Of a stretch of 64,000 bases of DNA, positions 1 through 64,000 are shown one piece after another. The notes under the pieces were generated by a model. That model saw only the letters and a list, made by a program, of their open reading frames with translations. It made no database searches and had not been told where the DNA came from. A program made the position numbers and the translations under genes. Position 1 is the first letter of the stretch, and every line of letters begins with the position of its first letter. This DNA is from Algoriphagus aquimarinus (GTDB lineage Bacteria > Bacteroidota > Bacteroidia > Cytophagales > Cyclobacteriaceae): positions 124,001 to 188,000 of the forward strand of contig NZ_FOKK01000010.1 of assembly GCF_900112005.1 (NCBI RefSeq), given 5' to 3'.

Positions 1-103
1 CCAAAAGCTATTTATAAAAAACCCAACTTTTAGCTATACAAGTAATGCGAAAATGACCAGCGTTTAGTACGACCCTCCTGCCCTTTTTGGTAGAAAAATG
101 CAT

Positions 104-134
104 AAAAAAAACCGAGCATCACAGCCCGGTTTTA
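104..134 (-). terminator. intrinsic terminator of the M48 protease gene
   Basis: Read on the minus strand, an 8-bp stem (AACCGGGC with GCTCGGTT, one G-U pair) closes a 6-nt loop and is followed by a run of T. It lies about 45 bases after the stop of the M48 protease gene. Its arms are identical to those of the lysS terminator at 1963-1994. Confidence 0.85.
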
Positions 135-177
135 CTTTATAGATCTTGAAATTAAAAGCTTATAAAAAACAACTCGA

Positions 178-1623
178 TTATTTGCCAACGACCTTAATCA
201 ACATTCCCTTGTTCAATTGATCGTTCAAATGCATACCATTGAGAAGGGAGAGTTCTTCGAATCGCTCACTTGGCATACCAAAATGTTGAAATGCTGCTTG
301 TAAACTCATCTGATTCGGAACAGTTTTGATTTTAATAATCTCGGGTTTACGATTAAGTTTTTCTGAATCACGTAATTCCTGAAAATCACGGATAGTACTT
401 AAGAAAAGAGACTGATAGGAGTTAAACTTTGCGAGATCTGTAATCCCCATCAAGCTATATATATTCCCTTCAAACTGGATCAGAGATGACAGGACACGAA
501 TTGTACCTTGCTCCTGAACCTGATCGGCAACCATCACCAAAGCAGGAAGTCTATTTATAGTTTCTTTCTTAGACTCCACTATAGTCAACTTGTATTTTTC
601 CAGAACTGCATTTGCTGCTTCTTCCAATGTTGCCCCTGGTGCCAAAGTGAGCATCATGATAGCATCTCCTGCCTTTGGTGCCATTTGAAACTGTTGAGGC
701 GTATTTTGATGCCCCCAAGCTGAAGGAATAGGAAATTGGATCTTAAGCACCGGATGATAAAATGTGCTGTTCTCTACAAATCCTTGCTTTGGATCTTCAC
801 CTACTATCAAGCCGTCAATTTTTCTCAGATAACTATCTCGATTTACTTCGAATTCAGTCATTTTAGATTTTTGCTGCCAATCTAACGCTAAGTTTTCCAC
901 CGTAGCATTCCTTTCTTCGGGCGAAGGGTGAGTGGAGAGAAAAGGAGGGACTTCATCTCCTCCAGTATTTCCTTGCTGTCTTTCGAGCGTCTCGAAAAAT
1001 CCAGCCATCTCAGTGGCATCATACCCGATTTGGGAAGAATATTCCACACCTAACTTATCAGATTGACGTTCTGCATCCCGTCCAAACTTCAATAATGCCA
1101 ATTGCATTCCTTGGGACAACGGGTCTACAAACTGTCCCAATTCAGGAACTAAGATGATACCTGCCAAGAGTCCTATTTGACCGAATAGCTGATTCCTTTG
1201 CTGAATCACTGAGTGCCTAGCCGTAACGTGCCCAATCTCATGACCTAAGACTCCGGCAAACTCTGCTTCATTATTAAAGTGAGCCATAATACCCCGGGTA
1301 AAATACACAAAGCCACCTGGCACTGCAAAGGCGTTAATGACTGGTGAATCCACGATTTTGAACTCATAGGCTAATTTTGGCCGGTGTGATATTGCCGCCA
1401 TTTCGTTTCCCTTAGCGGTGATAAACTCCTGAAGTTGTGCATCTTCATAGAGACCAAAAAAGGCGACGATTTCAGGATCTGACTGCTGCCCCATGGCAAT
1501 TTCTTGAGCTTCAGACATCAAAACAATCTGCTTTTTTCCTGTGACAGGATTGATTGCACATGAGCTTATACTTAAGAGAATAACGACTGAACAAAGGCTA
1601 AGGTAATTATTGAAAGTTCTCAT
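178..1623 (-). CDS. M48 family zinc metalloprotease, lipoprotein
   Basis: Predicted envelope-anchored zinc endopeptidase of the M48 (BepA/YggG-like) group, whose members act in outer-membrane protein quality control. The protein has 481 residues. It begins with a lipoprotein signal ending in I-S-S-C22. The zinc motif HEIGH is at residues 128-132, with a probable third ligand at Glu185 in GRDAERQSDKLG. A hydrophobic stretch around 145-160 follows the catalytic helix. The last 45 residues (SLLNGMHLNDQLNKGMLIKV) resemble a LysM-like or substrate-docking tail, as in many Bacteroidetes M48 lipoproteins. The gene is transcribed alone and has its own terminator downstream. The physiological substrate cannot be read from the sequence. 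Confidence 0.93.
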   Translation of the reverse strand: MRTFNNYLSLCSVVILLSISSCAINPVTGKKQIVLMSEAQEIAMGQQSDPEIVAFFGLYEDAQLQEFITAKGNEMAAISHRPKLAYEFKIVDSPVINAFAVPGGFVYFTRGIMAHFNNEAEFAGVLGHEIGHVTARHSVIQQRNQLFGQIGLLAGIILVPELGQFVDPLSQGMQLALLKFGRDAERQSDKLGVEYSSQIGYDATEMAGFFETLERQQGNTGGDEVPPFLSTHPSPEERNATVENLALDWQQKSKMTEFEVNRDSYLRKIDGLIVGEDPKQGFVENSTFYHPVLKIQFPIPSAWGHQNTPQQFQMAPKAGDAIMMLTLAPGATLEEAANAVLEKYKLTIVESKKETINRLPALVMVADQVQEQGTIRVLSSLIQFEGNIYSLMGITDLAKFNSYQSLFLSTIRDFQELRDSEKLNRKPEIIKIKTVPNQMSLQAAFQHFGMPSERFEELSLLNGMHLNDQLNKGMLIKVVGK

Positions 1624-2014
1624 AGGATGATACGTTTGGCGGCTATATGTTAATGAGATATGGAAAATTTCATTCCAATTTATTTTGTAAAGGAAAATTG
1701 TCTTTAGATACGGGGAATTAATGCATGCTTTTTAAAAAATCAACTGTACAGTTAAGGTGAGAAGTTATATACTATTTTCTTTTAAGAGTCACTCAGGGAG
1801 ATATTAAAAACAACACGTTCTAGCATTTACGAAACGTAATTGGAGTCACTCGCAGTGACAAAAGCAATCTTATTTCCTTTACATTTTTTTATCCCTTTTT
1901 GGCTAATCTCTCTGCGACTCTCCGCGTCAAACTATGTGCACACCGAAGTTAAAAAGTAAGCACAAAAAAAACCGAGCCTCTCAGCCCGGTTTTTACTTTT
2001 ATATCTGTTTGGAA
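1624..2014. other. intergenic region with degenerate repeats
   Basis: There is no gene in these roughly 390 bases. They hold a 15-base palindrome (GTCACT-CGC-AGTGAC, 1845-1859) followed by CAAAAGCAATC. A CTCTCTGCGACTCTCCGCG motif (about 1907-1925) resembles the CTCTGCG-type repeat at 26495-26536. The lysS terminator is at the right end. Confidence 0.6.
1963..1994 (-). terminator. intrinsic terminator of lysS
   Basis: On the minus strand AACCGGGC and GCTCGGTT form an 8-bp stem with a 6-nt loop, followed by seven or more T residues. The arms are identical to those of the terminator at 104-134; only the loop differs. Confidence 0.88.
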
Positions 2015-3721
2015 TTAATCCACTAGAGCCACTGTAACAGCGTCCCCGTCTTTAGTCACTTTTGCAACTCCTTTTCCAGTCAAACCTTTCATCGCTACAT
2101 CCCATTTCTTGCCGCTTAGTCCAGCTTTCCCTTTCAGGTCTGCCAAGGCAACAGGAGATTCAGCTTTTAGCAATTCGAAGATGCCTTTTTCTTCCTCAGT
2201 CATTTCCACCTGCTTTTTCTCAGGCCTCATCTGCGGGAAGAACAACACTTCTTGAATGGTGGTATTATTTGTAAGCAACATGGTCAGTCGGTCAATACCG
2301 ATGCCCATACCTGATGTTGGCGGCATGCCGTATTCCAACGCGCGAAGAAAATCCTCATCCATCGCCATAGCTTCGTCATCTCCCCTAGCAGCCAGCTTCA
2401 ACTGCTCTTCAAATCGCTCACGCTGATCAATCGGATCGTTCAACTCTGTGTATGCATTGGCGACTTCTTTACCATTCACAAACAATTCAAAACGCTCCAC
2501 CAAACCCGGCTCAGTTCTGTGCTTTTTCGCCAACGGCGTCATCTCAATCGGATAATCCGTGATGTAAGTCGGCTGAATCAAGTTAGATTCTACCTTCTCA
2601 CCGAATATTTCATCCACCAGTTTGCCTTTGCCCATGGTGGCGTCGGTAGCGATTCCCATCTCTGAGCAAACTTTACGAAGATCTTCCTCATCCATTTTGC
2701 TCACGTCGATGCCAGCATATTCCTTGATAGAATCGTACATGGTCAATCTTCTATAAGGCCCAGCAAATTCGATCTCATGCGCACCAACAGTGAGTTTGGT
2801 TTTGCCGTGAATCTTCTGAGTCACTTGCTCGATGAATTCCTCCACCATTCCCATCATCCAGATGTAGTCTTTGTAGGCTACGTAGATTTCCATGGAAGTG
2901 AATTCAGGATTATGTGTACGGTCCATGCCTTCATTTCTGAACATTTTCCCAAACTCATACACCCCATCAAATCCACCCACGATCAATCGCTTCAGGTATA
3001 ACTCATTGGCAATCCTAAGGAAAAGTGGCATATCCAAGGTATTGTGATGCGTATCGAATGGACGCGCAGCAGCCCCACCGTGAACAGCTTGGAGGATTGG
3101 CGTCTCTACTTCCAGCCATCCGTGATCGTCAAAGTATCGACGCATCTCCGTAATGATTTTGGATCGTATAATAAAGGTCTTCTTTACTTCAGGATTAACG
3201 GTCAAATCCACGTAGCGCTGACGATAGCGCATTTCAGGGTCTGTAAACCCATCGTGTACATTGCCATCCTCATCTCTTTTCACCACTGGTAGCGGCTTCA
3301 CTGATTTAGAGAGCACTTTCAACTCTGTCACATGCAAGGAAATCTCACCTGTCTGAGTAGTGAATATATAGCCTTTCAAGCCTAAGAAATCTCCGATTCC
3401 AAGAAGCTTTTTGAATACTGTATTATATAAAACCTTGTCTTCGCCTTCGCAAATATCATCGCGACGCACATAGAATTGCAGACGGCCAGTAGCATCCTGG
3501 ATCTCTCCAAAAGAAGCAGACCCCATAATTCTACGACTCATCAGACGACCAGCGATCGAAATGCTCTTGTAGTCATTCTTTCGGTTTTCATAGTTTCTAT
3601 GAATATCCTCAGATGTGACATTGATCGGGAATGCCTCAGCTGGATAAGGGTTAATCCCCAGCTTCATCAATTCTTCCCGGTCTTTCCTACGTTCAATTTC
3701 CTGTTCGCTTAAAAGTTGCAT
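2015..3721 (-). CDS. lysS: lysyl-tRNA synthetase, class II
   Basis: Charges tRNA-Lys with lysine using ATP in the cytoplasm. The protein has 568 residues. The N-terminal OB-fold anticodon-binding domain spans about 55-145. The class II core includes motif 2 (FRNEGMDRTHNPEFTSMEIY, 261-280) and motif 3 (GMGIGIDRLT, 471-480). The usual bacterial enzyme is near 500 residues and ends around MRPEKK (about 503). Here a further 65 residues follow (EKGIFELLKAESPVALADLKGKAGLSG and on), which look like a small winged-helix-type domain. Such extensions are familiar in Bacteroidetes LysRS, but their role is not evident here. The start is the only upstream Met in a good context. The gene is followed by its own terminator. 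Confidence 0.97.
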   Translation of the reverse strand: MQLLSEQEIERRKDREELMKLGINPYPAEAFPINVTSEDIHRNYENRKNDYKSISIAGRLMSRRIMGSASFGEIQDATGRLQFYVRRDDICEGEDKVLYNTVFKKLLGIGDFLGLKGYIFTTQTGEISLHVTELKVLSKSVKPLPVVKRDEDGNVHDGFTDPEMRYRQRYVDLTVNPEVKKTFIIRSKIITEMRRYFDDHGWLEVETPILQAVHGGAAARPFDTHHNTLDMPLFLRIANELYLKRLIVGGFDGVYEFGKMFRNEGMDRTHNPEFTSMEIYVAYKDYIWMMGMVEEFIEQVTQKIHGKTKLTVGAHEIEFAGPYRRLTMYDSIKEYAGIDVSKMDEEDLRKVCSEMGIATDATMGKGKLVDEIFGEKVESNLIQPTYITDYPIEMTPLAKKHRTEPGLVERFELFVNGKEVANAYTELNDPIDQRERFEEQLKLAARGDDEAMAMDEDFLRALEYGMPPTSGMGIGIDRLTMLLTNNTTIQEVLFFPQMRPEKKQVEMTEEEKGIFELLKAESPVALADLKGKAGLSGKKWDVAMKGLTGKGVAKVTKDGDAVTVALVD

Positions 3722-3757
3722 TGTATTGATTTGATATTTGTTATTTTTTTATTGTTG

Positions 3758-3876
3758 GATGTCAGGTGACTGATGTCCGGTGTATCCCGCAACTTCGCAA
3801 CTTTACCATCTTTCAACTTATTACCTCACACTTTTCACTTTATCCTCCTAACATCGGTCACCCAACATCGGACATC
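3758..3876. repeat. intergenic element with degenerate inverted repeats
   Basis: A 25-base block at 3758-3782 (GATGTCAGGTGACTGATGTC and on) is matched in inverted orientation by 3852-3876, at 17 of 25 positions. The 69 bases between them are rich in CAACTTT/CATCTTTC runs. It belongs to the same type of structure as those at 19075-19375, 27392-27557 and 28339-28474. Confidence 0.5.
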
Positions 3877-3882
3877 AAGCAT

Positions 3883-5058
3883 TTATTTATTCTTCCTTCT
3901 TGCAATTTCCTTCTTAATCATCGAAAACTCCCGACTGCTTTGCCCAGCTATACTGGAATTCTCAGAAGCTCTGCGCATCAAGTAAGGCATCACCTTTTCC
4001 ACTGGGCCATAAGGCAAATATTTCAACACTTTATATCCAGCATCTGCCAGATTAAAAGAGATATTATCACTCATTCCATAGAGCTGCGCAAAGTAAACAA
4101 GTTCGGAATCCTTTGCTATACCTTGCTTCTCCATAAGATCCACAACAAGATAATTACTTTCTTCATTGTGCGAACCTGAGACTAAGTAAACTCCATTCTC
4201 TATGCAAAACTGCACACCGGAATTGTAATCGGTATCTGTGGCTGCTTTGTTTGGCTGAATAGGACTTGGATAGCCCATTTCTTCCGCACGATCAGCCTCT
4301 TTCTCCATATACGCACCACGAACCAATTTCGCTCCTAAGAGAAAGCCTCGTTCATGAGATAGCTTATGGGCAGCTTTCAGTCTACCTAGCATATCATGCC
4401 TATACATCTGATAGGTATTGTACACGATACAAGAATCCCGGTTGTATTTCTCCATGGCTTCGTAGGCCAAAGTGTCAATCACATCCTGAAACCATGATTC
4501 TTCCGCATCTACCAATATTTTAATACCCTTCTGAAAAGCCGCCTGACAAAGTTGATCAAAACGATTTTTCATTCGCTCAAAAGACAAACTTTCTTCCTTT
4601 GAAAGAACCTCTCCCGCCTGCACTTTTACCATAATATGGTAATCTCCAAGGCCCGTTACTTTGAAAACAGCGAAGGGCAAAGAAGCTTGTTTCTCTGCTT
4701 TCTCAATAGTTTTCAGGATTTCAGCACATGTCTGATCATAGCTGGCTTCATCCCCTTTTCCTTCTACAGAATAATCAAGGGTGGACTTCACACCATATTT
4801 TGCTAAGTCCTGAGCAGCTGAAGTACTTTCAGTAATAGTCTCTCCACCGCAGAAATGTCCAAACATGGTTTGTTTCATAATACCCTTAATAGGCAAATGA
4901 AGAGCAAAACCTATTTTGGTCATTGCAATCCCCAGATCGGAGACAAACTTGTTATTCAACATGGCAAAAACTCGGTACATTTTCCTAAGTTCTGCATCAC
5001 TTTTTGAGGCAAAGGCAACCTTTAGATTCTCAAAAGAAATATTGGGTCTGGAGGGCAT
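3883..5058 (-). CDS. proline dehydrogenase
   Basis: FAD-dependent oxidation of proline to pyrroline-5-carboxylate, the first step of proline catabolism. The sequence has the PutA-type beta/alpha-barrel signature GAKLVRGAYMEKEADRAEEMGYPSP. Further barrel segments (KILVDAEESW, YNTYQMYR) and the terminal YLMRRASENSS region, which contacts FAD and substrate, are also present. It is a stand-alone monofunctional enzyme: no aldehyde dehydrogenase domain follows. An upstream GTG/ATG at 5079 would give seven more residues. However, a TATCTTTG promoter element covers 5077-5084, so the ATG at 5058 (MPSRPN, 391 residues) is preferred. Confidence 0.93.
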   Translation of the reverse strand: MPSRPNISFENLKVAFASKSDAELRKMYRVFAMLNNKFVSDLGIAMTKIGFALHLPIKGIMKQTMFGHFCGGETITESTSAAQDLAKYGVKSTLDYSVEGKGDEASYDQTCAEILKTIEKAEKQASLPFAVFKVTGLGDYHIMVKVQAGEVLSKEESLSFERMKNRFDQLCQAAFQKGIKILVDAEESWFQDVIDTLAYEAMEKYNRDSCIVYNTYQMYRHDMLGRLKAAHKLSHERGFLLGAKLVRGAYMEKEADRAEEMGYPSPIQPNKAATDTDYNSGVQFCIENGVYLVSGSHNEESNYLVVDLMEKQGIAKDSELVYFAQLYGMSDNISFNLADAGYKVLKYLPYGPVEKVMPYLMRRASENSSIAGQSSREFSMIKKEIARRKNK

Positions 5059-5076
5059 AGTCCTGAAATAAAGCTG

Positions 5077-5084
5077 CAAAGATA
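5077..5084 (-). promoter_or_regulatory. putative -7 promoter element of proline dehydrogenase
   Basis: On the minus strand the sequence reads TATCTTTG, an exact match to the Bacteroidetes -7 consensus TAnnTTTG. It is about 19 bases upstream of the ATG at 5058. No clear -33 TTTG lies at the usual distance, so this is a partial promoter call. Confidence 0.5.
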
Positions 5085-5492
5085 TTAAAAAAACTCCTTT
5101 CGCTTTCCTTTTGTTCGGATAATTGACTCGAGCATTAGTAGCTTAAAAAAGAAATAAAGACAGAAGTCTATTGACTGAAGACCAGTGTCGTTTTGGATAT
5201 CAAACACTCGCTTATTACTGAACAGGAAGTCAAAATCATATTTCCTGGGTAATTCTTTTCACCAGATTTTATACCATACAAGTCAATACTCAAAACAACA
5301 TCCTTTCTCATTACCCGCCTCAGCCCTTTTTAAATTATTATTAAAAAAATATTTGAAGCCATTTTGAAACGTATTTAAATGAAAATCAAAATATAATTCT
5401 GAATGCAGCTAATTTTTTCTCCAGATTTACGAATTTTCAATGAATTGCCTGAATTGGTGATGATTAAATAATGTAATGGATGTAAAATTAAT
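5085..5492. other. A+T-rich intergenic region, no gene seen
   Basis: About 400 bases separate the divergently transcribed proline dehydrogenase and Phe/Tyr operons. Open frames here are short and of low quality. I see no RNA gene or repeat. The promoter of the aromatic operon begins at its right end. Confidence 0.6.
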
Positions 5493-5523
5493 TTTGTTTT
5501 TAAAAATGACCACTTTACATTTG
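5493..5523 (+). promoter_or_regulatory. promoter of the Phe/Tyr operon
   Basis: A -33 TTTG at 5493-5496 and a -7 TACATTTG at 5516-5523 are separated by 19 bases, fitting the Bacteroidetes consensus. Transcription should start near 5527-5530, at or next to the ATG of the leader peptide (5528). The leader would then be translated from a leaderless or almost leaderless transcript. Confidence 0.75.
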
Positions 5524-5527
5524 GCAC

Positions 5528-5623
5528 ATGATTAACACAGCAGCGACATATTTTAGCTTCTTTTACTTTTACTTTCGAAGACAAAATCGAATCGGAGTTG
5601 TGTATTGCCTAGCCAAAAACTAA
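5528..5623 (+). CDS. Phe/Tyr-rich leader peptide of an attenuator
   Basis: A 31-codon open frame (ATG 5528, TAA 5621-5623). Codons 8-16 read YFSFFYFYF, i.e. five Phe and three Tyr codons out of nine; Tyr26 is also present and there is no Trp. It sits between a consensus promoter and an intrinsic terminator just before the DAHP synthase/chorismate mutase gene. This is the expected layout for ribosome-mediated attenuation. The ribosome should stall on this run when Phe-tRNA or Tyr-tRNA is scarce. The peptide has no other recognisable feature and is probably functional only as a regulatory translation event. Confidence 0.85.
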   Translation: MINTAATYFSFFYFYFRRQNRIGVVYCLAKN

Positions 5624-5673
5624 AAAGAAAATATAACACATAAAGCCCGATTCGAAAGAGTCGGGCTTTTTTT
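5574..5673 (+). promoter_or_regulatory. transcription attenuator of the Phe/Tyr operon
   Basis: Three mutually exclusive RNA pairings can be drawn. Segment 1:2 is TTCGA 5574-5578 with TCGAA 5587-5591. The antiterminator 2:3 is TCGAATCGG 5587-5595 with CCGATTCGA 5647-5655, nine perfect pairs. The terminator 3:4 is 5642-5653 with 5658-5669. A ribosome stalled in the Phe/Tyr run (5549-5575) would cover segment 1, free segment 2 and so favour the antiterminator. Free translation would favour 1:2 and the terminator. The pairings are seen in the sequence; the mechanism is inferred from classical amino-acid attenuators. Confidence 0.8.
5642..5673 (+). terminator. attenuator terminator upstream of aroF-aroQ
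   Basis: A 12-bp stem (5642-5653 with 5658-5669, one G-U pair) closed by a GAAA tetraloop, followed by a T-rich tract. It lies only 19 bases before the ATG of the first operon gene. It therefore cannot serve an upstream plus-strand gene, as there is none other than the leader peptide. Confidence 0.93.
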
Positions 5674-5691
5674 ATTTAAAGCTCAGTAATT

Positions 5692-6789
5692 ATGAAAGAA
5701 CACAAGCAAATTAAAGACTGGGGTCTAGGACTCACAGGACCAACCATCATCGCAGGACCTTGCTCTGCAGAGTCGCCAGAGCAGATCGAGCAGATCTGTA
5801 TCGAGATGAAGGAAAACAACGTCATCCCTTCTATGTTCCGTGCCGGAATCTGGAAGCCAAGAACGAGACCAGGAAGCTTCGAAGGTATAGGAGAAGAAGG
5901 ATTGAAGTGGATGGAGATTGTTCGTCATCACTTGAACATCCCTATCACGGTAGAAGTAGGAAATGCAGCTCACGCTGAAATTGCTCTTAGAAACAACGTG
6001 GACGTGGTTTGGGTAGGCGCAAGAACTACTGTAAACCCTTTCGCTGTGCAAGAAATTGCTGATGCATTGAAAGGTACTGACATCCCAGTAATGGTGAAAA
6101 ACCCAATGAATCCAGATCTTGATCTTTGGATGGGAGCTTTGGAAAGATTCCACGCAGTTGGCTTGACTAAATTGGCAGCTATTCACAGAGGTTTCTCTGA
6201 TGCTTACGATAAGAGATATAGAAACAAGCCAAACTGGTCAATGCCAATGCATTTGAAGCGCGTATGGACTGGAATGGAAGTAATCAATGACCCCTCTCAC
6301 ATCGTAGGTAAGAGAGACGGAATCCTTGAGATCTCTCAGAAAGCGATGAACTTCGGTCTTGATGGTCTAATGATCGAAACTCATCACGATCCTGACAATG
6401 CATGGTCTGATGCTAAGCAGCAGGTAACTCCAGCTCGTTTGAAAGAAATTCTTTCTGCAATAGACTTCAAGAAGCCAGTAGAATCTGAGCAGCCAAGTGA
6501 GCGTTTGAATGATTTGAGAAGAGCTGTAGATCACTTGGATGATCAATTACTTGATATTCTTCAGGAAAGATTCGCGGTGATCGACCAGATCGGTTCTCAC
6601 AAAAGAGAGCATCACTTATCTGTATTTCAATCTGATCGTTGGAAAGATGTAATGGAAAGCCGTACTCAAAAGGGTGTTGCAAAGAATCTTAGCGAGAAAT
6701 TCATGAAGGAGTTACTTTATTGTATCCATGAGGAGTCAGTAAAGCGTCAAGAGAAGCAGCTGAGAGAAGCTGATTCTGTAAAAAAGTAA
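5692..6789 (+). CDS. aroF: bifunctional DAHP synthase / chorismate mutase (type II)
   Basis: Fuses the first step of the shikimate pathway (PEP + erythrose-4-phosphate to DAHP) to chorismate mutase (chorismate to prephenate). Residues 1-265 are a DAHP synthase/KDO8PS-type barrel, with IIAGPCSAESPEQ near the N terminus and the PEP-binding KPRTRPGSFEG. Residues 275-360 are an AroQ-class chorismate mutase helical domain (LRRAVDHLDDQLLDILQERF...SHKRE). The length of 365 residues is normal for this Bacteroidetes fusion. It is the first gene of the Phe/Tyr operon, directly after the attenuator. The fusion explains why no separate chorismate mutase gene is needed in the cluster. Confidence 0.95.
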   Translation: MKEHKQIKDWGLGLTGPTIIAGPCSAESPEQIEQICIEMKENNVIPSMFRAGIWKPRTRPGSFEGIGEEGLKWMEIVRHHLNIPITVEVGNAAHAEIALRNNVDVVWVGARTTVNPFAVQEIADALKGTDIPVMVKNPMNPDLDLWMGALERFHAVGLTKLAAIHRGFSDAYDKRYRNKPNWSMPMHLKRVWTGMEVINDPSHIVGKRDGILEISQKAMNFGLDGLMIETHHDPDNAWSDAKQQVTPARLKEILSAIDFKKPVESEQPSERLNDLRRAVDHLDDQLLDILQERFAVIDQIGSHKREHHLSVFQSDRWKDVMESRTQKGVAKNLSEKFMKELLYCIHEESVKRQEKQLREADSVKK

Positions 6790-6812
6790 ATATATAATCA
6801 CTGAGCTTATTC

Positions 6813-6852
6813 AAGTCTGAGGGGAAGGTTTCCTCTCCCCTTAGACTTTTTT
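6813..6852 (+). terminator. intra-operon terminator between aroF and aroB
   Basis: A 13-bp stem (6813-6825 with 6836-6848, one wobble pair) has a 10-base loop and runs into a tract of six T. It separates the DAHP synthase/chorismate mutase gene from aroB. It is expected to reduce transcription of the distal genes or to be a second control point. Confidence 0.85.
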
Positions 6853-6885
6853 ATTCTAATTTTAGGCTCAGTAAATCCTACTCTT

Positions 6886-7929
6886 GTGAAGCCTATTATC
6901 TTTTCTGAAAATGCATCTGCAGATTTAACCGCTGTGCTCGGCGAGTTGAAATTCTCTAGTCTTTTTATTCTGACAGATGAAAACACAAAAACCCATTGCC
7001 TCCCGAGAATTGAAGAATTACTCCCTTCCAACAGCACTTTTCTTACCATAGAACCTGGCGAAAAGAATAAAACCATCGCTACCTGCATGCAAATTTGGGC
7101 TGCGATGACGGAAGCTCAGCTAGACAGAAAAGCGCTTTTCTTGAATATAGGAGGCGGAGTACTCGGAGATATGGGTGGTTTTTGTGCCAGCATTTACAAA
7201 AGAGGGATACGCTTTATTAATATGCCTACTACCCTGCTTTCACAAGTGGATGCAAGTGTAGGCGGGAAACTAGGCGTGGATTTCGAAGGTCTGAAAAACC
7301 ACCTTGGCGTATTCAATGAACCAGAAACCGTTATAGTGGCTTCTGAGTTTTTGCAAACACTCCCACAGCAGGAAATACGATCAGGATATGCAGAGATCAT
7401 CAAGCATGGGTTGATTAAGGACAAGACTTATTTTGAAAGCCTGGATTTTGACAATTGGCAGAACTCTTATTGGTCGCCACTTATTCATCATTCGGTAAGC
7501 ATCAAAAAAGAAGTAGTCACCGAAGACCCGAAAGAAGCTGGATTGAGAAAAATTCTAAACTTCGGACATACCATTGGCCATGCATTTGAAACATACTTTT
7601 TGGATGGCTTAAGACATTTATTACATGGAGAAGCCATCGCAGTCGGAATGATTTGTGAAGCCTGGCTCTCACACCAGAAATTAACACTTTCGACAGCTGA
7701 ACTTGAAACTATTCAAAGCGCACTTTTGAAAGTATATGGCAAAATAGAAATCTTAGATTCTGACCTTCCGGCAGTGCTGGATTTTTGCCTGCAAGACAAG
7801 AAAAACGAAGGCAAAGAACTGATGTTTTCCTTACTAAACGAGATCGGAGATTGCACGTACAATATCCCGATCACCCGCGAAGAAATTCGCAACTCCATTG
7901 CCTATTACCAAAACCTTACACATTCCTAA
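6886..7929 (+). CDS. aroB: 3-dehydroquinate synthase
   Basis: Converts DAHP to 3-dehydroquinate with NAD+ and a divalent metal, the second shikimate step. The 347-residue protein carries the NAD-binding GGGVLGDMGGFCAS, the substrate-loop PTTLLSQVDASVGGKLGVD, and the metal-ligand motif FGHTIGHAFE with a later His (LLHGEAIAVG). The start codon is GTG at 6886. No ATG lies in a better position, and the encoded N terminus (MKPIIFSENA) is reasonable. It lies 36 bases after the intra-operon terminator and 26 bases before aroA. Confidence 0.95.
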   Translation: MKPIIFSENASADLTAVLGELKFSSLFILTDENTKTHCLPRIEELLPSNSTFLTIEPGEKNKTIATCMQIWAAMTEAQLDRKALFLNIGGGVLGDMGGFCASIYKRGIRFINMPTTLLSQVDASVGGKLGVDFEGLKNHLGVFNEPETVIVASEFLQTLPQQEIRSGYAEIIKHGLIKDKTYFESLDFDNWQNSYWSPLIHHSVSIKKEVVTEDPKEAGLRKILNFGHTIGHAFETYFLDGLRHLLHGEAIAVGMICEAWLSHQKLTLSTAELETIQSALLKVYGKIEILDSDLPAVLDFCLQDKKNEGKELMFSLLNEIGDCTYNIPITREEIRNSIAYYQNLTHS

Positions 7930-7955
7930 TTTCCCAGACTTTGAAAACCGAAACC

Positions 7956-9182
7956 ATGGAAGTTCTTCACCTGGCTCAGAAATCCGACTTTTCCTCCACA
8001 CATATCCCTCTTCCTTCTTCCAAAAGTGAATCCAATCGAGTGTTGATTATCGATGCACTGACGGAAGGAAAAAATCAAATCAGCAATCTGGCCGAGGCTC
8101 GTGATACGCAGACGATGATCAGCTTGCTGAAAAAGAACCCGCCTCTTTATGATGTGTTGGACGCAGGCACGACTATGCGCTTTTTGACTGCTTACGCATC
8201 AATCACCAATCAAAACAAAGTAATGACTGGAACGGCACGTATGTGCGAGCGACCAATCGGGATTTTGGTGGATGCACTGAGAACTGTGGGCGCAGAAATC
8301 CATTACTTGGGCGTAGAGGGCTATCCTCCTATGGCTATTCATGGACTTTCTGAGCAGAAAAGCGATAAAGTGAAAATACGTGGAGACGTATCCAGTCAAT
8401 ACATTTCTGCCATGCTGATGATCGCTCCTTTGTTGCCAAAAGGTTTAGAAATAGAATTGGAAGGCAAAGTTGGATCAAGATCTTACATAGAAATGACTTT
8501 GGATACTATGTCTCAGTTTGGCATCAAATACACCTGGGAGGAAAACAAAATCAAAGTTGCAACCCAAGCTTATCAGCCAACAACTTTCGCTGTAGAAAGC
8601 GATTGGTCTGGTGCTGGATACTGGTTCAGCTTGCTGGCTTGTGCAGATTCTGGAGAGTTATTTTTGGCAGGATTAAAAGAAAACAGTCTTCAAGGTGATG
8701 CAAAAGTGGTGGATATCATGGCGCAACTTGGAGTAAAGAGCACGTTCCAGAATGGTGGTGTTTTATTGCAAAAGCAGGAAGTGACCGGACTGGAAACTTG
8801 GGACTTTACTCATTGCCCAGACTTAGCTCAAACTATCGCAGTAACCTGTGCTATTTTGGGACAGAATGCGACGTTCACAGGTTTAGAAAGCTTGAAAATC
8901 AAGGAAACGGATAGAATCTACGCCTTGCAGCAGGAATTGGCCAAGTTCAACGCTGACCTGAAAGAAATCGAACCTGAAGTGTATCAGGTGATCCCATCGG
9001 TGACTATGCCAGCGGATGTGAAGATTCACACCTATGATGATCACAGGATGGCGATGGCCTTTATGCCATTACTTACCAAAACCAGAGTGAGCATAGAAGA
9101 TCCTTCCGTGGTGGATAAATCTTACCCAAGCTTCTGGAAGCATTGCCAATTGGCGGGTATTTCTGTTCTGAACCAAGCTTAG
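7956..9182 (+). CDS. aroA: 3-phosphoshikimate 1-carboxyvinyltransferase (EPSP synthase)
   Basis: Transfers enolpyruvyl from PEP to shikimate-3-phosphate. The protein has 408 residues. It has the N-terminal SKSESNRVLI, the central DAGTTMRFLTAY (PEP/phosphate binding), a GDVSSQYISAMLM segment and the C-terminal DDHRMAMAF. The frame stays open upstream into aroB (to 7785), but homology begins at MEVLHL, so ATG 7956 is chosen, 26 bases after aroB. No shikimate kinase, aroE, aroD or aroC gene is in this cluster, so those steps must be encoded elsewhere. Residues GTTMRF place it near the class I/II boundary; I make no claim on glyphosate sensitivity. Confidence 0.95.
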   Translation: MEVLHLAQKSDFSSTHIPLPSSKSESNRVLIIDALTEGKNQISNLAEARDTQTMISLLKKNPPLYDVLDAGTTMRFLTAYASITNQNKVMTGTARMCERPIGILVDALRTVGAEIHYLGVEGYPPMAIHGLSEQKSDKVKIRGDVSSQYISAMLMIAPLLPKGLEIELEGKVGSRSYIEMTLDTMSQFGIKYTWEENKIKVATQAYQPTTFAVESDWSGAGYWFSLLACADSGELFLAGLKENSLQGDAKVVDIMAQLGVKSTFQNGGVLLQKQEVTGLETWDFTHCPDLAQTIAVTCAILGQNATFTGLESLKIKETDRIYALQQELAKFNADLKEIEPEVYQVIPSVTMPADVKIHTYDDHRMAMAFMPLLTKTRVSIEDPSVVDKSYPSFWKHCQLAGISVLNQA

Positions 9183-9184
9183 AA

Positions 9185-10009
9185 ATGACACAGCTCAAAA
9201 TTGCAATCCAAGGAGTTCCTGGATCATTTCACCATCAAGTAGCACTTCGCAACTTTGGAGAAGATATAGAAATCCTTGATTTTGACACCTTCCCTTCTGT
9301 TGCTAAATCTGTCGTAACTGGTGAGGCTGACTTCGGCATTATGGCAATCGAAAACTCCATTGCAGGAGCTATTTTCCCCAATTACGATCTGATAGATCGC
9401 TTTGAATTGAGCATTCGAGATGAGTATTATCTTCCTATAGGACATCAATTCATGGCTCTTCCCGGTCAAACTATTGAAGATATTACCGAGGTTCGCTCTC
9501 ATCCAATGGCACTTTTGCAGTGCAAGGCTTTTTTTGCGCAGCACCCTCATATCAGACTCAAAGAGGATACGGATACAGCATCTGTAGCACGCGATATTGC
9601 CGCTGGAAATCTGAAAGGCGTGGCTGCAATTGCATCTAGCATCGCTGCCGGGATCTATGGAATGGAAATTATTGCTTCGGATATTCAAACGATAAAAAAC
9701 AATTTTACTCGTTTTATTATTCTACAGAAAGAACCTTTGAAGCCATCTACGAGTGTAAATAAAGCTTCTACCAAAGTCACAATTCAAAATCAAAAAGGAG
9801 GCCTTGCAAAGCTCCTGACTTTGATCGCTGACAATGAAATAGACCTGAGCAAAATTCAGTCGATTCCTGTGATCGAAAAACCTTGGGAATATGCATTTTT
9901 CATAGACTTGGTTTTTGAAAATTACACAGTTTACAAGAACACAATCGAAGAAATCCAACTTAATTTTGGAGACGTTAAAATCATCGGTGAATATTTGAGT
10001 AGAAAATAA
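9185..10009 (+). CDS. pheA: prephenate dehydratase
   Basis: Decarboxylates and dehydrates prephenate to phenylpyruvate, committing flux to phenylalanine. The protein has 274 residues. Residues 1-185 form the periplasmic-binding-like catalytic domain, ending in the catalytic TRF motif (NNFTRFIIL). Residues 195-274 are an ACT domain (TIQNQKGGLAKLLTLIADNEIDLSKIQS), the usual site of allosteric phenylalanine inhibition. The start at 9185 lies 2 bases after the aroA stop. The frame is open upstream to 9143 inside aroA, but that extension is not homologous. It has no chorismate mutase domain; that activity is fused to aroF. Confidence 0.94.
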   Translation: MTQLKIAIQGVPGSFHHQVALRNFGEDIEILDFDTFPSVAKSVVTGEADFGIMAIENSIAGAIFPNYDLIDRFELSIRDEYYLPIGHQFMALPGQTIEDITEVRSHPMALLQCKAFFAQHPHIRLKEDTDTASVARDIAAGNLKGVAAIASSIAAGIYGMEIIASDIQTIKNNFTRFIILQKEPLKPSTSVNKASTKVTIQNQKGGLAKLLTLIADNEIDLSKIQSIPVIEKPWEYAFFIDLVFENYTVYKNTIEEIQLNFGDVKIIGEYLSRK

Positions 10010-10020
10010 TGAAACCGACA

Positions 10021-10068
10021 TGATTATAAAAATCAGTAAGCAAGCATTGGAAATGATTTTTATAATCA
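10021..10068. repeat. perfect 15-bp inverted repeat between pheA and the aminotransferase gene
   Basis: TGATTATAAAAATCA (10021-10035) and its exact complement (10054-10068) flank an 18-base spacer. It is followed by no T tract, so it is not a standard terminator. It could be an mRNA processing or stability hairpin within the operon, or a protein-binding site. Confidence 0.8.
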
Positions 10069-10111
10069 TCACAGGTTCCGTGTGGCCATTAAAAAACAAT
10101 AGAATTATCAC

Positions 10112-11260
10112 ATGAAAGGTTTCGCAGATAGAATTTCGACCGTTGAGGAATATTACTTTTCAGCAAAACTCCGTGAAGTCAATCAACTGATTGCTGACGG
10201 GAAACCTATTATCAATCTAGGAATTGGTAGCCCAGATCTAGCTCCTGACAGGAAGGTCACAGAGGCACTGAAAAACACCGCCGACAATCAACAATCACAT
10301 GGATACCAGACTTACATCGGTATCCCGGAATTGCGTGCGTCAATCGCTCATTATTATGCTGAGTCTTATGGCGTGCGATTAAATCCAGCTAAGGAAATTC
10401 TTCCTATGATGGGTTCAAAAGAGGCCATCATGCACTTGAGCATGACATTTTTGAATCCTGGCGATCAAGTACTGATCCCGGATCCTGGCTATCCAACTTA
10501 TGCTTCGGTCACCAAATTAGTTGGTGCAGAAGCTATTTATTACTCTTTGGATCTAGCGAAAAAAGGCAGACCTAACTTGGAGGAATTGGAGAATTCTGAT
10601 CTGAGTAAAGTGAAAATCATGTGGATCAATTATCCGCACATGCCTACTGGAGCTCCAGGAAGCAGAGAGATTTTGACAGAACTGGTGGCTTTTGCCAAAA
10701 AGCATGACATCGTGCTACTTCACGACAATCCATACAGCCATATTCTGACGAAAGAACCTATCAGTATTTTATCCATTCCTGGTGCAAATGAAGTGGCGAT
10801 GGAGTTGAATTCACTCAGCAAAACCTTCAATATGCCCGGCTGGAGAGTTGGGATGCTGCTAGGGAGAGCGGACTGGATTTCGGAAGTATTGAAAGTCAAA
10901 AGCAATATGGATTCCGGGATGTTCCTAGGAATTCAAAAAGGCGCAATTGCCGCGTTGAACCTTGGTGAGTCTTGGTTTTCTGACTTGGAGCATGTCTATC
11001 AAAGTCGCAGAAAATTGGTTTGGAAACTTGCTGACAAATTAAATCTAAGCTATTCTACCACTGATTCCGGTCTTTTTGTTTGGTGCAAAGTGCCAGAAGG
11101 AAAAACTGCCGATCAGTTAGTAGATGAACTACTTTACGATAAAAACATATTCATCACACCTGGGAAAATCTTCGGATCGCAGGGAGAAGGATATGTCAGA
11201 TTTTCACTTTGTATGCCCGAATTCAAGATTTTGGAGGCAATTAATCGAATTAAAATTTAA
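10112..11260 (+). CDS. PLP-dependent aminotransferase, class I/II (probable aromatic aminotransferase)
   Basis: Fold-type I aminotransferase of 382 residues. It carries the PLP-lysine segment NSLSKTFNMPGWRVG, the substrate-binding region HDNPYSHI, the PDPGYPTY loop and a C-terminal arginine motif (GYVRFSLC). Its position between prephenate dehydratase and prephenate dehydrogenase makes the last transamination of phenylpyruvate and 4-hydroxyphenylpyruvate to Phe and Tyr its likely job. The family alone (aspartate/LL-DAP-like class I) does not fix the substrate. A 102-base gap containing a strong inverted repeat separates it from pheA. It ends 6 bases before tyrA. Confidence 0.88.
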   Translation: MKGFADRISTVEEYYFSAKLREVNQLIADGKPIINLGIGSPDLAPDRKVTEALKNTADNQQSHGYQTYIGIPELRASIAHYYAESYGVRLNPAKEILPMMGSKEAIMHLSMTFLNPGDQVLIPDPGYPTYASVTKLVGAEAIYYSLDLAKKGRPNLEELENSDLSKVKIMWINYPHMPTGAPGSREILTELVAFAKKHDIVLLHDNPYSHILTKEPISILSIPGANEVAMELNSLSKTFNMPGWRVGMLLGRADWISEVLKVKSNMDSGMFLGIQKGAIAALNLGESWFSDLEHVYQSRRKLVWKLADKLNLSYSTTDSGLFVWCKVPEGKTADQLVDELLYDKNIFITPGKIFGSQGEGYVRFSLCMPEFKILEAINRIKI

Positions 11261-11266
11261 GCTAGT

Positions 11267-12115
11267 ATGCAAAAGTTACACATTATCGGTTTAGGACTTC
11301 TTGGAGGTTCTTTTGCTTTGGCAGCCAAAAATAAATTTGAGAATCTGGTCATCACTGGCTATGATTCCAGCGAGAAAAACCTGCAGGATGCACTTAATCT
11401 TGGGATCATCCAGGAAGCTAAAGAAGCTCCAGATGCAGATACAGATATCGTGATTTTGGCTACTCCGGCAGATACGCTGAGCAGTTTGCTTCTGGCAACT
11501 CTTGATCAAATTGGAGAAAACACCTTGGTTTTTGATGTAGGTTCTACCAAAGCAAAACTATGTGAGCTTGTCGCTGATCATCCAAAGAGAAAACAATACC
11601 TAGCAGCTCACCCTATTGCAGGTACTGAGTATTCGGGACCAAATGCTGCCTTTGCCGGATTGCTGGACAGAAAAGTAACTATCATCTGTGAACTTGAAAA
11701 AACAGATTTACAACTCAAAGAAAAGGCTTACGAGCTTTTTGATGCGCTAAATCTGAAACTGAGATTTATGGATGCAGAAGAGCATGACCGTCACTTGGCG
11801 TTCGTTTCTCACCTATCTCACATCTCTTCCTTTATGCTGGGTAAAACTGTCTTGCAGAAAATGGAAGATGAGAAAAACATCTTCGACATGGCTGGTTCAG
11901 GCTTCTCCTCTACTGTGCGACTCGCTAAATCAAGTCCCGCAATGTGGGCTCCTATATTCACTGAAAATAAGGACAATATTTTGTCTGCCTTGGACGGTTA
12001 TATTTCGAATCTGTCTGCTTTCCGTGAAAAAATTGCCGCAAGCGATGGACAAGCATTATCAGATGATATGACGGAAATCAATAAGATCAGAGATATTCTG
12101 GATTTGGAAAAATAA
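11267..12115 (+). CDS. tyrA: prephenate dehydrogenase
   Basis: Oxidatively decarboxylates prephenate to 4-hydroxyphenylpyruvate for tyrosine. The 282-residue protein starts with a Rossmann dinucleotide motif (GLGLLGGSFALA, about residues 6-17). It contains the AHPIAGTEYSGP substrate loop and a helical C-terminal dimerisation domain (FVSHLSHISSFMLG). There is no ACT or chorismate mutase domain. It is the last gene of the Phe/Tyr operon, 6 bases after the aminotransferase, and is followed by a strong terminator. Confidence 0.94.
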   Translation: MQKLHIIGLGLLGGSFALAAKNKFENLVITGYDSSEKNLQDALNLGIIQEAKEAPDADTDIVILATPADTLSSLLLATLDQIGENTLVFDVGSTKAKLCELVADHPKRKQYLAAHPIAGTEYSGPNAAFAGLLDRKVTIICELEKTDLQLKEKAYELFDALNLKLRFMDAEEHDRHLAFVSHLSHISSFMLGKTVLQKMEDEKNIFDMAGSGFSSTVRLAKSSPAMWAPIFTENKDNILSALDGYISNLSAFREKIAASDGQALSDDMTEINKIRDILDLEK

Positions 12116-12158
12116 ACTGATTTCGGATATCAGATATATGATTTCGGTTTTATAGGAG

Positions 12159-12192
12159 CGCCATTTGTAGAAATACAGGTGGCGTTTTTTTT
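12159..12192 (+). terminator. terminator of the Phe/Tyr operon
   Basis: An 11-bp stem (12159-12169 with 12174-12184, two G-U pairs) with a GAAA tetraloop and eight following T. It closes the operon 43 bases after tyrA. Confidence 0.92.
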
Positions 12193-12298
12193 CCATTCAC
12201 CTGAGAAAAAACTTTATTTGATTTTTTTCGCTCATTGCAATTTAAAAATCCAATGCAGGTGAACCCTTGAATTCCAATAAATCGTTAATTTGAGAGAA

Positions 12299-12550
12299 AT
12301 GTCAGAAAAAATGGATCTAAAAACTGTCAAGCTAGAGGTCATTCAAAAAATCATGAATGTCTCGACTGAGTCCTTGCTGGAAAAAATTGACAATTTACTC
12401 GAAGAAGAATTAATTGTTGGATATACTGCGAAAGGCTATCCTCTTACCAAGAAAGATTACAACCTCAGATTAGAAGAAGCGGAGCGCCAAATAGCTTCTG
12501 GAGAGTTTATTTCCCAAGAAGATTTAGAAAAAGAAACTGAGAATTGGTAA
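12299..12550 (+). CDS. small antitoxin-like protein
   Basis: An 83-residue acidic protein whose stop overlaps the start of a RelE/ParE-like toxin frame (TAATG at 12548-12552). That arrangement is typical of antitoxin-toxin pairs. The N-terminal half (MDLKTVKLEVIQKIMNVSTESLLEKIDNLLEEE) occurs in many Bacteroidetes antitoxins of ParE/RelE modules. The C-terminal half (RQIASGEFISQEDLEKETENW) is the usual toxin-wrapping acidic tail. A TTG three codons upstream is possible, but ATG 12299 is preferred. The antitoxin frame is intact although the toxin is not. Confidence 0.8.
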   Translation: MSEKMDLKTVKLEVIQKIMNVSTESLLEKIDNLLEEELIVGYTAKGYPLTKKDYNLRLEEAERQIASGEFISQEDLEKETENW

Positions 12551-12844
12551 TGCCAACTCTTAGAATCATTTGGTCTATCCAAGCCAAAAAATCTCTCAAA
12601 GAAATTTTTTGGCTATTATAAAGACAAATCTCCACAAGGCGCAAAGAATGTCAAAGAAGATCTCCTGAATGCACCAAAGAAGATCATTTTTGCAAGACAA
12701 TATCAGAGAGACGACATTAATCCAAAATATTTTAGAATCATCGTTCGAGATTATAAAATCCTGTATCTGGAGGATGGTAATCGTATATTAATTATTGATA
12801 TTTTTCCGACTAGACAATCACCAGAAATACTGGCATCGAAATAA
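12550..12844 (+). pseudogene. frameshifted RelE/ParE-family toxin
   Basis: From ATG 12550 the frame reads MPTLRIIWSIQAKKSLKEIFW and hits a stop at 12619-12621. From about 12614 the next frame continues the same protein (YYKDKSPQGAKNVKEDLLNA...YFRIIVRDYKILYLE...IDIFPTRQSP) to a TAA at 12842-12844. Removing one T from the T6 run at 12605-12610 joins both parts into a typical toxin of about 97 residues (KEIFGYYKDKSP). The conserved late core segments (RIIVRDYKILY and IDIFPTRQ) are kept. A natural slippage mutation, a sequencing error, or transcriptional slippage at the run would all give this picture. Confidence 0.8.
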
Positions 12845-12959
12845 AAAATAACCTCTGAAAAAGAAAACTGAGGCAAGTATTCATTCTCTTTTCAGTTTCC
12901 AGAATATCACCATTCAAAAACCCTTATTTTCATCCCATACAAACCTAAACCCAACACCT

Positions 12960-13931
12960 ATGAAGTACTTTTTAAGTATTACACTCCTCCTTATTTCCCT
13001 AACAGGATTTTCTCAATCCAGTGATCACTGGACTACAGTAGAAACAACCAACGAACCTCTAGCTCGGCATGAAAACTCATTCGTGGAATGCGATGGAAAG
13101 TTCTATCTCCTTGGAGGACGGGGCGTCAAACCAATCGAAGAATACAATCCCAAAACCAATACCTGGAAAACTCTGGCGATGGCGCCAATGGAATTTTCTC
13201 ATTTTCAAGCCATCTCTTTCAATCATGAAATCTACGTAATCGGAGCACTGACTGGAGGATATCCACACGAAACCCCCATTGCAAATTTCCTGATTTTCAA
13301 TCCTAAGACCAATACCTGGAGAGAAGGTGCGGAAATCCCGGAAGATAGAAGAAGAGGTTCCGCTGGAGTATTCACACGTGGAAACAAAATCTACCTTGTT
13401 TGTGGGATTGTCGATGGACATTATGCGGACTTCGTCCCTTGGTTTGATGAATATGACACGAAAACTGGCAAATGGACAGTTCTCCCAGATGCGCCAAGAC
13501 CTAGAGATCACTTCGGTGCCGTACTAGTCGAAGACAAAGCTTATGTGGCTGGAGGTAGAACTTCCCACGCTGAGATAGGAAAAGTAATGGATTTAGTGAT
13601 TCCTGAAGTGGACTTCTTTGATTTCAAAACCAATACCTGGAGCACTGTAAAAGCAGGCTTACCAACTCCAAGAGGCGGAACATCTTCTATTGCAAAGGGG
13701 CCATTCTTAGTGGTAATAGATGGAGAAAGTACAGTTCAGGAAGATTCCCATGCCGAAGTGGAAGTCCTCGACACAAGAACTGGCAAATGGTCAACCTTGC
13801 CAAGTTTGAACCAAGGACGTCACGGAACTGGAGTTGTTTATTACAAAGGAAAAATCTATGTAGCAGCAGGAAGTGCTAAGCGCGGTGGTGGGCCGGAACT
13901 CAATGACATGGAAGTTTTAGAGTGGAAGTAA
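12960..13931 (+). CDS. secreted Kelch-repeat beta-propeller protein
   Basis: A 323-residue exported protein with a clear signal peptide (MKYFLSITLLLISLTGFSQ). Five to six Kelch repeats are marked by GG doublets and TNTW or TGKW motifs, e.g. LGGRGVKPIEEYNPKTNTWKTL, AGGRTSHAEIG and ARTGKWSTLPSL-like segments. Kelch repeats form a galactose-oxidase-type propeller, usually a binding scaffold. No catalytic residues are evident. It is flanked by unrelated genes and has no clear promoter consensus. The specific role is unknown. Confidence 0.85.
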   Translation: MKYFLSITLLLISLTGFSQSSDHWTTVETTNEPLARHENSFVECDGKFYLLGGRGVKPIEEYNPKTNTWKTLAMAPMEFSHFQAISFNHEIYVIGALTGGYPHETPIANFLIFNPKTNTWREGAEIPEDRRRGSAGVFTRGNKIYLVCGIVDGHYADFVPWFDEYDTKTGKWTVLPDAPRPRDHFGAVLVEDKAYVAGGRTSHAEIGKVMDLVIPEVDFFDFKTNTWSTVKAGLPTPRGGTSSIAKGPFLVVIDGESTVQEDSHAEVEVLDTRTGKWSTLPSLNQGRHGTGVVYYKGKIYVAAGSAKRGGGPELNDMEVLEWK

Positions 13932-14060
13932 GAATTTAGGATTTTTGATATCGGATTGGTTATTTGAAAATTGATTATTGAAAATTGGCAATTGATCATT
14001 TTACCTTTGTTTCCTTAATTTCTCTTAACTGAAATCTGCTTCCTCAATTCTGGCGTTCAT

Positions 14061-14090
14061 TTTGAATAGATACTAAGGAAACTAACTTTA
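14061..14090 (+). promoter_or_regulatory. near-consensus promoter of the SIMPL gene
   Basis: TTTG at 14061-14064 and TAACTTTA at 14083-14090 (seven of eight match TAnnTTTG in spirit; the last base is A) are 18 bases apart, just before ATG 14096. This is a weak to moderate match. Confidence 0.4.
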
Positions 14091-14095
14091 TACAT

Positions 14096-14797
14096 ATGAA
14101 AAACTACTTAACTATACTATTTGCCTTTTTGCTTGCAGCCCCAGTTTTTGCTCAAGACAACATGACAGTTCCTTTGATCGAAGTAGAAGGATTTAGCGAG
14201 CGAAAAATCGCTCCTGATGAGGCTACATTTCAAATCAATTTGGAAGAAAAAGCAATGAAAGTAACCGATGCAGTGAAAGTGCTGAACAAAAAAACTCAAC
14301 TGCTTGCGGATGCATTGAAGAAAGCTAAAATCAAGGACTATAAATTGATCGCAGATAATTACTCTGTGGACGTCAATAGAATTTACCGAACTGGTGTTTC
14401 TAGGGATTCAGGTTATGTTGCTCGCCAATCACTACGAGTGGTTACCAGCAGTAAAAATGAGGACTTGCAGAAAATCGTAGAAGCAATTCAAGGTGCTGGA
14501 GATATGAGTTACAATCTGAATTTCCAGATTTCTGAAGCTACACAAAAGTCTCTTGAAGACGCATTGCTTACCGAAGCGCTGAAGAATGCCGAAAGTAGAG
14601 CACAACTAATTGCGCAAACTTTGGGTATCAGAACCATTAAAGTTCATAGAGTTTCCTTGGAATCTCAGCCAGTTACCTATGCTTACGCAAAAATGGAAAT
14701 GATGCGAACAAGTGCAGATTCTGCCCCAGCGCCACCTTTGCTTAATCCTGATGAACAAAGTATTCAGAAGCGAGTTTATGTGAAATACACTTATTAA
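14096..14797 (+). CDS. SIMPL domain (DUF541) periplasmic protein
   Basis: A 233-residue exported protein: a signal peptide (MKNYLTILFAFLLAAPVFAQ) followed by a single SIMPL/DUF541 domain (VEGFSERKIAPDEATFQINLEEKAMKVTDA ... RVYVKYTY). The family forms oligomeric periplasmic or outer-membrane-associated proteins. Characterised members are linked to oxidative stress (E. coli YggE) or host interaction, but the molecular activity is not known. It is probably transcribed alone, with a GC-rich hairpin after the stop. Confidence 0.88.
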   Translation: MKNYLTILFAFLLAAPVFAQDNMTVPLIEVEGFSERKIAPDEATFQINLEEKAMKVTDAVKVLNKKTQLLADALKKAKIKDYKLIADNYSVDVNRIYRTGVSRDSGYVARQSLRVVTSSKNEDLQKIVEAIQGAGDMSYNLNFQISEATQKSLEDALLTEALKNAESRAQLIAQTLGIRTIKVHRVSLESQPVTYAYAKMEMMRTSADSAPAPPLLNPDEQSIQKRVYVKYTY

Positions 14798-14800
14798 AAC

Positions 14801-14820
14801 AAGGCCGCGAAAGCGGCCTT
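14801..14820 (+). terminator. hairpin after the SIMPL gene
   Basis: AAGGCCGC and GCGGCCTT (8 bp) flank a GAAA tetraloop directly after the stop codon. The following T tract is poor (CTTCATGACTTTTTT), so termination may be inefficient. Confidence 0.65.
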
Positions 14821-14873
14821 CTTCATGACTTTTTTAACTCAACCATTCATTTAACTCATCATACAATATTCTA

Positions 14874-15455
14874 ATGAAAGATTTCGAAATCCGGAATAAA
14901 CCCCGCGTTCATGCCACCATAGAAGCAAAGTGTCAGGAAATAGGTTTTACTATGCCTTCTGATCTTTACATAGGAACTCTTCTAAAAACCCTTGTTTCCA
15001 GTAAGCCATTTGGGAATTTCCTCGAACTTGGGACAGGAATTGGTCTTTCTCTATCCTGGATGGTGGATGGTTTGGATGATTGCGGACACATCATTTCTAT
15101 CGACAATGACCCGAAGTTAACCTCCATAGTCAATCAGCTTTTTAGCTTGGATTCACGAGTTGAAATACTTTGCCAAGACGGGGCTGAGTGGATTAAGAAC
15201 TATGAAGGAGACAAATTCGATTTGATTTTTGCCGATGCTTGGCCAGGAAAATACAGCGATTTGGATGAAACTCTTGCCTTGCTGAAAGTTGGCGGAATGT
15301 ATGTCATCGATGATATGGATCCACAACCAAATTGGCCAGAAGGTCATGCTGAAAAAGCTGAGAAATTGGTAGAGGAATTAGAGAAAAGATCCGACTTCAA
15401 TATGACAAAGATGAATTGGTCAACAGGTGTGATATTGATGACTAAAATTCAGTAG
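14874..15455 (+). CDS. class I SAM-dependent O-methyltransferase
   Basis: A 193-residue methyltransferase of the catechol-O-methyltransferase-like (Methyltransf_24/3) group. SAM motif I is FLELGTGIGLSLSWM (about 45-59), the acidic end of strand 2 is IISIDND, and the metal-binding strand is FDLIFADAWPGKY with VIDDMDPQ. The N terminus RVHATIEAKCQEIGFTMPSD matches a family common in Bacteroidetes. The substrate cannot be inferred. A strong bidirectional terminator follows. Confidence 0.85.
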   Translation: MKDFEIRNKPRVHATIEAKCQEIGFTMPSDLYIGTLLKTLVSSKPFGNFLELGTGIGLSLSWMVDGLDDCGHIISIDNDPKLTSIVNQLFSLDSRVEILCQDGAEWIKNYEGDKFDLIFADAWPGKYSDLDETLALLKVGGMYVIDDMDPQPNWPEGHAEKAEKLVEELEKRSDFNMTKMNWSTGVILMTKIQ

Positions 15456-15498
15456 CAACTCCTCAAATTCAAATCTTTCCATTTTGTATTTAAAGGTT

Positions 15499-15542
15499 AA
15501 GCTCAGCGTATTTCAAGTTTTTGAAATATGCTGAGCTTTTTT
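15499..15542. terminator. bidirectional terminator between convergent genes
   Basis: An 18-bp stem (15499-15516 with 15521-15538, one wobble) closes a GTTT loop. T tracts are present on the plus strand and A tracts on the other side, between the convergent methyltransferase and PycTM-like genes. The minus-strand stop codon lies inside its 3' edge. Confidence 0.92.
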
Positions 15543-16107
15543 ACAACACCATTAAATAGATAAAAAAGGTGATTACCCCTATCGCTAGACCTATTATAAA
15601 AACCGTGTAGGCATGTGCCAGTAAGGTGTATTTTCTATTCAAAACCTTCCCTTGATAGTAAAGGGAAATAGCCATCTGTTCCTGCACTTGCTTCTTTGAC
15701 GGTAAAATTTGGTCGAGCTGCTCCAAATAATCAGTTAAGGAATAATTCGAGCTAACGCCGAAGAACATCATACTCGACTTTTCCTCATCATTGTGCCCAT
15801 TTTTTTTACCCAACACCTTCGGTCTTGCTGCCTGTACAGCCAGTATAGTTGATGTAAGGCAAGTAGTCAGCAATATTATAATTGGCACAAGAGTAATAGT
15901 CTTCTGATAATCCAATTGATGAGAAATAGAACCATATCCAATAATTGCAACTACTGATGAGATCACTAGCGCATTAATACTGATGACGATATTGGCTTTA
16001 TTATCCGCAATTTGAAGCAGGTTACAATTATTCATAAAAGTCACCCGAAAAAATGTCTGTTGTGCCCGCTCGGTTTTATCTTTCTTAGGCTCTAAAAATT
16101 CCTCCAT
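15541..16107 (-). CDS. PycTM (DUF5706)-type membrane protein, Pycsar-effector-like
   Basis: A 188-residue membrane protein. A soluble N-terminal helix is followed by LLQIADNKANIVISINALVISSVVAIIGY, the recognisable ADNKA...INALVIS signature of the PycTM/DUF5706 family. A second TM (TLVPIIILLTTCLTSTIL), a cytoplasmic stretch and a last TM (HAYTVFIIGLAIGVITFFIYL) follow. Some PycTM proteins are membrane-disrupting effectors of Pycsar anti-phage systems, triggered by cCMP or cUMP. No pyrimidine cyclase gene is adjacent: a methyltransferase and a phospholipase flank it. The role here is therefore open. ATG 16107 is preferred over a GTG seven codons upstream. Confidence 0.82.
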   Translation of the reverse strand: MEEFLEPKKDKTERAQQTFFRVTFMNNCNLLQIADNKANIVISINALVISSVVAIIGYGSISHQLDYQKTITLVPIIILLTTCLTSTILAVQAARPKVLGKKNGHNDEEKSSMMFFGVSSNYSLTDYLEQLDQILPSKKQVQEQMAISLYYQGKVLNRKYTLLAHAYTVFIIGLAIGVITFFIYLMVL

Positions 16108-16279
16108 TTTAAAAACTTTTGTGAACACTTAATTTACACAATAATTCTTCAGGAAACCCTAAGTAACTGAGAGAGTTTCAATTAGCCATTCCTTACCAAA
16201 ACCATAACAAAAAGGAAATCATAGAAACCTTATACCAAATGGAAAAAGTCGCTATACTTAAACCATAAAAAACCGTGTA

Positions 16280-18805
16280 ATGAACGATTCGAGAAGAGAA
16301 TTTTTAAAGAAAGCCGCCTTAGTAACAGGCGGAGCAAGTATCTGGAGCTCCATGCCAATGGCAGTGCAGCGTGCCATGGCTATTCCAGCAGCGCCAGGAA
16401 CTACTTTTTATGATGCAGAACATGTAGTCATGCTAATGCAGGAAAACAGATCCTTTGATCACTGCTTTGGTACGATGAAAGGTGTTCGCGGATTTAATGA
16501 CCCAAGAGCAATCTCTCTTCCTGATCTAAATCCAGTTTGGTTACAGCCTGACAAGGATGGAAATCGCTTTGCTCCATTCCGCTTTGATATCAAGGACACC
16601 AAAGCCACCTGGATGAGTGGCACTCCACATTCATGGGAGAACCAAGTGGATGCCCGAAACGAAGGCAAATACAACAATTGGATTGAGGCAAAAAGACCGG
16701 GAAAACAATATTATGACATCCCGCTAACCATGGGCTACTATAGCCGTGAAGATTTGCCTTTTTACTATGCGCTGGCCGATGCATTCACGGTTTGTGATCA
16801 GCACTTTTGCGCAGCGCTATGCGGCACTACGACCAATAGGAGTTATTTCTGGACGGGGAAAACTCATGGAGCTGACGGGGAAAAAGCCAAAGTTCGAAAC
16901 GGGGAATTGACCTATGGGAAAGAAGGAAATTGGAAAACCTTCCCTGAGCGATTGGAGGACAATGATATTTCTTGGAGAGTTTACCAAAACGAATTGAGTA
17001 TAACGACGGAACTGGATGGAGAAGACGAATCGCTTTTGGCAAACTTCACAGACAACAACCTTGAATGGTTTTCACAATTTGGAGCAGGTTTTCATCCAGC
17101 ACATTACCTTTTTCTCCAAGGAAGAGAAAAAGCCCTCCCCGCTGAAATCGCAGACCTCAAGGTAACACTGGCAAGTAACCCAGCCAATTTGGAAGAGCTT
17201 CAAAAGGAATTGAAGGAAAAAGAAGAAGGCTTGGTTTATCTTGATTCCTATTTGAAAAAGTGGAATGCAGCCGAATTCGATAAGCTTTCCGATCGCTCTA
17301 AAAACCTACACAAAAAGGCATTTCAGACAAATACTGACGACCCTGACTATCATAAAACGGAAAAACTTTCTTACCAGGAGAATGGAGAAGATCGCGAGAC
17401 GCTGATCCCAAAGGGCGATATTCTGCATCAATTCCGAAAGGATGTAAAAGAAGGAACGCTCCCTACAGTTTCATGGATGGTAGCTCCGCAAAAATTCTCG
17501 GATCACCCGAGCGCGCCTTGGTATGGTACATGGTATGCTTCGGAAATCATGAACATCCTCACCGAAGATCCTGAGGTTTGGAAGAAGACGATATTCATTA
17601 TCAATTACGATGAAAATGATGGCTATTTCGACCACATCCCTCCTTTCGTGCCGCCTCATCCTACTAAGCCAAATGGAAAAATGTCTGATGGTCTTTCCAG
17701 TGCTGGCGAGTATGTCACTGTAGAAGAAGAGATCAAAGCCGGGTTTAAACGAGAAGATTCTAGAACCAGCCCCGTTGGCTTGGGATATAGAGTTCCACTT
17801 ATCATCGCTTCCCCTTGGTCACGTGGTGGCTGGGTCAATTCTGAAGTATGTGACATCACCTCTACTATTCAGTTTCTAGAGAAGTTCCTTTCTAAAAAGA
17901 GCGGGAAAGACATCGAGGAATCCAACATCAGTTCTTGGAGACGTACAGTTAGTGGAGATTTGACTTCAGTTTTCAGACCATACAATGGTGAGAAAATAAC
18001 CCATGCAGAACCTGTAAATCAGGAGGAATTTGTAAAGCAGATTTACAATGCAAAATTCAAGAATGTTCCGACTAACTTCAAAAAGCTAAGCGCAGAAGAG
18101 GCTCGAAAAGAAGCGCAGAATCAAGCTAATTCTGCTGTTTTCGCTGCTCAGGAACCTGGAACTAAGCCTTCAAATGGCTTGAAATATGACCTTCATGCTG
18201 ATGGGCAACTCAGTAAAGACGGAAAGAATTTTGTAATCAAGTTCACTGCGGCTCAGGAGGTTTTCGGAAAAGATGCTTTGGGCTCAGGGTTCAATGTTTA
18301 CGCTCCCGGCAGGTACAAAAATCAAGAGACAAATACATTCGAGGAAGTTAAAACATGGACTTTTGCAGTGAAGTCAGGCGATAGCATCTCTTATGAATGG
18401 CCTATTTCCGAATTCGAAAATGGACTTTATCATTTAAGAGTATATGGGCCCAATGGTTTCTACAGGGAATTCAAGGGTTCAACTCCTTCGCAGAAAGTAG
18501 AAATGAGTGCAAAACCTATTTTCAAAAACAACAAAGCTACCGAGGAACTTGAACTCATTATCAAAAACACTTCATCATCAAATCTAACTTTGCAGGCAAG
18601 CGATGATGTGTACCTGAAGCTCAATAAGGAAATAAAAATAGCTGCTGGTGCGGAAGAAAGCCTTAAAATAGACACGAAAAAGCATAAAGGCTGGTATGAG
18701 GTCACACTTGCAGATAAAGCTCAGGATCTGAAAATCACCTATGCCGGCAGGTTGGAAACAGGCAAAGACAGCATTTCAGATCCTCAGATGGGAAAGGTGG
18801 TTTAA
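16280..18805 (+). CDS. phosphocholine-specific phospholipase C, Tat-exported
   Basis: Hydrolyses phosphatidylcholine-type lipids outside the cytoplasmic membrane. The 841-residue protein starts with a twin-arginine signal (SRREFLKKAALVTGGASIW). The phosphoesterase domain (PF04185 type, about 40-600) carries HVVMLMQENRSFDHCFGTMKGVRGFNDPRAI, NRSYFWTGKTHG and INYDENDGYFDHIPPF. Two C-terminal DUF756-like beta domains (about 650-835) are typical of the bacterial PLC/acid phosphatase family. A large helical insertion rich in Lys and Glu lies around 285-350. It may serve in phosphate scavenging, which is common for the family but not shown here. Confidence 0.93.
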   Translation: MNDSRREFLKKAALVTGGASIWSSMPMAVQRAMAIPAAPGTTFYDAEHVVMLMQENRSFDHCFGTMKGVRGFNDPRAISLPDLNPVWLQPDKDGNRFAPFRFDIKDTKATWMSGTPHSWENQVDARNEGKYNNWIEAKRPGKQYYDIPLTMGYYSREDLPFYYALADAFTVCDQHFCAALCGTTTNRSYFWTGKTHGADGEKAKVRNGELTYGKEGNWKTFPERLEDNDISWRVYQNELSITTELDGEDESLLANFTDNNLEWFSQFGAGFHPAHYLFLQGREKALPAEIADLKVTLASNPANLEELQKELKEKEEGLVYLDSYLKKWNAAEFDKLSDRSKNLHKKAFQTNTDDPDYHKTEKLSYQENGEDRETLIPKGDILHQFRKDVKEGTLPTVSWMVAPQKFSDHPSAPWYGTWYASEIMNILTEDPEVWKKTIFIINYDENDGYFDHIPPFVPPHPTKPNGKMSDGLSSAGEYVTVEEEIKAGFKREDSRTSPVGLGYRVPLIIASPWSRGGWVNSEVCDITSTIQFLEKFLSKKSGKDIEESNISSWRRTVSGDLTSVFRPYNGEKITHAEPVNQEEFVKQIYNAKFKNVPTNFKKLSAEEARKEAQNQANSAVFAAQEPGTKPSNGLKYDLHADGQLSKDGKNFVIKFTAAQEVFGKDALGSGFNVYAPGRYKNQETNTFEEVKTWTFAVKSGDSISYEWPISEFENGLYHLRVYGPNGFYREFKGSTPSQKVEMSAKPIFKNNKATEELELIIKNTSSSNLTLQASDDVYLKLNKEIKIAAGAEESLKIDTKKHKGWYEVTLADKAQDLKITYAGRLETGKDSISDPQMGKVV

Positions 18806-18826
18806 GCTTGGAAGTGGGATTTGCTC

Positions 18827-18946
18827 TTAGCTACACTGACCTAATAGCATAAAGATTACCACAAATACCAAGATAGTCCCTAGGCATCCTCCGCCTAGTT
18901 TGTAGGCTCCATAGCCTGCGATTAGTCCTTTGAAAAGATTGTTCAT
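18827..18946 (-). CDS. 39-residue glycine-rich single-pass membrane protein
   Basis: A short frame from ATG 18946 to TAA 18827, encoding 39 residues. It reads MNNLFKGLIAGYGAYKLGGG, then CLGTILVFVVIFMLLGQCS. The first part is basic and amphipathic with Gly repeats; the second is a hydrophobic helix. It is convergent with the phospholipase gene (21 bases apart) and too short for ordinary gene finders. The well-formed positive-inside N terminus and single TM argue for a real small membrane protein. I believe similar short proteins occur in other Bacteroidetes, but this needs a search. Function unknown. Confidence 0.6.
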   Translation of the reverse strand: MNNLFKGLIAGYGAYKLGGGCLGTILVFVVIFMLLGQCS

Positions 18947-19074
18947 GTCGGGGAAATTTATGATTTAAAATGATTGCTATGGCGACAATTCACAAGTTGT
19001 GCCATAGCAATTATTTTTTGGAATCTTATGGAATCCGAAATGATCACACGGTTTTAAACCTCTTTTCTATACCC

Positions 19075-19375
19075 GACGGAAGACCGAAGACGGGAGACGG
19101 AAGAGACCCAAATCATAGTGTTAAGCTTGTTTTTTTTATGCTTATATCTTCTTACTTGAAAAATGGTTTTTGGATAAAAACTGATTTTCAATTCGATGTA
19201 CACTACCATCTCGAGAGAAATAATAGTTCCCTACTTTAACACTGAGTAAAAAATATCCCGTTTTGAGATTAAAATCACTTCCCCAATTGAGAAAATCTAA
19301 AATTTCATAGGATTCGGTAAACACTACTATTGAGGCAAACTTCCCTCTTCCGTCTTCCGTCTTCGGTCTTCGGTC
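19075..19375. repeat. intergenic element with 30-bp inverted terminal repeats (GAAGACCGAAGAC type)
   Basis: A purine-rich block at 19075-19104 (GACGGAAGACCGAAGACGGG and on) is matched in inverted orientation by 19346-19375, with 28 of 30 positions identical. Extra degenerate copies reach 19397. The roughly 240 bases between them are A+T-rich without a convincing gene. The layout resembles a small non-autonomous element with terminal inverted repeats, and the same motif recurs at 27392-27557. Confidence 0.65.
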
Positions 19376-19403
19376 TCCCTGCTTCGGTCTTCCTGCCCTT
19401 AGA

Positions 19404-21578
19404 TCAAAACACCAGCAATCCGTGCTCTCTCAAAATCTCCCAGACTTCAGATTCCAGCATCTCTTCGAAATCACCGAATTGCGACTCGTAACTTTCACGA
19501 ATAGGTTTCAGCGTATTGAGCTTTTGCTCATAACCCACTGTATTCAGAAGTTCGGCAACCCACTGCCCCAAGTCAAGCGGAAGCTCCATGGCGAAGTCTT
19601 CCTTTTTCCCTGAAAAAATCAACTCCGAAAGCTCATCTTCCTCGAAAATCTGCAACTCAGGCTGAGCGCCTATCCATAAAATCCTGTTTCGATCTTTGTA
19701 TTCAGGAGTCGGCTCATTGTTTATCTCGTTTGCTATGTAATTCTTGGAAATGGTAGTCTTGGGCACCTTGGCCTCAAACCAGTCCTGAAGCGGCACATCA
19801 AAGCAGACTCCATGCATGTAATTGAAAAGTGATTTGCGTAAGCCCTCACCGAAAATCTCATGATCAGCTCCAGTAGGATCCTCATGTGGCAGGTCATTAT
19901 TGGCAAAAGTGCCTGCAGTAGGCATGAGATTGATTGCTCCAAAGGACTTAGGATCCAGCCCAACCGGACTATGCGCAGTCATGGCAAAGCGATGCCAAAA
20001 ACCGGATTGTATCACTCCAGCCTGAATCAGTTGTCTGACCATTTCCAGTGAATCGATGGTTTCCTGAGCCGTTTGGGTAGGAAAACCATACATCAGATAC
20101 GCATGAACCATGATTCCCGCTTGGGTGAAATGGTTAGTCACCTGCGCAACTTGGGAAACCGTCACACCTTTCTTGATCATCTCTAACAAGCGATCTGAAG
20201 CAACCTCAAGTCCTCCTGAAACGGCAATACAGCCAGAGGCTCTGAAGAGTCGACAAAGATCAGCAGTGAAATTGCTTTCGAAACGGATATTCGTCCACCA
20301 GACCACAGAAAGCTCCCTGCGAAGAATCTCTATTGCCAGATCCCGCATCAAAGCAGGTGGCGCGGCTTCATCGACAAAGTGAAAACCATTCTCGCCAGTT
20401 TGAGCGATGATCTCCTCGATGCGATCGCACAAGATGGAAGCAGTGATCGGCTCGTATCTACCGATGTAATCCAGCGACACGTCACAAAAGGTACATTTAC
20501 CCCAGTAGCAGCCATGCGCCAGCGTCATCTTATTCCAGCGCCCATCCGACCAAAGTCTATGCATGGGATTGGCCACTTCGATCACCGAGAGGTAATCCCG
20601 AATCATCAAATCAGAGTAATCCGGCGTGCCCACTTCCCGCTGGGCAACATCCTTGGCAGCATTGCTATTGCAATACGTCACTTGGCCATCAATTCTGGTA
20701 AAGGTTCGCTTCAACTCAGCTACGGGTATCTCCCCATCCAGATGATCGAGCAACAAGCGAATCGGTGCTTCTCCATCATCCAGCACGATAAAATCTATGT
20801 AATCAAAAACTCTCGGTTCTTTCAGCGAGCGCAATTCTGTATTTGGATAACCTCCGCCCATCCAAAGCACCAATTCAGGATGGTGTTTTTTGAGGTATTG
20901 CCCGCATTTGAAAGCGCCATATAAGTTGCCTGGAAAAGGCACTGAAAAGGCTACAGAAGTCGGTTGGTACTGCTGAATCTTTTGCTCCAGCAAGTCACAA
21001 AGCAAGGTATCGATCAGACCAAAATCCTGATCCAACGCCTCATGCATCTCGTCAAAAGAATTGGCTGACATGCCCAATCGCTCGGCATAGCGGCTAAAGC
21101 CAAAATGTGGATCAATCTGCTCTGAGATCAAATCGCCTATATCCTCTAGGTAAAGCGTGGCAAAATACCGGGCTTTATCACGAATACCTAGCGTACCAAA
21201 AGCCCATTCCAGATCATCCAATTGCTCGAAGCGACTTGCTTCAGGAAGGTAATCTCCCTCAGCAATTCGATAAGCCAGCGTAGGATTTCTATCCTGTAGA
21301 AAAGCAATCACAGGATCTATCGTCTGCAGGTAATTAGCCTTCAGGCGCACGATTCTCGCCACATTATCAGATAGCTCTGGCTCATTGGCTTCTATCTCCT
21401 GGAAGATTTTCTTCAGTCCTGCCTTAGAAAAAAGCTGCAAAATCACTTCAATTCCCAAATCCACCTGATTGGATGCAACACCAATCTGATTGAGGTATCC
21501 TTTCAGATAGGCCGTAGCGGGATATGGCGTGTTTAACTGAGTAAAAGGCGGGGTGATGAAGAGAACTTTTGAGGCCAA
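19404..21578 (-). CDS. B12-binding domain radical SAM protein
   Basis: A 724-residue protein. The N-terminal region (about 1-330) resembles a cobalamin-binding domain (PPFTQLNTPYPATAYLKGYLNQIG; later VAFSVPFPGNLYGA and LWMGGGYPNTEL). A radical SAM core follows (about 345-600), with the cluster motif HGCYWGKCTFCDVS. The Cys spacing is C-x4-C-x2-C rather than the usual C-x3-C-x2-C. Further core signatures include HFVDEAAPP, SGGLEVASDRLLEMIKKG and AYLMYGFPTQTAQETIDSL. B12 radical SAM enzymes often methylate or rearrange unactivated carbons. No substrate or partner gene is adjacent, so the reaction is unknown. Confidence 0.85.
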   Translation of the reverse strand: MASKVLFITPPFTQLNTPYPATAYLKGYLNQIGVASNQVDLGIEVILQLFSKAGLKKIFQEIEANEPELSDNVARIVRLKANYLQTIDPVIAFLQDRNPTLAYRIAEGDYLPEASRFEQLDDLEWAFGTLGIRDKARYFATLYLEDIGDLISEQIDPHFGFSRYAERLGMSANSFDEMHEALDQDFGLIDTLLCDLLEQKIQQYQPTSVAFSVPFPGNLYGAFKCGQYLKKHHPELVLWMGGGYPNTELRSLKEPRVFDYIDFIVLDDGEAPIRLLLDHLDGEIPVAELKRTFTRIDGQVTYCNSNAAKDVAQREVGTPDYSDLMIRDYLSVIEVANPMHRLWSDGRWNKMTLAHGCYWGKCTFCDVSLDYIGRYEPITASILCDRIEEIIAQTGENGFHFVDEAAPPALMRDLAIEILRRELSVVWWTNIRFESNFTADLCRLFRASGCIAVSGGLEVASDRLLEMIKKGVTVSQVAQVTNHFTQAGIMVHAYLMYGFPTQTAQETIDSLEMVRQLIQAGVIQSGFWHRFAMTAHSPVGLDPKSFGAINLMPTAGTFANNDLPHEDPTGADHEIFGEGLRKSLFNYMHGVCFDVPLQDWFEAKVPKTTISKNYIANEINNEPTPEYKDRNRILWIGAQPELQIFEEDELSELIFSGKKEDFAMELPLDLGQWVAELLNTVGYEQKLNTLKPIRESYESQFGDFEEMLESEVWEILREHGLLVF

Positions 21579-21620
21579 AACGATAAGTGGGTGATTTGTG
21601 GCTGCAAGTACGGAATAATA

Positions 21621-21703
21621 GGAGGAAATAGGAAGTGGGAAGTTGGAGGTTTGGAGGTGGGAAGTGGGAAGGTTCGAAAGTTGGAAAGTTGGAAAGTTGG
21701 AAG
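21621..21703. repeat. degenerate GGAAGTGGGAAGTTGGAAG tandem repeats
   Basis: A purine-rich strand of imperfect 8-9-base units (GGAAGTGG, GAAGTTGG, GGTTCGAAA, GTTGGAAA and similar) lies between the radical SAM and dienelactone hydrolase genes. A TCTAACGTCTAGAGTCTAGTG run follows at about 21746-21766. The style is the same as that of the other intergenic repeat blocks in the window. Confidence 0.6.
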
Positions 21704-21842
21704 GTTTAAAAGTTACGGTAGACTCTTGTGGCTAATATCTTATGTCTAACGTCTAGAGTCTAGTGTCCAAAGAATTACATGAGTGAATTTAATTACTTCA
21801 TGCAAATCAGTAAATTACAAGGCAACCCACAAAACCAAAACC

Positions 21843-22730
21843 ATGAACGAACTTAAAAAAGAAGACATCAATCAGGAGGTTTTCGACCTCTATGATGCCT
21901 ATGCGCACAATAAACTGGAGCGCAGACAATTCATCGAAAAACTATCCGCTTATGCCGTAGGTGGCGTAACCGTCGCTGCACTCATGAGTGCGATGATGCC
22001 AAATTACTTGGACACACGGACGATCAAGTCAGATGATCCACGTCTTGCTTCGGACTACATCATGTATGATTCTCCAAAAGGCGGAGGAAAAATCAAAGGC
22101 CTGCTTTCCACTCCAACAGGAACTTCTGGAAAAGTGCCTGGAGTAGTTGTAGTCCATGAAAATCGCGGACTGAATCCATATATCGAAGATGTGGGAAGAA
22201 GAACTGCTGTAGCTGGATTTATCTCCTTGGCGCCGGATGCACTCACTCCCCTTGGAGGATATCCAGGCAATGACGACGAAGGACGTGAAATGCAAAGCAA
22301 AAGAAATAGAGACGAAATGCTGGAAGATTTCATTGCTGCTTACGAGTATTTGAAAGCACATCCAGATTGCAATGGAAAGGTCGGCGTGGTAGGATTCTGC
22401 TTTGGTGGATGGATATCCAATATGATGGCCGTACGCATACCTACCTTGAATGCTTCAGTTCCCTTCTATGGAGGTCAGCCAACAGCGGAAGAAACCGCGA
22501 AAATCAAATCACCTCTTATGCTTCAATTTGGAGAACTTGATGAGCGAGTAAATGCCGGTTGGCCGGATTATGAAAAAGCACTAGACGCGAACAATGTTGA
22601 AAATCAAGCATTCTTCTATCCAGGAGCAAATCACGGTTTTCATAACAATACTACGCCTCGATACGATGAAGCGGCGGCAACTTTAGCTTGGGATAGGACG
22701 ATTGGATTCTTTAAGGAGAAGTTGGGGTAA
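21843..22730 (+). CDS. dienelactone hydrolase family protein, Tat-exported
   Basis: An alpha/beta hydrolase of 295 residues. The family is named for dienelactone hydrolase but includes many esterases of unknown substrate. The Cys nucleophile elbow is VGFCFGGWIS. An Asp lies in LMLQFGELDERVNAG, and the terminal His is in GANHGFHNN. The N terminus has a helical segment, then ERRQFIEKLSAYAVGGVTVAALMSAM, a twin-arginine-type signal that places it outside the cytoplasm. An upstream start at 21783 would add 20 residues before the signal. ATG 21843 is preferred. Confidence 0.9.
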   Translation: MNELKKEDINQEVFDLYDAYAHNKLERRQFIEKLSAYAVGGVTVAALMSAMMPNYLDTRTIKSDDPRLASDYIMYDSPKGGGKIKGLLSTPTGTSGKVPGVVVVHENRGLNPYIEDVGRRTAVAGFISLAPDALTPLGGYPGNDDEGREMQSKRNRDEMLEDFIAAYEYLKAHPDCNGKVGVVGFCFGGWISNMMAVRIPTLNASVPFYGGQPTAEETAKIKSPLMLQFGELDERVNAGWPDYEKALDANNVENQAFFYPGANHGFHNNTTPRYDEAAATLAWDRTIGFFKEKLG

Positions 22731-22750
22731 GGAACTCTATTTAGATATAT

Positions 22751-22780
22751 AAAGGAGTGCTGAGAGGCACTCCTTTTTTT
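22751..22780 (+). terminator. terminator of the dienelactone hydrolase gene
   Basis: A 10-bp stem (AAAGGAGTGC with GCACTCCTTT) with a 6-base loop and a run of seven T, starting 21 bases after the stop. Confidence 0.93.
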
Positions 22781-22965
22781 GATCTGTTAATAATCTTCTA
22801 CTCATTAGTGAGAAGAAAATAGATATTTTGACTAGTTGAGAATCATATTAAGAAAGAAAAATGGGCAGGGAACAAATATCGTATTATAGATTGGCCGTTT
22901 TTCAATCTTTTGATATCTTTAACTAGTTTATAAATTGTATTTGATTTTTTGACAAGACATTTAAT

Positions 22966-24525
22966 ATGGTATTAGTGAGTAAAAATGTGATACTCTTGTT
23001 GTTACTCTTTAGCCAATTTAGCTTGCTATATGGGCAAGATTCGGCCTTTAAGGGCAAAATTATTGATAGTCAAACAACCCTTCCTGTTCCTTTTGCGAGT
23101 ATTAAAATAAAAGCCAAGATGTTAGGAGTTGTTTCTAACGTAAATGGTGATTTTCAAATCCCGCGGGAATACAGCGAGGAGGCCGACTCTCTCATCATTT
23201 CATGCATAGGTTATACCACTAAAATTGTAGCATTTAGAGACCTTCAAGACACTGTCCTCAACTTAATAAAAATATACCCTTCCGTTAGCGCCTTGGATGA
23301 GGTAGTGGTAACCCCTAAAAAAAGGAAGGAATTGTCAGCTTCAAGAGTGTTGAATCTAGCCATCAATAACCTCAAGGTTAATTATCCACAAGAGCCATTT
23401 TCATATATTGGGTATTACAGGGACTACCAATTACTGGATACTAATTACCTCAATTTAAATGAAGCAATTGTTGAAGTATATGACCGAGGGTTTTCTAGCT
23501 ATGATCTTAATGAGACATTAATTGAGCTTTATGAATTCAGGCAAAATACTGATTTCCCAATAGACACCGCCACCACTAAACCTTATGACAACAAGCCTGC
23601 AAAATATGGAAGAGGCGAGAATAAATATATTCCGAATGCAGTACTCTCGCCTATAGGCGGTAGCGAACTTAGTATTCTTAGGCTCCACGACGCAATTAGA
23701 AACAACGACCGCTTTTCCTTTTCTTTTGTGGATGTCTTTGTCGAGGATTTCGAAAATAACCATTTTCTTAAAATGGAAGAGGAAGTTTATCTTGACAAGA
23801 CACCTCTATATTGTATCTCATTCAGATCGAGATTTGATGCTGGGGGGCCGCGTAATTTTTCTGAAGGAAAGCTATTTATTGAGAAAGACAACTTTGCTAT
23901 TCACAAAATAGAATACTCCACTTTCAATAAAACCATGAAGGAGACCCAGTTAATGTATAATATCCAAACGGAATATTCCCGCGTAGGCCAATACATGTAC
24001 CTGAACTACATCTCTTTTAATAATGGATTCAAAACCCAGAACGATACAGACTTTAAAGTGATTGAAATCACCTACAGCAAAGAAAAGAAAGCTTTCATAC
24101 TGGATCTCAATAGTGTCCCAGAAAAAACCTCAGTTAGTGACACGAGCAATTACAACTTCATACTGGACGGCAAAAGACTTGGAATCCATCAAGTCCTTCT
24201 GACTGGAGAGAGGCAGGTTACATTGATGCTGCAGGAATCAGCAGCAGAAATAGTTGCGGAGTATTCTGACGAAATGAGCTCTAAATTAAACATGAATACA
24301 CAGAACATCAGGGATGTAAAAAACAGAGAACTGGATAAAGAAAATAATACAACAGTGTTCCAATTCCGTGAACTGTTTGTTCAAAAAATATTTCCCTCGA
24401 AGCACGCTCCTATAGATGGCGAATTCATTGACAAAACAGTTCCGTTGACCAAAGAGGTAATAAGTAAAAAATTAACTGAAAAAGAAGATTATTGGATGAA
24501 TTCTCCCTTAAGAAGAAAACAATAG
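22966..24525 (+). CDS. exported protein with carboxypeptidase-regulatory-like domain
   Basis: A 519-residue exported protein. The signal peptide is NVILLLLLFSQFSLLYGQ. A CarboxypepD_reg-like (CNA_B/transthyretin fold) domain at about 25-105 (FKGKIIDSQTTLPVPFASIKIK...GVVSNVNGDF) leads into SALDEVVVTPKKRKE. That combination normally sits at the head of TonB-dependent receptors. Here no plug or 22-strand barrel follows; the remaining 400 residues are a beta-rich domain without obvious catalytic motifs. A surface or outer-membrane-associated role is inferred; function unknown. It is transcribed alone between terminators. Confidence 0.8.
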   Translation: MVLVSKNVILLLLLFSQFSLLYGQDSAFKGKIIDSQTTLPVPFASIKIKAKMLGVVSNVNGDFQIPREYSEEADSLIISCIGYTTKIVAFRDLQDTVLNLIKIYPSVSALDEVVVTPKKRKELSASRVLNLAINNLKVNYPQEPFSYIGYYRDYQLLDTNYLNLNEAIVEVYDRGFSSYDLNETLIELYEFRQNTDFPIDTATTKPYDNKPAKYGRGENKYIPNAVLSPIGGSELSILRLHDAIRNNDRFSFSFVDVFVEDFENNHFLKMEEEVYLDKTPLYCISFRSRFDAGGPRNFSEGKLFIEKDNFAIHKIEYSTFNKTMKETQLMYNIQTEYSRVGQYMYLNYISFNNGFKTQNDTDFKVIEITYSKEKKAFILDLNSVPEKTSVSDTSNYNFILDGKRLGIHQVLLTGERQVTLMLQESAAEIVAEYSDEMSSKLNMNTQNIRDVKNRELDKENNTTVFQFRELFVQKIFPSKHAPIDGEFIDKTVPLTKEVISKKLTEKEDYWMNSPLRRKQ

Positions 24526-24633
24526 TTTTTAAGCGCTTCTTAGTTTAAATTAATTGTATTAGCCTTATAGCCTTCGGATTAAATCCTTGTCCATCAGCTT
24601 TTCCAGCACTCTTTCAAGACCAACCATTTGACT

Positions 24634-24665
24634 AGGTGTAGTTTGTAACTACACCTTTTTATTTT
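24634..24665 (+). terminator. intrinsic terminator
   Basis: AGGTGTAGTT and AACTACACCT form a perfect 10-bp stem with a 3-base loop, followed by TTTTTATTTTT. It lies about 110 bases after the preceding gene. Confidence 0.88.
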
Positions 24666-24692
24666 TATAGAATTTGAAATTCTTCAACAGTT

Positions 24693-24784
24693 CAACCCCT
24701 TCAGGGTTGGCATTTATTGGTTTTACGACCCTTAATCCACGGGTTTCACCCCCGGTTATTGAAAGGTTTGACCACTTCGTGGTC
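24693..24784. repeat. REP-like palindrome cluster
   Basis: Three short palindromes occur close together: CAACCC-CTTCA-GGGTTG (24693-24709), a degenerate CCACGGG-TTTCA-CCCCCGG (24737-24755) and GACCAC-TTC-GTGGTC (24770-24784). Their CTTCAGGG and GGGTTTCACCC cores resemble the REP sequences mobilised by TnpA_REP (RAYT) transposases in Bacteroidetes. No such transposase is in the window. Confidence 0.6.
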
Positions 24785-24999
24785 ATCGGATAATAATGTA
24801 AATGACTTTCATAAAAATGATCCTGAAAGAATCAAACTTCTCAATAGCCATGGATGAAACCCTCTGATCATTCCCAATTACCTTCGATCGAGCGTCAGTT
24901 GTGTTCTGAAGACAATTAATTAACTTCGGAAGAGGGCTTTGAGATTCTACGAATCCATACTAATAGCGTCCTCCGCGGTAAAACAACAACCTTAAAAAA

Positions 25000-26331
25000 A
25001 TGAACTCATTACCATCGCTAGGAAGTCTCTTTGCTGTCTTATTACTCACTGCTTCATGCACCAATCCACCCAAAGATTGGTCGCAGGAAACTGAAATCAC
25101 CAAGTGGCCTGATGGTAAGAATGGTGCAATTTCCATCACCTATGATGATGGGATCATTAACCAGTTCACCATCGCAAAGCCTATAATGGATAGCTTAAAC
25201 CTTCCTGCTACCTTTTTCATCATCACAGGAAAAGTGGAAGGATCTGGAAAAGGAAAATTCATAGGTAGAGATTCCAAAACCATCATCGCTGAAACGGCAA
25301 CCATCAAAACTGATTCTACTAATTTCTTCGAAAGAGCTTCCTTAATTGCTTTCACAGGAACCACCGAAGCAGAGGAATATCATGCGAATGTAGGGTCATT
25401 TTTTGAAGCTGGAAAAATCCCTGAAGCCTATCAACTGCTGGATGAAGGATATCAAAAAGTCAGAAACGCTAGCATGAAAAATACTAACGATGTTGTTTTT
25501 CACAACAACCCAGTGGACACTACTACTTGGGAGCAATATAAATCTTACGAAAATCAGGGCCACGAAATCTCCTCCCATACGGTCACTCACCCTAAGCTTG
25601 CTGTGCTGGATGAAGCAAACATGCGCTATGAATTGGAGCAAAGTAAAGCTGACTTGGCGAAGTTCATGGGAGATAAGGCCACATTTTCCGCAGAAGGTCC
25701 TTATGGAACAGAGAATGAACGCGTGATGGAATACGCATACAAAATCTACCCTGCCTTAAGAAACCGAATGCCGGAAGACTGGCTGGATGAAATCAATCGA
25801 GGCAGCAAAAAGCAACCTGGAACGACTGATAAGGAATATGTCCAATGGCAAAGAGGTGCAATCAGCAGTACAGGTATTGATCAGATGAAAGCTTGGACTG
25901 ACACGGTGAATGCACATGACAACATTTGGCTGGTGCTGGTCATTCATGGCGTAGAGGATTACGGATGGGAACCGCTGAAGACAGAGGAGCTAAAACAATA
26001 CTTTGGGGATGTAAAAGCAAACGAGGATGCTGTTTGGGTGGCCACATTTGGTGATGTGACCAAATACCTTCGGGAAAGAAAAGCTACTACGATCAATTCC
26101 GAACTAGAGGGAAATGAAATTAGAATCACCTTCAATTCAGAGTTAGATTCCAACATATATGACATTCCCCTGACCCTCAAAACCTATCTGCCAGATGGCT
26201 GGAAAGGCGCAAATTTGATCCAAAAGGAAGGAAATAGGCTGCTTGAAGTGATGGCAGATGCAGGAGGGAATTATGTTCAGTATTCTGTTTCTCCATCCGA
26301 ATTTAGCTATAAGCTGGTCAAAGGGAATTAA
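25000..26331 (+). CDS. polysaccharide deacetylase family lipoprotein
   Basis: A 443-residue exported lipoprotein (signal LFAVLLLTASC, lipobox Cys at about 20). It has a NodB-homology carbohydrate esterase 4 domain at about 40-330: ISITYDDGIINQF supplies the paired Asp, and GHEISSHTVTHPKL the His-x3-His metal site. FIITGK and WLVLVIHGVEDY are the later motifs. A beta-sandwich-like tail (about 340-443) follows. Members remove N- or O-acetyl groups from polysaccharides, chitin or peptidoglycan; the substrate is not determined. REP-like palindromes lie on both sides of this gene. Confidence 0.9.
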   Translation: MNSLPSLGSLFAVLLLTASCTNPPKDWSQETEITKWPDGKNGAISITYDDGIINQFTIAKPIMDSLNLPATFFIITGKVEGSGKGKFIGRDSKTIIAETATIKTDSTNFFERASLIAFTGTTEAEEYHANVGSFFEAGKIPEAYQLLDEGYQKVRNASMKNTNDVVFHNNPVDTTTWEQYKSYENQGHEISSHTVTHPKLAVLDEANMRYELEQSKADLAKFMGDKATFSAEGPYGTENERVMEYAYKIYPALRNRMPEDWLDEINRGSKKQPGTTDKEYVQWQRGAISSTGIDQMKAWTDTVNAHDNIWLVLVIHGVEDYGWEPLKTEELKQYFGDVKANEDAVWVATFGDVTKYLRERKATTINSELEGNEIRITFNSELDSNIYDIPLTLKTYLPDGWKGANLIQKEGNRLLEVMADAGGNYVQYSVSPSEFSYKLVKGN

Positions 26332-26376
26332 ATCGAGGGTAATATCTGGATGATTGTTGGAGACCAAATTCACCAG

Positions 26377-26445
26377 GCGTTCCGATGGAACGCTGATAAC
26401 AAATCTCATTTTATATACCTACAGACGAAATGTCCCGATGGGACA
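26377..26445. repeat. REP-like palindrome pair
   Basis: GCGTTCC-GAT-GGAACGC (26377-26393) and TGTCCC-GAT-GGGACA (26431-26445) are two perfect palindromes sharing a GAT loop. They lie directly downstream of the deacetylase gene. This style (…TCCGATGGA…) is typical of REP elements in Bacteroidetes. Confidence 0.65.
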
Positions 26446-26494
26446 AAACGGTCTTCGCCTTCTTTAATCTTTCAATCATAAGACAACTTACATT

Positions 26495-26536
26495 TCTGCG
26501 CTCTCTGCGAAAAACTCCGTGTACTCTGTGGTGAAC
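26495..26536. repeat. CTCTGCG-type degenerate repeat
   Basis: A TCTGCGCTCTCTGCGAAAAA stretch is continued by CTCCGTGTACTCTGTGGTGAA. It is an array of imperfect units of about 10 bases of the CTCTGCG(T/A) type, seen in intergenic regions of many genomes. A shorter relative is at about 1907-1925. Confidence 0.55.
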
Positions 26537-26592
26537 ACCCAACTCGGCTTAGTAATTGCTAACTTTAAGCTTCACACCTTACATTTTTATAT

Positions 26593-27384
26593 ATGCAAGA
26601 AAAGAAATTCAACATAGCCGTATTGATCGACGGAGACAATGCTCAGGCAAGATTACTTAAAGAAATCCTGGAGGAAGTTTCCAAATACGGAAAAGCAACC
26701 ATCCGAAGAATTTATGGAGACTGGACCACTCCACATATGAACAGCTGGAAGGAAATGATCAACCTACATTCCTTCAGCCCAATCCAAAAATTCTCCTACA
26801 CTACTGGAAAGAACTCCACCGACAGTTCCATGATCATCGACGCGATGGATATACTCCACAGCACTAGTGTAGATGGTTTTTGTATCGTTTCCTCAGATTC
26901 TGATTACACAGGTTTGGCAAAAAGAATCCGTGAAGAAGGTCTGTTCGTGATGGGAATTGGACGAAGAATTACGCCCAAAGCTTTTGTGCAGTCCTGTGAG
27001 ATTTTCACTTATGCAGAAAACCTTTCTCCTCAAGCCAAAGAAGAAAACAGCAAACCTGAATCGAAGAAAACTGAGAAAAGTCAGGTGAGTACTACGCGTA
27101 AAAATGTGGTGGTAGAAGAAGAGGTCAAGAAGGAAAATCCAGTAAAAGAAACTCAGGAACTAGATTTAAAGATCATTGACAAAGCCTTTGAAATCTCATC
27201 AGACGAAGAGGAAGAAATTCACATCGCAAAAATCGGGGCTTCACTTCGAAAGATAGATCCAAGCTTTGACCCAAGATCTTACGGTTTTAGAAACCTGACA
27301 GAGCTTTTTAGAAGTTTGAAAAAGTACGAAGTAATGAAAAATGAAGTCAATGGCTTGAATTATCCGTTGGTGAAGTTGAAGTAG
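26593..27384 (+). CDS. NYN domain protein with OST-HTH/LOTUS domain
   Basis: A 263-residue cytoplasmic protein. The N-terminal NYN domain (about 1-140) is a PIN-like RNase fold, with the acidic residues in VLIDGDNAQ, DSSMIIDAMDI and SSDSDYTGLAKRI. A charged linker (about 145-190) leads to a C-terminal OST-HTH/LOTUS domain (about 195-263, AFEISSDEEEEIHIAKIGASLRKIDPSFDPRSYGFRNLTELF). NYN-LOTUS proteins (LabA/YacP/MARF1-like) are thought to cut or bind RNA. No partner gene is evident. Confidence 0.9.
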   Translation: MQEKKFNIAVLIDGDNAQARLLKEILEEVSKYGKATIRRIYGDWTTPHMNSWKEMINLHSFSPIQKFSYTTGKNSTDSSMIIDAMDILHSTSVDGFCIVSSDSDYTGLAKRIREEGLFVMGIGRRITPKAFVQSCEIFTYAENLSPQAKEENSKPESKKTEKSQVSTTRKNVVVEEEVKKENPVKETQELDLKIIDKAFEISSDEEEEIHIAKIGASLRKIDPSFDPRSYGFRNLTELFRSLKKYEVMKNEVNGLNYPLVKLK

Positions 27385-27391
27385 GAAATTC

Positions 27392-27557
27392 AGCTAGAAG
27401 ACCGAAGACGGGAGACCGAAGCACCTTCAATTTTAGCGTTCACCATTTTCTATATTGCTTTTACTTATTATTCGCTCAAAAAACACTCAAACATATAGTA
27501 TTTGGCTAAATGTTATGATGGAGGTTACTTCGGTCTTCTGTCTCCTGTCTTCCAGCT
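27392..27557. mobile_element. MITE-like element with 30-bp terminal inverted repeats
   Basis: Left end 27392-27421 (AGCTAGAAGACCGAAGACGG and on) and right end 27528-27557 are inverted copies matching at 25 of 30 positions. They enclose 106 A+T-rich bases with no gene. The internal motif GAAGACCGAAGACGG is shared with the element at 19075-19375. No transposase is nearby. That it is mobile is inference from the shape alone. Confidence 0.5.
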
Positions 27558-27615
27558 TGCTAATCAAAGAAAATGAGGTTACTGGCATCTATTAAGCTTA
27601 TCATATAAAAAGCAC

Positions 27616-28284
27616 ATGGGACTTAAAATAATCATCACAGGTACAACAGGAATGGTGGGCGAAGGCGTGATGCAGCGCTGTCTGGACAATCCAGACGTAG
27701 AAAAAGTATTGTCGATCAGCAGAAAGCCGAACGGTCATTCCCATCCGAAGCTCGGAGAGATTATTCATTCAGATTTCACCGATCTTGCTGCTATAGAAAG
27801 TCAGCTGACAGGCTATGATGCCTGTTTTTTCTGTGCAGGAATTTCGTCCATGGGAATCAGCAAGGAGCAGTACGAGAAAATAACCTATGATTTGACGCTA
27901 AGTTTTGCTGCTACTTTGGCGAAGCTAAATCCCGAAATGACCTTCACCTACCTTTCCGGACAAGGAACGGATGGTACTGAAAAGGGCAGATCCCATTGGG
28001 CTAGAGTGAAGGGAAAAACGGAGAATGACCTTCGGAAACTTCCATTTAAAGCTGTATTCGCTTACCGACCAGGGATGATGAAGCCTATGGAAGGTGCTTT
28101 GCATGTGCTATCCTATTATAAATACGGTGCTTGGATGTATCCAATTGGCAGAATGATCTATCCGAATGCATTCAACACACTTGCCGAAGTCGGCGATTCG
28201 ATGATGTACGTCAGCTCAAATGCGTATAAGAAGTTTATTTTGGAGGGTAAGGAAATTACGGAAACTGCAAATCTTTTGAGATAA
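27616..28284 (+). CDS. NAD(P)-binding Rossmann oxidoreductase / epimerase-like protein
   Basis: A 222-residue short-chain/atypical SDR protein. The N-terminal dinucleotide motif TGTTGMVGEGV (about 8-18) fits the NAD-dependent epimerase or NmrA-like class. FFCAGISSMGIS, TYLSGQGTDGTEKGRSHWARVKGKTE and FAYRPGMMKPM are typical of a Bacteroidetes family. The YxxxK proton-relay motif is not in its usual form (the SHWARVKGK segment is in its place), so activity is uncertain. No functional neighbours. Confidence 0.82.
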   Translation: MGLKIIITGTTGMVGEGVMQRCLDNPDVEKVLSISRKPNGHSHPKLGEIIHSDFTDLAAIESQLTGYDACFFCAGISSMGISKEQYEKITYDLTLSFAATLAKLNPEMTFTYLSGQGTDGTEKGRSHWARVKGKTENDLRKLPFKAVFAYRPGMMKPMEGALHVLSYYKYGAWMYPIGRMIYPNAFNTLAEVGDSMMYVSSNAYKKFILEGKEITETANLLR

Positions 28285-28338
28285 AGAAATTTTCAGCGAA
28301 CATAGCACTAACCTTATTTTTTACTTATCTGGAAGGAG

Positions 28339-28474
28339 GATGTCCGATGTGGTCTCCATACTTGCGTTAACTACTCACTCTTTCACTTTTATCCCTACCT
28401 AATCTAGCATAAATTGAAAAGCTAAACTTTATCATGCGGCTACATTGGGCACTGGCCATCGGGCACCCGACATC
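28339..28474. repeat. intergenic degenerate inverted repeats (GATGTCCGATGT type)
   Basis: GATGTCCGATGT (28339-28350) is matched, inverted, by GCACCCGACATC (28463-28474) at 9 of 12 positions, with further similar units next to each. It resembles 3758-3876. The right block touches the stop codon of the DUF4221 gene. Confidence 0.4.
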
Positions 28475-29636
28475 ATTCTATTTCCTTCAGTTTAAATACC
28501 TCAAAGCTCATAAGATCTTCCTCATTAGCAGGATTATCAGGATGGCTAATGGAGATAAATAATCCATCCTTGCTCACAAATGAATTCCCTGGATAATAGG
28601 TGTTTTCAGGCATGAGGGTTTCACCCAGTACATTCAAGTCCTTATCCAAGATCATCACTGCAAAGCTTCGCGGAAATCTTCTCAGTTGATCGATTTCCTC
28701 TTCACTTTTCACTTCTACTTTAGGAAAAACAAATCGATAAAACACTCCTCGGTATTCATCATACAAAATGCGCTCGTAGCGATCTGAGGCATACACATAT
28801 TTCATTGTATTAAAACGATCAGTCGCCTCATTAAAACTTGGAAAGCCTTGGTCTACATACTGGCTTTTATTAGCGACAGTCTTTAGCAAATTTCCATCTA
28901 AGTCAGTAACATATAAATTATGATCAGCCACAAGGGAGTACACCAAATGCTCACCATCAGAAGCCATGCTAAATTCCAGAAGCTTTGATCCAGAGGCATT
29001 ATAGCCTGCAGGCCAAGTCATAGGAAGTAAATTCACTTCTGAATTCTCAAGATCAATAGTATAGCTGAATGACTTAGAAGCTAGGGTGTCATCTGGAATG
29101 GTTCTCAGATCTCCTTCAAACTTTGTGTTTACCAATAGCTTGTTTCCGCTTAGAATAGGCGTGTAATTGAAGTGCGCATTATGTACAAAAGCCGCCAAGT
29201 AACTCAGCGGAGGCTCATACTTATAATTTGCTTTGATTTTCCCAGTTGTATCGGTAAGCTGAAGATTGCGCATTGGGTACCCAAAAAGAAAAATACTGTC
29301 CATGCTTTGCACATGGATTCCCGAGATATATTCAACGCCCTCTGGTCCTTCCAGATCGAAAACCATCCTCTTTTCCATTTTTTTGGATTCAAGATCATAC
29401 AGCTGAATTTCGTTATTCGTGTGATTCACATTAAAAAGCCAGCTCCCATTTTCATCCTGAAAAGGAACTAACCCAACACTTACATTAGAAGTCTGACTAT
29501 CGATCTGCAGTGAAACCAGTTGTCCGTCAGAAACCAATTCTTGTGGAGTAGTGATGTTATCTGAATCTGATCCGCAGCTTTGCAAAAAACTCAGACCTCC
29601 AGAAAGCATGAATAAAATGACGTCGTTTTTTCTCAT
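28473..29636 (-). CDS. DUF4221-like lipoprotein, third gene of a tandem set
   Basis: A 387-residue lipoprotein (GGLSFLQSC lipobox) predicted to form a beta-propeller-like fold. Repeated strands with aromatic-Asp turns include LYDLESKKMEKRMVFDLEGPEGV and YVTDLDGNLLKT. It is related in layout to the two following paralogues, including the EGPEG segment near residue 97 and late conserved strands, but is more divergent. It starts 4 bases after the preceding paralogue's stop. DUF4221 proteins are common in Cyclobacteriaceae and have no known function. Confidence 0.75.
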   Translation of the reverse strand: MRKNDVILFMLSGGLSFLQSCGSDSDNITTPQELVSDGQLVSLQIDSQTSNVSVGLVPFQDENGSWLFNVNHTNNEIQLYDLESKKMEKRMVFDLEGPEGVEYISGIHVQSMDSIFLFGYPMRNLQLTDTTGKIKANYKYEPPLSYLAAFVHNAHFNYTPILSGNKLLVNTKFEGDLRTIPDDTLASKSFSYTIDLENSEVNLLPMTWPAGYNASGSKLLEFSMASDGEHLVYSLVADHNLYVTDLDGNLLKTVANKSQYVDQGFPSFNEATDRFNTMKYVYASDRYERILYDEYRGVFYRFVFPKVEVKSEEEIDQLRRFPRSFAVMILDKDLNVLGETLMPENTYYPGNSFVSKDGLFISISHPDNPANEEDLMSFEVFKLKEIE

Positions 29637-29640
29637 GCAC

Positions 29641-30795
29641 TTAATTTAGAAGTTTCAGTTTATAATAGATCACAAAATCATCTTCAGTCTGAAAAAAATC
29701 CGTATGCTTCAAGGCTAGAATCTCATCGTCTTCCGTAATGATCGTGGTAAAAATCAAGCCTTTTGGAACTGGGATGTCTTTCTGAAGCAACTTAAATTCC
29801 CCATCAAAAACCGCAACATAATAGTTTTTAAGCTTTTCCAATTCCAAGCGCCCATCCGGCTCATCGCGATCAATCTCACGAGTCAACTCTTCTGAAATCC
29901 CCTTCGTGTAGATTACGATCGTTTTATCGGTTGATTTATAGATTTCTCGGATTGTACCTGGGAAATTATTCTTGGTGATCTCGGCATATTCTTGCTCTTG
30001 TTCGAAAGCAACTCCTATGGCTTTGACCCCATCGCTTACTTCGAGACTCACTTCTCTTTGGAAATTGACCTCTCCCGCATCTTCCTTGTAAACCCAGAAT
30101 TTCATCTCGTTTCTGAAATACAAAAGCCATTCTTTTCCAGATTGAATGACCGTTGGAAACATCCAATAATAGAAGTTTCCATCACTATACATTGAGTTTG
30201 GAGGGAAGGGCATCGTCTCCCTCGTTGCATTTGAGACTGTATCGATTACTTCTAAAATTGATTTGGAATAGACCCCTTCAAAAAGTGATTTATAGCCAGC
30301 GTCCCAATCCATTTCTCCTTGTTCGGGGCGGATAAATGCCATCTCCTTTCCCAAAGAAAAGATAGGATCACCCTTCAATCCATTCAAATAGTAATACTCA
30401 TAGGGCAGCTTATATTCCCAGATTCTATTTCCTTCAAAATCATATCTAAAAAACCCTTGGTTCGCCACATTCAGCTCAACCTTGCCATTTCTCAATGCGA
30501 TGGGATTGACCCAGCCATTCATGGACTCAGGACCTTCTAATGGAAAAGCAAAGTTTGAGGCTATTCTACCATCCTCGTTAATAATCAAAACCCTTTTTTC
30601 TCTGCTTATCCAAGCCAAGAAACTTCGACTGACTGAATCATAATCCATGATCCGCAAATTCCCCAAGTAATCTATTCTCATAGAATCGACTATTTCCAAA
30701 CTAAAGTCAGCAGCATTTTCAGAAATATTCTGATCCTTTTCACTACAAGAAAAGAGAACATTCAAGGCAAACAGAGCAATCAATAGTCTATTCAT
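29641..30795 (-). CDS. DUF4221 lipoprotein, second gene of a tandem set
   Basis: A 384-residue lipoprotein (FALNVLFSC lipobox). It shares many segments with the upstream gene: FSLEIVDSMRIDYLGNLRIMDYDSV, the EGPESMNGWVNPI region, PVPKGLIFTTIITEDDEILALKHTDFF and the ending FVIYYKLKLLN. The two are therefore recent tandem duplicates. Its start overlaps the upstream stop by 8 bases (30788-30795), consistent with translational coupling. Function unknown; surface or periplasmic location inferred. Confidence 0.82.
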   Translation of the reverse strand: MNRLLIALFALNVLFSCSEKDQNISENAADFSLEIVDSMRIDYLGNLRIMDYDSVSRSFLAWISREKRVLIINEDGRIASNFAFPLEGPESMNGWVNPIALRNGKVELNVANQGFFRYDFEGNRIWEYKLPYEYYYLNGLKGDPIFSLGKEMAFIRPEQGEMDWDAGYKSLFEGVYSKSILEVIDTVSNATRETMPFPPNSMYSDGNFYYWMFPTVIQSGKEWLLYFRNEMKFWVYKEDAGEVNFQREVSLEVSDGVKAIGVAFEQEQEYAEITKNNFPGTIREIYKSTDKTIVIYTKGISEELTREIDRDEPDGRLELEKLKNYYVAVFDGEFKLLQKDIPVPKGLIFTTIITEDDEILALKHTDFFQTEDDFVIYYKLKLLN

Positions 30796-31921
30796 GCAGC
30801 AGTTTCAGTTTATAATAAATCACGAATTCCTCTTCCACACCAAAGTAGTCTTGATCTTTCAACGCTAGGATTTCACCATTTTCCGTGATAACTCTACTAA
30901 AAACCAAACCCTCAGGTACCGGGATGTCATTTTTCAAAAGTTTGTAATTCTCATCAAAAACAGCTGCATAAGTCTCATTTACCAATTCTATACTTGGGTC
31001 TTTCTGACTAAGTAGTACTCTTTCCTCTGGGATTCCTTTCGAATAAATAAGTATAGTTTGTCCCTTATATCTATAAAACTGCTCGATCTTACCTGGACGT
31101 TGATCGCCCATCGAATATTCCGCCGCCGCTGAAAAAGGCACTCCTAATGGCAGAACTACATCATTCACGACCATATCCACCGTCTTCTCCAATACTATAT
31201 CCGCTCCCTCCTCTCTATACACAAAGAATTTTAGCTCATTTGTAAAATATAAATACCAAAGATCATCTTGCTTTAGGACTGTAGGAAAGGGTAGGAAATA
31301 ATAGTTTCCGTCTGCATAAATAGAGGTTTTAGGGAAATTCATAGTTTGGGAAATACTCCCAGACAAACTATCATAAAGTTCCACTATGGGCAATTCATAC
31401 ATATATTTTACTAGCCCACCCATTGTCCCGCCTTTTAGACTATCAGATCGCTCCGGTCTGAGATAAGCTAACTGATTATTTACTTGATAAAATGTTGGAT
31501 GAATTCTATTATTTACAAATATGTAGGAGTATGGAAGTGGTAGATTTGATTCAATAATTCCATCATGGGTGAGAAAATGAAAACCATTCCTTGAATCTAA
31601 AATCTGTATTGCACCATTTCTATAGGAAATCGAAAAAACACCTACAATTGAATTGGGGCCTTCATTTGGTATCACAAAATTAGAAGTCACTTGGCCATTT
31701 TGATCCATAATTACTATCTCTTGATCTACCCTAGTAAGGCCAATATATTCCTGGGAAATAGAATCATAATCCTGAATCCATAAACTTCCCAAGTAATCTA
31801 TTCTCATAGAATCGACGATCTCAAGATGAAAATCAGCAGATTTACTTAAGCTATCAGTACCTTTTTCACCGCAAGAAAAATAACAGAGAGCTATAGCTAA
31901 AGGGAGTAAAAATCTTTTCAT
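30788..31921 (-). CDS. DUF4221 lipoprotein, first gene of a tandem set
   Basis: A 377-residue lipoprotein (ALCYFSC lipobox). It shares FHLEIVDSMRIDYLGSLWIQDYDS, NEGPNSIVGVFS, PVPEGLVFSRVITENGEILALKDQDYF and the ending FVIYYKLKLL with the next gene. It is the promoter-proximal member of three tightly packed genes (8-base overlap, then 4-base gap). The family appears to be a beta-propeller-like lipoprotein of unknown function. Confidence 0.82.
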   Translation of the reverse strand: MKRFLLPLAIALCYFSCGEKGTDSLSKSADFHLEIVDSMRIDYLGSLWIQDYDSISQEYIGLTRVDQEIVIMDQNGQVTSNFVIPNEGPNSIVGVFSISYRNGAIQILDSRNGFHFLTHDGIIESNLPLPYSYIFVNNRIHPTFYQVNNQLAYLRPERSDSLKGGTMGGLVKYMYELPIVELYDSLSGSISQTMNFPKTSIYADGNYYFLPFPTVLKQDDLWYLYFTNELKFFVYREEGADIVLEKTVDMVVNDVVLPLGVPFSAAAEYSMGDQRPGKIEQFYRYKGQTILIYSKGIPEERVLLSQKDPSIELVNETYAAVFDENYKLLKNDIPVPEGLVFSRVITENGEILALKDQDYFGVEEEFVIYYKLKLLHE

Positions 31922-31971
31922 CCCTCAATATAAATAGCTTAAACTAACCCTGAAAGTTAAATATCCTTTAC

Positions 31972-32853
31972 TCAGTTCTTCGAAATTATATTGAAGACAA
32001 AGGCTCTATACTTCAGCAAGGCAACGAAAATCGCTCCTCCAAATGCATTGCCAAGCAAAGCGGTGCTTTGAAACGAAACATAATCCCAAAGCGAAATATC
32101 AGGAGAACTTAACATCCCAGAGAAAATTTCTACACTCCCGATAATACTGTGATGTAGACCTGTAAAGGCCATCACCGCCGTGATCATGAAGATCATCACA
32201 ATTCTACTGATCGTATCCCTTGAAGACGCAAGTAGCCAGGAGAGCAAGCCCATGAGCCATCCAGCCACGATCGCACTTACGAAGATCACAGGTGGACTGG
32301 CATGAAGCACATGTTTTGCAATAGTCACGACTACCTCTCGATTAAAAATCCCTAGGTGAGGGCCGAGCCAAAGCAATATTCCTGCAATCACATAGCCTCC
32401 TACAAGATTTCCGGAGATCACGATCCCCCATAACTTAAGCATACTCCCTACTGTTCGCTTCTTATTCAAAACAGGAAGTGTCAACAATGCTGTCTGCTCA
32501 GTAAATAAGATGCTCTGCCCCAACACTACTAAGATGAATCCCAGCGGATAAACCAATGAAACGATTCGAATGATAGAGCTATCATCTACTTTGCCAATCA
32601 AAAAAAAGTAAAGAGAACAAAGCATCAAGTAGCTAAAACCTATCTCCAGCCCCGCTGTCAGCGAGCTCGTAAAAATACTTTGATAGCTTTTATCGTAAGT
32701 TTCCAGCGCATCTATAATCTGATTGCGTAGAATTTCCCCATGCGTTTTGGCGGTGTCTTTCCCCTTAGAGTTGGACTTACTAAGTTCTTTATCAATGTCC
32801 CGCTGTTTTTCAGCCTCTATCTGCTCCTCAGTTTTCTCTCTTTTCCAAGCCAT
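31972..32853 (-). CDS. formate/nitrite transporter family channel
   Basis: A 293-residue inner-membrane protein of the FNT family, whose members are pentameric channels for formate, nitrite, hydrosulfide and similar small anions. Six TM segments lie between about 65 and 285. The conserved pore histidine is in GLHHSIIGSVEIFSG (second repeat). A hydrophilic N-terminal extension of about 50 residues (MAWKREKTEEQIEAEKQ) is like that in YfdC-type members. No formate or nitrite enzymes are adjacent, so the anion is not determined. Confidence 0.88.
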   Translation of the reverse strand: MAWKREKTEEQIEAEKQRDIDKELSKSNSKGKDTAKTHGEILRNQIIDALETYDKSYQSIFTSSLTAGLEIGFSYLMLCSLYFFLIGKVDDSSIIRIVSLVYPLGFILVVLGQSILFTEQTALLTLPVLNKKRTVGSMLKLWGIVISGNLVGGYVIAGILLWLGPHLGIFNREVVVTIAKHVLHASPPVIFVSAIVAGWLMGLLSWLLASSRDTISRIVMIFMITAVMAFTGLHHSIIGSVEIFSGMLSSPDISLWDYVSFQSTALLGNAFGGAIFVALLKYRAFVFNIISKN

Positions 32854-32974
32854 TCATTTGGTGATTATCTATTTCACTAGCGCGCAATTTAAGTTAATCA
32901 GAATGGTTTTAGAACAAAATAATGAAGTCTACCAAAACGATTCTTGTAGCGTAGTGATTCAACAACTAAAAAAA

Positions 32975-33997
32975 TTACTCAGATGTTCTGCATGCAGTCA
33001 GAATATTGAAGTCAAAGCGTCTTTCATCTTTCAAGACATCAAAAAAGCCCTTCAGGTAATTATTCATAAATTTAATCTCGTAACCTGGCACCAAGTGCTC
33101 AAGTTGTTTTATTTCCCCGTAAAGTATTTCCTCCTTAGCCAAAAACTCATCTCTGATAGTTTTCATCAGCGATTCATCTCTGCAAAATCCTCTGTATAAC
33201 CTCTCGCTAACTGTTTCGATATCTACCAGATTACTGACCTGAGCATACGGCGGCATGACCATCCCAGTCATATCAAAATCATAGGCTAGAGGGATCACAG
33301 TTTTTGAGTTCAACTTCAATATTTTCATATTATGTTGATAGAGACTGGACCAGTCCGTATTACCAATCATGTATTGAAACAAATCATGTCGAACTGAAGA
33401 AGTGTCTTCCATGATTGCCCCTATTATCCTTTTGTTTTCCAAAATCTCCCCATCAAATCGATCTGCAACTTTATCATCATCTTCAATCAAGAACCCAAGA
33501 AGTTGCTCTGACTGCCCCTTCTTATCGTCCTCATTTTCAAAGGTGATACGGATCATTCGGGTATGAAATGTGTATTCACTCACTTGCTCGTATAGCTGAT
33601 AGCACAAAAATTCCTTCACTACATACGAGTCTGCGTTGTTAGCTTTGGAGCACGGAAAAACTATTTTCAGATTCCTGCTCCCATCAAAAAGATTATCCTT
33701 TCCCTCTTTCTTTTTGAGCCGCATCCGAATCGGTGGATAGTAGCAATTTTCCTTACGGAAATTCCCTCTTACTCGCAGTCCTACATCCAAAGTATCCAGG
33801 ATACCTTCAGGGTTTTTGAAAATCAGAAAGGAGTCGAGGTAGGTCGAATCGTTGGTCTCAGTCCGCAGCTGTTTTACAGAAAATTTCATGCTGACTTCCA
33901 AAATTTCTCCGGAATCAAAAAGACGCTCTTCATCCTGCGAAAAGGCAGAAAAGGATAAAAAAACAATACAGCAAAGCAGGTATAAGAACTTATTCAT
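32975..33997 (-). CDS. secreted CotH-like protein
   Basis: A 340-residue exported protein (signal MNKFLYLLCCIVFLSFSAFSQ). The N-terminal beta domain (GLRVRGNFRKENCYYPPIRMRLK) and the later LFQYMIGNTDWSSLYQHNMKIL and VIPLAYDFDMTGMV match the order and spacing of atypical CotH-type protein kinases: a catalytic Asp in the N-x-D-W..HN helix and Mg-binding Asp in Y-D-x-D. Homology is judged by eye. A kinase function is possible but unproven. Transcribed alone. Confidence 0.6.
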   Translation of the reverse strand: MNKFLYLLCCIVFLSFSAFSQDEERLFDSGEILEVSMKFSVKQLRTETNDSTYLDSFLIFKNPEGILDTLDVGLRVRGNFRKENCYYPPIRMRLKKKEGKDNLFDGSRNLKIVFPCSKANNADSYVVKEFLCYQLYEQVSEYTFHTRMIRITFENEDDKKGQSEQLLGFLIEDDDKVADRFDGEILENKRIIGAIMEDTSSVRHDLFQYMIGNTDWSSLYQHNMKILKLNSKTVIPLAYDFDMTGMVMPPYAQVSNLVDIETVSERLYRGFCRDESLMKTIRDEFLAKEEILYGEIKQLEHLVPGYEIKFMNNYLKGFFDVLKDERRFDFNILTACRTSE

Positions 33998-34146
33998 ATT
34001 CCTAAAATTTAAACTTAAAAAAATCCAACTAAACTTATCCGATAAGATTATTCCAATCGAATTAGTCTAATCTAACTATTCTAGGTTATAAATTTTTAGG
34101 AATGAATTATTAAAATTTCAATTAGAAAATAAGTTAATCTATTGAT

Positions 34147-34815
34147 CTATAGCTCAGTTAGCAAGATATTTTTGAACTCTACCTCAGCACCTTCTGCCTG
34201 CAAAGCTATTTTTCCACGAGTAGCAGTAGCATTAAATCCATCATTGACCAGATCTCCATTCAACCAAACGGTAACCTTATCCGCATCGCAGACGATCTTG
34301 ATGTGATTCCATTCGCCAAGTGGCTTTTCTGAATCATCCGTCAGATTCTTAATTCTTCTCTCCTTCTTTCCATTCACACCCCAATTCTCTTTTGGGCCAC
34401 GTCTAGCTTCCATATCCTCTACTTCGATATTCTGCTGAATACACCAAAAATCGCCCGCATTACTATGCATCAATTGTACTTCTATAGACTTGGGAAACAT
34501 GTCATACAGTGCTCTTGGAGTAGAGGCATGCACTAGGATTCCGCAATTCCCAGGCTTTCCTGCAAATCTATAATCGAGCTCCAGTGTGTAATTGTCGTAT
34601 TCAGCTTCCGAGATTAAGTGGCCTTGAGGCGTACCCAAACTCACCAGAAGTCCATCACGAATGATGAATGGAATGCGTAAGGAACTGTCAGCTTCTAGGT
34701 CGGGAACGTCCATATACCAGCCAGCAAGGCTTTTGCCATCGAAGAGATTTTTGGTTTGGCTTTGGGCAAAAAATGTAACTAGGACAAAAAGTAATAGTAA
34801 GGTAATTCTTCTCAT
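34147..34815 (-). CDS. DUF1080 (3-keto-disaccharide hydrolase-like) exported protein
   Basis: A 222-residue exported protein (signal MRRITLLLLFVLVTFFAQSQ) with one DUF1080 jelly-roll domain. The opening NLFDGKSLAGWYM and the core YTLELDYRFAGKPGNCGILVHA, EVQLMHS and EWNHIKIVCDADKVTVWLNG are standard. The family has a concanavalin-like fold. Some members hydrolyse 3-keto-glucosides, others bind sugars. No sugar genes are adjacent. Confidence 0.88.
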   Translation of the reverse strand: MRRITLLLLFVLVTFFAQSQTKNLFDGKSLAGWYMDVPDLEADSSLRIPFIIRDGLLVSLGTPQGHLISEAEYDNYTLELDYRFAGKPGNCGILVHASTPRALYDMFPKSIEVQLMHSNAGDFWCIQQNIEVEDMEARRGPKENWGVNGKKERRIKNLTDDSEKPLGEWNHIKIVCDADKVTVWLNGDLVNDGFNATATRGKIALQAEGAEVEFKNILLTEL

Positions 34816-35065
34816 GATTTTGGGATAAAGTTAAGGTAGCCTTAAGCTAAAAAGAATCTATGCATCCTTCACTCTTCTTCATCTACATTTTGTAGGTAAT
34901 TAAAAAAAACTTCTTGAATCTATCTAGCTCAAAGTCTTAAGATCGGTATTTCTAGCAATTTTATCTGAAAATTACAATTATTGATTACGCGAAATATTAA
35001 TTGAATCAAGAAAAGAATGATGACACGTGAATCAGAGCGAACTCAGCTCCATTAGTTGAACTATC

Positions 35066-35932
35066 CTACTTACGTTTTTGACCTGTCGCAAAAATTCGAT
35101 TCACATTAAATCCCAACCTAAATCCATCTCCAATCGTACCATTGCCACCAGCCAATAGGTATTGCTCATTTAATGCTTGAGAAGTCACAAAATACATTTG
35201 AAAGACATGTCCTCCGGCTTCTATATCCCAACCGATACCAAAATTATCACGTAAGTCAGTGTTAAGGTTTGGAATGTATTGTAGGGAAAGTGAAGAACGA
35301 TCGGTAACCTTAAATTTACCGCTAAATCCTAGCGCCAAGTACAAATTCTCAGTTCCTTCAATCTGATAAACAGGTCTTATATCCGTAAAATAGGCCATCA
35401 TTGGCGTCACCTGAATGCTGATTTTAGGAGAAAACTTGCGTGCAAGCATTACTTGTCCGAAGTAACTCATTCGCTCACTAAAAGTCGGTGCTGGCTCAGG
35501 CAAAAACTTATAATTAGAACTATTCACTCCCGCTCCTCCTGCCAAACTCAAGGAAAATAACTTGCTCCCATTCTGTGTTTGCTGAAAAACATGATAGCGA
35601 CCAAAGACATTGTATAGTTTATCCTGACTAGTCCGCGAAGCTGCTATGGAGAGTTTATCACTCAAGGCAAACTCAAAACTGAACTGAATATTTGCACCAT
35701 TATCCAACCCAAAGAGGTTTTCTATTCCTCCATCCAAAGGACCAAACGTGTGCATAATCGCAAAATGTAAGGATTTCTTATCCAATGGCTCTACGGTCAA
35801 CAAGTTTATATGCCTTGGAGCATGGAAAATTAATTCCACTGGTTGATTTTCATTAACCAGTTTTCTTTCCAATTGTGCGAAAAGTGAAAAAGGAATCATC
35901 AAAAAAAGGATAAGGAGTAGAATTCGATTCAT
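35066..35932 (-). CDS. DUF5777 beta-barrel outer-membrane protein
   Basis: A 288-residue exported protein (signal MNRILLLILFLMIPFSLFAQ). It has about 12 alternating beta strands with Gly/aromatic turns, and the family start ELIFHAPRHINLLTVEPLDKKSLHFAIMHTFGPLDGG typical of DUF5777. It is the last gene of a three-gene operon with Rieske and YceI genes, overlapping the YceI gene by 4 bases (ATGA). The conserved neighbourhood suggests a shared role in envelope redox or lipid chemistry, but no activity is known. Confidence 0.85.
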   Translation of the reverse strand: MNRILLLILFLMIPFSLFAQLERKLVNENQPVELIFHAPRHINLLTVEPLDKKSLHFAIMHTFGPLDGGIENLFGLDNGANIQFSFEFALSDKLSIAASRTSQDKLYNVFGRYHVFQQTQNGSKLFSLSLAGGAGVNSSNYKFLPEPAPTFSERMSYFGQVMLARKFSPKISIQVTPMMAYFTDIRPVYQIEGTENLYLALGFSGKFKVTDRSSLSLQYIPNLNTDLRDNFGIGWDIEAGGHVFQMYFVTSQALNEQYLLAGGNGTIGDGFRLGFNVNRIFATGQKRK

Positions 35933-36471
35933 AACTTTTTAGATTTTAAAGTTGCCTTGATTGTAACAGATTGATTTTCCGCTAGCTCATAAAAAACGAG
36001 CTTTGGAAGAGGGATATTAAAATCCGAAAGCAGCACTTCAAATACTGCATCTAGTTCTAATTCACCTTTCAAGTTTTTAGTAAGTGTCCCTTTTACTTCG
36101 ATTTCTTTTTCAACACCGTGAATTTTAAACTTCCCGATTGCGCGAACTGAAGTTTCACTCCCCGGATTAAGAGTTGGAATTGAACTCATCTGGCCGGTAA
36201 ATTCAGCAAAAGGATATTTCTCAGTCTCCAAATAATTATCCCGCATGTGCTTATCCCGCAATCCTATTCCAGTTTCTACTGTATTGAGGTCTACATAGAA
36301 ATCCAGCAAATTATTTGACAGGTCAATCAATCCATAAAGCTTATATGACACTCCATTGAACTCACTCAAAGGTGCTTTTGAGAGAAAATTTACATTACCA
36401 GATTCCGTTAAGAAAGTCTGCGCTATGGTGACATTTGAGACAAAAAAGAAGAAAAGGACTAGCCTTTTCAT
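35929..36471 (-). CDS. YceI family lipid-binding protein
   Basis: A 180-residue exported protein (signal MKRLVLFFFFVSNVTIAQ) with a YceI lipocalin-like domain. The family FDFYVDLNTVETGIGLRDKHMRDNYLETEKYPFAEFTGQM (interrupted here as YVDLNTVETGIGL and DNYLETEKYP) and VKGTLTKNLKG signatures are clear. YceI proteins bind polyisoprenoids or fatty amides in the periplasm. It overlaps both neighbours by 4 bases, so the three genes are translationally coupled. Confidence 0.92.
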   Translation of the reverse strand: MKRLVLFFFFVSNVTIAQTFLTESGNVNFLSKAPLSEFNGVSYKLYGLIDLSNNLLDFYVDLNTVETGIGLRDKHMRDNYLETEKYPFAEFTGQMSSIPTLNPGSETSVRAIGKFKIHGVEKEIEVKGTLTKNLKGELELDAVFEVLLSDFNIPLPKLVFYELAENQSVTIKATLKSKKL

Positions 36472-36965
36472 GACTTAGTCACGGTCAGATCTGTTCCATT
36501 TAATGTAGTGCCATAAGTTTTTAAAGGACGAATAGCTGGACCTTGCAATACATTTCCAGAAGTATCAAACTCCGAACCATGGCAGGTGCATGTAAATTTG
36601 CTATTTGTGAAGGTCCAGTTACGATCACAGGCCGAATGGGTACATATGGAAGTTAGGGCTCGGTATGATCCGCCTACATTCACGACTAATAATTGTGCAT
36701 TAATGATCAAAAGCCATCCTCCATTAGTAGCCAATGCTACCTGCTCTTTTAAATCAATTTTAATAGCATTTCCAGCAACAGATATTCCACTAGTGCTTGT
36801 TGGTGGAGGAGTTGTCGTAGTTCTGGGGTTCTGATCCTCAGAATCAGAACAACTAGTAAAAAATGAGAGCCCAAATGCTGCCATTACTGCAGTCATACCA
36901 GCACTCTCTATGAATTCTCTTCGGGAATTGCTTAAGCTTCCTGATTTAGATTTGATCTGTTCCAT
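36468..36965 (-). CDS. Rieske [2Fe-2S] protein with Tat signal and lipobox
   Basis: A 165-residue Rieske protein. The cluster ligands are in CTHSACD (Cys, His) and CTCHGSEFD (Cys, His), giving the standard C-x-H...C-x2-H set. The N terminus has SRREFIESAGMTAVMAAFGLSFFTSC: a twin-arginine signal followed directly by a lipobox. The protein should thus be exported folded and lipid-anchored. A Thr/Pro linker (TTTTPPPTSTSG) joins anchor and domain. It is first in an operon with YceI and DUF5777 genes, not with cytochrome bc1 genes. A dedicated redox partner role is likely. Confidence 0.9.
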   Translation of the reverse strand: MEQIKSKSGSLSNSRREFIESAGMTAVMAAFGLSFFTSCSDSEDQNPRTTTTPPPTSTSGISVAGNAIKIDLKEQVALATNGGWLLIINAQLLVVNVGGSYRALTSICTHSACDRNWTFTNSKFTCTCHGSEFDTSGNVLQGPAIRPLKTYGTTLNGTDLTVTKS

Positions 36966-37056
36966 GGTTCTAGTTTGTACCTATATACGAGGCTAGAACT
37001 CACTTTGGATGTAGATGTTATTAGGTAAAACAGTCAATTGATATGGTTCATAAATA

Positions 37057-37452
37057 TTACTTCTCCCTCGCTTCCCAGATTCTCATAAAAAGCATGTGCG
37101 CCATTCTTCGAGCATGTTCCTTGGCGTAACTGGCATTTTCTCCTTCGAAGTATCTGTCCAACGTCTGAAACCAGAGTTCCAGCCAATTCCCAAAATGTGC
37201 TTGTTCTATGCTATTATTGACTTCAGCATCTACTTGTCTGTGCACTTTCACTGGGTTGAATTTCCCGGCACCAGGCCCAGTTTGTAGCAAAATCATCTCC
37301 CAGAAATCACTTAGGTGAATCAAGTGCGTATCCCAGTCTTTGACCACTCCATTGAAAATCGGGCCCAGGATTTCATGCTTACGAACTTGATCATAAAATC
37401 TCCTCACCAAAAAATCAACTTCTTTCCTCGACTTTATATCAATCTTATCCAT
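37057..37452 (-). CDS. group III truncated hemoglobin
   Basis: A 131-residue 2-on-2 globin of group III. The B-helix FYDQVRKHEILGPIF, the proximal His region QAHFGNWLELWFQTLDRYF and the terminal ARRMAHMLFMRIW match the family. Members bind heme and O2 or NO; the role is not fixed here. It starts 5 bases after the stop of the upstream phosphodiesterase gene and is likely co-transcribed with it. Confidence 0.92.
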   Translation of the reverse strand: MDKIDIKSRKEVDFLVRRFYDQVRKHEILGPIFNGVVKDWDTHLIHLSDFWEMILLQTGPGAGKFNPVKVHRQVDAEVNNSIEQAHFGNWLELWFQTLDRYFEGENASYAKEHARRMAHMLFMRIWEAREK

Positions 37453-37457
37453 GGTAC

Positions 37458-38696
37458 TTATTTTAAAATAGGTGCTAGCACTTCCAGTTTACCATCAATA
37501 TTCTCCGGAACTGGAAGACCAAGTATCTTACATATTAATGGATACACGTGGATATTCTGAAAAGTTTCAATTTCCAACCCAGACTTAAACGCAGGCCCGT
37601 TGGCATAGAAAATCGCATGCATATCCTGGTAAGCTGGACTGAAACCATGCTCTCCAAACTTATCCGTATCCAATCTATCCATGTTGGCATTCATTCGAGT
37701 AAGAGTAGTCTCCCAAGCCAAGTAATAATAACGGTCAGGAATAATCAGAATATCACCAATCCTATCCTGATACATCAAATCCTGATAGTTTTCCTTGTCA
37801 TCGACATCGGTGATATGAATCGGCAAATCCGACTTCTTTAAGGTTTTAATCACCTGCTCTTTATCGGTAGGATTTTCCAAGTACAAATGAGCCAAAGCGC
37901 CGCTATTTACGATTCTTGCAGGAATCCCCGCTGTCAATTCACTCAAATTAAGGTATTGATCGGGTTGTATATCCATCATCCCATGATCAGAGACCACAAT
38001 CACATTGATATTCAAGTCGTAGCTTTTCAGCCCTTCGAAAAGTGCACCCAACTCATGATCAAGTTTAGTCAAGGTTGCTGACAGCTTTTCATCATTAGTA
38101 GGCCCATATCGATGACCAGTATCATCCATGTCAGAAAAATACAAGGTAATAAGACGAGGGCGCTCAGCTTCTGACAATTCTAACCATTTGAACACTTCGG
38201 TGATTCTGGTCATGTTACTCACTTTCCCATCGTAAGGATGATAAAAGCTAGGTCGAACACCTTGAATATCTGCTTCTGAACCGACAAAAAAGTAGCTCGC
38301 CGCGACCATGTTGTTTTGCTCTGCTAGTACCCAAAGTGGCGTACCTCCGTACCAGCTGCCATCCTGTACCAATTCTTTTTTGCTGATCCCATAAGTCAGA
38401 TCTTTCTTAGGATCATAAAACGAATTATCCACCAAACCATGATGCTCAGGTTTTAGTCCTGTAGCGATAGTGTAGTGATTTGGGAAAGTCTTACTAGGAA
38501 AAGAAGGCATCATGCTTTCAGCAGCCACTCCCGCAGTGATAAATCGGGTAAGATTCTCAGGCTGAAATCGCTCCACATAATCATACCTGAATCCGTCCAG
38601 AGAAATTAGGATCACAATGGGTTCTTTCTTTTCCTGCGGAAAAGCAATTATGGGAAATGCTAATACTACGAGTAGCAGAAAATAGAATCTTTTCAT
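37458..38696 (-). CDS. exported ectonucleotide pyrophosphatase/phosphodiesterase
   Basis: A 412-residue exported member of the alkaline phosphatase superfamily, NPP-type (signal MKRFYFLLLVVLAFPIIAFPQ). The nucleophile Thr and first metal Asp are in ISLDGFRYDYVE and MPSFPSKTFPNHYTIATGLKPEHHG. Other metal ligands are in YFSDMDDTGHRYGP and VVSDHGM, and a late His in EHGFSPAY. It should cleave nucleotide or other phosphodiesters in the periplasm. It is followed at 5 bases by a globin gene. Confidence 0.92.
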   Translation of the reverse strand: MKRFYFLLLVVLAFPIIAFPQEKKEPIVILISLDGFRYDYVERFQPENLTRFITAGVAAESMMPSFPSKTFPNHYTIATGLKPEHHGLVDNSFYDPKKDLTYGISKKELVQDGSWYGGTPLWVLAEQNNMVAASYFFVGSEADIQGVRPSFYHPYDGKVSNMTRITEVFKWLELSEAERPRLITLYFSDMDDTGHRYGPTNDEKLSATLTKLDHELGALFEGLKSYDLNINVIVVSDHGMMDIQPDQYLNLSELTAGIPARIVNSGALAHLYLENPTDKEQVIKTLKKSDLPIHITDVDDKENYQDLMYQDRIGDILIIPDRYYYLAWETTLTRMNANMDRLDTDKFGEHGFSPAYQDMHAIFYANGPAFKSGLEIETFQNIHVYPLICKILGLPVPENIDGKLEVLAPILK

Positions 38697-38794
38697 GGCG
38701 ATAAGCTTTCAGCAAAAATACCAGCTACAATCATCGCAAGCAATCCAATCCTCACTAATAACGAAATGGTAAAATCCACATGACTGGAGTATTA

Positions 38795-39640
38795 CTATTT
38801 CTGAAAATAAGCATGATCCTCCAGCCAGTCCTTTAATCGATCCGGCCAGTGATTTATACTTACAAATTCGGAGCGTAAACCCATATTGAATGCATGTTCA
38901 TCCTTGGAGTATAAATGCATTTCCACATCAGCTCCAGCTTTACGGTAGGCTAACATGATATCCACAATCGTACTGGAGCAGCATTCATCCTTATTCGCTG
39001 CTAGCAAAAAAGCTGGAGGAGCATCACTTGATACTGTTTCTGGAGTTCCTAATGGACCTGGATAAATCTGAATCTGAAAATTAGGCTGAGCAGCAAATCG
39101 CTCAATAAGATCTGCGGAATTTTCATTCCCAGGATTAGTATCATAAGCCACCCAATTGACCACCTCTCCTCCTGCGGAGAAGCCCATTATCCCGATTCGA
39201 TCGGAGTCTATATCCCATTTCTCGGCATTTGAGCGTACTAACCTCATTGCACGGATCACGTCCTGAGTCGGATGCTCTTCAGTGTAAGGAGATCCTTCCT
39301 CCCTGAAAAGCCTGTATTTCAAAACGCCCACTGTCACCCCAAGATCGTTGAGGAATTTGGCAGGTGCAACCCCTTCTCCATTATATCCCAAATTTCTAAA
39401 GCCTCCCCCTGGACAAACCAGAATAAAGCTTCCATTTGGTTTCTCAGGTTTAAAAAGTGTGATACTAGGATTATGGATATTTCTCACCCACCAATCTTGA
39501 GCGAGTTCTGGTTCATCTTTTCTTGATTCAAAACCGGGGGCACCATTTTCCCACAGAAAAATTGTCTCAGAATTATATTGAGCAAACACTAGGCTGGGCA
39601 GAAACACTACAAAGCAAAAAACAAATTTTAAACTGGACAT
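38795..39640 (-). CDS. exported alpha/beta hydrolase (acetylxylan-esterase-like)
   Basis: A 281-residue exported esterase (signal MSSLKFVFCFVVFLPSLVFAQ). VCPGGGFRNLGYNGEG is the oxyanion region, GIMGFSAGGEVVNWVAY the nucleophile elbow, and KDEHAFNMGLRS the catalytic His. This is the BD-FAE/endo-1,4-beta-xylanase-B-like family of carbohydrate esterases. An in-frame start 15 codons upstream exists, but the signal peptide begins at 39640. Transcribed alone. Confidence 0.88.
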   Translation of the reverse strand: MSSLKFVFCFVVFLPSLVFAQYNSETIFLWENGAPGFESRKDEPELAQDWWVRNIHNPSITLFKPEKPNGSFILVCPGGGFRNLGYNGEGVAPAKFLNDLGVTVGVLKYRLFREEGSPYTEEHPTQDVIRAMRLVRSNAEKWDIDSDRIGIMGFSAGGEVVNWVAYDTNPGNENSADLIERFAAQPNFQIQIYPGPLGTPETVSSDAPPAFLLAANKDECCSSTIVDIMLAYRKAGADVEMHLYSKDEHAFNMGLRSEFVSINHWPDRLKDWLEDHAYFQK

Positions 39641-39849
39641 TTTAGGTTGATTAGGCAGGTAGAGTTGAAATGCTAAAAAGAGCAACTACAACCTACCAAT
39701 TTTCTGGGTAATCCAGCGTAATGTTTGCCTACAACTCCCCACAATCGGGAATATTTTTCCTGACGGGAATATCAAAAAATGCTCTATTAAGCTCAGAAGT
39801 GATATGGTACATGAATTGAACTTAGATGTCCTATCAAACAAACAATGAT

Positions 39850-40527
39850 ATGAAAACTACCAACAAACTTTTAATGGCTGCCCTAATCGCCTCGACTACT
39901 TTGGGAGCTGTAAGTTGTAAATCAAGTAATGCAGTGAAAGGCGGAGCAATCGGCGGAGCAGCAGGTGGAGTCCTTGGTGGCGTAATCGCCGGAAAAGGCA
40001 ATACTGCTGTAGGAGTACTAATAGGATCAGCTATCGGCGGGTCTGCAGGTGCAATCATAGGTAATCAAATGGACAAGGCGGCTGATGAACTTCAGCGTGA
40101 CCTTGAGGGAGCAACTGTAGAACGAGTTGGTGAAGGCATCAAAATCACATTTGATTCAGGCCTGATGTTTCCAGTAGACAAATCTGAATTGAGCGCTGTT
40201 TCTAAACAAAATCTAATAGAACTCGCAGAGACTTTGAAAAAATATGAAGAGACCAATATTTTGGTAGAAGGGCACACTGATAATACAGGTGCAGAAGATT
40301 ACAATATGAATCTTTCGCGCAAGCGAGCTTATTCTGTTGAAGACTTTTTGACAGCGAATGGAATTGCGAAAAGCAGAATGGAAATCACGGCTTATGGTGA
40401 GATGCAGCCAACTGCTTCCAATGATACAGAAGCTGGACGTCAGCAAAATAGAAGAGTGGAAGTAGCTATCTATGCCAATAAGAAAATGCAAAAAATGGCT
40501 GAACGAGGTGAGCTGGGACAAGAGTAA
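39850..40527 (+). CDS. OmpA family lipoprotein with glycine zipper
   Basis: A 225-residue outer-membrane lipoprotein (LIASTTLGAVSC lipobox). A glycine-zipper segment (VKGGAIGGAAGGVLGGVIAG ... GSAIGGSAGAIIGNQ, about 28-70) precedes a C-terminal OmpA/MotB peptidoglycan-binding domain (about 100-215, NILVEGHTDNTGAEDYNMNLSRKRA ... GRQQNRRVEVAI). It should tether the outer membrane to peptidoglycan. A start eight codons upstream is less likely. A strong terminator follows. Confidence 0.93.
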   Translation: MKTTNKLLMAALIASTTLGAVSCKSSNAVKGGAIGGAAGGVLGGVIAGKGNTAVGVLIGSAIGGSAGAIIGNQMDKAADELQRDLEGATVERVGEGIKITFDSGLMFPVDKSELSAVSKQNLIELAETLKKYEETNILVEGHTDNTGAEDYNMNLSRKRAYSVEDFLTANGIAKSRMEITAYGEMQPTASNDTEAGRQQNRRVEVAIYANKKMQKMAERGELGQE

Positions 40528-40556
40528 TCTATCCAGCAATCCCTATTTATATCCCT

Positions 40557-40584
40557 AAGGCGACCTATTTGGTCGCCTTTTTTT
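40557..40584 (+). terminator. terminator of the OmpA lipoprotein gene
   Basis: AAGGCGACC and GGTCGCCTT form a perfect 9-bp stem with loop TATTT and a run of seven T, 30 bases after the stop. Confidence 0.94.
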
Positions 40585-40649
40585 CTAACTTTTCCTATTG
40601 ATTACTGATCAATTATAGTACGTCACATTTCTACGTGCTACACTGCTTT

Positions 40650-41165
40650 TCAAAAAGCAATCTTCATCAAAAAGTCAGTCTGAAGCTCGTCGCCAAAAGG
40701 AAAAGGGTGTGAGCTAAATATGCTTAAGCCATGCTTTTCGTAGAATTTGATCGCTCGCTTATTCTTCTCCCATACGCCCAACCAGAGGTATTTTTTTCTA
40801 TTCAGCTTCGCAAAATTTATGGTATGATTCAGTAAAACCTTGCCTAGGCCCATGCCAATATATTTTTCTAATAGATAAAGTCGGGCTACTTCCAAACTTG
40901 AATTGTCATGAAGATCAGTCTGAGCGGGGACAAAGTTCACTTTGGCATAACCCGCAAGATCTCCATCCACCTCCAAAAGAAAGAAAACGGACGCTGGATT
41001 TTCCAGTTCCTCGGTGAATTGTTCTTCAGTAAATGCCTCTTCGAGATAAGCATTCACATTTTCGGTTTTATTTCCTTCGGTAAATGCTTGGACAAAGGAG
41101 GTCCTAGCCATTTCCACCAAAGAATTCAGGTCAGCATAATTGGCTTTTCTGATCAAATAGGGCAT
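40650..41165 (-). CDS. GNAT family N-acetyltransferase
   Basis: A 171-residue acetyl-CoA-dependent acyltransferase. The GNAT core includes VARLYLLEKYIGMGLGKVLLNHTINFA (acetyl-CoA loop Q/R-x-x-G-x-G/A variant YIGMGLG) and YEKHGLSIFSSHPF. The substrate is unknown. Transcribed alone. Confidence 0.88.
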   Translation of the reverse strand: MPYLIRKANYADLNSLVEMARTSFVQAFTEGNKTENVNAYLEEAFTEEQFTEELENPASVFFLLEVDGDLAGYAKVNFVPAQTDLHDNSSLEVARLYLLEKYIGMGLGKVLLNHTINFAKLNRKKYLWLGVWEKNKRAIKFYEKHGLSIFSSHPFPFGDELQTDFLMKIAF

Positions 41166-41341
41166 GCGGTAATATTAGATTTTCGAAATTTTCCTTTTTA
41201 GGAGCTTTTCAATTTGCGCACAAAGATAAATTGATTTAGTCTTCTTTAAATTGAAATCAACTCTTTTCCTCAAAGAAATAAAGTACTAGAACCTCTAAAT
41301 AAGGGAGAATGAAGAGCTTAACGCTTAGATATTCACATGAA

Positions 41342-41920
41342 TTAATCCGTTAACCCCTTTCCACTGAGAATTTGCGGAATGCATTTCTCCACTCTCGACT
41401 CACGTGTTTTGGCTTGCTTGGCTGCAGAAAAATGCAAAAGATAGCCTCGCTGACGTCCAGGAGTCAATGCTTCAAAAGCAGCTTTCAAAGCGGGACTTTC
41501 ATCTAACTTCTCTTGAAATTCCTCTGGAATCTCATATTCCTTGGTCTTTTTCAATTCTACTTTCAATCCAGCTTTTTCTACTTCAATAGCTTCAAAAACA
41601 TATTCCTTTAATGCAGCCTTCAATTCTACGATCTCCTGAAGATTGATAAATCGAATCTGTCGTGCAGACTGTACGTTTTCCGTTTGTTGAATGAGAAGAT
41701 CATGTGCGTCACTAAGCAAAGCTCCCTTATGAAACAAAAGAGCGCAGTATTCTTTGAATCCATGAATCAATACCACATTGCTTCCCTTTTGCGTATAGCA
41801 TGGCACCCCCCATTTCAATTCCTCAGTCAATCCGCAGTCAAGAATCAGTGTCCTCAACTGTCTATATTCCTCTTGCCATTGGGATGGTTTATCGAAAAAA
41901 AAGTCAACTCTAGGATTCAT
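41342..41920 (-). CDS. YdeI/OmpD-associated, DUF1801-containing protein
   Basis: A 192-residue cytoplasmic protein. An N-terminal DUF1801 domain (LRTLILDCGLTEELKWGVPCYTQKGSNVVLIHGFKEY, about 20-120) is followed by a YdeI/OmpD-associated C-terminal motif (LTPGRQRGYLLHFSAAKQAKTRESRVEKCIPQILSGKG). Function poorly known. A second, shorter DUF1801 protein lies just upstream. Confidence 0.88.
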   Translation of the reverse strand: MNPRVDFFFDKPSQWQEEYRQLRTLILDCGLTEELKWGVPCYTQKGSNVVLIHGFKEYCALLFHKGALLSDAHDLLIQQTENVQSARQIRFINLQEIVELKAALKEYVFEAIEVEKAGLKVELKKTKEYEIPEEFQEKLDESPALKAAFEALTPGRQRGYLLHFSAAKQAKTRESRVEKCIPQILSGKGLTD

Positions 41921-41957
41921 TTTTAAATCATTTACTTTTCAAAAATTCTAATTTCCA

Positions 41958-42374
41958 TTACAAGCCCAGCGTTGGAAGATGTTTCACTTGGTGATAGGTC
42001 AAAGCTACTTTGATACATTGTTTTAATTCAGCTTCGGGAATTTCTTCGTCAAGTCGAAAAACGACCGCTCGGTTGCCTTCGTAGTCAAAGGTATCATCAA
42101 AAATAAAACGAAAAGTAGGGACAAGCTTACTGGTACACTTAAAATATATCGCATACTGATCTGGACTCTTTTCCTTCCAGTCCATACGTAGGGTACTCCC
42201 CTTTTTGGCCAGATAGCTTGGCTCACCCCACTTGAGCGTCTCTTCTAAGCTAGGCAAATTCAATTCCTCAGCTGATTCCAGAACTAACCTACGTAGGTTT
42301 AACATTTTATCCCGAACCGAGTCAGGATATCTTGAAAAAACAGATTCAACTTCTGGGTTTGTTTTCAATTCCAT
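41958..42374 (-). CDS. DUF1801 domain protein
   Basis: A 138-residue single DUF1801 protein (LPSLEETLKWGEPSYLAKKGSTLRMDWKEK ... FDYEGNRAVVFRLDEEIPE). It is upstream of, and shares a fold with, the larger DUF1801/YdeI protein. The 37-base gap suggests co-transcription. Function unknown. Confidence 0.85.
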   Translation of the reverse strand: MELKTNPEVESVFSRYPDSVRDKMLNLRRLVLESAEELNLPSLEETLKWGEPSYLAKKGSTLRMDWKEKSPDQYAIYFKCTSKLVPTFRFIFDDTFDYEGNRAVVFRLDEEIPEAELKQCIKVALTYHQVKHLPTLGL

Positions 42375-42507
42375 ATATCTACGCGTTTATTTGAGACATA
42401 TTTTACGCAGGCCTTCTTGAAAATTTCCTAAATATTCTCTTCCACTAAAGTGCAAAATTCACCAATCTCAAATACAATTGGACGAGTTTACGTTTCCTCC
42501 TTTAAAG

Positions 42508-43482
42508 TTACAACTCAAAAACATCCTTAATTCTAGCAATTCTAAAGCCTTTACTAAGTACCAATTTTGACTCTGCACTGGTCGGGTCTATTACTGGATT
42601 CGTATGATTGAAATGAATGAAGATCACTTTAGCTTTATCTGCTGAAGACAAGCCGTCAAACTTGGCCATACTTTCCAAGATAAATGGATGTGGGATTTCT
42701 GCCATGTCTCGATTATTCAATTCCTTCCCGCTAAAAAATGTTGCGTCTACAAATGCATAATCGACGGTTTTGATTTCTTCGAATATATCCCGTTCCCACT
42801 TTTCCCATTTGTCTATATCAGGAATAAACAGGGCAGTTTTTGTAGGCCCTTCTATCTTATAGCCGACTGTTTCAGAATATTCGTCACGGTGTGGAACTTG
42901 CAATGGAGTCACTTTTAATTCCTTCGAAAGGGCTATTGGACTTCCGTTTTCCAGTGGAATCAACTCTATATTTGCATTGCTAACCAATTGACTCCAAGGC
43001 CCATTAGTCTGGAGGAATTCTTTCATTTTAGGCATCGCAAACACAGAAATTCCTTTCGCATCCCGAGCTTCTTTTCCCAAGTACATCAAACCCGCATAAT
43101 GCCCAATATGAGCATGAGTCAAAAAGACACCATCAGGCATCTCCCCCTCACTTTCTTCTCCAAAATTCTTTAGTGCTTTGACTTGTCTGCTGATGTCTGG
43201 GGTTGCTTCGAAAAGGTACTTTTTCTTGGTTTCCACGTCGTACAAACCCAGAGAAACTACCTGCCTGTCTTTGTCTGGGTTATCAAAAAGTGATTTACAG
43301 CATTCCTTATCACACCCAATATGTGGGGAACCGCCGTCTTGAATCGTACCAAGAACAACTATAGCTGTGGCATTTGGAGAAACCACTGGACTTATAGTGA
43401 AAGATTCATCATTCGATGACTTACTATCGCAGCCAAATATTAGCGCTGATAAAAGAATTAAAGCAAAAAAACTCTTCTCCAT
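42508..43482 (-). CDS. PqqB-like metallo-beta-lactamase fold lipoprotein
   Basis: A 324-residue exported lipoprotein (LLSALIFGC lipobox). The MBL fold has the PqqB-like CDKECCKSLF N-terminal motif and a metal motif HAHIGH in place of HxHxDH; Asp is replaced by Gly. Further His/Asp occur in VPHRDEYSET, FVDATFF and IHFNHTNP. PqqB is involved in pyrroloquinoline quinone synthesis, but no other pqq gene is nearby. An exported lipoprotein version is not expected for that role. Confidence 0.82.
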   Translation of the reverse strand: MEKSFFALILLSALIFGCDSKSSNDESFTISPVVSPNATAIVVLGTIQDGGSPHIGCDKECCKSLFDNPDKDRQVVSLGLYDVETKKKYLFEATPDISRQVKALKNFGEESEGEMPDGVFLTHAHIGHYAGLMYLGKEARDAKGISVFAMPKMKEFLQTNGPWSQLVSNANIELIPLENGSPIALSKELKVTPLQVPHRDEYSETVGYKIEGPTKTALFIPDIDKWEKWERDIFEEIKTVDYAFVDATFFSGKELNNRDMAEIPHPFILESMAKFDGLSSADKAKVIFIHFNHTNPVIDPTSAESKLVLSKGFRIARIKDVFEL

Positions 43483-43579
43483 GAGTCATTAAGTGTGTTG
43501 GGAATTAACTATCGATTAATGATCAAGATAAGCATGATATCTGAAATCAATCAGCACATAGCAGCAAGGTTTATTCAAG

Positions 43580-44023
43580 TCAGTTAGTTAATTCCAAATG
43601 CAAAATCGGATATGGCTTGCCTGTTCCGTCTATTTCAGATCTGCTAATTACTTCGAATCCATTTTTCAGATAAAATTCCAGAGCCTTAGCATTTTGCTCA
43701 TTTACATCCACTTTGGTGACATTCTGATTGACTAGGGCATGATTTAGTAAGGTTTTTCCTATTCCCTTTCCTGCATGAGCTGGATGGACGAATAACATTT
43801 CTAAATTCCCTTCCGCCACACCAGAAAAACCAATTATTTGAGTTTCGGAGTCTCTCACGCAGCTCAACTCCACTGCTTTCAAATACTCATTTAGAATCAG
43901 TGGCTTGAAGTAAATAATATCCTCCTCTTGTAAAAACTCATGCGTAGCTCTTACTGAAGTTTCCCAAAGCTCAACAACTTCAGGATATTCGGTCTGGTGA
44001 ATTGTATCAATTTGATAGGTCAT
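43580..44023 (-). CDS. GNAT family N-acetyltransferase
   Basis: A 147-residue acetyltransferase with LEMLFVHPAHAGKGIGKTLLNHALV as CoA-binding signature and ALEFYLKNGFEVISRSE. The start at 44023 (MTYQIDTIHQ) is preferred; the frame extends 23 codons upstream into the preceding gene. It overlaps the upstream acetyltransferase by 17 bases, so the two are probably coupled. Substrate unknown. Confidence 0.85.
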   Translation of the reverse strand: MTYQIDTIHQTEYPEVVELWETSVRATHEFLQEEDIIYFKPLILNEYLKAVELSCVRDSETQIIGFSGVAEGNLEMLFVHPAHAGKGIGKTLLNHALVNQNVTKVDVNEQNAKALEFYLKNGFEVISRSEIDGTGKPYPILHLELTN

Positions 44024-44459
44024 AGATATTGGGATTGTACTTCTCCATATAGATCTCTGGGTTGGGGAGTTTAGTAAAACCATATTTTTCATATAGCCAT
44101 TCCGCAGTACTTGTCAGCAATATCCAACGTCTCAAATTTTGAAGGTCCTTGTGACTCATTATGGAATCCATTAACCATTTACTTAAGCCAAGTCCTCGAA
44201 ATTCCTCCAGAATAAAGACATCTCCCAAATAGGCAATGGTAGAAAAATCAGAAATCACACGTGCATAACCTATTTGTTGGCTCTCCATGTAAACCCCAAA
44301 ATTCAGAGAATTATCAATCGATTTATTCACAGTTTCAAACGATATCCCATTGCTCCAACCAGAATCCTTACATAAAAAATTATAAATAAGTTTTCTATCT
44401 AACTTATCTATTGAGGTAGAAATTACATACTCCTGATTTCTTGCTTCCATTTTTTCCAT
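44007..44459 (-). CDS. GNAT family N-acetyltransferase
   Basis: A 150-residue acetyltransferase. YLGDVFILEEFRGLGLSKWLMDSIMSH is the acetyl-CoA motif (R-x-x-G-x-G/S), and WLYEKYGFTKLPNPEIYMEKYNP the C terminus. It belongs to a large family near aminoglycoside/arginine-type GNATs, but no substrate is implied. Followed with a short overlap by another GNAT gene. Confidence 0.87.
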   Translation of the reverse strand: MEKMEARNQEYVISTSIDKLDRKLIYNFLCKDSGWSNGISFETVNKSIDNSLNFGVYMESQQIGYARVISDFSTIAYLGDVFILEEFRGLGLSKWLMDSIMSHKDLQNLRRWILLTSTAEWLYEKYGFTKLPNPEIYMEKYNPNIYDLSN

Positions 44460-44564
44460 AAAAAAAATGAATTACTAAAAAGTAATTCTTAAATCATAAT
44501 TAAGATCTTCTACTAAAGAATAGAATGATAGCTTTTTGAATTCATCTTAAAATACATGCATAAT

Positions 44565-44972
44565 TCAGGAAATCTTCCATTTTTTGAGTGAAGAGATGAC
44601 CGTCACACAAGCCAGTAATGTGAAAACAACTAAGGACTGAATAACTATAGATGATAAATTTAAAACTGGTAAAGAAATTTTTGGAAGTGCAAGTGAAATT
44701 TTGGGAATAAATACCTGAGGAAGCTGATCAAATAAAGGCAATGCATTGTCTCCAGATGGCAAGAATAGTAATACAGATAGTACAATCGTTGCAATAGCAC
44801 CTCCGATTATTTTCCATGCGAAAGAGGAGATTACTGGTTTATATATCGATGGTGATTTCTTGGGGCTAAGCCTTTCTAATATAGATTTATGAAAGCCTGC
44901 TGAAGGCTCGTCGGTTCCCAACTCAGACATAAACTGTTTAATATATGTGTCTTCCTTGCTTAGATTCTTCAT
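44565..44972 (-). CDS. putative anti-sigma factor, membrane protein
   Basis: A 135-residue protein overlapping the stop of an ECF sigma factor by 4 bases. The N-terminal cytoplasmic part (LSKEDTYIKQFMSELGTDEPSAGFHKSILERL) is followed by two TM segments (about 52-70 and 110-127). The position and topology are typical for a membrane anti-sigma factor. There is no zinc-binding ZAS motif, so the assignment rests on context. Confidence 0.6.
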   Translation of the reverse strand: MKNLSKEDTYIKQFMSELGTDEPSAGFHKSILERLSPKKSPSIYKPVISSFAWKIIGGAIATIVLSVLLFLPSGDNALPLFDQLPQVFIPKISLALPKISLPVLNLSSIVIQSLVVFTLLACVTVISSLKKWKIS

Positions 44973-45544
44973 AGCAGATGTATTAATTCACTTTTAGTGA
45001 TTTTTTGCAACGATTCTAACAAACTCTTTCTCCCTCGGTGCAGAAGGATTTTAACATGTGAACTTTTCAAGTCCATAATCTCCTCAATTTCTTTTATACT
45101 TTGTTCTTCGAGATAAAATAACGTGAGTACAGCCGATTCCGCAGGCTTCATTGCATCTAGTCCTCGCTGAATAAGTTCTTTTCTTTCTATTAGCTGAAGT
45201 GCTTTTAACCCATCCAAATAATCTAATGAATCACTAGCCAGTTCTTCTACTTCATCCAGTTGGATTGTGAAGTTTTTCGATTTCCTTAATCTACCCAACG
45301 CCTCATTGTATACTATCTTATATAGCCAGGTAGTAAACTTTGATTTCCCCTCAAAGGTTTTTAAGGAATGGAAAGCTTTCATAAATGCATCTTGAGCAGC
45401 TTCTTCGGCTTCCTCTCTATTTTTGAGAATACGAAGCGCAAGTGTAAAAGCATACTTTTCATGCTTTTGAATCAATTGTCCAAAAGCATTCAAATTACCC
45501 TTAAGCGTTTTCTCTATATAATGGTGGTCTTCCTGGAATCGCAT
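44969..45544 (-). CDS. ECF-type RNA polymerase sigma factor
   Basis: A 191-residue sigma-70 family factor. Region 2 reads FGQLIQKHEKYAFTLALRILKNREEAEEAAQDAFMKAFHSLKTFEGKSKFTTWLYKIVYNEALGRLRK. Region 4 has VLTLFYLEEQSIKEIEEIMDLKSSHVKILLHRGRKSLLESL. The ATG at 45544 is chosen; a GTG two codons upstream is also possible. It is co-transcribed with a putative anti-sigma gene and divergent from a DUF6249 membrane protein. A regulon cannot be read here. Confidence 0.92.
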   Translation of the reverse strand: MRFQEDHHYIEKTLKGNLNAFGQLIQKHEKYAFTLALRILKNREEAEEAAQDAFMKAFHSLKTFEGKSKFTTWLYKIVYNEALGRLRKSKNFTIQLDEVEELASDSLDYLDGLKALQLIERKELIQRGLDAMKPAESAVLTLFYLEEQSIKEIEEIMDLKSSHVKILLHRGRKSLLESLQKITKSELIHLL

Positions 45545-45650
45545 TTTCACATTGGATGCAAGTACCTGAAAAAAAGTTACAGTTTTTTTTCAACACACTT
45601 GTAACCTTTTGGCGAACTCACTACATCATAGAAGAAAAAACTAACATACC

Positions 45651-45992
45651 ATGGCAGAAACCATCCTAATTACACTGATCATTTTCTCCAGTATTTTCGG
45701 AGTCATCTTTACCTTCCTGAGCACCCGAAACAAGGAAAGGCTCGCACTCATTGAAAATGGTGCTGACGCAAAACTCTTCAATTCTGGCAAAAAATACAGC
45801 TTTGGCCAATTTATTCTAAACCTCGCACTTCTGGCAATCGGTGTTGGAATTGGCGTATTGGTGGGAGCCATGTTTAATAATGGAGGGATGGACGAAGGAG
45901 TTGCCTTTACCTCATGTATATTTATTTTTGGAGGTATAGGCCTGATGGTTAGCTTTTTCCTAAACAGAAAACTTGACAAAGAAGATAACTAA
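45651..45992 (+). CDS. DUF6249 small membrane protein
   Basis: A 113-residue protein with three predicted TM helices (about 3-24, 52-74, 82-103) and the short motif RNKERLALIENGADAKLF. It is divergent from the ECF sigma factor gene, sharing a roughly 100-base intergenic region, and so may be a target or partner of it. Function unknown. Confidence 0.78.
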   Translation: MAETILITLIIFSSIFGVIFTFLSTRNKERLALIENGADAKLFNSGKKYSFGQFILNLALLAIGVGIGVLVGAMFNNGGMDEGVAFTSCIFIFGGIGLMVSFFLNRKLDKEDN

Positions 45993-46012
45993 ACCAGTTT
46001 TAAACAGCTTCT

Positions 46013-46044
46013 AAAAGCCTTCCTTTTTCGGGGAAGGCTTTTTT
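46013..46044 (+). terminator. terminator of the DUF6249 gene
   Basis: AAAAGCCTTCC and GGAAGGCTTTT (11 bp) with an 8-base loop, ending in a T run, about 20 bases after the stop. Confidence 0.92.
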
Positions 46045-46081
46045 GGTTTTAGTCAAAAGACCTTGCTCTCGAAATTCTGAT

Positions 46082-46089
46082 TAATTTTG
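46082..46089 (+). promoter_or_regulatory. -7 promoter element upstream of 46107
   Basis: TAATTTTG matches TAnnTTTG. A TTG at 46063-46065 is somewhat close for a -33 element. Predicted start near 46094 agrees with the TTG start codon at 46107 and a short leader. Confidence 0.5.
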
Positions 46090-46106
46090 TCAAAAAATAA
46101 ATCACC

Positions 46107-46577
46107 TTGGAGCATTCACAATTATTATCTGCTTTTAGAGAAAAGGGCATTTTACATCTAAAAGAAGGAAATGGAAAAGTAATCACATTCATGAAACCAG
46201 CCCTCTGGAAGACTGAAATGGGTGAAGATTGGACATTTTTACTTTTTGATTTATTCCAAATCCGTACGATTTGCGAACCTTTCGCGGAAGTTTCTCTGGA
46301 TATCGTAGAGTATGCTAATAAGCCTACTATCTATCACAGTCCTGCAAATCGAATTATTAAGGACGGTCCTATCGTGGACGGAGTACTGAAATTCAGCTTG
46401 GTCATGGAGCCTAACTGGAACAAATTATTATTTCAGATCTCACAGCCAGTATTAGTTAAATTGGACACAAACGAAGCTACTACTCACCAGACACCTATCT
46501 TATTTCCACTTTTGAGTCCAAGTACCAAAGAGATGTTTTTGGGACCAGAGGGGGATGTCAAAATTATTAAAGGATGA
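46107..46577 (+). CDS. unrecognised 156-residue protein
   Basis: I do not recognise this protein. It is a small soluble protein of mixed beta/alpha character, with no signal peptide, TM segment or known motif. The start is TTG at 46107, since a stop codon lies four codons upstream and the next Met is residue 29. Its end overlaps the start of the CCA-adding enzyme gene by 4 bases (ATGA), so it is co-translated with a tRNA-processing enzyme. A promoter -7 element is just upstream. Confidence 0.7.
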
Positions 46578-48016
46578 ATTTCAAATCGCATCTTGACGAA
46601 TTCGAAGTCTTCGGCAAAGTCGCAAAAGCTGCAGCCAATTTAGGTTTAGAAACCTATGTAGTCGGCGGTTATGTGAGAGATTTGATTCTGAAAAGAGAGA
46701 AAAGTGGACATAAAGACATTGACTTCACCTGTGTAGGGAGTGGAATAGAGCTTGCAAAAGAAGTTGCTAAGCAATATGATACACACGTTCCTCTTTCTGT
46801 TTTCAAAAATTTCGGTACAGCTATGCTGAAACTGGAGGATTGGGAATTGGAATTTGTAGGAGCAAGAAAGGAATCATATAGAGCTGATTCTAGGAACCCA
46901 ATTGTGGAGACAGGCACGCTTCAGGAAGATTTGGAACGCAGAGACTTTACGATCAATGCCATGGCGATTTCCTTGAACGCCAATGATTATGGGGAATTGC
47001 TTGACCCATTTGACGGCCTTGCTGATATCAAAAAGAAATTGATTCGCACCCCTCTTGAGCCAAGTATTACATTTTCAGATGATCCTCTGCGTATGCTTCG
47101 TGCAGTACGCTTTGCAGCTCAGCTTGATTTTGATATCGATGGAGACACTTTTCATGCGTTAAGTGAAAATGCGCATCGCTTGTCTATCATTTCGGGAGAG
47201 CGAATTGTCGTCGAATTAAATAAAATCATAGAGGTGAAAAAGCCTTCTTATGGCTTCAAATTGCTTTTTGCAGGGAAATTACTCCATGAGTTTTTCCCGG
47301 AAATGGTTGAGTTGCAAGGAGTAGACTCTGTGGATGATAAATCCCACAAGGACAACTTCTATCACACACTGCAAGTGCTTGACAACGTCTGCCTGATGAG
47401 TGACAACCTTTGGCTACGATGGGCGGCGATCTTACATGATATCGCTAAACCAGCTACCAAACGCTTTAATAAGAAAGTGGGCTGGACTTTCCATGGTCAT
47501 GAAGATAAAGGCGCACGGATGACTCCCAATATTTTCCGAAGGATGAAACTCCCAATGGATGAGAGAATGAAGTACGTGCAAAAACTTGTAAAGCTTCACC
47601 TTCGTCCAATAGCGCTAGTAAAAGATGAGGTAACAGATTCAGCTATGAGACGACTGCTATTTGAGGCAGGAGACGATATTGATGATCTAATGAAACTTTG
47701 TCGTGCCGATGTGACGTCTAAGAACAATAAGAAAGTAAAGCGATACCTAGAAAATTTCGACAAAGTAGCTCAAAAGCTGATCGAAGTAGAAGAGAAAGAT
47801 CAGGTCAGAAACTTCCAGCCGCCTATTTCTGGAGAAGAAATCATGAAAATTTTCGGGTTAGAGCCCTCAAAAATCGTCGGAGACATTAAAGAAGAAATTA
47901 AAGAAGCTATATTGGAGGGCAAAATTCATAACAATCCAGAACAGGCTCGTGAATTAATGTTAGAAATAGCCAAAGCAAAAGGCTTGACTCTAGCTAGCAA
48001 TCCCCCAAAATCATAA
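46574..48016 (+). CDS. CCA tRNA nucleotidyltransferase / poly(A) polymerase family, HD domain
   Basis: A 480-residue class II nucleotidyltransferase that should add or repair the 3' CCA of tRNA. The head domain has [27 protein letters not shown] (GGxVRD and DxD). [13 protein letters not shown] and [16 protein letters not shown] are the neck motifs. A C-terminal HD phosphohydrolase domain ([24 protein letters not shown]) is at about 280-420, as in E. coli-type Cca. Its 5' end overlaps a small unknown gene. Poly(A) polymerase activity cannot be excluded. Confidence 0.92.
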
Positions 48017-48036
48017 ACAATTAAAAATCACATCAA

Positions 48037-48741
48037 ATGAAGCGCGTTTTATTCATGCTGCTTATGGCCTTTTGCGCCAGCACAACCATTGCACAAACTG
48101 CAGACTCTGTAGCCAGACTCGACCCAAAACTTAAGAAAACCTTAAACAATTCTGATCAGGCAGCTTATCAGCTAGCATTGCGCTACAATGACATTGCGGC
48201 TGCCAAAACTTTCCTGTACAATCTGATTATCAGAAATCCTGATGATTTACGCTACGTAGAATTATTGGGTACGGTGTATTATGAAGCTGGACAGGCGATG
48301 TCTGCAGCACTAGTTTCCATGGATGTCTTACAAATCAATGATAAAAGCGTAACATCTCTCGAGATTGCTGCATACTCATTGGAGCAGGTAGGTGCGTTAG
48401 AGAAATCTCTGCCTTATTTCGAAAGTTTATACCTACTCGGAGGTGATAATTTCAGCCTTTACAAATCAGCCTTTATTCAATACAGCTTGAAGAAATACCA
48501 AGAGGCTATGAATTCTGTGAACATGCTTGTAAAAAATGCTAAGCCAGACGAGAAGGTTGGATTCCCAAAATCCCAGACTGAAAATCAAGAAGTTTCTATG
48601 AAAGCGGCTGCATTGAACCTGAAAGGAATGATCTACTTGGATCAAGGTTCTAAAGTTGAAGCTAAAGCGGCTTTTGAAGAAGCTTTATCGCTTGATCCAG
48701 ATTTTGGATTAGTTAAGGAAAATCTTGCTAAGACAAATTGA
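48037..48741 (+). CDS. exported tetratricopeptide repeat protein
   Basis: A 234-residue exported protein (signal MKRVLFMLLMAFCASTTIAQ) with about five TPR-like helical pairs, e.g. LRYVELLGTVYYEAGQAMSAALVSMDVLQI and KGMIYLDQGSKVEAKAAFEEALSLDPDF. TPRs mediate protein contacts; no partner is apparent. It lies 20 bases after the CCA enzyme gene and is likely in its operon. Confidence 0.85.
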   Translation: MKRVLFMLLMAFCASTTIAQTADSVARLDPKLKKTLNNSDQAAYQLALRYNDIAAAKTFLYNLIIRNPDDLRYVELLGTVYYEAGQAMSAALVSMDVLQINDKSVTSLEIAAYSLEQVGALEKSLPYFESLYLLGGDNFSLYKSAFIQYSLKKYQEAMNSVNMLVKNAKPDEKVGFPKSQTENQEVSMKAAALNLKGMIYLDQGSKVEAKAAFEEALSLDPDFGLVKENLAKTN

Positions 48742-48782
48742 TTAACTCATTCTAGTTACAGGAACCAAACATTCTGTTTGAC

Positions 48783-48813
48783 ATGCCCCCTTAGACAAAA
48801 TCTATGGGGGCAT
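48783..48813 (+). terminator. hairpin after the TPR gene
   Basis: ATGCCCCCTTAGA and TCTATGGGGGCAT pair over 13 positions (one mismatch) with a CAAAA loop, followed by TTTCTATT. The T tract is short. Confidence 0.75.
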
Positions 48814-48922
48814 TTCTATTAAGTATACAGACTAGTCTTGTTTTATTTAATAACTGATACGATTGTATTATTTATAAGCTAAAGAAGTAAGAACTGAGTA
48901 GAATTTAAGATCATCAGAAAAC

Positions 48923-48953
48923 AAAAAAGGCAACCATTACGGTTGCCTTTTTT
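48923..48953. terminator. bidirectional terminator (serves the minus-strand HTH gene)
   Basis: AAAAAAGGCAACC and GGTTGCCTTTTTT form a perfect 13-bp stem with an ATTAC loop, with A and T tracts on both sides. It stands 20 bases after the stop of the minus-strand gene at 48973. Confidence 0.92.
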
Positions 48954-48972
48954 ACTTATCAAGGATAAGAGA

Positions 48973-49377
48973 TTAACCTCTCAACCAGTTGATGAATGTC
49001 TGATATCCAACTCCAATTTCTCTAGCAAAAGCCGCTTTAGTCTTCTTACCTGCAGCTTCTACCTTTTGCCACTCTTCTACAATCTTGCTCTTCTCAGCGT
49101 CGCTGAACGTTCTTCTTTTAGAAGTCTTAGCAGCAGCGCTGCTGCCAGTAACAAGTGAGATCAATTCGTTCAATTCATTAAGGAATCTACCGTCATTCAA
49201 ATGAAGACCTGCTGCTTCTAATTTCTTAATAACTTGATCTTTTGGGTTCACAGGAGTAACTGCAATTCCTTTTGTAGCAGCTTCATGTAAATCGATCTTA
49301 TTTCCATCTGAAGTTACATAAATAAAACCATCACCTTTTTTAAGATCAGCGATAGCTTCTTTGATTAAATCTCTCAT
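48973..49377 (-). CDS. protein with C-terminal transposase-like HTH domain
   Basis: A 134-residue protein. Residues 1-80 form a small alpha/beta region of unknown type. Residues 88-134 (RRTFSDAEKSKIVEEWQKVEAAGKKTKAAFAREIGVGYQTFINWLRG) look like the helix-turn-helix of IS3/IS-OrfA-type transposases or a homeodomain-like HTH. No transposase catalytic gene or inverted repeats surround it. It may be a small DNA-binding protein derived from such a domain. Function unknown. Confidence 0.65.
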   Translation of the reverse strand: MRDLIKEAIADLKKGDGFIYVTSDGNKIDLHEAATKGIAVTPVNPKDQVIKKLEAAGLHLNDGRFLNELNELISLVTGSSAAAKTSKRRTFSDAEKSKIVEEWQKVEAAGKKTKAAFAREIGVGYQTFINWLRG

Positions 49378-49501
49378 ATTTTTACTTGTTAATAGTAGTT
49401 TTATTAATAATCCTGCAATATATAGAAATATTAAACTCCGAATAAAAAGTTTTGTTCGAAAAAATATTTTTTAACATTTAAAAATGCAAATAGCTAATCT
49501 T

Positions 49502-50287
49502 CTAATTATCAGAATAGTTTTCTATCCAATGCTGGATTAAATTATTTGAATTGTGTTTTTTCAATAAGGAATTAAAATAATTTTTTTCCAAACGCCTATT
49601 TACATATGTTGTAATACATTTTCCTAGATTTATTTCCAATTGCAACATTTCCATCAACTGCTCAATAGAATTGTAAAAAGGAATAGCATTAGCTACAATT
49701 TTCTTTTGAACCTCGAAGGAAGTTTCAAATTCAAACACAGCATTTTCACACAATAAATAGGAATACTTTGACACACCATTCTCATCAACGCTAAACAATA
49801 AAATGGATTCTTCAGAATTTTTAAGCCAAGCGATTTCTTCAAAGCCTTCATTAAGTTGAATATCTTCAAAAAGTGACTCAACCATAAATAAAACAAAGGA
49901 TTTCCATACTTCTTGAAATTCAGGTAGCATATCATTTGAATCACCGCCTCTATCTTTAGTATAATTTACTAACATTTGAATGCCAGTAGATTTGCACTGT
50001 TCCAACAATTGAACCCACTGATCATCTGGAAAATTCAGCATAGGCCAGTAGCATATTAAAGTCTTTCTTTCCACTACCAAAGCCTCAAATAAATCAGAAT
50101 AAACTATGTTTATTACCTCTACGTTGTCTTCAAATCTAGTCCAATCTATTTGTGTGAACAACTTAAAAGGATCCAATATAAAAGCCTCTTTTTCATCAAC
50201 TTCAAGCTGACTCCAGTCAATTGTTTTTTGATCGAGCGTGCGATCTACCAAAATAACTTTTCTATTTAACGGTCTCATATTTTTCAT
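49502..50287 (-). CDS. unrecognised 261-residue cytoplasmic protein
   Basis: I do not recognise it. It has no signal peptide or TM segment. It is rich in acidic and aromatic residues, with an alternating helix/strand pattern. Starts at ATG 50287 (MKNMRPLNRKV); a TTG five codons upstream is possible. It lies between the HTH gene and pyrG. The gap to the HTH gene (124 bases) is A+T-rich. Base composition is more A+T-rich than nearby pyrG, so horizontal acquisition is possible. Confidence 0.65.
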   Translation of the reverse strand: MKNMRPLNRKVILVDRTLDQKTIDWSQLEVDEKEAFILDPFKLFTQIDWTRFEDNVEVINIVYSDLFEALVVERKTLICYWPMLNFPDDQWVQLLEQCKSTGIQMLVNYTKDRGGDSNDMLPEFQEVWKSFVLFMVESLFEDIQLNEGFEEIAWLKNSEESILLFSVDENGVSKYSYLLCENAVFEFETSFEVQKKIVANAIPFYNSIEQLMEMLQLEINLGKCITTYVNRRLEKNYFNSLLKKHNSNNLIQHWIENYSDN

Positions 50288-50390
50288 GTTTACTAGTTTC
50301 AAATGAAAATTCGGTCACTTATTTAGTTGGTCTTTAAAGTTGAAAACCCCATGATTAAAATTACCTCAACCTAACCTGACTTACTAATAA

Positions 50391-52161
<1,771 letters not shown>

Positions 52162-52203
52162 AAACTCCCCGAAGCTACTTTATCGGGTTTACGATTAATC
52201 TTT

Positions 52204-54009
52204 ATGGACAGAAATCAAGCAACAGGTTTGATCCTTTTTGCAGCAGTTATCCTAGTCTACTCGTTTTTCTTTGCGAGCGCACCGGAGATACCTGAGGTGG
52301 AGACAGCAACTACCACTCAAACAGAATCGGTTCAATCTAATGCCGCAAACCAGTCTACGTTAACAGAAACTAATTCTGATAACGACAGCACAATGGATGC
52401 CGCAAGACTTGCAAAATACGGTGTGTTAGCATCCATGACTGTAGGAGAAGAAAAAGATCTTACACTTGAAAACGATTTAATTCAAGTAAAGATCTCTTCA
52501 AAAGGAGCTCAAGTCAATGAGGTAATTCTAAAAGAATACAAAAGCTGGAATATGGAGCCTTTGGAGCTCTTCAATGAAGAAAGTTCTAAAATGGACTTTA
52601 TCATCGAAAGCAAAAATGGCCCATTAGACTTAAATGACCTTTATTTCACTTCTTCAATAGAAAGTAATGAGAACGAAGAAGGTGTAAAGATTCAAACACT
52701 TACACTGAAGTCTGGCTCCGAAAGTGGGCAAATTATTCAGACCTACACCCTTGCGGACGGTAGTTATGAAGTAAAGAAATCCTTCGAGATAGATCGTTAC
52801 CCGGGTGTTTTCACAGGCAATGCACTAGCACTAACGTGGGAAGACCAAGTAATTGCTCAGGAGATGAATTTGGCCGAATCCAGAAGACAGTCTAGACTTA
52901 ATTATTACACCACATCAGGTTCTTTTGATAACCTTGGTGCAGGAGATGATCTAGAGCAAGAGACTATTGCAGAACCAGTAAAATGGGTAAGTTTCAGTCA
53001 GCGATTCTTTACGGCTGCGATGATTGCAGATACAGATTTCCAAAATGTATCCATCACTCAAAGCACTCCGGCGGATAGCTCTATCGTACGTACGATGGCA
53101 ACTAGCCTATCTATTCCTCTTCAGGATGGCAAGGCTGGATTCACTTACTATTTCGGCCCAGATAAGTATAAGACTTTGAAGAAAGTCACTGATGGCTTTG
53201 AAGACAATGTGGACATGGGTTACTTCTTTGTAAGCTGGGTTAACAAGTACATTATCGTCAATCTGTTTGCATTCCTAGAGAAGTTCTTCACCAACTACGG
53301 TGTCATCATTGTTATCATTGTATTCCTGATCAAACTCGCACTTTTCCCATTGACCTACAAGTCCTACATAGGAATGGCAAAAATGAGAGTAATCAAGCCT
53401 GAAATCGATGAGCTAAAAGAGAAGTACGGTGATGACGCAACCAAAATGCAGCAAGAACAAATGAAGTTGTTCTCCAAGCTTGGGGTGAGTCCAATCTCTG
53501 GATGTTTACCTATGGTGCTTCAGATGCCATTCCTGTTTGCGATGTTCTTTTTCTTTCCTAATGCGATCGAACTTCGTCAGGAATCTTTCCTATGGGCGAC
53601 AGACCTTTCTACATATGATACCTTTTTCAATCTGCCCTTTACGATTCCTTTCTATGGATCACATGTGAGTATGTTTACGTTGTTGATGACTGTGTCTCAG
53701 ATCATCTACACACACTTCAACAACCAACTGACTACGGCGACTGGACCAATGAAAAACTTGGGGTACATCATGCCAGTCATGTTCATGTTCATTTTGAACT
53801 CCTACCCTGCAGGTTTGAGTTTCTATTACTTCGTATCCAACATGGTTACATTTGGTCAGCAAGCTATGATCAAACTATTCGTGGATGATGAGAAAATAAG
53901 AGCAAAAGTGGAAGAGAGCAAATTGAAAAATGTGGATAAAAAGAAATCTAAATTCCAGCAAAAACTGGAAAATGCGATGAAAGCAGCAGATAATACTCGC
54001 AAAAAATAA
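52204..54009 (+). CDS. yidC: membrane protein insertase YidC
   Basis: Inserts and folds inner-membrane proteins with or without Sec. The 601-residue protein has an N-terminal TM (about 6-24), a long periplasmic P1 domain (about 60-345) and the conserved membrane core (about 355-560). The core includes GVIIVIIVFLIKLALFPLTYKSYIGMAKM and NSYPAGLSFYYFVSNMVTF, and a positively charged C-terminal tail that binds ribosomes. The order pyrG-yidC is likely an operon, closed by a terminator. Confidence 0.96.
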   Translation: MDRNQATGLILFAAVILVYSFFFASAPEIPEVETATTTQTESVQSNAANQSTLTETNSDNDSTMDAARLAKYGVLASMTVGEEKDLTLENDLIQVKISSKGAQVNEVILKEYKSWNMEPLELFNEESSKMDFIIESKNGPLDLNDLYFTSSIESNENEEGVKIQTLTLKSGSESGQIIQTYTLADGSYEVKKSFEIDRYPGVFTGNALALTWEDQVIAQEMNLAESRRQSRLNYYTTSGSFDNLGAGDDLEQETIAEPVKWVSFSQRFFTAAMIADTDFQNVSITQSTPADSSIVRTMATSLSIPLQDGKAGFTYYFGPDKYKTLKKVTDGFEDNVDMGYFFVSWVNKYIIVNLFAFLEKFFTNYGVIIVIIVFLIKLALFPLTYKSYIGMAKMRVIKPEIDELKEKYGDDATKMQQEQMKLFSKLGVSPISGCLPMVLQMPFLFAMFFFFPNAIELRQESFLWATDLSTYDTFFNLPFTIPFYGSHVSMFTLLMTVSQIIYTHFNNQLTTATGPMKNLGYIMPVMFMFILNSYPAGLSFYYFVSNMVTFGQQAMIKLFVDDEKIRAKVEESKLKNVDKKKSKFQQKLENAMKAADNTRKK

Positions 54010-54012
54010 TTC

Positions 54013-54042
54013 AAAAGGAGCCCACATCGGGCTCCTTTTTTT
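54013..54042 (+). terminator. terminator of the pyrG-yidC operon
   Basis: AAAAGGAGCCC and GGGCTCCTTTT, a perfect 11-bp stem with loop ACATC and a T run. Confidence 0.94.
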
Positions 54043-54334
54043 GTGTTAAGACTTCCTCATCAAGTGTAATTAATCCCAAAATCAATCGTTACCCTTAACT
54101 AGAATTAAGAATTGATTGATTAAGAAAATATTCTCCCTTCAAAAGCCCCTCGTAGTGGATATGATTTTACTTAATCCGCTATATTTCAAAAGATTAGCTA
54201 ACATCTACCCTATAGCATATTGCTAAAATCTTGATTTTAGGTCATTTAGGAAATGCTAAAAAAAGCAGAGAGATCAGCCGGAAAAGAATTCATTTTGCTT
54301 AATATTGAGATTAAATTACTCTTCAATTAACACC
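54043..54334. other. intergenic region before parA
   Basis: About 290 A+T-rich bases without a gene. A perfect palindrome CTAAAATC-TT-GATTTTAG lies at 54223-54240, about 95 bases before parA. It might be an operator. I see no sequence close to the known parS consensus here. Confidence 0.45.
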
Positions 54335-55117
54335 ATGGGAAAAATCATTGCCATAGCCAATCAAAAAGGCGGAGTAGGCAAAACTACCACAGCGATGAAC
54401 CTGGCGGCTAGTTTAGCTGTCCTGGAATTTAAGACCCTGGTGATTGACGCTGATCCACAGGCTAATACAACCTCCGGACTAGGTCATGATCCCAAATCTG
54501 TCAACACGAGTATTTACGAGTGTATGGTGGATGGAATCGATGTAAAAGAGATTATTCACAAAACTGATCTAGAGTATCTTGATCTGGTACCATCACACAT
54601 TGACTTAGTCGGTGCCGAAGTGGAAATGATCAACTTGGACAACCGCGAAGAGAAGATGAAAGAGGTCATTAGTGATCTTAAAGAACTATATGATTTCATC
54701 ATCATTGATTGTTCTCCTTCCTTAGGATTAATTACGATCAACGCGCTTACCGCAGCTAATTCAGTAATCATCCCAGTTCAATGCGAATACTTTGCATTAG
54801 AAGGCTTAGGTAAATTACTGAATACCATAAAAATCATTCAAACCAGATTAAATCCTGATTTGGAAATCGAAGGTATCTTGCTTACCATGTACGATGTCAG
54901 ACTGCGTCTGTCTAATCAAGTGGTAGAAGAGGTAAGATTACATTTCAAAAACATGGTTTTCGATACCATCATTCCTCGAAACGTGAGGCTAAGTGAGGCT
55001 CCTAGTTTTGGTTTACCAGCTATTTCCTTTGATGCAGATGGAAAAGGTGCAGTAGCTTATCTTAATCTTGCAGGCGAAATCGCGCAGAAAAATGATCTGC
55101 AAAAAGTGACCAAATAA
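54335..55117 (+). CDS. parA: chromosome partitioning ATPase ParA (Soj)
   Basis: A 260-residue Walker-type ATPase that works with ParB-parS to segregate the chromosome. The deviant Walker A is [16 protein letters not shown] (about 7-22). Further motifs are [15 protein letters not shown] (A'), [16 protein letters not shown] (Walker B) and the final [18 protein letters not shown]. The chosen start is ATG 54335; a TTG ten codons upstream is less likely. Followed at 2 bases by parB. Confidence 0.96.
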
Positions 55118-55119
55118 CT

Positions 55120-56031
55120 ATGTCAGACCAGAAACCGAATAGAAAAAAAAGTGTCTTGGGAAGAGGTCTTGGAGCTCTACTAGAAGACAGTCCAGCCAAA
55201 CATAAATCTGAGGAAATATTACCTGAGGTTGTTAAAACTGGGATTTTCGAAATTCCGCTTGACCAAATTCAGGTCAATCCTTTTCAGCCTAGGGTTCATT
55301 TCGACAAAGACGCTTTGGCTGAACTTGCAGAATCTATCAAGGTTCAAGGAATCATTCAGCCTATTACGGTTAGAAAACTCGATACCGATGAGTATCAATT
55401 AATCTCTGGAGAACGTAGATTTCAAGCTTCCAAAATTGCGGGGTTAACTCAAATTCCCGCATACGTTCGTACTGCCAATGATCAGCAGATGCTAGAAATG
55501 GCGCTGATTGAAAACATACAACGTGAAAATCTAAATGCACTTGAAATTGCACAATCTTATCAGCGATTGCTTGCTGAGTGTGACCTAAAGCAAGAGGAGT
55601 TGGGAGACAGAGTGGGAAAAAACAGAACTACCGTAAATAACTATTTACGTCTTCTGAAGCTCCCTCCTACCATCCAAAGTGCTATTCGAGATCAGCAGTT
55701 GTCTATGGGGCATGCTAGAGCTTTGATTAATATTGAAGATGTAGACAAGCAACTTGCCATTTTCAAGAAAGCTGTAGATGAAGAATTAAGTGTTCGTAAC
55801 GTGGAAGCTCTAGTTAAGGCTTTGAACGAAGGAACACCGGAGAAACCTTCCAAGCCAGAATTAGATCCAGTTAGGAAATATGAGATCAATAAGCTCCAGC
55901 AGCAATTGGCTTCTCACTTTGGAACCAAAGTCGCATTGAAGTCAAATCCCAAAAATAAAGGCGAAATTAAAATCCCTTTTAATTCTGCATCTGATTTGAA
56001 TCGAATTCTCGAAATTTTGGAAATCATCTAA
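55120..56031 (+). CDS. parB: chromosome partitioning protein ParB (Spo0J)
   Basis: A 303-residue CTP-dependent clamp that binds parS. The N-terminal ParA-interaction region (SVLGRGLGALLED) is followed by the nuclease/CTPase fold (LDQIQVNPFQPRVHFDKDALAELAESIKVQGIIQPITVR and SGERRFQASKIAGLTQIP), an HTH (LKQEELGDRVGKNRTTVNNYLRLLKLP) and a C-terminal dimer domain. Tightly linked to parA and to a DUF5683 gene. Confidence 0.96.
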   Translation: MSDQKPNRKKSVLGRGLGALLEDSPAKHKSEEILPEVVKTGIFEIPLDQIQVNPFQPRVHFDKDALAELAESIKVQGIIQPITVRKLDTDEYQLISGERRFQASKIAGLTQIPAYVRTANDQQMLEMALIENIQRENLNALEIAQSYQRLLAECDLKQEELGDRVGKNRTTVNNYLRLLKLPPTIQSAIRDQQLSMGHARALINIEDVDKQLAIFKKAVDEELSVRNVEALVKALNEGTPEKPSKPELDPVRKYEINKLQQQLASHFGTKVALKSNPKNKGEIKIPFNSASDLNRILEILEII

Positions 56032-56033
56032 CC

Positions 56034-56633
56034 TTGAAGCTCCCAGTTTCTCATAGCAAATTCAATAGTAAAGCCCCACTGATATTAGTGGGACTTTTGC
56101 TTTTCTGTTTTAGTCTGAGCACCGTGGCCCTTGCTCAAGAGAAAGAAAGCCCAGCACCTCCAAAACCTAAAGAAAAGCCTGATTATTCTTCACTGCCTAA
56201 GAATCCTCGAAAAGCCACCATACTCTCGGCAATTTTACCTGGAGCAGGGCAAGTTTATAATGGAAAATCCTGGAAAGTCCCTTTAATTTATGGGGGATTC
56301 ATTACCGATATTTACTTTATAAATTATAATAATCGCCTCTATCAAGTGTTCAAACAAGCACTTTCAGACTTTGACGATGAATTAGTAACTGATTTCCCCA
56401 GCTTGAACCGTGATGGGCTCGTACGAAATGTAAACTACTGGAGGAAAAATCGCGATCTGTGCTACCTGCTTCTAGGGGGAATTTATGCGCTTAACTTAAT
56501 AGATGCGAATGTGGATGCACATTTATCGGGCTTTGATGTCTCAGATGATATCGCATTGAAATTTGAACCTCACTACGAAAGATTCTCATCCAATAATACT
56601 TCTGTTGGACTTTCTATAAAACTCAATTTTTAA
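56034..56633 (+). CDS. DUF5683 membrane/exported protein
   Basis: A 199-residue exported protein with signal APLILVGLLLFCFSLSTVALAQ. It has a Pro/Lys-rich linker and the DUF5683 domain (PRKATILSAILPGAGQVYNGKSWKVPLIYGGFITDIYFINYNNRLY), which is Gly-rich and resembles a small envelope domain. Starts with TTG at 56034, 2 bases after parB. Conserved between parB and dapB in Bacteroidetes; function unknown. Confidence 0.85.
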   Translation: MKLPVSHSKFNSKAPLILVGLLLFCFSLSTVALAQEKESPAPPKPKEKPDYSSLPKNPRKATILSAILPGAGQVYNGKSWKVPLIYGGFITDIYFINYNNRLYQVFKQALSDFDDELVTDFPSLNRDGLVRNVNYWRKNRDLCYLLLGGIYALNLIDANVDAHLSGFDVSDDIALKFEPHYERFSSNNTSVGLSIKLNF

Positions 56634-56636
56634 CTA

Positions 56637-57359
56637 ATGAATATTTTACTTCTAGGCTACGGAAAAATGGGTCAGCTGATAGGTCAGTTGGCAGAATCCC
56701 GTGGTCATACCATCGCTGCAAAAATCAATATTGACAACCGAGCTGAGTTGGATACACTGGATCCAGCTACTATAGATGTGGCGATTGAATTCAGCCAGCC
56801 TGAAGCAGCTGTAGAAAATATCAAATGGGCTGTGGAAAGAGGCATTCCTATTGTCTCTGGCACTACTGGCTGGCTAGAACAAAAGGCAGAAATAGAACAG
56901 CTAACACAGGCTAAGAATGGCGCATTTTTCTACGCTTCAAATTACAGTATTGGAGTCAACATCTTTTTCAAAGTAAATGAATTCCTTGCCAAATTGATGA
57001 ACGAAACTACTGGCTACAAAAGCTCTGTAGAGGAGATTCACCATACCGCCAAAAAAGACGCTCCATCTGGAACAGCGATCACTTTGGCTGAAGGCATTAT
57101 CAAAAATATCCATGAACTGAACAACTGGAATCTGTCCGAAGGAGTGAGCGAAAATGAACAATCGCTACCTATCACTTCTAAACGCATAGACCCAGCTCCT
57201 GGAACGCATATCATACGCTATTCGTCTGAAATAGATGATATTGAAATCTCACATACTGCACACAGCAGACAAGGCTTTGCTCTTGGCGCAATTTTAGTAT
57301 CTGAGTGGATTCAAGGTAAGAAAGGCGTGCTTTCCATGGATGATTTTCTATCTTTCTGA
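56637..57359 (+). CDS. dapB: 4-hydroxy-tetrahydrodipicolinate reductase
   Basis: Reduces HTPA to tetrahydrodipicolinate for lysine and diaminopimelate (peptidoglycan) synthesis. The 240-residue protein has the Rossmann GYGKMGQLIG (about 7-16), SGTTGWLE, and the signature VEEIHHTAKKDAPSGTAITLAE. It begins 3 bases after the DUF5683 gene and ends 15 bases before lepB, so parA to lepB form one operon. Confidence 0.96.
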   Translation: MNILLLGYGKMGQLIGQLAESRGHTIAAKINIDNRAELDTLDPATIDVAIEFSQPEAAVENIKWAVERGIPIVSGTTGWLEQKAEIEQLTQAKNGAFFYASNYSIGVNIFFKVNEFLAKLMNETTGYKSSVEEIHHTAKKDAPSGTAITLAEGIIKNIHELNNWNLSEGVSENEQSLPITSKRIDPAPGTHIIRYSSEIDDIEISHTAHSRQGFALGAILVSEWIQGKKGVLSMDDFLSF

Positions 57360-57374
57360 ACTTAAAAACCAATC

Positions 57375-58448
57375 ATGAGTAAGTCAACTAATAAAAAATC
57401 AGCCGCCAGAGAATGGGGTGATGCCTTGATTTTTGCAGTAGTAGCCGCCAGTTTGATCCGTTGGCTTCTTCTAGAACCATTTACAATCCCCACTGCCTCA
57501 ATGGAGAAATCACTTTTAGTGGGAGATTTTCTTTTCGTAAGTAAAATGCATTATGGAACACGGTTCCCAATGACACCTCTTCAGGTACCTCTTACGCATC
57601 AGAAAGTCTGGGGATCAGAAATCCCATCTTACTCAGATGCAATTCAGCTTCCTTATTACAGATTACCTGGTTTCTCAGATGTTCAGAGAAATGATGTAGT
57701 AGTGTTCAATTACCCTGTCGAATTCCAATATCCGACAGATCTTAAAACAAATTACATCAAGCGAGCTGTTGGTATTTCTGGAGATATAATAGAAGTACGA
57801 AATGGCGATGCTTATGTCAATAATGAGCTTGCAGAAAAACCTTCTGAGATGCAGTATTCCTACGATGTGATTACTAACAGACCTCTAACGGAAGATTTTT
57901 TCAAAGATTATGAAATTAACCCTGACAGTCATTTGACTTTTAGTGATGGCTCAGGTTACATGGTTTTTGCAACGGAAGAAGTGATGAATAGATTAGAATC
58001 TTCTCCGGTAGTCACTTCTGTGACTAAGCGTATAGAGAAAAATAAAGGAGATTCGCTCATTTTCCCTGATGGGCTTGCACTAGGATGGAGCCGTGATAAC
58101 TATGGCCCTCTTCAGATTCCTGCTAAGGACTGGACCATTCAAATGACTGCAGATAATGTGTTGAAATACAGTTCTACTATTTTGAATTATGAAGGTCTCG
58201 AAAACGTAGAAGCCAAAGACGGTCAACTCTTCATTGATGGTCAAAAAGTAGAAAGCTATACTTTCAAACAGAATTATTACTTTATGATGGGAGACAATCG
58301 ACACGATTCTCTGGATTCGCGCTACTGGGGATTTGTACCGGAAGACCACATCGTAGGTAAAGCTTGGTTCCTATGGCTTTCACTAGACAAGCATGAATCG
58401 ATGTTCAGCAAGATCCGATGGAGTAGAATATTTAGCGGAATAAATTAA
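57375..58448 (+). CDS. lepB: signal peptidase I
   Basis: Cleaves signal peptides of exported proteins at the outer face of the inner membrane. The 357-residue protein has an N-terminal TM (ALIFAVVAASLIRWLLLEPFTI), the Ser box IPTASMEKSLLVGDFLFVSK and the Lys box YIKRAVGISGDIIEVRNG. The C-terminal boxes are MMGDNRHDSLDSRYWGFVPEDHIVGKAWF. An insertion of about 110 residues between boxes is usual for Bacteroidetes. Last gene of the parA-lepB operon. Confidence 0.96.
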   Translation: MSKSTNKKSAAREWGDALIFAVVAASLIRWLLLEPFTIPTASMEKSLLVGDFLFVSKMHYGTRFPMTPLQVPLTHQKVWGSEIPSYSDAIQLPYYRLPGFSDVQRNDVVVFNYPVEFQYPTDLKTNYIKRAVGISGDIIEVRNGDAYVNNELAEKPSEMQYSYDVITNRPLTEDFFKDYEINPDSHLTFSDGSGYMVFATEEVMNRLESSPVVTSVTKRIEKNKGDSLIFPDGLALGWSRDNYGPLQIPAKDWTIQMTADNVLKYSSTILNYEGLENVEAKDGQLFIDGQKVESYTFKQNYYFMMGDNRHDSLDSRYWGFVPEDHIVGKAWFLWLSLDKHESMFSKIRWSRIFSGIN

Positions 58449-58451
58449 GCT

Positions 58452-58488
58452 AAAAGCCCTGAAATTAACTTTCAGGGCTTTTTTTTTG
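58452..58488 (+). terminator. terminator of the parA-lepB operon
   Basis: AAAAGCCCTGAAA and TTTCAGGGCTTTT pair perfectly over 13 bp with a 5-base loop and a further T run. Confidence 0.95.
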
Positions 58489-58544
58489 AAATAAATACAG
58501 AGACTTATTTCTGAGTCTAAGACTAAGAAACTGGACTTTTCCTT

Positions 58545-59207
58545 TTACCATTCTATAGGCGTAATCCCATTGACGGCCAAATAATCATTGGCTTTTGAAA
58601 AGTGTTTGCACCCAAAAAAGCCACGATAAGAAGAAAGTGGACTAGGGTGTGGTGCTTTCAAGACCAAATGCCTACTCCCATCAATCAATGCTGATTTCTT
58701 TTGCGCGTAAGCTCCCCACAGCAAAAAAACGACATGTTCTCGCTGTTCGCTGATCGTTCGAATCACCTCATCTGTAAACTCCTCCCAGCCTTTTTTCTGA
58801 TGAGAACCAGCCTCATGAGCACGAACAGTCAATGTCGCGTTCAGCAAAAAAACACCTTGGTCTGCCCATCGAGTGAGGTCACCATTTGCAGGTATAGGTT
58901 TACCTAAGTCAGACTCTATTTCCTTAAAAATATTCTTAAGACTCGGTGGAAATGGCACTCCTGGCTTAACCGAAAAAGATAAACCATGTGCTTGCCCTGG
59001 ACCATGATATGGATCTTGGCCAAGAATAACCACCTTCACAGAGTTTATTGGGCAATGATTAAATGAATTAAATAATTCATTCGCCGGAGGGTAAACTTTT
59101 GTGCTGGCATACTCGTCTCTTACAAATGCATCCAGGTTTTCGTAAAACCTTTGCTCAAACACTTGATTCAAAGCAACTTTCCAACTCGGATCGATTTTGA
59201 CTTCCAT
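58545..59207 (-). CDS. ung: uracil-DNA glycosylase
   Basis: Removes uracil from DNA in base excision repair. The 220-residue family 1 enzyme has [22 protein letters not shown] (catalytic Asp-Pro-Tyr-His), the [18 protein letters not shown] strand and [23 protein letters not shown] (catalytic His-Pro-Ser). Divergent from apaG. Confidence 0.97.
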
Positions 59208-59237
59208 TAGAATTTAGTGATATTGAACTATAAATTG

Positions 59238-59245
59238 TATATTTG
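59238..59245 (+). promoter_or_regulatory. promoter of apaG
   Basis: TATATTTG matches TAnnTTTG exactly, 23 bases before ATG 59269. A TTTA at 59213-59216 is at the right distance for a weak -33 element. Confidence 0.55.
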
Positions 59246-59268
59246 CTAGCTATGAAATTGTTTAATAT

Positions 59269-59655
59269 ATGGTAACTACAGTAACATCCGGCATTCAAGT
59301 AAGTGTCGAAGTAACCTATCAGGCAGAATTTTCCAGTCCACATCAGCACCACTTTGTATTTACCTACAAGGTAACTATTGAAAACAAAAGCAACCAAACT
59401 GTTCAGCTAATGAGCAGAAGATGGGAAATCTCTGATGCTGCAGAAATCAAAAAAATCGTTGAAGGCGATGGTGTAGTTGGGCAACAACCTGTTTTGGAGC
59501 CTGGTGAATCGCATAGCTACGTATCTGGCTGCAACTTAAAATCTGGTTTGGGTAAGATGAAAGGAGTATACTTCATGGAAAAACTTATAGATGGAAGTAA
59601 ATTTGAAGTAGTAATACCAGAATTCCAGATGATTGCCAATTACTTCTACAATTGA
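59269..59655 (+). CDS. apaG: ApaG (Co2+/Mg2+ efflux protein family)
   Basis: A 128-residue fibronectin-III-like domain. VTYQAEFSSPHQHHFVFTYKVTIENKSNQTVQLMSRRWEISDA, VVGQQPVLEPGESHSYVSGCNLKSGLGKMKG and the final FEVVIPEFQMI are the full-family pattern. The protein is linked by genetics to Co2+/Mg2+ resistance, but its biochemical role is unclear. Followed at once by a methyltransferase gene. Confidence 0.95.
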   Translation: MVTTVTSGIQVSVEVTYQAEFSSPHQHHFVFTYKVTIENKSNQTVQLMSRRWEISDAAEIKKIVEGDGVVGQQPVLEPGESHSYVSGCNLKSGLGKMKGVYFMEKLIDGSKFEVVIPEFQMIANYFYN

Positions 59656-59656
59656 G

Positions 59657-60436
59657 TTGCTAAACAAAGTTTACCCACTCCTTTCCTATCTAAGTTACTG
59701 GCTAAAGAAAGAGGATAAATACTCGCTTCAGTCTCCCTTACTATACAATACCTACCAAAATCTTTTCGCCTTTATTCAGGCCCGAAAAGAGGAAGATCTT
59801 GACGTGGAAATCTACAGAAAAGAGCTTCTTTCTTCTGAGGAAGTTATTGATGTAGAAGATTTTGGTGCAGGATCTAAAAGTGTTAACACTGCTGAAAGGC
59901 GAGTGGCGGATATTACTAAATTCAGCACCAGTAACAGGAAATTCGCACAACTCTATCAGTTTTTCTGCTCATTAACTGCTGCCAATACAGTGCTCGAACT
60001 AGGCACTTGTATGGGGATCAGTAGCAGGTACCTTTCCAAAGTCACCCAAGGTCGAATTTATTCTTTTGAAGGCTCGGAAGAAATAGCCAGAGTTGCAAAG
60101 CCAGTTGATGGATATGAAAATCTTACAATTATTGTGGGTGAACTATCCGAAGCACTCCCCAACGCTTTAGAACCCTTGCACCAAATAGACTTTGCGCTGA
60201 TAGATGCAACCCACACGTTCGAAGGGACACTACGCTATTATGAGCTACTACTTTCCAAAATCCACCCTAAGTCTATCATCGCCATTGGAGACATTCATTG
60301 GTCTCGAGAAATGGAAATGGCATGGGATGAAATAAAACGTAAGCCAGAAGTCAAACTAAGTTTAGACTTTTATGAATGTGGCATTGTGTTCTTTGATTTT
60401 CCCGGAGAAAAAACTGACTATATACTAGATTTTTGA
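59657..60436 (+). CDS. class I SAM-dependent O-methyltransferase-like protein
   Basis: A roughly 259-residue methyltransferase with motif I TVLELGTCMGISSRYLSKV (mid-protein), IYSFEGSEEIARVA (acidic after strand 2) and FALIDATHTFEGTLRYYELLL with IGDIHWSREM. The N-terminal 90 residues are helical. Starts are TTG only; 59657, one base after the apaG stop, and 59633, overlapping apaG, are both possible. The 3' end overlaps the opposing TPMT-like gene by 12 bases. Substrate unknown. Confidence 0.82.
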   Translation: MLNKVYPLLSYLSYWLKKEDKYSLQSPLLYNTYQNLFAFIQARKEEDLDVEIYRKELLSSEEVIDVEDFGAGSKSVNTAERRVADITKFSTSNRKFAQLYQFFCSLTAANTVLELGTCMGISSRYLSKVTQGRIYSFEGSEEIARVAKPVDGYENLTIIVGELSEALPNALEPLHQIDFALIDATHTFEGTLRYYELLLSKIHPKSIIAIGDIHWSREMEMAWDEIKRKPEVKLSLDFYECGIVFFDFPGEKTDYILDF

Positions 60437-61015
60437 ATTTTCAAGGATCATGAACACCTCAGAACCTAATCGCTCTGGAATAGAATTGTAGCACGGGGCC
60501 AGGACTTTGATCTCGAAGTATCTTTCAAATAGCTTTTTATATTCTGATATTTTTCCGCCAAAAGGTGGACCATCAAAGTCAAATTCACGATCAAACCAAA
60601 CACCAACCAATTTTGCTCCTGGCTTTAGCAATTCTTTCATTTTGGTTAAATAATCCTCTCTGAGATTTGGATTAAGTGCACAAAAGAAAGTCTGTTCCAA
60701 AATCAAATCAAAAGAACCGTTATGTTCAAAGAAATTTTGATGATGAATATGCTCATTAGGAAAATCAGGGTTCAAGGAAGCAAAACGCTTTAAGGGTTCT
60801 TCAGATAAATCGAGTAGATGAATATTAGTAAATCCAGATTTCATGGCGAAAGAAGCTTCATAGCCTGATCCAGCGCCAGGGATCAAGACATGAATACCCT
60901 TATTTTTAATTTGGTCTAAATATTGCACAAGTGGTGGAGAGGCATGCCCTATATCCCAACCGGTTTTGCCTGTAGAGTACCTTTGAGTCCAATAATCTTT
61001 GTCCAAAAAAGCCAT
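60425..61015 (-). CDS. TPMT-family methyltransferase
   Basis: A 196-residue SAM methyltransferase of the thiopurine S-methyltransferase-like family. The N-terminal DYWTQRYSTGKTGWDIGHASPPLVQYL, SAM motif HVLIPGAGSGYEASFA and FDLILEQTFFCALNP, and the later VWFDREFDFDGPPFGGKISEYKKLF are family markers. Bacterial members methylate thiols, selenium/tellurium or halides. Convergent with the preceding gene (12-base overlap). Confidence 0.88.
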   Translation of the reverse strand: MAFLDKDYWTQRYSTGKTGWDIGHASPPLVQYLDQIKNKGIHVLIPGAGSGYEASFAMKSGFTNIHLLDLSEEPLKRFASLNPDFPNEHIHHQNFFEHNGSFDLILEQTFFCALNPNLREDYLTKMKELLKPGAKLVGVWFDREFDFDGPPFGGKISEYKKLFERYFEIKVLAPCYNSIPERLGSEVFMILENSKI

Positions 61016-61039
61016 TATATAGCCTTATCTAAATAAATC

Positions 61040-61969
61040 ATGAATACGGAATTTGAAAAAAACTCGCCTGAAAAGAAAGACCAAGGTAAAAACATTATCA
61101 TTATTGTTTTGGTACTATTGGTAATAATAAGCGGAATCAAATTGTACACTGATTACGTAGATCGAACCAAGAAATCCGAAGAGATTCTTCTTCTTTCTAC
61201 TGAAAACAATGACCTAAACAAGCGGCTTGACTCTGTGACTTATCAGTTAGATCTAAGAATACTAGAAATAGAGAAACTGGGCGGTGATGTAAAGTCGCTC
61301 GAAGAAGTACGTGATCAATTAATCGCCGAAAGAAATACATCAAGACAAAGAAGCTCTTCAGAAATAGTTGCTTTGAATGAGAAGATAAAAAGCTACAATG
61401 GCATGATAGTGCAAAAAGATCAGGAGATCCTTGAATTGCGAGCCATGAATCAACAACTTTTCACAGAAAACCAGGACTTAAAAACTACTCAGGCAGAAAT
61501 TGAAGAAGAGGTGGCTCAGCTGAATCTTCAAAAAGAAGATCTTCAAGCCAAAGTCAATGTAGCATCTATGCTAAAGGCTGAAAACATTGAGATCTCAGCG
61601 GTTAACTCCAAAGGAAAAGAACGCGTTGAAACCACCAAAGATTTTAGAAATCGACAAATTGAACGTATCAAAGTGAGTTTTAATCTAGCAGATAACAAGG
61701 TGGCAGAGAAAGGACCAAGGAATATTTACGTTCAGGTTTTGGCCCCTAATGCACAACCTATATTTGATGTAGCTAAGGGATCTGGCACATTTATGATGGA
61801 TGGAGCAGAGAAATTCTACACTGTTAAACAAGATGTGATTTTTGACAATACTGAACAGGAGCTCACCTTCTTTTACGAGAAGGGCACCGATTACACCTCA
61901 GGCATACATCAAGTCAAAATTTTTGTCGACAATTATGAAGTCGGCTCTAAGACATTCACTGTAAAATAA
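61040..61969 (+). CDS. single-TM coiled-coil protein
   Basis: A 309-residue protein with one TM near the N terminus (NIIIIVLVLLVIISGIKLYTDYV, about 19-41). A long coiled coil follows (about 45-180, SEEILLLSTENNDLNKRL ... NQQLFTENQDLKTTQAEIEEEVAQLNLQKEDL). A C-terminal beta domain (about 195-309, RQIERIKVSFNLADNKVAEKGPRNIYVQVL) completes it. It is anchored facing the periplasm or outside. Family function unknown; databases sometimes mislabel it as a partitioning protein. Confidence 0.8.
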   Translation: MNTEFEKNSPEKKDQGKNIIIIVLVLLVIISGIKLYTDYVDRTKKSEEILLLSTENNDLNKRLDSVTYQLDLRILEIEKLGGDVKSLEEVRDQLIAERNTSRQRSSSEIVALNEKIKSYNGMIVQKDQEILELRAMNQQLFTENQDLKTTQAEIEEEVAQLNLQKEDLQAKVNVASMLKAENIEISAVNSKGKERVETTKDFRNRQIERIKVSFNLADNKVAEKGPRNIYVQVLAPNAQPIFDVAKGSGTFMMDGAEKFYTVKQDVIFDNTEQELTFFYEKGTDYTSGIHQVKIFVDNYEVGSKTFTVK

Positions 61970-61971
61970 TC

Positions 61972-61995
61972 AAAGCCTCCTTCGGGAGGCTTTTT
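61972..61995 (+). terminator. terminator after the coiled-coil gene
   Basis: AAAGCCTCC and GGAGGCTTT with a TTCG tetraloop and a short T tract, directly after the stop codon. Confidence 0.92.
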
Positions 61996-62196
61996 CATGA
62001 AAGCCAGTTATTTTTAGCTGAAGCAGTTACATGCGCTGACCAAGAGAGAACAATTGAAAAGTATATCTATCAATTATCTCTGGGAAACATAATCACCAAC
62101 TATACTTCTCAGCCCATTCAACGGCGGTTTATTGAATCTTAGGCAGTCACGTAGTGGAATGTTTTCTATTACCTCTACTTTTGACTTGGCTATTCA
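61996..62196. other. intergenic region upstream of the ribosomal protein operon
   Basis: About 200 bases with no gene. A second TACTTTTG (62176-62183) has no matching -33 element, and I see no S6:S18-binding structure in the short predicted leader. Confidence 0.5.
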
Positions 62197-62228
62197 TTTG
62201 GAATACAGCGAGATTTCTCCTACTTTTG
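62197..62228 (+). promoter_or_regulatory. promoter of rpsF-rpsR-rplI
   Basis: TTTG at 62197-62200 and TACTTTTG at 62221-62228, with a 20-base spacer, are a full Bacteroidetes consensus promoter. Predicted start near 62233, about 33 bases before rpsF. Confidence 0.85.
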
Positions 62229-62265
62229 CATCCTGTTTATTAAATTCCTTAAACACATTAAAAAA

Positions 62266-62637
62266 ATGTTCCAAAGAAATTACGAGACGGTATTCATTTT
62301 AACTCCCGTTTTATCTGATGTTCAGATAAAGGATACTGTCGACAAGTTTGTGAACTTGTTAAAAGAACTGGGGGCAGACGTTATTAATGTGGAAAATTGG
62401 GGTCTTAAGAAAATGGCTTATGCTATTGAGAAAAAGACTACAGGTTTCTACGTTATGGTTGAATTCAAGGCCGATCCTACGCTTATCCGCAAATTCGAAG
62501 TAGAACTTCGAAGAGATGAGAAAGTGATGAGATTCTTGACTACTGTTTTGGATAAGCACTCTATTGTTTATGCCGAAAGAAGAAGAAAAGGAGAGTTTAA
62601 CAAAAAAGTTGAAGCTAAGGAGGAAGCCACCAAATGA
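62266..62637 (+). CDS. rpsF: 30S ribosomal protein S6
   Basis: A small-subunit ribosomal protein of 123 residues that binds 16S rRNA with S18. The sequence [23 protein letters not shown] ... [29 protein letters not shown] is standard; the C-terminal charged tail ([17 protein letters not shown]) is longer than in E. coli's core. First gene of a three-gene operon; its end overlaps rpsR by 4 bases. Confidence 0.97.
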
Positions 62638-62885
62638 CATTAGTTAACGAGCCAATCAATAGAGGCGAAATCAGAAAAAAGTATTGCCGATTCAAGAAGC
62701 ACGGCATTAAGTACATTGACTACAAGGATCCTAATTTCTTGTTGAAGTTCGTCAATGAGCAAGGTAAAATTCTTCCAAGAAGACTTACTGGTAACTCTGC
62801 GAAATTTCAGAGAAAAGTGGCCCAGGCCATCAAAAAAGCAAGACATTTGGCTTTGTTGCCATTCGTAACCGATGGGTTGAAATAA
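62634..62885 (+). CDS. rpsR: 30S ribosomal protein S18
   Basis: An 83-residue small-subunit protein that pairs with S6. [40 protein letters not shown] is the family signature, with a short N-terminal extension. Translationally coupled to rpsF (ATGA) and 39 bases before rplI. Confidence 0.97.
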
Positions 62886-62924
62886 TTCGGTCTTGTATCG
62901 TCCAATCACAAAAGATCATTACAA

Positions 62925-63368
62925 ATGGAAATCATACTAAAAACAGACATCAAAGGTCTTGGCTATAAGAATGACTTGGTAGCTGTAAAGCCAGGGTACG
63001 GAAGAAATTACCTGATTCCTCAGGGTTTCGCAGTACTTGCAACTGGCTCTAACAAGAAAATTCTTGCTGAGAATATCAAGCAAGCTGCTCACAAAGCAGA
63101 AAAGATTAAAACTGAAGCTCAGAATATCGCAGAAAAACTTGAAGCTCTAACACTAGAGATCAAAGCGAAAATCGGTGAATCAGGTAAAATCTTCGGTAAA
63201 GTAACTACTCTTCAGATTGCCGACGCATTGGCAGCTCAAGGTATCGACATCGACAGAAAGAAAATCTCTATCAATACGCCAGTTGATGGCGCTGGGGAAT
63301 TTGCTGCAGAAGTTGACCTTCATAGAGAAGTGAAAACTAACGTAAAATTCAACGTGTCAGGAGAGTAA
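62925..63368 (+). CDS. rplI: 50S ribosomal protein L9
   Basis: A 147-residue large-subunit protein. Its N domain, MEIILKTDIKGLGYKNDLVAVKPGYGRNYLIPQGFAV, binds 23S rRNA. The helical linker and the C domain (GKIFGKVTTLQIADALAAQGIDIDRKKISI) match the family. Last gene of the operon, with a strong terminator after it. Confidence 0.97.
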   Translation: MEIILKTDIKGLGYKNDLVAVKPGYGRNYLIPQGFAVLATGSNKKILAENIKQAAHKAEKIKTEAQNIAEKLEALTLEIKAKIGESGKIFGKVTTLQIADALAAQGIDIDRKKISINTPVDGAGEFAAEVDLHREVKTNVKFNVSGE

Positions 63369-63390
63369 TTCTTCCACACAGATAAAAATA

Positions 63391-63418
63391 AAAAACCCCG
63401 ATAATTCGGGGTTTTTTT
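63391..63418. terminator. bidirectional terminator after rplI
   Basis: AAAAACCCCG and CGGGGTTTTT form a perfect 10-bp stem with a 6-base loop, with A and T tracts on both sides. It serves rplI and the convergent small gene at 63424. Confidence 0.95.
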
Positions 63419-63423
63419 TGTGC

Positions 63424-63669
63424 CTAACTCAATGCTTTCTCAAAGCTTTCTACCAATTTCTTAGAAACAGCCTTACTGTTTTTTTCTCTAGCTTCCTTGA
63501 AAAAAGCTAGAGCCTCGTGACCTTTTTCGATCACGCCAACAGGGTTCTGATCATTTTGGAAACTCACCCAGCACCAAGAAAGCTCAGCTGCCAACGTTTC
63601 GCCTGATTTTAACTTTTCTAATTTCTGCACCACTTCAGGCAGCGTTTTTTCTAATTTCTCAACTTGCAT
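63424..63669 (-). CDS. conserved-looking 81-residue soluble protein
   Basis: An 81-residue helical, Lys/Glu-rich protein (VEKLEKTLPEVVQKLEKLKSGETLAAELSWCWVSFQNDQNPVGVIEKG) without signal or TM. The reading frame is coherent and ends just before a strong shared terminator, which supports it being real. Function unknown. Confidence 0.75.
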   Translation of the reverse strand: MQVEKLEKTLPEVVQKLEKLKSGETLAAELSWCWVSFQNDQNPVGVIEKGHEALAFFKEAREKNSKAVSKKLVESFEKALS

Positions 63670-63916
63670 AACAAATAATGGTTTAGTAGCTTTTTTCTAT
63701 TTTTTTTACAAAAATGAACATATATTTTCAATTACACAATATAACCTCCTCACTGTTAACATAATCACAATTTTAGGACCTGCAATTTCTATTATCGCAA
63801 ATAGAGATATCATTATAAGATACTATGGACAGAATCTATAAACGATTTAAAAGATCAATATTTTCTGCTGATTCAAAGGCAATTAGCTAAAAAACACAAA
63901 AATCTTTAAATACTGG
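63670..63916. other. A+T-rich intergenic region
   Basis: No gene or repeat is seen between the small minus-strand gene and the promoter at 63917. It is a divergent promoter region, strongly A+T-rich. Confidence 0.5.
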
Positions 63917-63948
63917 TTTGGAAAAAAAGAAGCAAGACTCTACCTTTG
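63917..63948 (+). promoter_or_regulatory. consensus promoter at the window edge
   Basis: TTTG at 63917-63920 and TACCTTTG at 63941-63948, with a 20-base spacer, are a full consensus. The transcript (start near 63953) runs off the window. Its first bases can form a small GGAGA/TCTCC hairpin (63961-63979). Product unknown. Confidence 0.8.
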
Positions 63949-64000
63949 TGACACTTTAAAGGAGAGGAGTTATATCTCCCTACGGAACTGGCTTATGGTG

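Follow-up and report, generated by a model that had tools for sequence, protein, structure and literature searches.

A probable ribosome-mediated attenuator for phenylalanine and tyrosine, predicted to be leaderless, heads the aromatic operon of Algoriphagus aquimarinus and related Cyclobacteriaceae

How might one leader RNA control an operon common to phenylalanine and tyrosine synthesis? The question is raised by a short leader ahead of the aromatic operon of Algoriphagus aquimarinus, within the stretch of 64,000 nucleotides analyzed here (the window). The reading that we favor, with a probability of roughly 0.87, is that this leader is a ribosome-mediated transcription attenuator sensing charged tRNA-Phe and tRNA-Tyr and controlling the operon from aroF-aroQ to tyrA. 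The anatomy on which the original prediction of such an attenuator rested was confirmed (Table 1), and the interpretation itself is supported by the conservation described below.

Table 1. Features of the leader, the aromatic operon and their surroundings (positions in the window)
Feature	Positions	Strand	Basis or remark
Upstream divergent gene	3883-5079	opposite to leader and operon	
Promoter: -33 TTTG (5493-5496), 19-nt spacer, -7 box TACATTTG (5516-5523)	5493..5523	+	
Predicted transcription start, A of leader ATG	5528	+	promoter spacing
Leader peptide ORF, 31 codons, stop codon included in span	5528..5623	+	MINTAATYFSFFYFYFRRQNRIGVVYCLAKN
Region 1, outer arm of stem 1:2, pairs with 5597-5603 (less certain)	5535..5541	+	MFE fold, covariation counts
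Regulatory codons 8-16, YFSFFYFYF	5549..5575	+	codon table
Region 2, antiterminator 5' arm, codons 20-23	5587..5595	+	TCGAATCGG
Stem 1:2, 3' arm	5597..5603	+	MFE fold, covariation counts
Intrinsic terminator stem-loop 3:4, then U-rich tract to ~5677	5642..5669	+	
Region 3, antiterminator 3' arm, within terminator 5' arm	5647..5655	+	
aroF-aroQ, DAHP synthase with chorismate mutase	5692..6789	+	PF00793, PF01817
aroB, 3-dehydroquinate synthase	6886..7929 (start approximate)	+	PF01761, PF24621
aroA, EPSP synthase	7953..9182 (start approximate)	+	PF00275
pheA, prephenate dehydratase with ACT domain	9185..10009	+	PF00800, PF01842
Class I/II aminotransferase	10112..11260	+	PF00155
tyrA, prephenate dehydrogenase	11267..12115	+	PF02153, PF20463; NF006307 above cut-off
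Terminator-like hairpin closing operon	12154..12189	+	

By Pfam, the genes of the operon follow the order aroF-aroQ, aroB, aroA, pheA, aminotransferase gene and tyrA. All six genes were found in the same order in 72 of 80 named loci; the remaining 8 showed just the first three or five of them, short contigs being the expected cause. A second aroF-aroQ copy, about 45% identical, lies directly upstream of the attenuated copy in G005, G007, G015, G022, G031 and G035, and the DNA upstream of the two second copies that were read (L123 and L126) carried no such leader.

The 31-codon leader with YFSFFYFYF at codons 8 to 16 was present as first described. With nested starts taken separately, a density of 8 F or Y residues per 9 codons was reached by 1 of the 1,022 ATG ORFs of 10 to 60 codons on both strands of the window. 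The leader is a short ORF, presumably translated, that holds codons for the products of the operon. Its conservation was followed in 110 related aroF-aroQ loci (30 plus 80, with some species represented more than once), a leader being defined by at least 5 F/Y in 9 codons upstream of aroF-aroQ. It was found in 109 of them, the sole miss (L064) lying on a contig that ends 195 nt upstream. These 109 loci collapse to 88 distinct upstream sequences, and every one of the 88 leaders contained both Phe and Tyr, with totals of 468 F, 348 Y and 5 W.

Codon counts were made on the 77 leaders of exactly 31 codons, leaving out 11 others of 26 to 30 codons. The amino acid was constant at codons 9, 14, 15 and 16, and other positions of the run exchanged F, Y and W yet remained aromatic: codon 8 was Y in 68, F in 5 and W in 4, codon 11 was F in 76 and a lone S in 1, codon 12 was F in 72 and Y in 5, and codon 13 was Y in 75 and F in 2. 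The third bases of several codons of the run varied by synonymous exchange. Two indels within the ORF, of 3 and 6 nt (L052 and L098), were observed among 46 aligned sequences.

The terminator contains 12 pairs, one of them G-U, closed by a GAAA loop and followed by TTTTATTT. This hairpin was predicted correctly; the gap after position 5673 is 18 nt rather than the 19 given, and 22 nt separate the stem itself from the aroF ATG. Given the order of the elements, any transcript begun upstream of 5642 must pass the terminator before aroF. Since the gene upstream lies on the other strand, transcripts reaching aroF come most simply from the leader promoter, and with the terminator so close to aroF these transcripts must cross it. 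Folding of the 198-nt region gave a z score of -3.2, with 2 of 200 shuffles equally good, and the terminator was found in all 77 leaders of 31 codons. In a few species an insert of about 90 nt separates the terminator from aroF (L003 1389-1500, L004, L037 and L064); these inserts have CATGCGAGATTCCAT in common, and the same 15-mer occurs once elsewhere, in L071.

The good conservation of the ORF and the strong terminator that follows it would also suit a conserved small protein gene with a terminator of its own, the operon being driven by another promoter. Against this, the gap between terminator and aroF is too short to hold a promoter, the gene upstream runs on the other strand, and the peptide gave zero family matches against NCBIfam. 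The complementarity described next would, moreover, be left unexplained by a small protein gene, and we regard this alternative as extremely unlikely.

As predicted, region 2 (TCGAATCGG) is the exact reverse complement of region 3 over 9 bp. The resulting antiterminator 2:3 and the terminator 3:4 would be mutually exclusive, since they share region 3. Both pairings were counted after the 77 leaders of 31 codons had been reduced to 73 distinct rows: the 9 pairs of the antiterminator formed in 650 of 657 cells and the 12 pairs of the terminator in 868 of 876. The third bases at 5590 and 5593, in codons 21 and 22 and within region 2, were invariant in 77/77; at 5596, the third base of codon 23 and one base outside region 2, A was found in 67, T in 8 and C in 2. 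For its part, U5651 was invariant in all 73 sequences, its terminator partner being G in 60 and mispaired in 8. Since a C at this position would strengthen the terminator while disrupting the antiterminator, region 3 looks to be held by the antiterminator. The patterns at 5590/5593 and at U5651 tell selection for the antiterminator apart from selection acting on the peptide or the terminator, and neither amounts to covariation proof. The 2:3 stem showed zero double compensatory changes and one G-U type, its bases being nearly invariant, so that covariation offers no proof of the stem.

Stem 1:2 is the least secure of the three, with weaker support than 2:3 and 3:4. Its core of 7 pairs was paired in 76% of cells. 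Double-changed cells numbered 20, whereas the shuffles averaged 10; this count was above all 500 shuffles, in a control that leaves relatedness in place, and above the slid versions of the stem. The double-changed pairs and the pair types were matched by 498 and 445 of 500 shuffles, respectively. In a 9-pair version of the stem, a slid control also reached 20 double-changed cells. RNAalifold, run on 46 sequences, picked a 4-bp hairpin (5574-5577/5588-5591) over the stem 1:2 of the MFE fold, and that hairpin had a double change in one sequence. Thus, of what was expected from an alignment of orthologous leaders, the aromatic codon run, the antiterminator 2:3 and the terminator 3:4 were kept, without covariation in 2:3 and with weaker support for 1:2.

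The order YFxFFYFYFR is strongly kept in the close group, as it would be if the peptide itself arrested the ribosome in response to free Phe or Tyr, the codons mattering through the peptide alone. In the wider family, however, the run varies in length and order (FYFFFYF, FYFYFYF, FYYYYFYF and YFYFFYFF), with no fixed arrest motif, and codons 21 and 22, past the run, hardly vary at any base, as RNA pairing would need. Arrest by the nascent chain is therefore judged very unlikely.

A promoter had been predicted upstream of the leader, and one is present. It is not of the sigma-70 type but of the Bacteroidota -33/-7 type, and its leaderless geometry had been missed. Among the 88 distinct upstream sequences, the -7 box follows the consensus TAnnTTT[G/A] and is separated from the ATG by 4 nt in 86 and by 5 nt in 2 (the in-frame ATG having been re-chosen in three rows), and TTTG lies 19 nt upstream of the -7 box in 73. 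Column conservation, taken over 86 sequences, was high at -35 to -22, at -12 to -5 and at the ATG, the -33 and -7 boxes being the best conserved upstream blocks. Further loci of the family, some from species possibly counted already, had the box 4 nt before the ATG in 23 of 26 cases and 5 nt before it in 3. The Shine-Dalgarno (SD)-like words AGGAG, GGAGG and AAGGA were absent from the 20 nt before the ATG in 88/88; Bacteroidota mostly lack Shine-Dalgarno sites. The sigma-A box of Flavobacterium psychrophilum occupies positions -12 to -5 relative to the start of transcription (PMC9723704). From this position and the 4-nt spacing, we infer a start at the A of the AUG, and the leader message is predicted to be leaderless.

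The same attenuator could instead start upstream of the ATG, the promoter spacing having another cause. The start-site data come from other Bacteroidota, in which such messages are a minority: leaderless mRNAs make up 5.5% in F. psychrophilum (PMC9723704), and 5' UTRs under 10 nt make up 3.7% in Bacteroides thetaiotaomicron (PMC7366714). Most pheA leaders at the level of the class, described below, also lack the 4-nt spacing. The constancy of that spacing in the 88 sequences, the conservation of the two boxes and the absence of the three SD-like words argue against an upstream start, which we hold to be unlikely. A scan of the A. aquimarinus genome for the promoter with an ATG 3 to 6 nt away yielded 6 matches, against 2 in a reversed control, so that this strict geometry is rare in the genome. 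The six were the leader itself, two matches before long ORFs (L133 and L134) and three before very short ORFs (L131, L135 and L136).

In the attenuator that we propose, transcription would begin with the A of the leader AUG and the first ribosome would load at nucleotide 1. The stalling and the direction of the response we infer from the arrangement of the elements. When Phe-tRNA or Tyr-tRNA is short, the ribosome would stall in codons 8 to 16, its leading edge just short of region 2 (under an assumed footprint, near 5585 when codon 16 occupies the A site); region 2 would then pair with region 3 before region 4 emerges, no terminator would form and the operon would be read. When both tRNAs are charged, the ribosome would move on across region 2 as regions 3 and 4 come out of the polymerase, the terminator 3:4 would form and transcription would stop before aroF; stem 1:2 may afterwards hold region 2.

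Folding was carried out with a masked ribosome in an equilibrium model, with a 30-nt mask as the assumed footprint and the RNA extending to 5657 or to 5677. For RNA to 5657, the probability of 2:3 was 0.96 to 0.98 with codon 2, 8, 9 or 11 to 16 in the A site (0.98 for codons 8, 9 and 11 to 16), 0.77 at codon 17, 0.0 at codons 20, 23 and 26, and 0.86 at codon 29; it was 0.97 both on the stop codon and without a ribosome. For RNA to 5677, with region 4 out, the terminator 3:4 won in every fold. According to these results the decision would be kinetic, a stall freeing region 2 in time and a passing ribosome blocking it. Since 2:3 also forms in ribosome-free RNA and with the ribosome at the stop codon, termination without translation would have to rest on kinetics or on a moving ribosome, and the preference of translation-free RNA for 2:3 in the equilibrium model is a point against the simple textbook picture. 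Region 2 lies within the leader ORF, 25 nt before the stop codon, so that the clearance step would differ in detail from that of the textbook trp attenuator.

Within the family Cyclobacteriaceae, a covariance model built from 46 sequences matched 55 of 148 genomes, which represent 30 of the 76 genera. In the class it matched 10 of 296 genomes, comprising 6 in the family, 1 with a pheA leader (G292, locus L137) and 3 that look like chance; these last, outside the family (G359, G394 and G593), are plain terminators by look. A second match in G034 (L270) also looks like chance. Divergent loci of the family preceded DAHP synthase genes (L271-L280; L271 by Pfam, the rest by eye), aminotransferase genes (L281 and L284) or prephenate dehydratase genes (L282, L283 and L285). 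Since these genes belong to the same pathway, the divergent elements were counted in favor of an attenuator. Throughout L271-L286 (n = 16), the distance from box to ATG was 4 nt in 7 loci, 5 nt in 3 and 6 nt in 1, and the box was unmatched in 5.

In a search for pheA across the class, 17 of 60 genomes were matched, giving 16 loci besides that of the window. A short aromatic-rich ORF and, after it, a terminator preceded pheA in 11 of the 16 (L159-L162, L165-L167, L169, L171, L172 and L173, with L169 from the family). Within the order, such leaders with a terminator were found in L220 and L231 among 29 new loci (loci were available for 30 of 44 matches), and L137 is a further aromatic-rich pheA leader with a terminator. 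Thus, a joint Phe/Tyr leader is common in the class, contrary to the initial expectation that it would be unusual. Trp codons are also held by the pheA leaders L160, L161, L162, L167, L169 and L220, which may therefore sense all three aromatic amino acids. The box was matched by regular expression 4 nt from the ATG in 1 of the 11 class pheA leaders (L162), and the leaderless spacing is mainly a trait of the family.

Among distant aroF homologues of other families of the order and second copies (L111-L130), the combination was absent in 19 of 19 informative regions, the one other region being 129 nt long and uninformative. A Tyr/Trp-rich short ORF was seen upstream of the aroF homologue in L115. 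The pattern FFYFYF[R/S] gave 21 matches in 18 of 296 genomes of the phylum; five fell in the aroF element (L138-L142) and one in the pheA leader L137, and the other 15 were judged from their frames to be chance.

The covariance model also matched a leader, MTKRHSYHYHYYYASPVRIGSCMS, before a gene for a biopterin-dependent aromatic amino acid hydroxylase (L286; PF00351). Phenylalanine hydroxylase makes Tyr from Phe. A survey of this gene gave 45 matches, 30 of them with loci read, 9 outside the genus and 21 within it. Tyr-rich, Phe-poor leaders with a terminator preceded the gene in 3 of the 9 loci outside the genus (L291, L293 and L296; L291 by eye), and in another of the 9 (L298) the gene was not located by the script. 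Like L286, these three leaders belong to Cytophagales other than Algoriphagus. Composition differed between 20 aro/phe leaders (95 F and 72 Y) and 4 phhA leaders (1 F and 24 Y; Fisher p = 3e-7), in a hand-picked comparison that left out the Algoriphagus phhA leader and six pheA leaders, all six with both Phe and Tyr.

Within the genus, 15 of 21 hydroxylase loci, including that of the A. aquimarinus genome (L320), had a 17-codon leader of the form M[N/S]PTPRT[F/Y][V/I]HHS... with a terminator after it; inspection by eye placed a -7-like box 4 nt before its ATG in L304, L308, L313, L319 and L320. In the A. aquimarinus genome (G000:C17), this leader, MNPTPRTFVHHSYYHLR, the second in the genome to resemble an attenuator, lies about 220 nt upstream of the hydroxylase start, with the terminator GGCCTATTCC and a post-stop antiterminator GG[A/G]ATAGG, and looks leaderless; the same type was seen in 14 other loci of the genus among L292 and L303-L319. 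Its composition is F 1, Y 2 and H 3. His thus exceeds Tyr in the genus-type leader, and its His codons fall outside what a Phe/Tyr codon logic explains. Three his operons of Algoriphagus (L177, L189 and L197) have a leader with His codons (e.g., ...VHHFHHSS) before hisG. The -7 box of these leaders lies 9 nt before the ATG, which suggests a short 5' UTR rather than a leaderless start.

A broader proposal, to which we give about even odds, is that Cyclobacteriaceae, and perhaps other Cytophagales, make use of a set of related leaderless attenuators whose promoter is fused to the start codon. The first ribosome would load at nucleotide 1 and stay coupled to RNA polymerase, and the codon run would be tuned to the product of the operon, Phe plus Tyr for the common aromatic operon and mostly Tyr for phenylalanine hydroxylase. 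Attenuation by a ribosome depends on a tight link between translation and transcription, and in the literature examined, the leader-peptide systems of Bacteroidota are so far predicted only. A conserved, apparently leaderless case would offer a compact, testable system for coupling and for SD-independent initiation in this phylum, and a single switch would set the total flux into both amino acids together.

Ribosome-mediated attenuation belongs to the classic modes of gene control. In the pheA, trp and his attenuators of Proteobacteria, a short ORF with codons for the end product is followed by exclusive 2:3 and 3:4 stems and a U-run terminator before the operon. The element described here shares these parts and differs in its mixture of Phe and Tyr codons, in a region 2 lying inside the ORF, in its predicted leaderless start and in its phylum. 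In Rfam covariance-model searches of the window, Phe_leader (RF01859) scored 23.5 bits against a gathering score of 55, Bacteroid-trp (RF01692), an RNA with Trp codons before trp genes, was absent from the matches, and neither the T-box nor any other family reached its gathering score. Leaderless leader ORFs also occur in mycobacteria.

In 2010, leader-peptide systems were described as known only from Proteobacteria and Actinobacteria, apart from a new case in Firmicutes (PMC2965389). The attenuated trpL RNA of Sinorhizobium meliloti starts at the ATG of its leader ORF (PMC7298713), as is predicted here, but that system has Trp codons, precedes trpE(G) and belongs to the Alphaproteobacteria. 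A table of predictions for Shewanella lists, with reference to a study of E. coli, a Tyr-tRNA-sensing attenuator for aroF (PMC2659441), likewise a DAHP synthase gene attenuated by an aromatic tRNA, although sensing Tyr only and in Gammaproteobacteria. Attenuators are also in print for Bacteroidota. The Bacteroid-trp RNA is listed as a predicted cis-regulatory motif of Bacteroidetes (PMC2864571, Table 1). In B. thetaiotaomicron, a putative attenuator was placed, by a structure-based prediction, before the Phe and Tyr supraoperon pheA > hisHb > aroAIbeta-aroQ > tyrA (PMC1173090, Table 7); the gene order there is different, and the Table 7 account gives no leader peptide or codon run. Leader-peptide attenuators with the same proposed mechanism were predicted before amino acid operons of F. 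psychrophilum, in an account that, in its passage on them, names neither Phe/Tyr nor a leaderless case (PMC9723704). No leaderless or joint Phe and Tyr attenuator of Bacteroidota was found in the open-access literature searched, which does not prove its absence from print. What appears to be new relative to all these systems is the combination, namely, a conserved, predicted leaderless, joint Phe and Tyr attenuator heading the whole aromatic operon in Cyclobacteriaceae.
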